A DNA stretch of 36,813 nt from Mycobacteriales bacterium. Its GTDB lineage: Bacteria > Actinomycetota > Actinomycetes > Mycobacteriales > QHCD01. Position numbers and translations under genes: made by a program. Below are positions 1 through 36,813 of the stretch, piece by piece. The notes under the pieces are model-generated. The model worked only from the letters and a program-made list of their open reading frames with translations, was not told the DNA's origin and made no database searches. The stretch's first letter is position 1. Each line of letters starts with the position of its first letter. The stretch is from NCBI GenBank assembly GCA_036497565.1, contig DASXJE010000166.1:1-36813 (forward strand), given 5' to 3'.

Positions 1-27
1 CCGTCCTTGCCGGCGCAAGCCGATCCG

Positions 28-714
28 TCAGCCCGGGCGGAGAGCGATCTGCAGGACGGCGGGCGACACCGCGATGGTCCGGGTGTGCCGTAGTAAGGCC
101 ACCTCGCGTCGCATCACCTGCCGGACGTGCAACAACCGGATCGCGGCGTCCGCGTCTTCCAGTAGTTGCTGACGATCCTCAGTGGGTAGCGGTACCTCGC
201 TCGCCAGTCGGTAGGACAACAGGATGTCGTCGTCCGGGTAGGGATCACGAGACCCCGCCTCGCCGCCGGTGAGCACGGCGATCAACCGTGAGTACTCGGT
301 GGCCAATGCCTTGGTCGCGTCGGGCAGATTCGGCGGGATGGCCCCGGCGACCTCTTCGAGATAGCTCACTTCCGCCTCGAGGTAGGGCGCCGGCGAGTCC
401 ACGATGCGGTGCGCCCGAAACCTGCGGGTGCCACCTGTCAGCACGGCGGAGGTGCCGCCGGGGCCGGGGTGCACCTCGAGCACCCGGGCCAGCGTCCCGA
501 TCGGCTCGTAGTCGGCGGCGAGTTCGGGTTCCGCGGACGCACGCTCGGGCGTGATCACGACGACCCCGAAGTGCCCGGGACCGTCGTCCGCGGTGACGTC
601 CGCGAGCAGCGCCCGGTAGCGCGGTTCGAAGATGTGCAACGGAAGGGTGCAGCCGGGCATGAGCACGTGCCCGAGCGGAAAGATCGGGATGACCTCGTGC
701 GCGGCATCGGCCAC
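28..714 (-). CDS. Lon substrate-binding (LON N-terminal) domain protein
   Basis: A 228-residue protein that looks like a free-standing Lon N-terminal/PUA-like domain. The N-terminus (IPIFPLGHVLMPG, then LPLHIFEPRYR) is the family signature. No AAA+ ATPase or Ser-Lys protease part follows, so it is not Lon protease; single-domain versions are common in actinobacteria and their role is unknown. I chose the GTG start at 714 because a -10-like TACCGT lies exactly 6 bases upstream (721-726 on the plus strand), which would make the mRNA leaderless. It is divergent from hisD with a 52-base gap. Family assignment is firm; function is inferred only at the level of protein or peptide binding. Confidence 0.88.
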   Translation of the reverse strand: MADAAHEVIPIFPLGHVLMPGCTLPLHIFEPRYRALLADVTADDGPGHFGVVVITPERASAEPELAADYEPIGTLARVLEVHPGPGGTSAVLTGGTRRFRAHRIVDSPAPYLEAEVSYLEEVAGAIPPNLPDATKALATEYSRLIAVLTGGEAGSRDPYPDDDILLSYRLASEVPLPTEDRQQLLEDADAAIRLLHVRQVMRREVALLRHTRTIAVSPAVLQIALRPG

Positions 715-720
715 AGGTCC

Positions 721-766
721 ACGGTAGCCCGCATGGTCGGGCCGTCGGCCCGTAAGCTTCGAGGAC
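721..766. promoter_or_regulatory. Divergent promoter region between the LON-domain gene and hisD
   Basis: On the minus strand TACCGT (721-726) sits 6 bases before the GTG of the LON-domain gene. On the plus strand TAAGCT (753-758) sits 8 bases before the GTG at 767. GAGGA (761-765) lies just before hisD and is better spaced for the ATG at 770 than for the GTG. No convincing -35 hexamers were seen. These are sequence-pattern calls only. Confidence 0.4.
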
Positions 767-2089
767 GTGATGCGGCGTATCGAACTGTCGGCGCTGTGGA
801 CAACCGCGGCACCCCGGCCATCCGTGCTGCGGCGAGTGCTGCCTCGTGCCGAGGTTGATGTCGGGGCGGCGTTGCAAGCTGTGACTCCGCTCGTCGAGGA
901 CGTGGCCGCGCGCGGCTACGCCGCCGCGCGTGAGGCGACGATGCGCTTCGACGGCGTCGACGTCGCCGACCCGAGGGTGCCGTCCGCCGCGCTGCAGCGC
1001 GCGCTCGACGAGCTCGACCCCGCAGTGCGCGACGCTCTCACGGAATCGATCCGGCGCGCCCGAATCGTTCACGAGGCACAACGCCGGGCGGCAACCGAGG
1101 TCGACGTCGTCCCGGGCGGCACGGTCAGCGAACGCTGGATCCCGGTCGCTCGGGTCGGGTTGTACGTCCCGGGCGGGCTGGCGGTGTACCCGTCCAGCGT
1201 CGTGATGAACGTCGTACCCGCGCAGGTCGCCGGAGTCCGCTCGCTCGCCGTCTCGTCACCGCCGCAGCGGGAGTACGGCGGCCGCCCGCACCCGGTGATC
1301 CTCGCCGCCTGCGCGCTGCTCGGCGTCGACGAGGTCTACGCCGTCGGCGGCGCCCAGGCCGTCGCGATGTTCGCCTACGGCACCGACGAGTGCCGCCGGG
1401 TCGACATGGTCACCGGTCCGGGCAACGTCTACGTCGCGGCCGCCAAGCGGCTGCTGCGCGGCGTCGTCGGCATCGACTCCGAGGCCGGTCCGACGGAGAT
1501 CGCGGTGCTCGCCGACGACGGCGCCGACCCGGCCTACGTCGCCGCCGACCTGATCAGCCAGGCCGAGCACGACACCGTCGCCGCCTCCGTGCTGATCACC
1601 GACAGCGAGGCGCTCGCCGCCGCCGTCGACGCCGAGGTGGCCGCGCAGGTCGCGGCGACCAAGCACGTCGAGCGGGTGACCACGGCACTCACCGGGACAC
1701 AGTCCGGGATCGTCCTGGTCCGCGACCTCGACCAGGGCGTCGACGTCGCCAATGCCTACGCCGCAGAGCATCTCGAGGTGATCACCCGCGACGCCGGCGC
1801 GGTCGCCGGGCGGATCGTCAACGCCGGCTGCATTTTCGTCGGGCCGCACTCGCCGGTGTCGCTCGGTGACTACTGCGCCGGGTCCAATCACGTCCTGCCC
1901 ACCGGCTGCACCGCCCGGCACGCCAGCGGGTTGTCGGTGCAGACGTTCCTCAAGGGCATGCACGTCGTCGACTACGACGAGGCAGCGCTTTCCGGGGTCG
2001 CCGGGCACGTCGTCGCCCTGGCGCAGGCGGAGGATCTGCCCGCGCACGCCGCCGCGGTGCAGATCCGCGACCGGCGGAGCGCACGGTGA
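767..2089 (+). CDS. hisD: Histidinol dehydrogenase HisD
   Basis: Catalyses the last two steps of histidine synthesis, NAD-dependent oxidation of L-histidinol to L-histidine. The 440-residue length is normal. Visible signatures are [12 protein letters not shown], the zinc/active-site segment [10 protein letters not shown], the catalytic Glu-His pair in AAEHLEV, and [13 protein letters not shown]. The start is GTG 767 or the adjacent ATG 770; the two cannot be separated. It is the first gene of a tightly packed his operon and overlaps hisC by 4 bases (GTGA). Confidence 0.97.
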
Positions 2090-3180
2090 CGTCGCTCGAC
2101 CAGCTGCCGCTGCGCGACGACCTGCGGGGCCGATCGCCTTATGGCGCGCCACAGGTCGACGTTCCGGTGCGGCTGAACACCAACGAAAACTCCTACCCGC
2201 CGCCGGCCGACCTCGTCGCGGCGATCGCCGACGCCGTGGCCGGTGTCGCGGCCGGTCTCAACCGCTACCCCGACCGCGAGGCGGTCGAGCTGCGGGCGGA
2301 TCTCACGCGCTACCTCGGGCACGATCTGTCCCCGGCCCAGGTGTGGGCGGCCAACGGGTCCAACGAGGTGCTGCAGCAACTGCTGCAGGCCTTCGGCGGC
2401 CCGGGGCGCACGGCGCTCGGTTTCACGCCGTCGTACTCGATGCACCCGATCATCTCCGCCGGCACCGGCACGGCCTGGATCGACGTGTCCCGGGCGGGGG
2501 ACTTCTCGGTGTCGCCGGATTACGCCGCGGCGCAGGTACGCGAGCACCGGCCCGACGTGGTGTTCCTCTGCTCACCCAACAACCCCACCGGCACCGCACT
2601 CGGCCTCGACGTGGTCGACGCGGTACTCGCCGAGGCAGCCGGGATGGTCGTGGTCGACGAGGCCTATCACGAGTTCGCCCGCGCCGGTACGCCGAGCGCG
2701 TTGACCCTGCTCCCGGGCAATCCGCGGCTCGCGGTGACCCGCACCATGTCGAAGGCGTTCGCCATGGCCGGGCTGCGGGTCGGATACGTCGCCGCCGATC
2801 CGGCGGTGATCGACGCCCTGCAGCTGGTGCGGCTGCCCTACCACCTGTCGGCGTTGACGCAGGCGGTGGCGCGGGTGGCCGTCGCCCATGCGCCGGCGCT
2901 TCTGTCCACTGTGGAACAGGTGAAGGCCCAGCGGGATTTGCTCGAGTCAGCATTGCGGGAGCGCGGCTTCGACGTCGTCGAGTCCGACGCCAACTTCGTG
3001 CTGTTCGGGGGATTCGGCGATTCGGCGGCGATGTGGCAGAGCCTGCTCGACCGCGGCGTACTCATCCGCGACGTCGGCCTGCCGGGCTGGCTCCGGGTGA
3101 CCGCCGGCACGCCGTCCGAAGTGGACAGTTTCCTTTCGGCGGTCGACGACATCCGGCGGTCACCTAGGATTGCCGGATGA
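2086..3180 (+). CDS. hisC: Histidinol-phosphate aminotransferase HisC
   Basis: A PLP-dependent fold-type I aminotransferase that converts imidazole-acetol phosphate to histidinol phosphate with glutamate as donor. The 364 residues show [11 protein letters not shown] near the N-terminus, the [10 protein letters not shown] loop, the PLP-contacting DEAYHEF segment, and the Schiff-base lysine in [14 protein letters not shown]. The GTG start overlaps the hisD stop and the 3' end overlaps hisB (ATGA), so translation is probably coupled. Confidence 0.96.
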
Positions 3181-3773
3181 GTCGCACCGCGCAGGTCAAG
3201 CGCGACACCGCCGAGACGCGGGTGCTGGTCGAGCTCGACCTCGACGGCACCGGCGTCACCGACGTGGCCACCGGCGTCGGCTTCTACGACCACATGCTCG
3301 GCCAGCTCGGCCGGCACGCCGGGTTCGACCTGACCGTGCGCACCGACGGCGACGTCCACATCGACGCGCATCACACCGTCGAGGACACCGCGATCGCGCT
3401 CGGGCAGGCGCTCGAGATCGCGCTCGGCGACAAGGCCGGCATCCGGCGGTTCGGCGATTCGCTGGTCCCGTTGGACGAGTGCCTCGTGCAGGTCGCCGTC
3501 GACCTGTCCGGCCGGCCCTACCTGGTGCACGACGAGCCAGCGATCATGGAGACCGTCGTCATCGGCGGCGACTTCCCCGGCACGCTCGTGCGGCACATGT
3601 GGGAGTCGTTCGCGCAGAACGCCCGGATCGCGCTGCATGTGCGGGTGCTCTCCGGCCGCGACGCCCACCACATCGCCGAGGCGCAGTGCAAGGCCGTGGC
3701 CCGGGCGCTGCGCGACGCGGCGGCGCCCGACCCGCGCGTGGTCGGCGTACCCAGCACCAAGGGGACGCTCTAG
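3177..3773 (+). CDS. hisB: Imidazoleglycerol-phosphate dehydratase HisB
   Basis: A monofunctional dehydratase of 198 residues; the phosphatase domain found in enterobacterial HisB is absent, as expected in actinobacteria. Metal-binding histidine motifs [15 protein letters not shown] and [17 protein letters not shown] are intact, as are the GFYDHML and LVPLDE segments. The ATG overlaps the hisC stop. TAGGAT (3165-3170) lies 6 bases before the ATG, suggesting an internal leaderless promoter in addition to operon read-through. Confidence 0.97.
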
Positions 3774-3941
3774 GTGTCGACGCTGCTGATCGTCGTGGGC
3801 GGTTTCCTGCTGGGCGGCGCCTACAGCGTGTGGCAGCAGTCGAAGGGCGAGGGCCGCGCGCGGCGGGGACAGATCGTCGCGGTGGCGCTCGCGGTCTGCG
3901 CGGTGCTCGCCGTCGTCGGCGGCATCCTCCGGTTGGTCTGA
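3774..3941 (+). CDS. Small two-helix membrane protein in the his operon
   Basis: A 55-codon ORF that exactly fills the space between hisB and hisH, from a GTG directly after the hisB TAG to a TGA one base before the hisH ATG. The product has two hydrophobic segments (about residues 2-18, starting [10 protein letters not shown], and 33-54, rich in Ala/Val/Leu). A short basic linker with [10 protein letters not shown] separates them, a typical small inner-membrane hairpin. No function is recognised. The precise fit between neighbours and absence of other coding use of the gap support a real gene. Confidence 0.65.
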
Positions 3942-3942
3942 C

Positions 3943-4605
3943 ATGACACGGGTGGTGGTCCTCGACTACGGCTCCGGCAACCTCCGGTCGGCGGAACGCG
4001 CGCTGGCCCGGGCCGGTGCCGAGGTGACCGTCACCGCCGACGCCGCCGCCGCGCGCGACGCCGACGGCCTCGTCGTCCCCGGGGTCGGGGCATTCGCCGC
4101 CTGCGCCGCCGGACTCGCCTCGGTGGGCGGCGGCGACATCGTCCGGGCCCGGCTCGACGAGGGCCGGCCGGTGCTCGGCATCTGCGTGGGCATGCAGGTG
4201 CTCTTCGACACCGGCGACGAGCACGGGGTCCGCACGGCGGGCCTCGGCGCGCTGCCCGGCGTCGTCCGCCGACTGGACGCCGACGTCCTGCCGCACATGG
4301 GCTGGAACACCGTCGACGCCCCGCCGGAGAGCCGGCTCTTCGCCGGCATCGCCCCGGGGACGCGGTTCTACTTCGTGCACTCCTACGCCGCGACCGACAC
4401 CGACGGGATCGTCACCACGGCCCACCACGGCGAGCGGTTCGTCGCCGCCGTCGAGCGCGGGCCGCTCGCGGCCACCCAGTTCCACCCGGAGAAGTCCGGC
4501 GACGCCGGCGCCGTACTGCTGGCCAACTGGGTGGGCACCCTCGACCCGGCCGCGGGCCCGCAGCGAGCTCACCGTGCCCGAACAGGGCCGCACCGCGTTG
4601 GCTAG
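3943..4605 (+). CDS. hisH: Imidazole glycerol phosphate synthase glutaminase subunit HisH
   Basis: A class I glutamine amidotransferase that feeds ammonia to HisF for ring closure to imidazole glycerol phosphate and AICAR. The nucleophile cysteine is in [10 protein letters not shown], and the catalytic His-Glu pair is in [11 protein letters not shown]. The N-terminal [13 protein letters not shown] is characteristic. It has 220 residues, slightly longer than usual because of a C-terminal tail after the GATase fold. It forms the HisFH complex with the hisF product at 5792. Confidence 0.96.
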
Positions 4606-4645
4606 CCTGCCAAGGAGTACCCCCGCCCGGTCCGATCCCCGGAGT
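4603..4645 (+). promoter_or_regulatory. Possible priA promoter (-10) and ribosome binding site
   Basis: TAGCCT at 4603-4608 overlaps the hisH stop and could act as a -10 for a transcript with a leader of about 35-40 bases. GGAG at 4641-4644 sits 7 bases before GTG 4652 and decides the priA start. The reading frame stays open upstream to ATG 4574, but homology begins only at [10 protein letters not shown]. Confidence 0.4.
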
Positions 4646-4651
4646 CCCGCC

Positions 4652-5377
4652 GTGCCCTTCGCCCTGCTGCCCGCGGTCGACGTCTCCGGCGGCAAGGCGG
4701 TGCGCCTGGTCCGCGGCGAGGCCGGTACGGAGACCAATTACGGCGACCCGGTCGACGCGGCCTTGGCCTGGCAGCAGGCCGGGGCCGAGTGGATCCACCT
4801 CGTCGACCTCGACGCGGCGTTCGGCCGCGGGTCCAACCGCGACCTGCTGGCCGACGTGGTGCGCCGGGTCGACGTCGCGGTCGAGCTCTCCGGCGGGATC
4901 CGCGACGACGAGTCGCTCGCCGCGGCACTGGCGACCGGCTGCGCCCGGGTCAACGTCGGCACCGCCGCTCTCGAGGACCCGTCGTGGTGCAAGCGGGTCA
5001 TCGGCGAGTTCGCCGACCGGGTCGCGGTGGGCCTCGACGTACGCGGCCACACCCTGGCCGGACGCGGCTGGACCCGCGAGGGCGGCGACCTCTTCGAGGT
5101 CCTCGCCCGACTCGACGCCGAGGGCTGTGCCCGTTACGTCGTCACCGACGTGCGCCGAGACGGCACCCTGACCGGGCCCAACGTCGATCTGCTGCGCGAG
5201 GTGTGCGCCGCGACGCCGCGCCCGGTCGTGGCCAGCGGCGGTGTGGCGGAGCTGGACGACCTGCGGGCCCTCGCGCAACTCGGACCGATCGGGGTGGAGG
5301 GCGCGATCGTCGGCAAGGCGCTCTACGCCGGTGCCTTCACCCTGCCCGAGGCGCTGGCCGCCGTCGGTGCCGGATGA
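4652..5377 (+). CDS. priA: Bifunctional HisA/TrpF isomerase PriA
   Basis: A (beta/alpha)8 isomerase acting on ProFAR (histidine pathway) and, in actinobacteria that lack trpF, on phosphoribosyl anthranilate. It has 241 residues. The first catalytic Asp is in [10 protein letters not shown], the phosphate/substrate Arg follows in RLVRGEAG, and the second catalytic Asp is in [14 protein letters not shown]. The GTG at 4652 is supported by GGAG 7 bases upstream. No trpF is present in the his or trp clusters of this window, consistent with the dual role. The stop overlaps the next gene (ATGA). Dual activity is inferred from the family, not shown here. Confidence 0.92.
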
Positions 5378-5772
5378 GTGCGATCGCGCGGATCTCGTCG
5401 GACAGTCCGTACGAGGACGCGATCGGCTACTCCCGGGCAGTCTGCGCCGGCCCGTGGGTGCTGGTCTCCGGTTGCACGGCCACGGTGGAGGGCCGGGTCC
5501 GGCACGCGGGGAATGCCTACCAGCAGGCTCGTACGGCGATCGAGATCGCGCTGTCCGCGCTGCGTCAGGCGGGGCTCGGCGCCGCCGACGTCGTCCGCAC
5601 CCGCATGTACGTCGTCGACCGGGCCCACGCCGGCGACGTCGGCCGGGCCCATCAGGAGACCTTCGGCGCGATCCGGCCGGCCGCCACGATGGTGGTCGTC
5701 GCCGGTCTGATCGACCCGCAGCTGCTCGTCGAGGTCGAGGTGGACGGCTACACCGGGGCAGGCGCGCGGTGA
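5374..5772 (+). CDS. Rid (YjgF/YER057c/UK114) family protein lacking the RidA arginine
   Basis: A 132-residue Rid-fold protein starting [12 protein letters not shown], with the usual trimer-core strands ([18 protein letters not shown]) and C-terminal LVEVEVDGY. Canonical RidA hydrolyses reactive enamines and imines and needs an Arg in the PARS motif; here the aligned segment reads RPAATMVV, so that Arg is Ala. The protein may therefore not be a RidA-type deaminase. It is translationally coupled to priA (ATGA overlap), 19 bases before hisF. Confidence 0.85.
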
Positions 5773-5791
5773 GTCCCGCGGCCCGGGCGCG

Positions 5792-6553
5792 ATGAGCGTC
5801 GCCGTACGGGTGATCCCGTGCCTCGACGTGGACGCCGGCCGGGTGACGAAGGGCGTGCGGTTCCTGTCCAACGTCGACGTCGGCGACCCGGTGGAGCTGG
5901 CCCGGGCCTACGACCGCGAGGGCGCCGACGAGCTGGTCTTCTACGACATCACCGCGTCCTCCGGCGCGCGGGAGACGACCTTCGACGTCGTACGCCGGAC
6001 CGCCGAGCAGGTCTTCATCCCGCTGACCGTGGGCGGCGGGGTGCGCACCGTCGACGACGTCGACCGGCTGCTGCGGGCCGGCGCGGACAAGGTCTCGCTC
6101 AACACGGCGGCCGTCGCCCGCCCGGAGGTGCTGCACGAAGCCGCGCTGCGGTTCGGGGCGCAATGCGTCGTGCTGTCGGTCGACGCCCGGCGGGCGGACG
6201 GGGTGGCCAGCGGCTTCGAGGTCACCACCCACGGCGGCCGGCAGTCCGCCGGCCTCGACCTGCTGGACTGGGTACGCCGGGGGGTCGACCTCGGCGCCGG
6301 CGAGATCGTGGTCAACTCCATGGACGCCGACGGCACCCGGGACGGGTTCGACCTCGACATGATCGCCGCGGTCCGGGCGGAGGTCGGCGTCCCGGTGGTG
6401 GCGAGCGGCGGCGCCGGGGCGGTCGGCGACTTCTCGCCGGCCGTGCACTCCGGCGCGGACGCGGTGCTCGCGGCGAGCGTCTTCCACTTCGGTGAGATCT
6501 CCATCGCGACGGTCAAGTCGGCGCTGCGCGCCGACGGCGTCGAGGTGCGTTGA
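5792..6553 (+). CDS. hisF: Imidazole glycerol phosphate synthase cyclase subunit HisF
   Basis: The cyclase half of the HisFH complex, producing imidazole glycerol phosphate and AICAR. The 253-residue (beta/alpha)8 barrel has the catalytic Asp in [11 protein letters not shown] and the second catalytic Asp in VLSVDARR, with GGGVRTVDD and [10 protein letters not shown] phosphate loops. It is the last his gene before the toxin-antitoxin module; 67 bases separate them and no strong terminator is visible. Confidence 0.97.
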
Positions 6554-6580
6554 CGCTGGGTGCCGGCTGTTGGGCTGGTT

Positions 6581-6620
6581 GCGCTGGTCAGGTGACTACC
6601 AGCGCTACTAGACTGGGGTC
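6581..6620 (+). promoter_or_regulatory. Inverted-repeat operator and leaderless promoter of the Xre/RES module
   Basis: A perfect 8-bp inverted repeat (GCGCTGGT at 6581-6588, ACCAGCGC at 6598-6605, 9-base spacer) ends 3 bases before TAGACT (6609-6614), which lies 6 bases before the antitoxin ATG. This is the expected place for autorepression by the antitoxin or the toxin-antitoxin complex. TGGTCA (6585-6590), 18 bases upstream of the -10, is a weak -35 candidate that lies inside the repeat. Confidence 0.6.
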
Positions 6621-7172
6621 ATGACCGCGCTGACCGACCGGCTGCCCGACCTCGCCGGCCTGCTCGACAACCTCGCCGACACCGAACGGCGGGAGCTCGA
6701 GGACGCCTTCCTGCGGGTGCTCGCCCTCTCCCAGCGGGCCCGCCCCACTGCGCTGCCGGACCAGGTGCCGGCCGCCGAGCCCGAGCAGGTGGCCGCCGCG
6801 CGCGCCCGCAACCTGGCCCGGGCGGCGCAGGTGCGGGCGGATCTGGTCCGCGACTCGCTGTCCACCGCGGAGGTCGCCGCCCGGCTGGGGATCAGCCCCG
6901 CGGCGGTGACCAAGCGGCGGGGCAAGGACGACCTCGTCGCCTTCCGGCACCGCGGCGACTGGCGCTACCCGCACTGGCAGTTCACCGGCGACGCCCTCAC
7001 CGACGGCGTCCTCGACGTCTGGCACGCGCTGCCGGAACGCTCGCTGGTGGGTCGGGTGCGGTGGTTCACCCTGCCGTCCCGGCAGCTCGACGACGAGACC
7101 CCGCTCGAGCGGTTAAGCCGCGGGCAGGTCGACGCGGTGATCGAGGCCGCGACGGCCGTCGGCTCTCGGTGA
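6621..7172 (+). CDS. Xre/MbcA/ParS-type antitoxin (DUF2384) of a RES toxin-antitoxin pair
   Basis: A 183-residue protein. Residues 1-75 are helical and charged. A helix-turn-helix lies at about 81-100 (STAEVAARLGISPAAVTKRR). Residues 115-180 match the C-terminal toxin-binding DUF2384 domain (YPHWQF, DG, WFTLPSRQLDDETPLERL, then RGQVDAVIEAA). It should neutralise the RES toxin and repress the operon through the inverted repeat at 6581-6605. The ATG lies 6 bases after TAGACT, so the mRNA is probably leaderless. The stop overlaps the toxin start (GTGA). Confidence 0.87.
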   Translation: MTALTDRLPDLAGLLDNLADTERRELEDAFLRVLALSQRARPTALPDQVPAAEPEQVAAARARNLARAAQVRADLVRDSLSTAEVAARLGISPAAVTKRRGKDDLVAFRHRGDWRYPHWQFTGDALTDGVLDVWHALPERSLVGRVRWFTLPSRQLDDETPLERLSRGQVDAVIEAATAVGSR

Positions 7173-7750
7173 CCTTTCCCGGCCGGCCGCGGCTGGTCGA
7201 CGTACCGGAGCACAACCGGTGGTTGCGGATCTACGACGCCCGCTTCTACGCCGACGGCGCGAAGTTCCGCTACTTCGGACCGCACCGCGCCGGGCGGTTC
7301 GACCACCATCCGGCCGGCCCGGCGCGACGGCATCCGCACCACGGCGTGCTCTACGCGACGGAGAGCCTGCGCTGCGCCGTGGCCGAGGCGTTCGGGGACG
7401 ACCGCTGGGTCGATCCGCTGCCGAGCCACCGGCTCGCCGTCATCGAACTGGACCGCGCGCTGCGGCTGGCCGACACCCGGGGCGACGCGGCGGTCGAACT
7501 CGGCCGGCCGGCCGGCGCGCTGCGTAGCCGCGACCGGGCGCTCACCCAGCAGGTCGCCCGGGCGCTCTACGACGCGACGCCCGCCGACGGAATCTCCTAT
7601 GAGGGCTGGTTCACCGGCGACACCTGCGTCGCGCTGTGGGAGCGGGCGGCGGACGCCGTACGGCTCGTCGACGACCGGTCGCTGACCGACCCGTGGGTCG
7701 CCGACGCCGTCGAGGTCGCCGCCGACACCCTGCACTACGCCCGCCCGTAA
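7169..7750 (+). CDS. RES-domain toxin (NAD-degrading type II toxin)
   Basis: A 193-residue RES-domain protein. In characterised members (for example mycobacterial MbcT) the domain depletes NAD+. Family features are the N-terminal Arg-x-Tyr (WLRIYDARF, R20), an Arg in AGRF (R43), VLYATESLRCAVAEAF with Tyr62 and Glu73, and the C-terminal strand with WVADAVEVAA. The R/Y/E set expected for activity appears intact, though exact residue equivalence was not aligned. The GTG start overlaps the antitoxin stop by 4 bases. A likely terminator palindrome follows. Confidence 0.85.
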   Translation: MTFPGRPRLVDVPEHNRWLRIYDARFYADGAKFRYFGPHRAGRFDHHPAGPARRHPHHGVLYATESLRCAVAEAFGDDRWVDPLPSHRLAVIELDRALRLADTRGDAAVELGRPAGALRSRDRALTQQVARALYDATPADGISYEGWFTGDTCVALWERAADAVRLVDDRSLTDPWVADAVEVAADTLHYARP

Positions 7751-7782
7751 CCTGGGACGGCGCGCGCCGGGGCCGCGCCCCC

Positions 7783-7868
7783 GTGGACAAAACCCACTAG
7801 TAGTGGCTTCTGGTCCACGACACGCCGCCAGAGCTGCCCAAAACCCACTAGTAGTGGGTTTTGTCCAC
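7783..7868. repeat. Paired palindromic repeats at a convergent junction; likely bidirectional terminator
   Basis: Copy 1 (7783-7818) starts GTGGACAAAACCCACTAG and ends GTCCAC, but its inner right arm has diverged. Copy 2 (7839-7863) is a perfect 11-bp hairpin, CAAAACCCACT-AGT-AGTGGGTTTTG, followed by TCCAC. Put together they imply an ancestral palindrome with arms GTGGACAAAACCCACT and AGTGGGTTTTGTCCAC. A GC stem flanked by A and T runs on both sides lies between the converging RES toxin and TIGR03085 genes, which fits a terminator usable from both strands. Confidence 0.7.
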
Positions 7869-7916
7869 CCGGCCGGCCCTCCTCGGCGGCTGCGCCGGCG
7901 GACCGTGCGGTCCCGG

Positions 7917-8555
7917 TCAGAGGCCGAGGCGGGCACCGGCGAGGGCAGCGACGGAGGCGTCGTCGCCGTCGACGTCGACCCGGGCGACACGTTGGCGGCC
8001 GGACGCGTAGAGCGTGAGTTCGCCCGCCGGCCCGGATACGACGACGGTCGGGTTGGCCGACCTGCCCTGTACGACGGTCCCGTCCGGCAGCCGGAACCGC
8101 ACCCCGACCGGCGCGTGCCGGGTCATCAGCCGGGCACTGGACGCGAACCGTCGCGCGAGCAGCGCCTCCAGCCCCGGATCGAGGTCGCGCGGCTCCCAGG
8201 AGGGCTGGCCGCGGCGCACGTCCTCGTGGTGGATGAACATCTCGATCGTGTTGGCCGCCGCCTCCACCGCCGAGCTCACGCCGAACGGCGACCAGCGCGG
8301 CGGGCCCTGCCGCAGCGTCTCGACCAGGGCGTCGTAGGACTGCGAGGTGCGCAGCCGGTCCATGGCCCGCGCGGTGACGCCGGCGAGCGGCGGCACCACG
8401 ATGCCCAGCCCGGCGACGGGGGAGCGTTCGCGTACGACGACGTGCGCGGCGAGGTCCGCGGCGGTCCAGCCGTCGCAGACGGTGGGGGCGTGCGGGCCGA
8501 CGTCGAGGAGCGAATCGGCCAGCGCCTCGCGTTCCTGGCGGGAGTGGGTGGTCAC
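7917..8555 (-). CDS. TIGR03085 family metal-binding protein (mycothiol-dependent-enzyme/DinB-like superfamily)
   Basis: A 212-residue protein of the actinobacterial TIGR03085 family, related to mycothiol-dependent maleylpyruvate isomerase-like proteins. The helical-bundle metal site is suggested by DGWTAADLAAHVVVRE near residue 30 and EMFIHHEDVRRGQP mid-protein. Its substrate is unknown. I chose the GTG at 8555 because homology begins at TTHSRQEREAL and TACGAT (8562-8567) is 6 bases upstream, predicting a leaderless mRNA. It is divergent from hisI, a neighbour often seen in actinomycetes. Confidence 0.85.
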   Translation of the reverse strand: MTTHSRQEREALADSLLDVGPHAPTVCDGWTAADLAAHVVVRERSPVAGLGIVVPPLAGVTARAMDRLRTSQSYDALVETLRQGPPRWSPFGVSSAVEAAANTIEMFIHHEDVRRGQPSWEPRDLDPGLEALLARRFASSARLMTRHAPVGVRFRLPDGTVVQGRSANPTVVVSGPAGELTLYASGRQRVARVDVDGDDASVAALAGARLGL

Positions 8556-8615
8556 GCCCGGATCGTAGGCGGGTCCGCGACCGAGGCGGGACGCGGCGCC
8601 GGACGGCCGACCCGG

Positions 8616-8628
8616 CACAATGGGGTCC
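8616..8628 (+). promoter_or_regulatory. Predicted leaderless hisI promoter (-10)
   Basis: CACAAT at 8616-8621 resembles a -10 hexamer and ends 7 bases before ATG 8629. This argues for 8629 rather than the in-frame ATG at 8620, which would lie inside the hexamer. No Shine-Dalgarno at normal spacing and no clear -35 were found. Confidence 0.4.
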
Positions 8629-9009
8629 ATGGCCCGTCCCTCGCACCTCGATCCCGACATCGCCCGCCGCCTCAAGCGCGACGAGCACGGACTCTTCCCC
8701 GCGGTCGCGCAGCAGCACGACACCGGCGAGGTCCTCATGGTCGGGTGGATGGACGACGAGGCGCTGCACCGCACGCTCACCACCGGCCGGTGCACCTACT
8801 GGAGCCGGAGCCGGTCGGAGTACTGGGTGAAGGGGGAGACCTCCGGTCACCAGCAGTGGGTCAAGTCCGTCGCCCTGGACTGTGACGCCGACACGGTGCT
8901 GGTCAAGGTCGACCAGATCGGCGCCGCATGCCACACCGGCGACCGCACCTGCTTCGACGTCGACGTCCTGCCGTGCCAGGTCGGCGAGCCGGTGGCCACT
9001 TCGCGATGA
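8629..9009 (+). CDS. hisI: Phosphoribosyl-AMP cyclohydrolase HisI
   Basis: Opens the adenine ring of PR-AMP, the third step of histidine synthesis. The 126-residue protein is the cyclohydrolase alone (no HisE domain). Signatures are [31 protein letters not shown], and the metal-binding Asp and Cys ligands in [15 protein letters not shown] and [10 protein letters not shown]. It is separated from the main his operon by the toxin-antitoxin and TIGR03085 genes and coupled instead to trpE (ATGA overlap). Confidence 0.96.
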
Positions 9010-10508
9010 CCGCATCCGCGTCGCCGGCCCGGGACGCCTTCCGCGGCCTCGTCGAGAGTGGCAGCCACCGGGTCATCCCGGTGACCCGCCGGCTGCTGGC
9101 CGACAGCGAGACGCCGATCGGCGTCTACCGCAAGCTGGCCGGCGGTCCCGGCACGTTCCTGCTCGAGTCGGCCGAGCACGGCCGCTCCTGGTCGCGCTAC
9201 TCCTTCGTCGGTGTGCGCTGCCCCGCGGTGCTCACCGAGCGCGACGGCCGCACCGCATGGCTCGGTGAGCCGGTCTTCGCCGACCTGCCCGACGACCCGC
9301 TCGAGGCGCTGCGGCTGACCGTCGAACGGCTCCGCTCGCCGCGGCTGCCCGACCTGCCGCCGTTGACCGGCGGGCTCGTCGGTTACGTCGGCTACGACGC
9401 GGTCCGGCGACTGGAGCGGTTGCCCGAGCACGCCAAGGACGACCTCGGGCTCCCCGAACTGGCGATGATGCTGTCCACCGACCTCGCCGTGCTCGACCAC
9501 GACGACGGGTCGATTCTGCTCGTGGCCAACGCGTTCCCCGGCGACTCCGGCGGCTCAGGCGACGTCGACTGGTGTTACGACGACGCGGTCGCCCGGCTCG
9601 ACGCGATGGGTCGGGCGCTCACCGCGCCGACGCCCGCCGGGGTCGCGGTGCTCGAGCCGACGGAGCCGGACTACACCTCCAACTCACCGGAGGGGATCGG
9701 TCCCGCCGTACGCCGGGTCATCGAGGAGATCCGGGCCGGCGAGGCGTTCCAGGTGGTCGTGTCGCAGCGCTTCGAGATGCGTACGGCGGCCGAACCGCTC
9801 GACGTCTACCGCGTCCTGCGCACGACCAACCCGAGCCCGTACATGTACCTCGTGCGGCTCCCCGACGGGACCGACGTGGTCGGGTCGTCGCCGGAGGCGC
9901 TGGTCACGGTCACCGAGGGTCGGGCGATGCTGCACCCGATCGCCGGCACCCGGTGGCGTGGGGAGACGCCGGAGGCGGACGCGCGGCTCGCCGCCGAACT
10001 GATGGCCGACCCCAAGGAACGCGCCGAGCACGTCATGCTGGTCGACCTCGGCCGTAACGACCTCGGCCGGGCGTGCGTGCCGGGCAGCATCGACGTCATC
10101 GACTTCATGGGCATCGAGCGCTACAGCCACGTGATGCACATCGTGTCGACCATCGTCGGCGAGGTGGCGCCGGGCCGCAGTGCCTACGACGTGTTCGCGG
10201 CCTGCTTCCCGGCCGGCACCCTCTCCGGTGCGCCCAAGCCGCGGGCGATGGCGATCATCGACGAGCTGGAGCCGGTACGCCGCGGCGTCTACGGCGGCAC
10301 CGTCGGCTACCTCGACTTCGCCGGCGACCTCGACATGGCGATCGCCATCCGCACCGCGGTGATGCGCGACGGGGTGGCTTATGTGCAGGCCGGCGGCGGA
10401 ATCGTCGCCGACTCCGACCCGGCCGCGGAGGAGCAGGAGTCGCAGAACAAGGCCAAGGCCGTGCTTCGGGCGATCGCGACCGCGCAGAAGTTGCGGCCGC
10501 CGTCGTGA
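9006..10508 (+). CDS. trpE: Anthranilate synthase component I TrpE
   Basis: Converts chorismate and ammonia to anthranilate. The 500-residue protein has the N-terminal feedback-inhibition motif [12 protein letters not shown], the [19 protein letters not shown] region, [35 protein letters not shown], and the C-terminal [24 protein letters not shown] and [13 protein letters not shown] segments. No fused glutamine amidotransferase domain is present, so a separate TrpG is needed. The start overlaps the hisI stop, coupling histidine and tryptophan genes. Confidence 0.97.
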
Positions 10509-11185
10509 CCGCAGCGCCGGCCGGTCGCCGGGAACTGATGGCGGCGATCGCCGGGGGAGCGGTCGGTGCCGCGCTCATGCTGGTGCTGGCCGGCCGGCCG
10601 TGGGTCACCGTCACGGCGCCCCGCACCCCGCCGCTGCCGCCGCTGGTCCACGTGATCAGCGGCTCCACCGCCGAACCGCTGCTGACGGCGCTGGGCATCG
10701 TCGGGCTGGCCGGCGTCGTCGCGCTGCTCGCCACCCGGTCGGTCGGCCGGGTCGTCGTGGGCGTCCTGCTCGCCGCCGCCGGTGTCCTCGCCGCGACCCG
10801 TGCGGGGGCGGCACTCGGCGGCATCACCTCCGCCCGGGCCGAGTCGCTGCTCTCCGGCGCCGGGCCGGTCGTCGGCGTACCGGCGCACGCCCGGATAGCG
10901 GCCGCCACCCACCAGGGCACGGTGGTCGTCGTGCTGATCGGGGCGCTGCTGCTCGCCGCGGCCGGAGTGCTGATCGTGGTTCGCGGCTCCCGCTGGCCGG
11001 CGATGGGCGCGCGCTACGACGCCCCGGTCGAGCACGCGGTCGTCGGCACCGCCGGCGGCGGCCGGACCGGCGGTCCCGAAGACCGCCCCGTCGCCGGCCC
11101 CGACGATGACCCGGTCGATGGGGACGTGCCCGACCGGCACCTCTGGGACGCGCTGGACCGGGGGGACGATCCGACCGCCCGCTGA
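10505..11185 (+). CDS. Trp-operon-associated membrane protein (TIGR02234)
   Basis: A 226-residue protein with about four hydrophobic segments (near residues 14-32, 58-78, 80-100 and 138-158) and a long acidic, disordered cytoplasmic tail ending HLWDALDRGDDPTAR. This tail and the Trp-containing first loop (RPWVTV) are typical of the actinobacterial family found next to trpE. Function is unknown; a role in tryptophan transport or sensing is only a guess from context. The GTG start overlaps the trpE stop (GTGA). Confidence 0.82.
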   Translation: MTAAPAGRRELMAAIAGGAVGAALMLVLAGRPWVTVTAPRTPPLPPLVHVISGSTAEPLLTALGIVGLAGVVALLATRSVGRVVVGVLLAAAGVLAATRAGAALGGITSARAESLLSGAGPVVGVPAHARIAAATHQGTVVVVLIGALLLAAAGVLIVVRGSRWPAMGARYDAPVEHAVVGTAGGGRTGGPEDRPVAGPDDDPVDGDVPDRHLWDALDRGDDPTAR

Positions 11186-11194
11186 CCGGCCGAG

Positions 11195-11221
11195 CGAATC
11201 GCGCTCGAACACTGCCCGAAC
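11195..11221. promoter_or_regulatory. Three direct repeats with 11-bp period upstream of the response regulator
   Basis: CGAAT (11195-11199), CGAAC (11206-11210) and CGAAC (11217-11221) start exactly 11 bases apart. One-helical-turn direct repeats are the usual binding pattern of OmpR/PhoB-type regulators, and such a regulator starts 85 bases downstream. Read on the minus strand the unit is GTTCG. This is a candidate autoregulatory site; no binding data support it. Confidence 0.4.
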
Positions 11222-11280
11222 CTCCCGCTGACCGTGGTCGACCCCGGATGGGTCACGGTGACGCCGTACGGTCGGACCCG

Positions 11281-11309
11281 AGGAGGCAGCGATGAGGCGC
11301 CACCGATGA
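11281..11309 (+). other. Strong Shine-Dalgarno and five-codon ORF coupled to the response regulator start
   Basis: AGGAGG (11281-11286) is ideally spaced for ATG 11292, which opens a five-codon frame (Met-Arg-Arg-His-Arg, stop 11307-11309). Its TGA overlaps the ATG of the response regulator at 11306. The regulator's own ATG is 19 bases from the Shine-Dalgarno, too far for direct use, and no in-frame start lies nearer. Translation of the regulator may therefore depend on re-initiation after this tiny ORF. Confidence 0.5.
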
Positions 11310-12004
11310 CCGAGGACCACACCGCGAAGGGTCTGGTCCTCGTGGTGGAGGACGAGCAGGCGATCGCCGAGCTCGAACGGATCTACCTCGTCCGCGAGGG
11401 GTTCGGCGTCCAGGTGGAGACCGACGGCGAGGCCGCGCTCTCGGCGGTACGCCGGCTGCGCCCGGTGGCCGTGATCCTCGACGTCGCCCTCCCCGGCCTC
11501 GACGGGACCGAGGTCTGCCGCCGGATGCGCGCGGACGGCGACTGGACGCCCGTGCTCTTCGTCACCGCCCGCGACGACGAGGTCGACCGGGTGGTCGGAC
11601 TCGAGCTCGGCGGCGACGACTACGTCACCAAGCCGTTCTCTCCGCGCGAATTGGTCGCCCGGGTGAAGACCGTGCTGCGGCGCGCGCGGGGCGAGCCCGA
11701 GGACACGCCACTGCTCACCGTCGGACCGGTGCGCATCGACCCGGCGCGGCGCCGGGCCTGGGTGGTCGAGGACGAGGTGACCCTGACCACCACCGAGTTC
11801 GACCTGCTCGCCTTCCTGATGCGCCGGCCGGGTCGGGTCTACAGCCGCGAGCACCTGCTCTCCCAGGTCTGGGGTTACGCCGCCGTGGCCGGCACCCGGA
11901 CCGTCGACGTGCACGTCGCGCAGCTGCGCGGGAAGCTCGGCGGGGCCAGCCCGATCCGCACCGTCCGTGGCGTGGGCTACGCCGCGGAGCCACCGGGACG
12001 ATGA
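11306..12004 (+). CDS. OmpR/PhoB-family DNA-binding response regulator
   Basis: A 232-residue protein. The receiver domain spans about residues 9-123, with the acidic pair Glu15-Asp16, phospho-acceptor Asp59 (VILDVALPG) and Lys109 (YVTKPFS). The winged-helix output domain spans about 134-230 (LTTTEFDLLAFLMRRPG, SREHLLSQVWGY, TVDVHVAQLRGKL, IRTVRGVGY). Its partner kinase overlaps by 4 bases (ATGA). The pair sits between TIGR02234 and trpC inside the trp cluster. The stimulus is unknown. Confidence 0.93.
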   Translation: MTEDHTAKGLVLVVEDEQAIAELERIYLVREGFGVQVETDGEAALSAVRRLRPVAVILDVALPGLDGTEVCRRMRADGDWTPVLFVTARDDEVDRVVGLELGGDDYVTKPFSPRELVARVKTVLRRARGEPEDTPLLTVGPVRIDPARRRAWVVEDEVTLTTTEFDLLAFLMRRPGRVYSREHLLSQVWGYAAVAGTRTVDVHVAQLRGKLGGASPIRTVRGVGYAAEPPGR

Positions 12005-13485
12005 CCCGCCGCCGGACGCTGGCCTTCCGGGTCGCGTTGGTGACCACGGTGGTCGCCGTGGTGACCGTCGTGGTCGCCGGCCTGGTGTCCTTCAGCCTCG
12101 TGCGGTCCGCGGCGCTCGGGCAGGCCCGGCGCAGCCTCGGCGCGCTCGCCACCACCGTCGCGGTCCAACGGGCCCAGACCGGCGAGGTACTCCGGCTGCA
12201 CCGTCAGGTCCGCTTGCTCTCGGCCGAGAAGATCCGGATCGCCATGATCACCCCGGCCGGGGCCGTCGTCGGTGATCCGCTGGCCCGCGACATCCTCACC
12301 TCCGGCGACGTGCAGGGCGTGCTGGCCGGTCACGACCTGTCGGTCACCCGGCGCGAGTCGGGCAGCACGGTGCTCGTCGAGGCACGGCCGACCGGGTCGA
12401 GCGGCGTCGTGTTGGTGCAGCGGCAGAACGACGCGGCCGGCCTTGCCGCACCGGTGTTGCGCCGCACCCTGCTCGCGCTGCTGATCGGGCTCGTCGTGGC
12501 GGTCATCGCCGGGCTGCTGCTCGCCCGGCGGCTCGCCCGGCCGCTGCAGAAGGCCGCCGGCGCGGCCCACGACCTCGCCGCCGGAGCGCGCGACGTCCGG
12601 CTGGTGCCCGAGGGCCCGGCCGAGGTCGCCGAGGTGGCGGAGTCGCTGAACTCGTTGGCCGCCGCCCTGGAACGCAGCGAGGGTCGGCAGCGCGAATTCC
12701 TGCTGTCGGTGTCGCACGAGCTCCGGACTCCGCTGACCGCCATCTCCGGTTTCGCCGAATCACTCGCGGACGGGGTCACGACCGGCCCGGACACGGCTCC
12801 GGTCGGCGCCACGATGCTGGCCGAGGCGCGTCGGCTCGAGCGGCTGGTCAGCGACCTGCTCGACCTGGCCCGGCTCGGTGCCGACAACTTCCGCATCGAC
12901 CTCGCCCCGGTCGAGCTCACGGCGCTGGTCCGGCACGCCGGCGCGGTCTGGCAGGCCCGGTGCCGGGCCGAGCGGGTGCGGTTCCGGCTCGAGGTTCCCG
13001 ACCACGAGGTGGTCACCGTCACCGACCCGACCAGGGTCCGGCAGATCATCGACGGGTTGGCGGAGAACGCGCTGCGGGTCACCCCGCCGGACGCGCCCAT
13101 CGTGCTCGGCCTCGCCGTGCGCGGCGGCGCGGCCTACCTCGCGCTCCGCGACGGCGGTCCGGGGCTGACCGAGGACGATCTCGCCGTCGCGTTCGAGCGC
13201 TCCGTGCTCTACGACCGCTACCGCGGGATCCGCCGGGTCGGCACCGGCGTGGGGTTGGCACTGGTGCACGGCCTGGCGACCCGGCTGGGCGGCTCCGCGC
13301 AGGCCGGCCGGGCACCGGAGGGGGGCGCCAGTTTCGTCGTACGGCTGCCGTTACGCCCCGCGCCGGCGGTCGAAATCGGGGAGTTCACCGTGCCGCAGCC
13401 ACCGGTCCCGCTGGACCGCGCGGCGACCGCTCGTCGGTCGAGCGACAGAGGGGGGGAGGCGGGTTCGATCGGCGGACCTGGCTAG
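12001..13485 (+). CDS. Membrane sensor histidine kinase
   Basis: A 494-residue kinase paired with the upstream regulator. Membrane segments lie at about 10-33 and 156-175, enclosing a 120-residue extracytoplasmic sensor without a recognised fold. A HAMP linker (about 176-228) follows, then a HisKA domain with phospho-acceptor His239 in [10 protein letters not shown]. The ATPase domain has the N box in [10 protein letters not shown]1 in DGGPGL and G2 in [12 protein letters not shown] short acidic and polar tail follows. The gene ends at 13485, overlapping a -10-like hexamer for trpC. Confidence 0.92.
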
Positions 13486-13513
13486 CATGGGACAGCCGTT
13501 CAGCCTCCGAGGA
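13483..13513 (+). promoter_or_regulatory. Possible trpC promoter (-10) and ribosome binding site
   Basis: TAGCAT (13483-13488) overlaps the kinase stop codon and could drive trpCBA separately from trpE. GAGGA (13509-13513) is 12 bases before GTG 13526, a somewhat long spacing. No Trp-codon leader peptide or attenuator hairpin was found in the 40-base gap. Confidence 0.4.
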
Positions 13514-13525
13514 AAGACGAGCATC

Positions 13526-14335
13526 GTGAGCGTTCTCGACGAGATCCTCGTAGGAGTCCGCGAAGACGTCGCCACTCGTGAGGCGGCCCGCCCGCTGGCG
13601 GAGTTGAAGCGGCTCGCAGCGGAGCGCCCCGCGCCCCGGGACGCGATGGCGGTCCTGCGCGCGCCCGGCGTCGGCGTCATCGCCGAGGTGAAGCGATCCA
13701 GCCCGTCGCGCGGCGCGCTGGCGGCGATCGAGGACCCGGCCGGGCTGGCGTGTGAATACGCCGCCGGTGGCGCCCGGGTCATCAGCGTGCTCACCGAGGA
13801 ACGCCGGTTCCACGGGTCGCTGGCCGACTTCGACGCCGTACGCCGGTCGGTCAGCGTGCCGTTGCTGCGCAAAGACTTCGTCATCTCCTCCTATCAGGTG
13901 CACGAGGCGCGTGCCCACGGCGCCGACCTGGTGCTGCTGATCGTCGCCGCCCTGCCGCAGAACGCCCTGGTCGGCCTGGTCGAGCGGGTCGAGTCCCTGG
14001 GAATGACGGCGCTCGTCGAGGTTCATGACGAAGGTGAGGCCGACCGCGCACTGGAGGCCGGCGCGCGGGTCATCGGCGTCAACGCCCGCGACCTGCGCAC
14101 CCTGGAGGTCGACCGCGGGGTCTTCGAGCGGATCGCCCCCGGCCTGCCGACCCGGATCGTGAAGATCGCCGAGTCCGGGGTACGCGGCCCGCACGACCTG
14201 ATCGGCTACGCGGCCGCCGGCGCCGACGCGGTCCTGGTCGGCGAGGGGCTGGTCACCAACGCCAGCCCGCGGCAGGCGGTCGCCGACCTGGTGACCGCGG
14301 GATCGCACCCCGCCACACCCCGTCCGACCAGATGA
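13526..14335 (+). CDS. trpC: Indole-3-glycerol phosphate synthase TrpC
   Basis: Closes the indole ring, from CdRP to indole-3-glycerol phosphate. The 269-residue (beta/alpha)8 enzyme starts [14 protein letters not shown], like other actinobacterial TrpC. Catalytic Lys and Glu residues lie in [35 protein letters not shown] and [13 protein letters not shown], and the phosphate site in IAESGVRGP. No TrpF domain is fused. The GTG 13526 start is chosen from homology; the frame is open upstream to 13487. Confidence 0.96.
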
Positions 14336-14345
14336 GCTCCACCAG

Positions 14346-15554
14346 ATGACCGATCGTGCGACCGTCGTCCCCGACCTGTCGGGACACTTCGGCCCGTACG
14401 GCGGCCGGTTCGTCCCCGAGGCGCTGATCGCGGCACTGGACGAGTTGGGCGCGGCGTACGAGGCGGCCCAGGCCGACCCCGAGTTCACCGGCCGGCTCTC
14501 GCACCTGCTGCGCACCTACGCCGGCCGGCCGAGCCTGCTCACCGAGGCCCGCCGGTTCGCCGAGCACGCCGGCGGCGGGACCGTCCTGCTCAAGCGGGAG
14601 GACCTCAACCACACGGGTGCCCACAAGATCAACAACGTGCTCGGGCAGGCCCTGCTGACCCAGCGCATGGGCAAGCCGCGGGTGATCGCGGAGACCGGCG
14701 CCGGTCAGCACGGCGTGGCGACGGCCACCGCCTGCGCGCTGCTCGACCTCGAGTGCGTCGTCTACATGGGCGAGGAGGACACCCGGCGGCAGGCGCTCAA
14801 CGTCGCCCGCATGGAGCTGCTCGGGGCGACCGTCGTGCCGGTCACCAGCGGTTCGCGGACCCTCAAGGACGCGATGAACGAGGCGTTCCGCGACTGGGTC
14901 ACCAACGTGGAGACGACCCACTACCTGATCGGGTCGGTGGGCGGACCGCATCCGTTCCCGATGATCGTGCGGGACTTCCAGCGGGTCATCGGCGCCGAGG
15001 CGCGTCAGCAGGTGCTCGACCAGGTCGGGCGGCTGCCCGACGCCGTCTGCGCCTGTGTCGGCGGCGGATCCAACGCGATCGGCATCTTCTACGACTTCCT
15101 GGGCGACGAGTCGGTCCGGCTGTTCGGCTTCGAGGCCGGCGGCGAAGGAGTGGAGAGCAACCGGCACGCGGCCGCCCTGACCGGGGGATCGCCGGGCGTC
15201 CTGCACGGTGCCGCGTCCTACCTGCTGCAGGACGAGGACGGGCAGACGATCGAGAGCCACTCCATCTCGGCCGGCCTGGACTACCCCGGCGTCGGCCCCG
15301 AGCACGCCTTCCTGCACGACAGCGGCCGGGTCGACTACCGCCCCGTCACCGACGCGGCGGCGATGGACGCGTTCCGGCTGCTCTGCCGCACCGAGGGGAT
15401 CATCCCGGCGATCGAGTCGGCGCATGCCCTCGCCGGCGCGCTCGAGGTCGGTCGCGACCTCGGCCCGGAGGGCCTCGTGATCGTCAACCTGTCCGGCCGC
15501 GGCGACAAGGACGTCGACACCGCGGCCCGCTGGTTCGGGTTGCTGGACGCGTGA
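14346..15554 (+). CDS. trpB: Tryptophan synthase beta subunit TrpB
   Basis: A PLP enzyme condensing indole with serine. Its 402 residues are of normal length for TrpB1. The PLP lysine is in [62 protein letters not shown] and [17 protein letters not shown] are all intact. It is separated from trpC by 10 bases and coupled to trpA by a GTGA overlap, as expected for the alpha-beta complex. Confidence 0.97.
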
Positions 15555-16366
15555 GCGGGCTCGCCGAGGCCTTCGCGCGAGGCCGGGACGAGCACCGCCC
15601 GCTGCTCGTCGGCTACCTTCCGGCCGGGTTCCCGTCGGTGGCCGGCGGCATCGAGGCGATGACGACGATGGTCGAGGCCGGCGTCGACATCGTCGAGGTC
15701 GGGTTCCCGTACAGCGATCCGGTCATGGACGGCCCGACGATCCAGGCCGCCGCCGATCAGGCGCTACGCGGCGGGGTCCGCACCGGCGACGTACTGCGCA
15801 CGGTCGAGGCGGTCGCCGCCACCGGAGCACCGACGCTGATCATGACCTACTGGAACCCGGTCGTCCGCCACGGCGTCGACCGGTTCGCCGCCGATCTCGC
15901 CGCCGCCGGCGGCGCCGGCCTGATCACCCCGGACCTGATCCCGGAGGAGGCCGACGGCTGGCCCGCGGCCAGCGACGCCCATGGCCTCGACCGGGTCTTC
16001 CTCGTCTCGCCCAGTTCGACCGATCTGCGGATCGCGGCCGCCGCCGCGGCCAGCCGCGGGTTCCTCTACGCCACCTCGGTGATGGGCGTGACCGGCGCGC
16101 GGGAGCAGACCAGCAGCCGCGCCCCGGATCTCGTCGCCCGGATCCGGGCGGCGACCGACATGCCGGTCGGCGTCGGGTTGGGGGTCAAGAACGGCGAGCA
16201 GGCGGCGGAGGTCGGGTCCTTCGCCGATGCCGTGATCGTCGGCTCGGCCTTCGTCCGGTGCCTGCTCGACGCCCCCGACCCGGCCTCGGGGCTCGCGGCG
16301 CTGCGCGACCTCACCGCCGATCTCGCCGACGGCGTACGCCGCGCGGCGCGACCGGCCCGCTCCTGA
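15551..16366 (+). CDS. trpA: Tryptophan synthase alpha subunit TrpA
   Basis: Cleaves indole-3-glycerol phosphate to indole and glyceraldehyde 3-phosphate. It has 271 residues. The catalytic Glu and Asp are in [57 protein letters not shown] and VGVGLGVKN follow. The GTG start overlaps the trpB stop. Five bases separate its stop from that of the convergent Nudix-like gene, so there is no room for a separate terminator. Confidence 0.96.
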
Positions 16367-16371
16367 CTGGG

Positions 16372-16812
16372 TCAGCGGGACAGGTCGGCGACCACGCCCG
16401 AGCGGCCGGCGGCCGCGTCCTTCATCGCCGCCTTGGCGGTCGTGGTCGCCGGATGCGGGACGTCGGACAGGTCGTACCAGCCGAGCCGGGAGATCCGCCC
16501 CATCTCGTTCAGCACCGGCTCGCCGCCCGCCACCCGGCACCCGAAGACGTAGGTGAGCAGGTCGGGCAGCCCTTCCTCGCCCTCGGGCTCGTTACCGCTG
16601 AGGTGATAGAGACCGATGAGGTCGACGACCTCGATCTCCAACGCCGTCTCCACCCGCACCTCGCGCACCACCGCCCGAACGGGCAGGTCGTCGGCGCGGA
16701 TCCCGGAGCCCGGCAGGCCCCAGCGGCGCTGTCCGTAGCCCTGTTGCACGAGCAAGGCGCGCTGTTGTCCGTCGGTGAGCAGTGCGGCCGCCGCCCGCAC
16801 CACCTGTTTCAT
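16372..16812 (-). CDS. Nudix-like hydrolase with a degenerate Nudix box
   Basis: A 146-residue Nudix-fold protein (RWGLPGSG, then the box region ending REVRVETALEI). The consensus REUxEExGU is broken: the first Glu of the EE pair is Val and the Gly is Ala, so one of the usual metal-binding residues is missing. Activity may be lost or altered. I prefer ATG 16812 because TATGGT (16820-16825) lies 7 bases upstream; an in-frame ATG at 16824 is the alternative. It is divergent from lgt. Confidence 0.8.
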   Translation of the reverse strand: MKQVVRAAAALLTDGQQRALLVQQGYGQRRWGLPGSGIRADDLPVRAVVREVRVETALEIEVVDLIGLYHLSGNEPEGEEGLPDLLTYVFGCRVAGGEPVLNEMGRISRLGWYDLSDVPHPATTTAKAAMKDAAAGRSGVVADLSR

Positions 16813-16874
16813 GTCGGCGACCATAGCGGGTGCCGGGCGGCAGAGGTAGCGCCTGATGGCGGCCGCCGACGCCG

Positions 16875-16886
16875 TACGGTGGTCGC
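16875..16886 (+). promoter_or_regulatory. Predicted leaderless lgt promoter (-10)
   Basis: TACGGT (16875-16880) ends 6 bases before the GTG start of lgt. No Shine-Dalgarno is present, so a leaderless transcript is expected. Confidence 0.45.
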
Positions 16887-17846
16887 GTGAACCTGGCGTA
16901 CCTCCCGAGCCCGACGCAGAACGCGTGGCAGCTCGGCCCGTTCCCCATCCGGGCCTACGCCGTGTGCATCATCCTCGGTGTCGTCATCGCCATCATGATC
17001 GGCGAGCGGCGGTGGGTCGCTCGCGGCGGGCGGCGGGGGACGTTCACCGACATCGCGGTCTGGGCGGTGCCCTTCGGCCTGGTCGGTGCCCGGATCTACC
17101 ACGTGGTCACCGATCCGGAGCTCTACTTCGGCGCCGGACGCGACCCGATCGACGCGTTCAAGGTCTGGGACGGGGGACTCGGCATCTGGGGCGCCGTCAT
17201 CTTCGGCGCACTCGGTGCCTGGATCGGGCTGCACCGCCGCGGCATCAAACTGGCGCCGTTCGCCGACGCCGCCGCTCCGGCCCTCGCCGTCGCGCAGGCC
17301 GCCGGCCGGTTCGGCAACTGGTTCAACAACGAGCTCTACGGCGCCAGGACCACGAAGCCGTGGGGCCTGACCATCTACAACATCGATCCCGCGACGCACC
17401 ACGCGGTCACCGTGAACGGAAAGCCGGAGGTGCTCGGCCATTTCCAGCCGACATTCCTCTACGAGTGCCTGTGGGATCTGGGGACTGCGGGACTGGTGGT
17501 GTGGGCCGACCGGCGCTTCCAGCTCGGCCGGGGCCGGGCGTTCGCGCTCTACGTGATGACCTACACCGTCGGCCGCGGCTGGATCGAATACCTGCGGGTC
17601 GACCCCGCCAACCACATCTTCGGACTGCGACTCAACGACTGGGTCGCGATGCTGTGCTTCCTCGGCGCGCTCGTCTACTTCCTCACCCACCGCGGACCGC
17701 GCGAACAGCCCGCCGAGCTGGGCGGCGACCCGGGAGAGGGGCCGGGCCACCCGTCCGACGATGCGCCGGGTGGGACGGCCGAGGACTCCACATCGACCGC
17801 AGGTCGGGCCCCCGACGTACCCTCCTCGCGTGTCGACGAGCCATGA
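16887..17846 (+). CDS. lgt: Prolipoprotein diacylglyceryl transferase Lgt
   Basis: Transfers diacylglycerol from phosphatidylglycerol to the lipobox cysteine of prolipoproteins. The 319-residue multipass membrane protein has the Lgt signature GRFGNWFNNELYG, WDGGLGIWGAV, FQPTFLYECLWD and VGRGWIEYLRVDPAN. A hydrophilic C-terminal tail of about 45 residues follows the last helix. One client is probably the lipoprotein at 36577. Its last 17 bases overlap the next gene in another frame. Confidence 0.96.
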   Translation: MNLAYLPSPTQNAWQLGPFPIRAYAVCIILGVVIAIMIGERRWVARGGRRGTFTDIAVWAVPFGLVGARIYHVVTDPELYFGAGRDPIDAFKVWDGGLGIWGAVIFGALGAWIGLHRRGIKLAPFADAAAPALAVAQAAGRFGNWFNNELYGARTTKPWGLTIYNIDPATHHAVTVNGKPEVLGHFQPTFLYECLWDLGTAGLVVWADRRFQLGRGRAFALYVMTYTVGRGWIEYLRVDPANHIFGLRLNDWVAMLCFLGALVYFLTHRGPREQPAELGGDPGEGPGHPSDDAPGGTAEDSTSTAGRAPDVPSSRVDEP

Positions 17847-18573
17847 CCCTGAGCGGCCGGCGGACGGCGAGCCGGTGGATGCGGAGATCCACCACTCCCA
17901 CCGCGACGTCACCGGCGGCTGGCTGCGGCCGGCGGTATTCGGTGTCATGGACGGACTGGTCTCCAACGTCTCGCTGATCGCCGGGGTCGCCGGCGGCGGC
18001 GTCTCGGCGCACACGGTCACCCTCACCGGGCTCGCGGGTCTGGTCGCCGGCGCAGTGTCGATGGCCACGGGCGAATACACCTCCGTGTCGTCGCAGACCG
18101 AGCTGACCCGGCAGGAGATTTCGGTCGAGCAGCGCGAGATCCACCGCAGCCCTGACGCCGAGATGCGCGAGCTCGCCGAGCTCTACGAGTCGCGCGGAGT
18201 CGAACCCGCCGTCGCCCGCACGGTGGCCGAGCAGCTCTCCGCCAACCCCGACCAGGCCTGGCGGGTACATGCCCGGGAGGAGCTCGGCGTCGACCCCGAC
18301 GACCTGCCATCGCCGTGGACCGCCGCCGCGTCGTCGTTCTGCGCGTTCACCGTGGGTGCATTCGTCCCGTTGCTGCCCTACCTGCTCGGGGCCTCGTCCT
18401 TTCTCATCGCCGCGATCCTGTCCGCGGTGGGGTTGTTCGTGACCGGCGCGGTGACCGCGCGCTTCACCAACCGCAGCTGGATATACAGTGGCACCCGCCA
18501 ACTTCTGCTCGGCGGATTTGCCGCCGCGGCCACCTATGGGATAGGACGGGCCGTCGGAGCAGGCGTGGGATAA
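17830..18573 (+). CDS. VIT1/CCC1 family transporter (Fe2+/Mn2+ type)
   Basis: A 247-residue membrane protein of the VIT/CCC1 family, which moves iron or manganese in characterised members. Signatures are FGVMDGLVSNVSLIAGVAGG in the first helix and AGAVSMATGEYTSVSSQTEL in the second. A Glu-rich cytoplasmic helical region (EISVEQREIHRSPDAEMREL) likely forms the metal-binding domain, and three C-terminal helices follow. GTG 17830 is preceded at 6 bases by TACCCT (17818-17823), predicting a leaderless internal promoter within lgt. Confidence 0.87.
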   Translation: MSTSHDPERPADGEPVDAEIHHSHRDVTGGWLRPAVFGVMDGLVSNVSLIAGVAGGGVSAHTVTLTGLAGLVAGAVSMATGEYTSVSSQTELTRQEISVEQREIHRSPDAEMRELAELYESRGVEPAVARTVAEQLSANPDQAWRVHAREELGVDPDDLPSPWTAAASSFCAFTVGAFVPLLPYLLGASSFLIAAILSAVGLFVTGAVTARFTNRSWIYSGTRQLLLGGFAAAATYGIGRAVGAGVG

Positions 18574-18591
18574 CACCCCCCGCCTGCCCTG

Positions 18592-18661
18592 TACTCTGAA
18601 TAGACGGTCGGGCCGATGTCGTCCCCTGTCAGCAGCACCCATCACCCTCGACGACGGGAGG
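18592..18661 (+). promoter_or_regulatory. Possible gltB promoter and ribosome binding site
   Basis: TACTCT (18592-18597) is a reasonable -10 for a leader of about 60 bases. GGGAGG (18656-18661) sits 5 bases before GTG 18667 and decides the gltB start over the open in-frame ATG at 18616. No clear -35 was seen. Confidence 0.45.
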
Positions 18662-18666
18662 CCCCT

Positions 18667-21600
18667 GTGTCGCGCTACTCCGCCGTACCCGCCGCCCGGG
18701 GCCTCTATGACCCGGCCGACGAACACGACGCCTGTGGGGTCGCGTTCGTGGTCGACGCACGCGGCCGTCGTTCGCACCGCATCATCGAGCAGGGCCTGAC
18801 GGCGCTGCACAACCTCGACCACCGCGGCGCCGCCGGCGCCGAGGCGTCCTCCGGCGACGGAGCGGGGCTGCTGCTGCAGGTGCCGGACGGGTTCCTGCGT
18901 GCCGTCGTCGACCTTCCGCTGCCCGCGCCCGTGGGCGACGGGAGCCCCACATACGCCGTGGGCATGGCGTTTCTGCCCAACGACGTCGCCGAGCGGGCCG
19001 CGACGGTCGCCGCCGTCGAACGGATCGCGCGCGACGAGAACATGACGGTGCTCGGGTGGCGCGACGTGCCGACCGAGGCGGCCGGGCTCGGCCGCACCGC
19101 GCGGTCGGTGATGCCGGCGTTCGCGCACCTGTTCCTCGCCGGACCCGACGGCGAGTCCGGGCTGGCCCTGGAGCGTCGCGCGTTCTGCGTCCGCAAGCGG
19201 GTCGAGCACGAAGCCGACGTCTACTTTCCCTCGCTGTCGGCGCGCACCCTCGTCTACAAGGGGATGCTGACCACCGACCAGCTGCCGACGTTCTTTCCCG
19301 ACTTGTCCGATCCGCGGCTGCAGTCCGCAATTGCCCTGGTGCACAGCCGGTTCTCGACCAACACCTTCCCGTCCTGGCCGCTCGCGCATCCCTACCGCTA
19401 CGTCGCGCACAACGGCGAGATCAACACCATCAAGGGCAACCGCAACTGGATGCGGGCCCGCGAGGCGCTGCTCCGGAGCGACCTGCTGCCCGGCGACCTG
19501 TCCCGGCTGTCGCCGATCTGTACGCCGGGGGCGAGTGATTCGGCGACCTTCGACGAGGTCCTCGAGCTGCTCCAGCTCGCCGGCCGGTCGCTGCCGCACG
19601 CGGTGCTGATGATGATCCCCGAGGCGTGGGAGAACCACACCGAGATGGATCCGGCCCGGCGCGCCTTCTACGAGTTCCACTCGACCCTGATGGAGCCGTG
19701 GGACGGACCGGCCTGCGTCGCCTTCACCGACGGCACCGTGATCGGTGCGGTGCTCGACCGCAACGGTCTGCGCCCGTCGCGCTGGTGGCGTACCGACGAC
19801 GATCTCGTCGTCCTCGCCAGTGAGGTCGGTGTCCTCGACATCGCACCGGAGCGGATCGTGGCCAAGGGCCGGCTGCGGCCCGGCCGGATGTTCCTCGTCG
19901 ACACCGACAAGGGGCGCATCGTCGACGACGACGAGATCAAGGCCGAGCTCGCCGCCGAGCGTCCCTACGACGAGTGGCTGCACGCCGGCCTCATGCATCT
20001 TCCGGACCTGCCCGACCGCGAGCACCGGGTCGTCAGCCACGAGGCGGTCGTGCGGCGGCAGCAGGTCTTCGGTTACACCGAGGAGGAGTTGCGCGTCCTG
20101 CTCGCCCCGATGGCGATCAAGGGCGCCGAGCCGATCGGCTCGATGGGCACCGACACCCCGGTCGCCGCGCTCTCCGAACCGCCGCGGCTGATCTATGACT
20201 ACTTCAGCCAGCTGTTCGCGCAGGTCACCAACCCGCCGCTCGACGCGATCCGCGAGGAGCTGGTGACCTCGCTCGCCGGCACGATCGGGCCGGAGCAGAA
20301 CCTGCTGCGCCCGACCGCGGCGTCCTGCCGTCAGGTGGTGGTGCCCTACCCGGTGATCGACAACGATGAGCTCGCCAAGATCATCAACATCAACGAGGAC
20401 GGCGACCTGCCCGGCTTCGCCGCGGTCACCGTCTCCGGGCTCTACGACGTCGCCGGCGGCGGCGCGGCGCTGCGTGAGGCGATCGAGCGCGTGCGCGGCG
20501 AGGTCTCCGCCGCGATCGCGGCCGGGGCGCGCATCGTCGTCCTTTCCGACCGGGGCAGCAACGAGCGTCAGGCGCCGATCCCGTCGCTGCTGCTCACCGC
20601 CGCCGTGCACCATCACCTGGTCCGCGCCCGCACCCGTACCCGGGTCGGTCTGGTCGTCGAGTCCGGCGACTGCCGTGAGGTGCACCACGTCGCGCTGCTG
20701 ATGGGTTTCGGCGCGGCAGCGGTCAACCCCTACCTGGCGTTCGAGACGATCGACGACCTCACCGCCGCCGGCGTCATCCCCGGCGAGCCGCGCGATGCGG
20801 TGCGTAACTACGTCAAGGCGCTGGGTAAGGGCGTGTTGAAGGTGATGTCCAAGATGGGCATCAGCACGGTCGGCTCCTACACCGGCGCGCAGGTCTTCGA
20901 AGCACTCGGGCTGTCGCACGAGGTGGTCGACGACTACTTCACCGGCACCTCCTCGAAGCTCGGCGGGGTCGGCCTCGACGTCCTCGCCGAGGAGGTCGCG
21001 AGCCGGCACCGGAGGGCCTACCCGCCCAACATCAGCGCCACTGCCCACCGGCGGCTCAACATCGGCGGCGAATACCAGTGGCGGCGCGAGGGGCCGATCC
21101 ACCTGTTCAACCCGGAGACCGTGTTCCTGCTGCAGCATGCGACCCGCAGCCGGCAGTTCGAGGTCTTCAAGCGCTACACGTCCGCGGTCGACGACCTGTC
21201 CCGGAAGGCCGCCACGCTGCGCGGTCTGTTCGCGCTGCGCGACGACGTCCGGCCGCCGGTGCCGATCGAGGAGGTCGAGCCGGTCAGCGAGATCGTCAAG
21301 CGCTTCTCGACCGGCGCGATGTCCTACGGGTCGATCTCCAAGGAGGCGCACGAGACCCTCGCGATCGCGATGAACCGGCTCGGGGGCAAGTCCAACACCG
21401 GCGAGGGCGGTGAGGACGCCGACCGGTTCGTCGCCGACGACAACGGCGACCTGCGGCGCAGCGCGATCAAGCAGGTGGCCAGCGGCCGGTTCGGCGTCAC
21501 CAGCGAATACCTCGTCAACGCCGACGACCTGCAGATCAAGATGGCGCAGGGCGCGAAGCCGGGCGAGGGCGGACAGCTGCCGGGCGGCAAGATCTATCCG

Positions 21601-23211
21601 TGGATCGCCCGGACCCGGCACTCCACGCCGGGCGTCGGCCTGATCAGCCCGCCGCCGCACCACGACATCTACTCGATCGAAGACCTTGCGCAACTGATCC
21701 ACGACCTGAAGAACGCCAACCCCGAGGCGCGGGTGCACGTCAAGCTCGTGGCCGAGGTAGGCGTCGGCACCGTGGCGGCCGGGGTTTCCAAGGCACACGC
21801 GGACGTCGTACTCATCTCCGGCCACGACGGCGGCACCGGCGCGGCGCCACTGACCAGCCTCAAACACGGCGGGGCGCCGTGGGAGCTGGGGCTGGCCGAG
21901 ACCCAGCAGACGCTGCTGCTCAACGGGTTGCGCGACCGGATCGTCGTGCAGACCGACGGCCAGCTCAAGACCGGCCGGGACGTGATCGTCGCCGCGCTGC
22001 TGGGCGCCGAGGAGTACGGCTTCGCCACCGCGCCGCTCGTCGTCTCCGGCTGCGTGATGATGCGTGTCTGTCACCTCGACACCTGCCCCGTCGGCGTCGC
22101 GACGCAGAACCCTGAGCTGCGCAAGAAGTTCAGCGGCAAGCCGGAGTTCGTCGTCACCTTCTTCCAGTACATCGCCGAAGAGGTGCGCGAACACCTCGCC
22201 GCGATGGGCTTCCGCAGCCTCGACGAGGCGATCGGGCACGCCGAGCTGCTGGACACCCGCGGCGCGGTCGATCACTGGAAGGCAAACGGCCTCGACCTGG
22301 CGCCGCTCTTCGAGACGCCCGAGCTGCCGGCCGGAGGATCGCGGCACCGTGTCATCGCCCAGGATCACGCGCTCGACAAGGCGCTCGACAACACGCTGAT
22401 CCAGCTGTGCGAGGGCGCGCTGCTCGACGGTGCGCCGGTGAAGCTCGACCTGCCGGTGCGCAACGTCAACCGCACGGTCGGTGCGATGCTCGGCTCGCTG
22501 GTCACCCGGCGCTACGGCGCCGACGGTCTCCCGGACGACACCATCGACCTCACCTTCACCGGTTCGGCGGGACAGTCCTTCGGCGCGTTCATCCCGCGGG
22601 GCATGACGATGCGGCTCTTCGGCGACGCCAACGACTACCTCGCGAAGGGCCTCTCGGGCGGGCGGGTCATCGTGCGGCCGTCGGAGAAGGCCCGGTTCGC
22701 CGCGGAGGAGCACGTGATCGCCGGCAACGTCATCGGCTACGGCGCGACCAGTGGCGAGCTGTTCGTCCGCGGCCTGGTCGGTGAGCGTTTCTGTGTCCGC
22801 AACTCGGGAGCCACCGCGGTCGTGGAGGGCGTGGGTGACCACGGCTGCGAATACATGACCGGCGGCAACGTCGTCGTCCTCGGCGCGACCGGCCGCAACT
22901 TCGCGGCCGGGATGTCCGGCGGTGCGGCGTTCGTGCTCGACCTCGTCGAAGGCCGGGTCAACGGCGAGATGGTCGACGTCGAGGAGCTGTCCGACCCCGA
23001 CCGGGAGTGGCTGCACGACATCGTCGAGCGGCACACCACGGAGACCGGCTCGGCCGTCGGCGCCGCGTTGCTGGCCGACTGGTCGACCCGCGCCGACGGG
23101 TTCCGCAAGATCATGCCGCGGGACTTCAAGCGGGTGCTCGAGGCGACGAGGGAGGCCGAGGCGATGGGCCGGTCCGTCGACGAGGCGATCATGGAGGCGG
23201 CTCGTGGCTGA
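18667..23211 (+). CDS. gltB: Glutamate synthase (NADPH) large subunit GltB
   Basis: Makes two glutamates from glutamine and 2-oxoglutarate. The 1514-residue length is standard. After a 22-residue propeptide the amidotransferase nucleophile is Cys23 ([10 protein letters not shown]). The central and FMN-binding synthase domains include [24 protein letters not shown] and [11 protein letters not shown]. Three cysteines for the 3Fe-4S cluster lie near residues 1129-1140 ([12 protein letters not shown]), and the C-terminal glutamate synthase beta-helix domain shows [10 protein letters not shown] and GGNVVVLG. It is co-transcribed with gltD, which overlaps its end by 8 bases. Confidence 0.98.
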
Positions 23212-24655
23212 CCCCACCGGATTCATGAACCACGATCGTGAGCTGCCGACCCGGCGGCCGGTCGACGTACGGATCCAGGACTGGCGTGAGGTCTACGAAG
23301 ACTTCCCGCTGGGCACGCTGCGCACCCAGGCGACCCGCTGCATGGACTGCGGCATCCCGTTCTGCCACCACGGATGCCCGCTGGGCAACCTGATCCCGGA
23401 GTGGAACGACCTGGTCCGCCGCGGTGACTGGCGGGAGGCCGGTGAGCGGCTGCACGCCACCAACAACTTCCCGGAGTTCACCGGCCGGCTGTGCCCCGCG
23501 CCGTGCGAGTCGTCCTGCGTACTCGGCATCAACTCCGACCCGGTGACGATCAAGCAGATCGAGGTCGAGATCGCCGACAAGATCTGGGACGAGGGCTGGG
23601 CGACCCCGGCCGTGCCGGAGCGCAAGACCGGCCGGCGCGTCGCGGTGGTCGGCTCCGGGCCGTCCGGGCTGGCGGCGGCGCAGCAGCTCACCCGGGCCGG
23701 GCACGCGGTGACCGTCTACGAGCGGGCCGACCGGATCGGCGGTCTGCTCCGTTACGGCATCCCCGAGTTCAAGATGGAGAAGCGTCACCTCAACCGGCGG
23801 CTCGAGCAGATGGCGGCCGAAGGCACCGAGTTCGTCACCTCGTGCAACGTCGGCGTCGACATCACCGCGGACGAGCTGCGGTCGACCTACGACGCGGTTG
23901 TGCTCGCCGGCGGCGCCACAGTGCCCCGCGACCTGCCGGTGCCGGGTCGCGAGTTCGACGGGGTGCACTTCGCGATGGACTACCTCCCCGGCTCCAACCG
24001 GGTGCAGGAGGGCGACATCGAGGCGCCACCGATCACGGCGGCCGGCAAGAACGTCGTCATCATCGGCGGCGGCGACACCGGCGCGGACTGCCTCGGCACC
24101 GCCCACCGCCAGGGTGCGGCGAGCGTGCACCAGCTGGAGATCCTGACCCGCCCGCCGGACGCCCGCACCGACAAGATGCCGTGGCCGACGTACCCGATGA
24201 CCTTTCGGGTCTCCAGCGCGCACGAGGAAGGCGGCGAGCGGGTCTACGCCGTCAACACCGAACACTTCGTCGGCGACGAGCAGGGTCGGCTGCGTGCGAT
24301 CAAACTGCACGAGGTGACGATGGAGGGCGGGAAGTTCGTCAAGGTCGAGGGCACCGAACGCGAACTGCCGTGTGAGCTGGTCCTGCTCGCGATGGGCTTC
24401 ACCGGCGCGCAGCGCGAGGGCCTGCTGACCGACCTCGGCGTCGAGTTCGACGCCCGCGGCAACGTCGCGCGGGACGGCTCGTTCGCGACCGCCGTGCCCG
24501 GCGTCTTCGTCGCCGGCGACATGGGCCGCGGCCAGTCGTTGATCGTGTGGGCCATCGCGGAGGGCCGCGCGGCGGCCGCGGCGACCGACGCCTTCCTCTC
24601 CGGCCAGACCTCGCTACCGGCGCCGATCGAGCCGACCACGCTGGCGCTTCGCTGA
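23204..24655 (+). CDS. gltD: Glutamate synthase small subunit GltD
   Basis: The 483-residue FAD and iron-sulfur subunit passes electrons from NADPH to GltB. The N-terminal 4Fe-4S region has [17 protein letters not shown] and CPAPCESSC. The FAD fold begins at [13 protein letters not shown] and the NADPH fold at [29 protein letters not shown] closes the FAD site. The GTG start lies within the end of gltB. No obvious terminator hairpin is seen in the 31 bases before the convergent gene. Confidence 0.97.
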
Positions 24656-24686
24656 CCGCTGCCTGCGCCCGGACCCGTTCCCGCCA

Positions 24687-25151
24687 TCAGACCGCGAGAA
24701 CGATGGTGCGCGCGTGGACGTCGATGTCTGTGCCGGCTTGGCCACGGAGCCTCAGCCGGTAGGTGAAGACGTCCCGGTGCACCTGTGTCGGTTGGAGCAG
24801 GTCCGTGGCGGTCTGCAGGACGAGCAGTTGCCGATTGTGGCGGCTGACGCCGACAAGTGCGAGCCGACGGCCGTCGGACAACTGAAGCGCGATGCCGTCG
24901 GGAGACCCGTGGGTCGTGACGACGTAGCCCACGGCGCCAGTCAGATAGCGTTCGACGTCTCGTTCGATGCGGCGCACTTCGTGCCGCGCGATGTCTTCCA
25001 GGTGCTCATCGAGTTCGCGCAGGACACGTGATGGGAAGGCTCGTGCCATGGGGGCGGGCATGGTGCGGCGCCGCTTGCGACGACGTCGACCGAGCGTGTA
25101 GACAGTGAGCGTCGCGGGCAGGGTCAGCGCGAGACACAGGATGATGATCAT
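24687..25151 (-). CDS. Uncharacterised membrane-anchored protein
   Basis: A 154-residue protein not recognised. Residues 1-20 (starting MIIILCLALTLPATL) form one hydrophobic anchor, followed by a strongly basic stretch (RRRRKRRR) that would keep the rest in the cytoplasm. Residues 38-75 are charged and probably helical (ELDEHLEDIARHEVRRIERD). The remainder alternates strand-like segments (GYVVTTHG, GIALQLSDGRRLALVGVSRH, FTYRLRLRGQ). An AGAGGA Shine-Dalgarno is 6 bases before the ATG. Base composition looks slightly less GC-rich than its neighbours. Confidence 0.6.
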   Translation of the reverse strand: MIIILCLALTLPATLTVYTLGRRRRKRRRTMPAPMARAFPSRVLRELDEHLEDIARHEVRRIERDVERYLTGAVGYVVTTHGSPDGIALQLSDGRRLALVGVSRHNRQLLVLQTATDLLQPTQVHRDVFTYRLRLRGQAGTDIDVHARTIVLAV

Positions 25152-25346
25152 GCGGGGTCCTCTGGATCAAGATGGTGGCCGGTCCGGCGCTGGGTGACCT
25201 TTTGTTGACGAGCGAGGCGACTGCGTGCAACAAGCCTGGCAGCGCCAAGGGCCCCCGTCGCCACCGTCAGCATCCAATTGCCGGTGTGGCTGGCACTACC
25301 AAGTCGTTACCTGCTAGCCGGATGTCCGGCCGTCCTTGTTGCCCTG

Positions 25347-25383
25347 TTGACGGCCAATTCCACCCTGTCGCTAGCCTGACTGG
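25347..25383 (+). promoter_or_regulatory. Predicted promoter of the aldo/keto reductase gene
   Basis: TTGACG (25347-25352) and TAGCCT (25372-25377) form a -35/-10 pair with a 19-base spacer; the -10 ends 6 bases before the ATG, so the mRNA should be leaderless. The rest of the 232-base gap back to the divergent gene at 25151 holds a TTGTTG/CAACAA inverted repeat but no ORF I can support. Confidence 0.5.
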
Positions 25384-26370
25384 ATGTCTTTTCCGCTAGC
25401 GAACCGCCGACTCGGGCGGTCGGACCTGCAGGTGAGCGCGCTCGGCATGGGCTGCTGGGCCATCGGCGGCGAGATGGCCGCGGGTCAGCAGGCACTCGGC
25501 TACGCCGGAACCGATGACGAGACGTCGCTCGCCGCGCTGCGCCGCGCGGTCGACGTCGGCGTGACGCTCTTCGACACCGCGGACGCCTACGGCGCCGGGC
25601 ACAGTGAACGGTTGCTGGCGACGATCCTGCAGGAGAACCCGCAGGTGCTGGTGGCGACGAAGTTCGGCAACACCATCGACGAGGAGTCCCGGCAGCTGAC
25701 CGGTGTCGACGTGTCCCCGGCGTATGTGCGTCGGGCGGCGCAGGCATCGCTCCGGCGGCTCGGCCGCGACCGCATCGATCTCTACCAACTCCATGCCTCC
25801 GACGTCACCCCCGCCCAAGCCGAGGACCTCGTCGCGGTGCTGGAGGACCTGGTGGCGGCCGGATCGGTCGGCTGGTACGGCACGAGCACCGACGATCCGG
25901 ACAAGGCCGAGCTGTTCGCGGCGGCGCCGCACTGCGCCGCGTTGCAGATCCAGCTCAACGTGCTCGACGACAACCAGCCGATGTTGGCGATGTGCGAGAA
26001 GTACGACCTTGCGCCGTTGTGCCGCTCGCCGCTGGCGATGGGACTGCTGGGCGGTCGCTACACGGCCGCCAGCACGCTGCCCGCGGACGACGTCCGCGGT
26101 CGGCAGCCCGAATGGCTGCGGTGGTTCGCCGATGGCCGGCCGAACCCGGAATTCCTCGAGCGTATCGACACCGTCCGCGCCATCCTCACCGCAGACGGCC
26201 GGACCCTCGCCCAGGGCGCGCTCGCCTGGATCTGGGCGCACGACGAGCGGGCCGTGCCGCTCCCGGGATTCCGCAACAGCGCGCAGGTCGACGACAACAC
26301 CGGCGCCCTGCGCCTCGGTGCGCTCACCGCCGACCAGCACGACGCGGTCGAGCGGGCGTTGGGTCGCTGA
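25384..26370 (+). CDS. Aldo/keto reductase
   Basis: A 328-residue (beta/alpha)8 NAD(P)H-dependent oxidoreductase. The catalytic tetrad is complete: Asp64 (FDTADAYGAG), Tyr69, Lys93 (VATKFGN) and His137 (YQLHASD). The C-terminal half has QIQLNVLDDN and the cofactor-binding end VPLPGFRNSAQVDDN. The closest types are bacterial YajO/IolS-like or general-stress reductases; the substrate cannot be assigned. It is convergent with the epoxide hydrolase gene. Confidence 0.92.
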   Translation: MSFPLANRRLGRSDLQVSALGMGCWAIGGEMAAGQQALGYAGTDDETSLAALRRAVDVGVTLFDTADAYGAGHSERLLATILQENPQVLVATKFGNTIDEESRQLTGVDVSPAYVRRAAQASLRRLGRDRIDLYQLHASDVTPAQAEDLVAVLEDLVAAGSVGWYGTSTDDPDKAELFAAAPHCAALQIQLNVLDDNQPMLAMCEKYDLAPLCRSPLAMGLLGGRYTAASTLPADDVRGRQPEWLRWFADGRPNPEFLERIDTVRAILTADGRTLAQGALAWIWAHDERAVPLPGFRNSAQVDDNTGALRLGALTADQHDAVERALGR

Positions 26371-26396
26371 CGCGTCGGTCATCGGGTGCCGACGCG
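26371..26396. terminator. Candidate stem-loop terminator between convergent genes
   Basis: A perfect 8-bp stem (CGCGTCGG at 26371-26378, CCGACGCG at 26389-26396) with a 10-base loop fills the gap between the converging reductase and epoxide hydrolase genes. There is no T run on either side, so it would be an atypical, GC-type terminator. Confidence 0.45.
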
Positions 26397-26397
26397 G

Positions 26398-27558
26398 TCA
26401 TCGAAGCGGGCGGAAGAAGGACCGGAGTTCGTCGACGAACACCGCGGGCTGCTCGAACGCGGCGAAGTGGCCGCCCTTGTCGAGCTCGTGCCACTGCCGG
26501 ATGTCGGTGTAGCGCCGTGCCGCCCAGCGGCGTGAGGGGCGGGGGTTCTCCTTCGGGAAGATGGAACACCCCGTGGGAACGGTGACGATGTCGTCGGTCG
26601 ACCGGGTGAACCATTCGGAGACCTGCCGGAAGCTCTCCCAATACATGCGCGCCGACGACGCGCCGGTCGCGGTGAACCAGTACAGCGCGACGTCGTCGAG
26701 GACCTCGTCGCGGGTGAGTACGTCGTCGAGGTGACCGTCGTTGTCGGTCCAGCCCCAGAACTTCTCGACGATCCACGCGCACAGAGCGGCGGGGGAGTCG
26801 ACGAGCCCGTATCCGACGGTCTGGGGCTTGGTCGTGTGCTCCTCCGCGTAACCGGATCCCCATTCCTGAGCCTGTTCCAGCGCCGCCAGCGCGGACCGCT
26901 CCGTCTCGGTCAGGTCGTCGAACGTGGCCGGGTCGGGGGCCGCGATCGGCGGGTTGAGGTGGATCCCGACGACGTGGTCGGTGTCCTGCTGACCGATGCT
27001 TGTGGTGATGCTCGTGCCCCAATCGCCGCCCTGCGCGCCGTATCGCTGGTAACCGAGCCGGGCCATCAGCTGCATCCACGCACCGGCGGTGCGCTGCACA
27101 TTCCATCCCGGCCGGGCGGGTTTGTCGCTGAAGCCATATCCCGGCAGCGACGGGCACACGACGTGGAACGCATCGCCGGCCGCGCCGCCATGAGCCGTGG
27201 GATCGGTCAACGGTCCGATCACCTTGAGGAACTCGACGACCGAGCCCGGCCAGCCGTGGGTGACGACGAGGGGCAGGGCATCGGGGTGAGGTGATCGGAC
27301 GTGCAGGAAGTGGATCCCGAGACCGTCGATCTCCGTGCGGAACTGGGGAAATGCGTTCAGACGTGCCTCGGTCGCCCGCCAGTCATGGCCCTCGGCCCAG
27401 TAGCGACAGAGCTCTCGCAGGTAGCCGAGCGGCACACCCTGAGACCAGTCGTCGACCGTCTCCGCGTCCGGCCACCGGGTCCGCCCGAGCCGTTCGCGTA
27501 GATCAGCCAGGTCGGCGTCGGACACCTCGACGCGGAACGGCGTCAGGTCATCACGCAT
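26398..27558 (-). CDS. Epoxide hydrolase (EHN plus alpha/beta hydrolase)
   Basis: A 386-residue enzyme that opens epoxides to diols. The N-terminal EHN-type segment (FRVEVSDADLADLRERL, TRWP, PLGYLRELCRYW) is followed by the alpha/beta hydrolase core. Its oxyanion loop is HGWPGS (about 101-106), the nucleophile is Asp179 (QGGDWGTS), ring-opening Tyr candidates lie mid-protein, and the catalytic His is in DKGGHFAAFEQP. I prefer ATG 27558: GGAGGAG is about 9 bases upstream of it but directly abuts the other ATG at 27567. It overlaps the helix-turn-helix gene by 8 bases. Confidence 0.92.
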   Translation of the reverse strand: MRDDLTPFRVEVSDADLADLRERLGRTRWPDAETVDDWSQGVPLGYLRELCRYWAEGHDWRATEARLNAFPQFRTEIDGLGIHFLHVRSPHPDALPLVVTHGWPGSVVEFLKVIGPLTDPTAHGGAAGDAFHVVCPSLPGYGFSDKPARPGWNVQRTAGAWMQLMARLGYQRYGAQGGDWGTSITTSIGQQDTDHVVGIHLNPPIAAPDPATFDDLTETERSALAALEQAQEWGSGYAEEHTTKPQTVGYGLVDSPAALCAWIVEKFWGWTDNDGHLDDVLTRDEVLDDVALYWFTATGASSARMYWESFRQVSEWFTRSTDDIVTVPTGCSIFPKENPRPSRRWAARRYTDIRQWHELDKGGHFAAFEQPAVFVDELRSFFRPLR

Positions 27559-27982
27559 CTTGTGCATCTCCTCCGTTCCCGGCCAGCATTCGTGCCTCGG
27601 CCGCCTCGTCCGGCGTCAGGCCTTCGTAGCCGGATCGCTCGTGGTCGGTGGCCTGCTGCTCGATCCACCGGTTGTGGGCCTCCCACGCCGCCTGCTTGGT
27701 CGTCCCGAGCGCGGCTCCGACCTGGGTCCAGGAGGCGCCCGCCCTTCGCGCCGTGCGGACCGCCAGCGCCCGCCCGTATCCCGCCTTGCGGATCACGATC
27801 TCGCCGAGGGTGAGCATCTCCAACGCCTCCTCCTGCGACAACGGATCGTCGCCGTCAGTACCAGCACCGCTCACGCCGTCGTCAGCCGCCCCGGCGAGGG
27901 CATCGCGGAGTCGCAGCCGGTCATACCGGCTCGCCGCACTGAGCAGCGAATGGTCGTGCTCCATCCGGTCCAGCCCGGTCAT
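27551..27982 (-). CDS. Small helix-turn-helix protein coupled to the epoxide hydrolase
   Basis: A 143-residue protein. The conserved core is LTLGEIVIRKAGYGRALAVRTARRAGASW, written here in part as residues 58-85. It leads into a helix-turn-helix at about 83-102 (SWTQVGAALGTTKQAAWEAH) that resembles actinobacterial regulators with a sigma-region-4-like or transposase-like HTH. The gene has a good Shine-Dalgarno (GGAGGTGG) and its own -10-like TACCCT with a large dyad (27994-28025). Its stop overlaps the epoxide hydrolase start, so it is likely a co-expressed regulator. Confidence 0.75.
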   Translation of the reverse strand: MTGLDRMEHDHSLLSAASRYDRLRLRDALAGAADDGVSGAGTDGDDPLSQEEALEMLTLGEIVIRKAGYGRALAVRTARRAGASWTQVGAALGTTKQAAWEAHNRWIEQQATDHERSGYEGLTPDEAAEARMLAGNGGDAQDA

Positions 27983-28245
27983 GGCCCACCTCCGTCAAGG
28001 TCGCCTGACGTCAGGGTAGCTTGACGCGCGGGCCGGGCGCTACCGCGGCCACGTCTGCGCGGATTCCGCCCCTCTCCCTGGAACTCTTGGCGCCGCTCGA
28101 ACTCGGCCAGTCGACGCGACACCTCCACGTGCAACCTGGCCGAGATCCGGATCAACTCCACCAGGTCATGGCGCAATACTGCCCGCGGCAGATTCGACAA
28201 CTGCTCACCGGCGAGCCCATCGAGCGCCAGATCCAACGCATCCAT
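27979..28245 (-). pseudogene. Truncated DUF222 (13E12-type) N-terminal remnant under an SOS promoter
   Basis: An 88-codon frame from ATG 28245, with GGAGG 5 bases upstream, starting MDALDLALDGLAGEQLSN and continuing LPRAVLRHDLVELIRIS and VSRRLAEFERRQEF. This resembles the N-terminal helices of DUF222/13E12-repeat HNH proteins, which are normally 350-500 residues. After about residue 58 the similarity stops and the frame runs on as low-complexity Arg/Gly sequence. That tail covers the promoter and dyad of the next gene, then ends in an ATGA overlap with it. The HNH nuclease part is gone. It could still be translated as a short peptide; a decayed gene is the simplest reading. Confidence 0.55.
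27994..28025. promoter_or_regulatory. 32-bp dyad operator with -10 hexamer before the HTH/epoxide hydrolase pair
   Basis: Thirteen of 16 positions are symmetric about a central TGACGTCA: the inner 12 bp CCTGACGTCAGG (28004-28015) and the outer arms GTCAAG/CTTGAC are perfect. On the minus strand TACCCT (28013-28018) overlaps it, and the Shine-Dalgarno of the HTH gene follows. The location fits autoregulation by the HTH protein. Confidence 0.6.
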
Positions 28246-28260
28246 CCCGGCCTCCATCCA

Positions 28261-28282
28261 TCGAACGTGTGTTCGAATTCTA
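28261..28282 (-). promoter_or_regulatory. LexA-binding SOS box and -10 hexamer
   Basis: TCGAAC-N4-GTTCGA (28261-28276) is a perfect match to the Gram-positive/actinobacterial LexA operator CGAAC-N4-GTTCG. TAGAAT (28277-28282, read on the minus strand) directly precedes it, so the operator covers the expected transcription start. The DUF222 remnant starts 15 bases downstream. No strong -35 is visible. Confidence 0.8.
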
Positions 28283-28385
28283 GCCACTCGCGACTGACGA
28301 AAGACAGTTGGCAGGAGCAGTTGTGGACAACCGTCGAACACCGGCTCGATCGAACGAGCGGCTCGCTGTCCTGACGGCGACGTGC

Positions 28386-28940
28386 CTACCCGGCTTCGGA
28401 ATCCCGCATCCGCTGCCGGTAGCTCGCCGCCTTGGCGCGGTCGCCGCACCCCTTCATGCCACACCAGCGACGGCGCCCCCCGCGCGACCGGTCGAGGAAC
28501 ACCCGGGTGCAATGAGGGTCCGCGCATCGACGAAGTGAATCGGCGTCGGCGCTGTCGTAGAGGTCCAGCCCGTCCTGTGCGAGCGCGGCCAGTACCGACG
28601 CGATGTCGCCACGGCGGGCCACGGTGCCGGCGCCGGTCAGATTCAACGTCGGCGCCACACCGGATGCCGCGGCATTGACCAGGTCGCGGTCGGCCCGGGA
28701 CGGCCGGCGATCATCGATCGCGGCGGTAATCAGCCCGAACAGCGCCTCCCGAACGGCGCGAGCGTGGGCGAGTTGGTCGGCCGTCACCTTCACCGGGCCG
28801 TCGACGATGCCTGCCTCGCGTGCCCACACAGCCAGATCACGCGGCCGACGCAACTTCTCCTCGCCGGCGGTACCCCGCTCCGCGACCGTCGCGACGAAAT
28901 CGAGGACCGGCCGGTCGGCGATGAAGTCGAAGTCGCTCAC
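28386..28940 (-). CDS. CGNR zinc-finger (ABATE domain) regulator
   Basis: A 184-residue putative transcription regulator. The N-terminal ABATE domain spans about 1-130 (RPVLDFVATVAERG). The C-terminal CGNR finger has Cys139, Cys144, Cys160 and Cys165 (RRCADPHCTRVFLDRS, WCGMKGCGDRAK), with the signature reading CGDR rather than CGNR. The GTG at 28940 is chosen from homology (SDFDFIADRPVLDF) and an AAGGTGG Shine-Dalgarno. It is divergent from the MFS exporter gene, the usual arrangement for a local regulator. Confidence 0.87.
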   Translation of the reverse strand: MSDFDFIADRPVLDFVATVAERGTAGEEKLRRPRDLAVWAREAGIVDGPVKVTADQLAHARAVREALFGLITAAIDDRRPSRADRDLVNAAASGVAPTLNLTGAGTVARRGDIASVLAALAQDGLDLYDSADADSLRRCADPHCTRVFLDRSRGGRRRWCGMKGCGDRAKAASYRQRMRDSEAG

Positions 28941-29074
28941 GTCACCACCTTGACCGGTGAGCGCCTCGTGTGCAAGGCCGCGGCCTACACCAACGCCGAG
29001 TAGCCGCTCTGTTCCAACAGCTCGGCGACACCCATCAGCGGAGCTTTCCACACGACGCAGCTCCGGGTCGGGGC

Positions 29075-29104
29075 TTGATCGCGGGTGGCGTCGGACCGTA
29101 TCGT
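29075..29104 (+). promoter_or_regulatory. Possible promoter of the MFS transporter gene
   Basis: TTGATC (29075-29080) and TATCGT (29099-29104) with an 18-base spacer lie in the 232-base gap between the divergent CGNR and MFS genes. AAAGG (29161-29165) is 7 bases before GTG 29173. No convincing operator palindrome was found in the gap. Confidence 0.4.
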
Positions 29105-29172
29105 GGGTTGCAGTCGATTCCATCGTTCCTGCCCCTGGTCCCATCACCCGCTGGCAGCGGAAAGGTCTTTCC

Positions 29173-30450
29173 GTGCCGGCACTTCTCGGACCACGTTCGT
29201 CCTCCACTGCCCACCCCCGTACGGCGTCGCGTCGGCGCCCGGGTCGATACCGCCTGGTGTTGCAGACCCCGGGGGCACGGTCATTCTTCTTCGGTGCCGC
29301 GCCCGGCCGCGCCGGCGTCGCCATGACAAGCCTGGCCGTCGTCTGGTTGATCCACTGGACCAGTGGTTCGTTCGGTGCAGCCGGCGTGGTCGCGGGCGGA
29401 TTGGCGGCCGGCGAGGCGTGCGGCGGGCCTCAGGTCGCCCGCCTGATCGACCGGCTCGGCCAGACGAGGATCCTGCCGTTTTCCCTGACGGTGCACGGCA
29501 TCTCCGCCGCCGCCGTCTTGGTGCTGGCGATCAACCATTGTCCACTCTGGACAGTCACCGTCGCCGCTGTACTGGCCGGAGTGTCGATACCTCAACTCGG
29601 CGCATTGACCGCGGCCCGGTGGACCTGGCTGCTGGGGGACTCCACCCTGCTGTCCACCGCTTTCGCGTTGGAGTCGCTGAGCAACGGCCTCGCCTACCTC
29701 GTCGGGCCGGTGGTCGTCGCGGTGGTCAGTACGACGTTCACCCCGATCGCGGGGCCGGTTGTGGCCGCGGTGATGGCCATCGGCGGCGGGTGTGCGCTGG
29801 TCGTCCAGCGAGACACCGCACCGCCGCCCGTCGGCCGCCCTCCGACGGCGGTCGGCGCGGCGACCTTGCGCCGTCGCGGGTTCGCCGTCCTCGTCGTCGT
29901 CAACGTGTGTGCGGGTGTGTACTTCGCTTCAATGCAGGTCTCGGTCACGGCATTCGCCATCGACCGCGGAGCGCCCGGCGCCGCCGCACTCCTCTACAGC
30001 ATCTCCAGCGGGGCGAGCCTGGTCGCCGGTCTCGCGTACGGACTTCGGCGGTGGCATGCCGGGCACTCGACGCAACTCGTCCGTGCCCTCGCGCTGTTCA
30101 GTGTCGGCTGCCTCCCGGTGCTCGCTGTCACCACCGTGCCTGCCCTGGCCGTCGCCCTGCTCATTCCCGGCCTGATGATCCCGCCGGTGCTCATCCTGGC
30201 CGCGGTGCTCACCGAAGCACTGGTCCACCGGTCGGTCCTCACCCAGGCTTTCGCCTGGCAGGCTTCGGCCAGCGCCGCCGGATCCGCAGCCGCGGCCGCC
30301 GTGGCGGGTCAGGTCGTCGACGCGCTCGGCCCGCGGTGGGGCTTCGGCTTGGCGTTCGCCGCCATCACGGTCGCCGCCCTGACCGTCGGCATCCTCCGGA
30401 CCGGCCTCCGCCCGGCTGGTTCGGAGACGGTGACGTCGCAGCTGCAGTGA
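29173..30450 (+). CDS. Major facilitator superfamily transporter
   Basis: A 425-residue, roughly 12-helix permease. After a 30-residue cytoplasmic start, the first helix region reads YRLVLQTPGARSFFFGAA and then MTSLAVVWLIH. The loop 2-3 MFS-type motif appears as GGPQVARLIDRLGQTR. A central loop (RDTAPPPVGRPPTAV) divides the two halves. The closest types are drug-efflux-like actinobacterial MFS proteins; the substrate is unknown. The GTG 29173 start is supported by AAAGG; the frame is open further upstream without homology. Confidence 0.85.
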   Translation: MPALLGPRSSSTAHPRTASRRRPGRYRLVLQTPGARSFFFGAAPGRAGVAMTSLAVVWLIHWTSGSFGAAGVVAGGLAAGEACGGPQVARLIDRLGQTRILPFSLTVHGISAAAVLVLAINHCPLWTVTVAAVLAGVSIPQLGALTAARWTWLLGDSTLLSTAFALESLSNGLAYLVGPVVVAVVSTTFTPIAGPVVAAVMAIGGGCALVVQRDTAPPPVGRPPTAVGAATLRRRGFAVLVVVNVCAGVYFASMQVSVTAFAIDRGAPGAAALLYSISSGASLVAGLAYGLRRWHAGHSTQLVRALALFSVGCLPVLAVTTVPALAVALLIPGLMIPPVLILAAVLTEALVHRSVLTQAFAWQASASAAGSAAAAAVAGQVVDALGPRWGFGLAFAAITVAALTVGILRTGLRPAGSETVTSQLQ

Positions 30451-30497
30451 CGCCTCAACCGAGCCCGCCACTCTCTCCTTCGTCGACGAGCCACAAC

Positions 30498-31235
30498 CTA
30501 TGCGCGCCGCCGGGAGGCGCAGATCCGGGTGAACCGGCGCGCGTCGCGGATGGCGGCGCCGCCGGGGTCGTTGTTGAAGTAGACGAAGACGTCGTCGGTC
30601 GGCCCGAACTCCGCCGCCACCCGGTCCGCCCAGGTGCGCAGTGCCCGGTCGCCGTAGCCCGGCCGGGGCGTGGCCCGGCCTTCGTGGAACCGGAGGTAGC
30701 CCCACGTCGTGGTCCGCCACAGCGGTGTCTGCGGCCGGCCCAACCGGTCGGCCCAGCACAGCGCCGCCCCGTGGTCGACGAGGACCTGTCGGGTCTCGTC
30801 GGTCCACCATGACGTGTGGCGCGGCTCCACCGCGATCCGGGTGCCGCCCGGGAAGAGGGCCAGGGTCTCGGCGAGGCGCCCGGGCTCGGCTCGCTGCGTC
30901 GGCGGCAGTTGCAGCAGGATCGGTCCGAGCCGGTCGCCGAGCCCGCCCGCCGCGGCCATCAGCCGGGCGACCGGCTCGGCCGGATCGCGCAGCCGACGGA
31001 TGTGGGTGAGGTAGCGGCTGGCCTTCACCGCCACCACGAAACCCAAGGGCAGCCGCTCCCGCCACGCGGCGAACCTGTCGTTCGACGGCAGCCGGTAGAA
31101 GGAGTTGTTGAGCTCGAGGGTGTCGAAATGGCGCGCGTATTCCTCCAGCCACAGACGTTGCGGCAGGCGCGGCGGATAGAGCACGCCGCGCCAGTCGGCG
31201 TACTGCCAGCCCGAAGTCCCGATCCGAATCGGCAT
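30498..31235 (-). CDS. DUF72 (YecE-like) family protein
   Basis: A 245-residue TIM-barrel-like DUF72 protein of unknown function. The family signatures are IRIGTSGWQYADWRGVLYP at the N-terminus, FDTLELNNSFYRLP, FVVAVKASRYLTH, GPILLQLPPT, AVEPRHTSWW, YLRFHEG and the C-terminal VFVYFNNDPGGAAIRDA. It is divergent from psuG with a 62-base gap and convergent with the MFS gene, where 47 bases hold no recognisable terminator. Confidence 0.92.
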   Translation of the reverse strand: MPIRIGTSGWQYADWRGVLYPPRLPQRLWLEEYARHFDTLELNNSFYRLPSNDRFAAWRERLPLGFVVAVKASRYLTHIRRLRDPAEPVARLMAAAGGLGDRLGPILLQLPPTQRAEPGRLAETLALFPGGTRIAVEPRHTSWWTDETRQVLVDHGAALCWADRLGRPQTPLWRTTTWGYLRFHEGRATPRPGYGDRALRTWADRVAAEFGPTDDVFVYFNNDPGGAAIRDARRFTRICASRRRA

Positions 31236-31297
31236 GGTCGCAGTCTTCCCGGCTGCGATGATGGCGGAAACGTCCGTCCCACGCGAGGAAGCCGCCG

Positions 31298-32203
31298 GTG
31301 CCGCTCACGTTGTCCGACGAGGTACGCCGAGCCGTCGACGCCGGCCGGCCGGTCGTCGCGCTCGAGTCCACGATGATCGCGCACGGACTGCCGCGGCCGC
31401 GCAACCGCGAGGTCGCCGGCCAGCTCGCGGCCCGGCTCACGGACGCCGGCGTCGTACCGGCGTTGATCGCGGTGGTCGACGGCGTACCGAAGGTGGGCGT
31501 CGACGAGGCGACGCTCGACCGGCTCGTCGAGGACATCGAGGTGGTGAAGCTGTCGATCCGCGACCTGCCCATGGCGATGGCGTCCCGGCGTACCGGCGCC
31601 ACCACCGTGGCGGCGACCGCGCACCTCGCCCACCGGGCCGGCATCCGGGTCTTCGCCACCGGCGGTCTCGGTGGGGTGCACCGTGATGTGGCCGACAGCT
31701 TCGACGAGTCCGCCGACCTCACGGCACTGTCGCGGACGCCGATCGCCGTCGTCGCGTCGGGGGTGAAGTCGATCCTGCACGTGGCCGCGACGCTGGAACG
31801 GCTCGAGACCCTCGGGATCTCCGTGCTCGGCTACCGCACCGACTGGTTTCCGGGCTTCTATCTGCGTGATTCCGGGTATCCGGTCGACTGGCGGGTCGAG
31901 TCCGCCGACGAGGTCGCCCAGGTGCTGCACAGATCCGAGGAGTTGGGTCTGTCCGGCGCGACCATCGTGGCCAATCCGATCCCGGCCGGCGACCAGCTCG
32001 ATCCCGCGCTGCACGAACGTGCCCTGGCCGGCGGCCTGGCGGCTGCGCAGGTAGCGGGAATCCAGGGCAAGGCGCTGACGCCGTTCCTGCTCGCGCACAT
32101 GCACCGGGCCACCGAGGGCGCAAGCCTCGAGGCCAACATCGCGCTGGCGCTGGACAACGTGCGGGTCGCCGCCGAGATCGCGATGTGCTGGTCGGCTCGG
32201 TGA
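31298..32203 (+). CDS. psuG: Pseudouridine-5'-phosphate glycosidase PsuG
   Basis: Reversibly splits pseudouridine 5'-phosphate to uracil and ribose 5-phosphate. The 301 residues carry ALESTMIAHGLPRPRN, KLSIRDLPMAMA, TGATTVAATAHLA, FATGGLGGVHRD, ASGVKSILH (Schiff-base lysine region), LGYRTDWFPGFYLRDSG and ANPIP. The GTG start has GAGGA about 9 bases upstream. The kinase that makes its substrate follows 1 base after its stop. Confidence 0.95.
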   Translation: MPLTLSDEVRRAVDAGRPVVALESTMIAHGLPRPRNREVAGQLAARLTDAGVVPALIAVVDGVPKVGVDEATLDRLVEDIEVVKLSIRDLPMAMASRRTGATTVAATAHLAHRAGIRVFATGGLGGVHRDVADSFDESADLTALSRTPIAVVASGVKSILHVAATLERLETLGISVLGYRTDWFPGFYLRDSGYPVDWRVESADEVAQVLHRSEELGLSGATIVANPIPAGDQLDPALHERALAGGLAAAQVAGIQGKALTPFLLAHMHRATEGASLEANIALALDNVRVAAEIAMCWSAR

Positions 32204-32204
32204 C

Positions 32205-33113
32205 GTGACGGACAGCGGCAAGATCGTCGTCGTGATCGGTGACGTGATGAACGACGTCGTCGTCGATCCGCTCGGGCCGGTCTTCCCGGACAGTGACACG
32301 GTGTCGCGGATCCGGCGGGTCGCCGGCGGTTCGGGAGCCAACCAGGCCGCGTGGCTCGGCTACCTGGGCGTGAGATGCCGGTTCATCGGCCGGGTCGGCC
32401 GCAACGACGCCGATCGGCACCGGTCGGCATTTGTCGCTGCCTTTGTCGAACCGATGCTCGCGGTCGACGACGAGGTCGACACCGGAACCGTCGTCTCGGT
32501 CGTCGGCGCGGACCGGCGCAGCATGTATTCCGACCGCGGCGCGAACGCCCGGCTCGGCCCGGCCGATCTGCCCGACACAGCCCTCGCCGATGCCGGACTG
32601 CTGCACCTGTCCGGCTACGTCCTCTTCGCCGAGCCGTCGCGCACCGCGGTCATCGAATTCCGGGACCGCGCGGTACGCCGGGGCTGCGCCGTGTCGGTCG
32701 ACCCGTCGTCCGAGTCGTTGCTGCGCGCGGCCGGGCCGGAGTCGTTCCTCGCAGCGACGGCAGGCGCGGACCTGTGCTTCCCGAACGTGGACGAGGCGCG
32801 GGCGCTGTCCGACCGCGCCGACCCGGTCGACGCGGCGCGGGCCCTCACGGCGTACTACGGCACGGTGATCGTGACGCTCGGCCCGGCCGGCTGCGTGGTG
32901 GCCCAGCGGGACGTCGAGCCGCTCGTCGTCGCGGCACCGAAGGCGTCCACTGTGGACCCGACCGGCGCGGGTGACGCGTTCAGTGCGGCGTACCTGCGGG
33001 GCTGGCTCGACGGTGCCGATCCACAGTTGTGCGCCCGGAACGGGGTCGAGGCCGGTGCCCGGTGCGCCGGCCGGATCGGCGGCCGGCCGCCGGTCGATAG
33101 AGTCGCCGGGTGA
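32205..33113 (+). CDS. PfkB-family carbohydrate kinase, probable pseudouridine kinase
   Basis: A 302-residue ribokinase-fold enzyme. The N-terminal substrate loop is VAGGSGANQAAWLGYLG and the C-terminal ATP/anion-hole signature is DPTGAGDAFSAAYLRG with its catalytic Asp. FPNVDEARAL and VIVTLGPAGCVV are intact. Because it follows psuG in an apparent operon, phosphorylation of pseudouridine is the most likely activity (PsuK role); ribokinase-like specificity for another sugar cannot be excluded. It overlaps tesB by 4 bases. Confidence 0.85.
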   Translation: MTDSGKIVVVIGDVMNDVVVDPLGPVFPDSDTVSRIRRVAGGSGANQAAWLGYLGVRCRFIGRVGRNDADRHRSAFVAAFVEPMLAVDDEVDTGTVVSVVGADRRSMYSDRGANARLGPADLPDTALADAGLLHLSGYVLFAEPSRTAVIEFRDRAVRRGCAVSVDPSSESLLRAAGPESFLAATAGADLCFPNVDEARALSDRADPVDAARALTAYYGTVIVTLGPAGCVVAQRDVEPLVVAAPKASTVDPTGAGDAFSAAYLRGWLDGADPQLCARNGVEAGARCAGRIGGRPPVDRVAG

Positions 33114-34000
33114 GTGCACCTGGGAGCGAACCCGTCGCATCGGGTCAGGAATCCGTCGACGCGTTGGTGCGGTTGCTCGACCTCGAGACGGTGGAGGTCG
33201 ACATCTTCCGGGGTATCAGCCCCAAGGTGTCGATGCAGCGGGTGTTCGGTGGCCAGGTCGCCGGCCAGGCTCTGGTCGCGGCCGGGCGGACGGTCCCGCC
33301 GGACCGGGCGGTGCACTCGCTGCAGGCCTACTTTCTGCGGCCCGGCGACCCGACGGTGCCGATCGTCTACACCGTCGACCGGATCCGCGACGGACGGTCG
33401 TTCACCTCCCGCCGGGTGCTCGCCGTACAGCACGGCAAGGCGATCTTCAGCCTGTCGGCGTCGTTCCACCGGGCGGAGGAGGGCCTCGAACACCAGGGCG
33501 TGATGCCGCAGGTGCCCGATCCGGAGTCGCTGCCGACCATCGCCGAGCGGGTCGCGCCGTACGCCGACGAGCTCGGGCAGTGGGCCCGGCTGCCACGCCC
33601 GTTCGACCTGCGCTACGTCGACGACCCGCCCTGGGTGCAGCGCGCCGACGGCCCGCGCGAGCCGCGGAGCCGGGTCTGGATGCGCGCGTCGGGCCGGCTG
33701 CCGGACGATCCGCTGCTGCATGTCTGCGCGCTGACCTTCGCCAGCGACATGACCCTGCTCGACTCGGTGCTGGTCCGGCACGGCCTGGCCTGGGGGCTCG
33801 ACGAAGTCGTCGGCGCCAGCCTCGATCACGCGATGTGGTTCCACCGCTCGTTCCGGGCCGACGAATGGCTGCTGTACGAGTCGGAGAGCCCGTCGGCGGC
33901 CGGCGGGCGGGGCTTGGCCACCGGACGGATCTGGACCCGCGACGGCCGGCACGTCGTGTCGGTGGTCCAGGAGGGCCTGCTCCGGACGATCCGCCGCTGA
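33110..34000 (+). CDS. tesB: Acyl-CoA thioesterase II (TesB type)
   Basis: Hydrolyses acyl-CoAs. The 296-residue double-hotdog protein has VFGGQVAGQALVAAGRT, SLQAYFLRPGDP, SFTSRRVLAVQHGKAIFSLSASFH in the first half, and SLDHAMWFHR, DEWLLYESESPSAAGGRGLATG and the terminal VVSVVQEGLLR in the second. The catalytic Asp/Thr/Gln network appears present. The GTG start overlaps the kinase stop, but TAGAGT (33098-33103) lies 6 bases upstream, so an independent leaderless promoter is likely. Confidence 0.93.
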   Translation: MSAPGSEPVASGQESVDALVRLLDLETVEVDIFRGISPKVSMQRVFGGQVAGQALVAAGRTVPPDRAVHSLQAYFLRPGDPTVPIVYTVDRIRDGRSFTSRRVLAVQHGKAIFSLSASFHRAEEGLEHQGVMPQVPDPESLPTIAERVAPYADELGQWARLPRPFDLRYVDDPPWVQRADGPREPRSRVWMRASGRLPDDPLLHVCALTFASDMTLLDSVLVRHGLAWGLDEVVGASLDHAMWFHRSFRADEWLLYESESPSAAGGRGLATGRIWTRDGRHVVSVVQEGLLRTIRR

Positions 34001-34020
34001 CCGCCGCCGCGAGCGCCCGC

Positions 34021-34115
34021 ATTCCGCGTCAACGTGACGTTGATGCGGCTAGAGCGCTTGAACGTGACGTTCAAGCGGAATTGTGGCCGGCGTCAGGGTG
34101 ACGTTCAAGCCGAAT
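34021..34115. repeat. Cluster of three related palindromic elements between convergent genes
   Basis: Unit 1 has arms GCGTCAACGT (34026-34035) and ACGTTGATGC (34037-34046), complementary except for one G-T wobble. Unit 2 has perfect 11-bp arms CGCTTGAACGT (34055-34065) and ACGTTCAAGCG (34067-34077). Units 1 and 2 are inverted copies flanked by ATTCCGC (34021-34027) and GCGGAAT (34075-34081). Unit 3 (34098-34115) repeats only GTGACGTTCAAGC and a GAAT flank. Between units 1 and 2 a C-G pair is swapped for G-C, a compensatory change. The position suits a terminator or a dispersed palindromic element. Confidence 0.7.
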
Positions 34116-34124
34116 GACTACGGG

Positions 34125-35561
34125 TCACGCGGTGCGGGAGATGAGGTCCCAGGCGGCATCGACGTGGCGGCGCTCGGTGCGGGTACCGCCGATGGCCAGC
34201 CGCAGCGCGACGCGACCGTCGACCCTGGTGTGGGTGAGGAAGAGCTCGCCCGAAGCGTTGAGGGCCTCCATGAGCGCCGTCGTCCGCGCGTCTGCGCGGT
34301 CGGCGTCGTCGTCGCGCAGCCGGAAGCAGACCAGCGACAACGGATGCGGCGCGACGATCTCGAACCGCGCGTCGCCCTCCAGCCGGGCGGCGAACTCCTG
34401 AGCGAGCGCGACATGCCCGCGGATGTGCTCGCGCAGTCCCTCGGCGCCGTACCAGCGGATCACCGCCCACAACTTGAGCGCACGGAACCGGCGCCCCAGC
34501 TGCACCTGCCAGTCGCGGTAGTCCACGACGGCACCGGACTCGGTCGCCGCGTTACGGAGGAATTCGGGGAGGATCGACAGCGCACCGAGCAGCGCAGCCC
34601 GGTCGGTGACCCAGAAGGCGTCACAGTCGAAGTTGGTCAGCAGCCACTTGTGCGGGTTGGTGCAGAACGAGTCGGCATAGTCGCCCACGCCGTCGAGGAT
34701 CCAGCGGAGCTCCGGGCAGATCGCTGCGACGCCGGCGTACGCCGCGTCGACGTGCAGCCAGGCGCCGTACTCCCGCGCCGCCGCACCGACCTCGGCCACC
34801 GGGTCGATCGCGGTCGTCGACGTCGTTCCCACCGTGGCGACGACAAGTGCCGGGGTGAGCCCGGCGGCACGGTCGGCGGCGAGCTGCGCCCGCAGCGCCG
34901 CGGGGTCCATGGCGAGCGTCTTGGGGTCGACCGCGATCAACCGGAGCGCCGACGTCCCGAGCCCGGCCATCCGCACCGACTTCTCCAGCGCGGAGTGCGT
35001 CTCGGTGGAGCCGTAGACCGTATAGCGCCCACCGCCGACCCCGTCGCGGACGGTCGCTCCACCGCTCGCCCGGTGCAGCGCCGCGAGCAGCGCGACCAAC
35101 TGCGCCGTCGACGCCGTGTCCTGGATCACGCCCCCGCCGGGACCGTCCGACCGGTACGCCGCGGGCAGCCCGAGCAGTTCGGCGAGCCAGTCGAGGGTGA
35201 CCTGCTCGACCTCGGTGCAGGCCGGGCTGGTCGCCCATGACATCCCCTGCACGCCCAGGCCCGCACTGATGAGGTCGGCGAGGATCGCGGGCTCGGAGGA
35301 GTTGGCCGGGAAGTAGCCGAAGAACCCCGGGTGCTGCCAGTGCGTGAGGCCCGGTACGACGACCCGGTCGAGGTCGGCCAGCAGCGCGTCGAACGGCTCG
35401 CCGGTCTCGGGAGGGTGCGCCGGCATCGCGGCGCGGACCTCGCCCGGACCGACCCGGGAGGCGACCGGATGCCGCTCGACGCTCTCCAGGTAGTCGGCGA
35501 CCCAGTCGACCGCGGCGCGGCCGTTACGCCGGAACTCCTCGGATGTCATATGCCGTGACAC
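34125..35561 (-). CDS. PLP-dependent amino acid decarboxylase (aromatic-L-amino-acid decarboxylase type)
   Basis: A 478-residue group II decarboxylase. PLP-binding residues include the Asp in LHVDAAYAG (about 272) and Lys305 in CTNPHKWLLTNFDCDAFWV. The N-terminal HPGFFGYFPANSSEPAILADL, GMSWATSPACTEVEQVTLDWL and GGVIQDTAST match DOPA/tryptophan decarboxylase relatives. The exact substrate (Trp, Tyr, Phe or DOPA) is not decided. I chose GTG 35561 because TAGGGT (35568-35573) is 6 bases upstream; ATG 35549 and GTG 35567 are alternatives. Confidence 0.9.
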   Translation of the reverse strand: MSRHMTSEEFRRNGRAAVDWVADYLESVERHPVASRVGPGEVRAAMPAHPPETGEPFDALLADLDRVVVPGLTHWQHPGFFGYFPANSSEPAILADLISAGLGVQGMSWATSPACTEVEQVTLDWLAELLGLPAAYRSDGPGGGVIQDTASTAQLVALLAALHRASGGATVRDGVGGGRYTVYGSTETHSALEKSVRMAGLGTSALRLIAVDPKTLAMDPAALRAQLAADRAAGLTPALVVATVGTTSTTAIDPVAEVGAAAREYGAWLHVDAAYAGVAAICPELRWILDGVGDYADSFCTNPHKWLLTNFDCDAFWVTDRAALLGALSILPEFLRNAATESGAVVDYRDWQVQLGRRFRALKLWAVIRWYGAEGLREHIRGHVALAQEFAARLEGDARFEIVAPHPLSLVCFRLRDDDADRADARTTALMEALNASGELFLTHTRVDGRVALRLAIGGTRTERRHVDAAWDLISRTA

Positions 35562-35616
35562 CCGCACACCCTACGGCGGCGCCCGGCAGTGCCATCCCCA
35601 TGAGTGCTCCCGCGAG

Positions 35617-35700
35617 TGCCCCCGGTGGGATTCGAACCCACATGGCCTTGCGGCCAACCGGTTTTGAGCCGATCTCCTGTGCCAGTTCGGATACGGGGGC
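35617..35700 (-). tRNA. tRNA-Leu (anticodon CAA)
   Basis: An 84-base class II tRNA on the minus strand. The acceptor stem GCCCCCG (35694-35700) pairs with CGGGGGC (35618-35624), and the discriminator A is at 35617. The anticodon loop CTCAAAA (32-38) gives CAA at 35664-35666, reading UUG. The long variable arm is TGGCC-GCAA-GGCCA, and the T arm is GTGGG-TTCGAAT-CCCAC. CCA is not encoded. TAGGCT (35725-35730, minus strand) is a plausible -10. Confidence 0.95.
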
Positions 35701-35724
35701 CGGTAATGGCCTGCGCGCCGGAAC

Positions 35725-35784
35725 AGCCTATCCCGGTAGGGTGTGAGTCGCTCCCAGCCACCCTCAGGCCAAGATCATCAGGAG
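35725..35784. promoter_or_regulatory. Divergent promoters for tRNA-Leu and pdtaR
   Basis: On the minus strand TAGGCT (35725-35730) lies 24 bases before the tRNA; on the plus strand TAGGGT (35737-35742) could start a leader of about 40 bases before pdtaR. AGGAG (35780-35784) is 5 bases before GTG 35790 and decides that start. -35 elements are weak. Confidence 0.4.
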
Positions 35785-35789
35785 TCACC

Positions 35790-36389
35790 GTGGCCGATGC
35801 CGTTGTCTCCCGCCGCGTGCTGATCGCGGAGGACGAGGCACTCATCCGGCTCGACCTCAAGGAGATGCTGGAGGAAGAGGGCTACGTCGTCGTCGGGGAG
35901 GCCTCCGACGGGGAGCAGGCCGTGTCGCTCGCCTTCGAGCTGCGCCCGGACCTCGTCATCCTCGACGTGAAGATGCCCAAGCTCGACGGCATCGCGGCGG
36001 CCGAGCGGATCGCGGCGGAGCGGATCGCCCCGGTCGTGATCCTCACCGCGTTCAGCCAGCGGGAGCTGGTCGAGCGGGCGCGCGAGGCCGGGGCGATGGC
36101 CTACCTCGTCAAGCCGTTCGGGAGCACCGACCTGCTGCCCACGATCGAAATGGCCGTCTCCCGGCACGCCCAGATCGTGGGCCTGGAGAAGGAGGTCGGC
36201 GGGCTCCAGGAGCAGCTGGAGGCGCGCAAGGTGGTCGACCGGGCCAAGGGCGTGTTGATGACCGAGCACGGCATGACCGAGCCCGATGCGTTCCGCTGGA
36301 TCCAGCGCACCGCGATGGACCGGCGTACCACCATGCGATCGGTCGCCGAAGCCGTCATCTCGGTAGGAACCGACCTCCCGCATCTCTGA
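35790..36389 (+). CDS. pdtaR: ANTAR-domain response regulator PdtaR
   Basis: A 199-residue regulator closely resembling mycobacterial PdtaR (Rv1626). The receiver domain has the Glu-Asp acidic pair in IAEDEALIRLDL, phospho-acceptor Asp59 (VILDVKMPKLDG) and Lys108 (AYLVKPFG). A short coiled coil (about 128-146) leads into the RNA-binding ANTAR domain (RAKGVLMTEHGMTEPDAFRWIQ, AMDRRTTMRSVAEAV). ANTAR proteins bind paired hairpins in nascent leaders and prevent termination. Its histidine kinase PdtaS is not in this window. Confidence 0.95.
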   Translation: MADAVVSRRVLIAEDEALIRLDLKEMLEEEGYVVVGEASDGEQAVSLAFELRPDLVILDVKMPKLDGIAAAERIAAERIAPVVILTAFSQRELVERAREAGAMAYLVKPFGSTDLLPTIEMAVSRHAQIVGLEKEVGGLQEQLEARKVVDRAKGVLMTEHGMTEPDAFRWIQRTAMDRRTTMRSVAEAVISVGTDLPHL

Positions 36390-36476
36390 CGATCCCCGCG
36401 GTAGGTCGCCCTGCGATGTAAGGACTGGGTAACAACTGCGCGTCGATCCGGCGGAGCGGGTCCGCGGCCCATTACT

Positions 36477-36548
36477 GTCCGGCCATCTCCACGTCGTGGT
36501 GCGGCCGGACCGGCAGCACCACCCGGGAGTGGCGAGCCACGGTCCGGC
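36477..36548 (+). other. Leader with three mutually complementary arms before the binding-protein gene
   Basis: Arm A GTCCGGCC (36477-36484), arm B GGCCGGACCG (36503-36512) and arm C CGGTCCGGC (36540-36548): B pairs perfectly with A over 8 bp or with C over 9 bp, so the two stems exclude each other. Within the B-C loop a hairpin CCAC (36519-36522) and GTGG (36529-36532) encloses a six-base loop CCGGGA; within the A-B loop is CCAC-GTC-GTGG. Arm C ends 28 bases before the ATG. The transcription start is not known, and TACTGT (36473-36478) overlaps arm A, so A might lie upstream of the RNA. Confidence 0.45.
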
Positions 36549-36576
36549 ACCCGCCGGGGGATGGAAGGGCACGGAC

Positions 36577-36813
36577 ATGTCGAAGCAGATACGGCGCTCG
36601 CTCGGAGTGGCGGTTGCGGCCGGAACGGTGGCCCTGGTCGTCGCCGGGTGCGGCAGTAGCAGCAGTAGCGGCAGCAGCAGCGGGGGAAGCAGCAGCAGCA
36701 GCAACCTCTCGCTCGCCTTCATGGGCGCACAGACGGGGCCCAACGCGCAGTTGGGTATCAACATCTCCGACGGGGCGAAGCTGGCGGTCAACCAGCACAA
36801 CGCCAAGAGCGGG
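36577..36813 (+). CDS. Branched-chain amino acid-type ABC transporter substrate-binding lipoprotein (5' part)
   Basis: The first 79 codons of a gene that runs off the window. The product has a lipoprotein signal peptide: a basic start (MSKQIRRSLG), a hydrophobic core and the lipobox VVAGC at about residues 21-25. A Ser/Gly-rich linker follows, then LSLAFMGAQTGPNAQLGINISDGAKLAV, quoted here in parts: LSLAFMGAQTGP and ISDGAKLAVNQHN. That region matches the start of LivK-type periplasmic binding proteins. GGAAGGG lies upstream at Shine-Dalgarno distance. Lgt at 16887 would lipidate it. Confidence 0.85.
   Translation, partial: MSKQIRRSLGVAVAAGTVALVVAGCGSSSSSGSSSGGSSSSSNLSLAFMGAQTGPNAQLGINISDGAKLAVNQHNAKSG

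Follow-up and report, generated by a model that had tools for sequence, protein, structure and literature searches.

A truncated DUF222 gene whose SOS promoter probably drives a downstream HTH-epoxide hydrolase operon

The window analyzed here, a stretch of 36,813 nt (contig C166) from the draft genome of a Mycobacteriales bacterium, carries a truncated DUF222 gene on its minus strand, and the SOS promoter of this gene has probably come to drive a downstream operon composed of P0002, which encodes an HTH-type protein, and an epoxide hydrolase gene. Judging from the sequence, we give this reading a probability of about 0.55. A more ambitious version is tentative: a broken DUF222 gene may have given its LexA promoter to the HTH-epoxide hydrolase operon, whose leaderless promoter then fell into decay, with a ribosome-binding site taking its place, and an order-wide module of DnaA-box-like elements and LexA boxes may tie DUF222 genes to replication initiation and damage control. 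SOS-regulated DUF222 genes are already known as a kind; what appears to be new is the probable capture of the promoter and the pairing of a DnaA-box-like element with a LexA box. If true, this would be a readable step in the way a regulon acquires members: an SOS gene of a mobile or repetitive kind is broken, its promoter persists, and DNA damage comes to control a metabolic operon.

The promoter is centered on a perfect LexA (SOS) box, TCGAAC-ACAC-GTTCGA (TCGAACACACGTTCGA), located at 28261-28276 on the minus strand (pattern search, 0 mismatches), and this is the sole perfect box of the whole window. A -10 hexamer, TAGAAT (28277-28282, minus strand), abuts the box on its upstream side; at L004, L005, L006, and L011, which are further DUF222 SOS promoters of this genome, TAGAAT overlaps the first base of the box. 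A Shine-Dalgarno (SD) sequence, GGAGG (28251-28255, minus strand), lies 5 nt ahead of an ATG at 28245, which is M5 of a short open frame with an earlier in-frame ATG at 28257. The order along the minus strand is hence TTGTCCACA (28330-28322), then TAGAAT (28282-28277), TCGAACACACGTTCGA (28276-28261), and TGGATGGAGGCCGGGATGGAT, and all the elements described in the earlier note, i.e.: a perfect box after TAGAAT followed by GGAGG and an ATG, were confirmed on this strand. TCGAAC-N4-GTTCGA is the published consensus of the LexA box (PMC4181829), and its position at a promoter is that of a LexA-regulon operator. A PafBC (RecA-NDp) promoter was also considered and rejected: the motif is TGTCGG/TGTCAG/TGTCAC-N10-TANNNT (PMC8151990), and the CGTCAG-N11-TAGAAT found here has the wrong first base and the wrong spacing.

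The whole 4.8-Mb genome (316 contigs) contains 12 perfect LexA boxes and none of a reversed control pattern, so the box at 28261-28276 is not a product of chance; the chance expectation is ~0.1 perfect boxes per genome (arithmetic from base composition, ~72% GC). Most of the boxes stand ahead of DUF222/HNH genes: DUF222 starts follow those at L002, L004, L005, L006, L010, L011, and L012, and other perfect boxes precede lexA, imuA'-like, and HEPN-like genes (identified by reading, except for lexA, recognized by TIGR00498, and the PF02720 matches). Together, these genes are a recognizable actinobacterial SOS set. The genome encodes its cognate LexA (TIGR00498, E 2.6e-75), and the lexA gene has a perfect box of its own upstream.

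The short open frame behind this promoter, P0001 (27979-28257, minus strand), gives 92 aa if translated from the earlier ATG and 88 aa if translated from the one that is properly spaced to the SD, and its TGA overlaps the ATG of the next gene (ATGA). The earlier note had proposed that its product resembles the N-terminal helices of DUF222 proteins, with a failed PF02720 search as the refuting result. That search was run: P0001 matched neither PF02720 (Pfam) nor any NCBIfam model. Yet PF02720 is uninformative for this region, because genuine DUF222 N-termini (five DUF222-type proteins cut to their first 58-70 residues) are missed too (0/5), which makes the search invalid as a refutation for this part of the family. 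In the full-length protein encoded on contig C215, PF02720 starts only at residue 49. An independent N-terminal profile, built from the cut N-termini of DUF222 proteins selected by PF02720 alone, scored P0001 at 19.4 bits in an ungapped, colinear alignment of residues 3-58. None of 5000 shuffles reached this score (best shuffle: 12.5 bits), and the proposed resemblance thus holds.

A tblastn search of P0001 against its own genome gave a best match of 37% over 63 aa, located at the N-terminal end of a DUF222-HNH gene on C215 that is itself SOS-boxed. In other genomes it matched DUF222 starts, several of them with a LexA box ~24-31 bp upstream of the match, and the box stands at the corresponding place in the matched genes L017, L037, and L042. 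Only matches colinear with the DUF222 start were used, and those in Arg-rich, coiled, or antisense frames were discarded. The N-terminal homology to DUF222 is significant but remote. Residues 5-60 (28078-28245, minus strand), delimited by the profile and by coding-type base periodicity, correspond to the surviving N-terminal helices, the region that precedes and enters the PF02720 core. P0001 is therefore best described as a fragment of DUF222 origin, not as a DUF222-domain protein. Searches of the genus, the family, plasmids, and a collection of genome contigs returned no ortholog, with no match in the one other genome of the family that was searched, and neither a full-length DUF222 gene nor an ancestral state was seen at this locus in any relative compared.

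The DUF222 similarity ends at about residue 60. GC1/2/3 is 73/37/82 for codons 1-60, which is coding-like, versus 81/78/59 for codons 61-92, which show no DUF222 similarity and no coding periodicity. A six-frame PF02720 search of the genome returned 15 DUF222 matches, none of them in contig C166. No remnant of a DUF222 body was found at the locus in any frame, the only matches in the window being repetitive, compositionally biased ones elsewhere, and no remnant of the HNH part was found either at the locus, where the frame closes after 92 aa, or in the rest of the window. Because similarity and codon-position bias both end at codon 60, and no body is present in the contig, the gene is truncated and its last 32 codons look accidental. 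Truncation of a DUF222 gene at this locus is well supported, in line with the proposal of the earlier note that the nuclease half had been lost. The breakpoint is between about 28078 and 28026, just ahead of the control region of a conserved pair of genes unrelated to it. Elsewhere in the genome, contigs C7, C12, C29, C121, C125, C146, C171, C201, C210, C230, and C299 have DUF222 genes or the corresponding SOS boxes close to their ends, which is where near-identical repeats would be expected.

The DNA upstream of the box speaks for the same origin. A DnaA-box-like element, TTGTCCACA, is found at 28322-28330 (minus strand), 45 bp upstream of the LexA box; in M. tuberculosis and S. coelicolor, the DnaA box has this sequence (PMC4285127). 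The element is common to the SOS-boxed DUF222 genes of the genome (L002, L004, L005, L006, L010, L011, and L012): all eight DUF222-type SOS boxes, that of the window included, have TGTGGACA, TGTCCACA, or (L010) TGTGGAT starting 39-53 bp upstream. It is absent within 160 bp of the lexA, imuA', and HEPN boxes of the genome, and as background it turns up 3 times in unrelated actinobacterial loci totaling 265 kb. Across the order (L158-L174), a perfect LexA box accompanied by TGTSSACA at a distance of 25-55 bp is present in 35 of 399 genomes, and never with the reversed control. Among 30 fetched loci, those with TGTGGACA/TGTCCACA precede a DUF222 gene in at least 14/25 cases (leaving out L156 and L175, whose DUF222 calls are weak and apparently out of frame), and those with palindromic variants in 0/5. 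Defining a DUF222-type SOS promoter as TGTCCACA/TGTGGACA 25-55 bp upstream of a LexA box, the window promoter is one of them. Independently of the protein, the pairing supports a DUF222 origin of this promoter. We found no report linking such an element with a LexA box at these promoters in the open literature, outside which most subscription journals lie. For a large gene family whose biological role is unclear, the pairing offers a hint that is specific and open to testing. In another genome, a DnaA-box-like/LexA-box pair (L152, G009:C226) precedes an apparent replicative helicase (DnaB) gene.

P0002 (27551-27982, minus strand), the presumed second gene of the operon, encodes a 143-aa HTH-type protein with a weak HTH_23 match. 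It is conserved in Actinobacteria: at E <= 1e-6 it has matches in 102 further genomes of the order sample, and 29 named records match as well. The epoxide hydrolase gene (EHN plus alpha/beta hydrolase; 26398-27567, minus strand) overlaps its end, and the two genes are also paired in Streptosporangium (L081; L078 by position). Upstream of P0002 orthologs (L046-L101) there is a strongly conserved repeat with a 16-bp period, GTCA(A/G)G-N4-CTTGACGTCA(A/G)G-N4-(C/T)(C/T)TGACG, followed by a -10-like hexamer and, a few bases on, by the ATG. We infer from this arrangement a leaderless-type promoter with an operator, which, lying over the promoter of a widespread actinobacterial HTH gene, is likely autoregulatory. 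The window retains a 16-bp-period operator, GTCAAG-N4-CCTGACGTCAGG-N4-CTTGACG (27993-28026, minus strand), that overlaps codons 78-89 of P0001 and is unique in its genome at zero mismatches.

The promoter under this operator has changed. Where orthologs have TTGACG the window reads CTGACG, and GGAGGTGG stands instead of the -10, whose place is occupied by an SD-like GGAGGT (27988-27993, minus strand). Among 44 anchored orthologs, the -10 is present in 40/44 (composition alone would give 9%), a TTGAC -35 in 43/44, and an SD-like sequence in 2/44. P0002 has thus lost its own conserved -35 and -10 in the window and gained an SD. No intrinsic terminator was recognized between 27500 and 28500, nor any consensus sigma-70 promoter. 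TACCCT (about 28015-28020, minus strand) is a possible alternative -10 for P0002. The scanned upstream regions of P0002 orthologs contain no LexA box. Loss of the -10 is by itself no proof of capture, because ortholog L073 also lacks it and has CTGACG plus an SD-like sequence, with neither a LexA box nor a gene of the same direction a short way upstream.

Most simply, these features can be read to mean that P0002 and the hydrolase are now expressed from the SOS transcript. The DUF222 (13E12-type) SOS gene would have lost its core and HNH nuclease part, leaving a 5' end made of a LexA-regulated promoter, leader, SD, and ~60 codons. LexA would repress this promoter and DNA damage would release the repression; with no terminator behind the 60 codons, transcription would continue past the open frame and on into the genes for P0002 and the hydrolase. 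The leaderless-type promoter of the pair would meanwhile have decayed, and an SD now precedes P0002. Since the pair's own promoter is decayed and an SD stands ahead of P0002, the SOS promoter most likely became a, or the, promoter of the operon. LexA binding, read-through, and retention of the promoter for that reason are all presumed. The suggestion that the promoter was kept for the short peptide or for downstream genes therefore survives in its second half, on circumstantial grounds (degraded -35/-10, an SD instead, and no terminator); nothing supports the first.

The locus may instead hold a recent, decaying DUF222 pseudogene, in which promoter and 60 codons linger for lack of time and both peptide and read-through are irrelevant. 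Codons 1-60 indeed still show fresh coding periodicity, and the DUF222 genes of this genome, many of them at contig ends, form a repetitive and fragmented set. We hold this to be unlikely, if worth serious thought: with a best own-genome match of only 37%, the fragment did not arise by recent copying of any gene now in the genome, and the LexA promoter is intact to the letter, whereas the promoter belonging to the downstream gene has degraded. The lack of a near-identical paralog also leaves no repeat to cause a misjoin, and makes it highly improbable that assembly artificially joined a DUF222 5' end to the upstream region of P0002, despite the draft state of the genome and the several DUF222 genes ending contigs.

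Capture of the promoter by the operon has also to be weighed against readings that give the open frame another meaning. A functional short DUF222-N peptide (88 aa, a helical fragment) could be made on damage, for example as a partner of full-length DUF222 proteins, and the open frame, good SD, and coding periodicity over codons 5-60 fit this. Codons 61-92, however, lack a coding-like composition and run into the next gene's operator, and no convincing short relative was found in 399 genomes of the order or among plasmids, which leaves the idea with little credit. It is similarly hard to sustain that the frame is a short ORF unrelated to DUF222, with the box of an ordinary SOS gene driving P0002 and the hydrolase. 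The silence of PF02720 would agree with it, but extends to true DUF222 N-termini of equal length; the profile score of P0001, and an TTGTCCACA element common only to DUF222 SOS promoters in this genome, have strongly weakened this reading, which we consider very unlikely.

The window gene resembles the mycobacterial 13E12 DUF222/HNH genes of the LexA regulon (PMC4181829; PMC8151990) in having TCGAAC-N4-GTTCGA at the -10 just ahead of the start codon, DUF222 N-terminal helices, and a family that is multi-copy in the genome. The earlier note mentions several such genes as reported to be SOS-inducible, and the literature bears this out: the M. tuberculosis LexA regulon includes ten 13E12-family HNH genes (PMC4181829), and five putative HNH endonucleases are induced RecA-dependently (PMC8151990). 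Unlike them, the window gene consists of ~60 codons with no DUF222 core and no HNH. Its start codon comes after the LexA box, whereas it lies inside the box in MFD/MFE-type copies of the same genome. The DUF222-HNH gene at C215:3835-5052 (L010/L015) shares with it a perfect LexA box and an alignable N-terminal region, and carries TGTGGAT at -42, but encodes a full-length protein of about 400 aa that has both DUF222 and HNH. As for the P0002-epoxide hydrolase pair, gene order and the 16-bp-period operator are as in other Actinobacteria (e.g. Streptosporangium L081); there, in contrast to the window, the pair has its own TTGACG-N17-(A)ACT-type promoter, with no LexA box or DUF222 fragment upstream.

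Two further features lie near the SOS promoter. A one-mismatch LexA-like site, TCGAACACCGGCTCGA (28334-28349), lies 57 bp from the perfect box without an adjoining -10, and could be due to chance or be a weak second operator. Directly upstream of the promoter, and co-directional with it, is a gene for an ABATE/CGNR zinc-finger regulator (28386-28991, minus strand).
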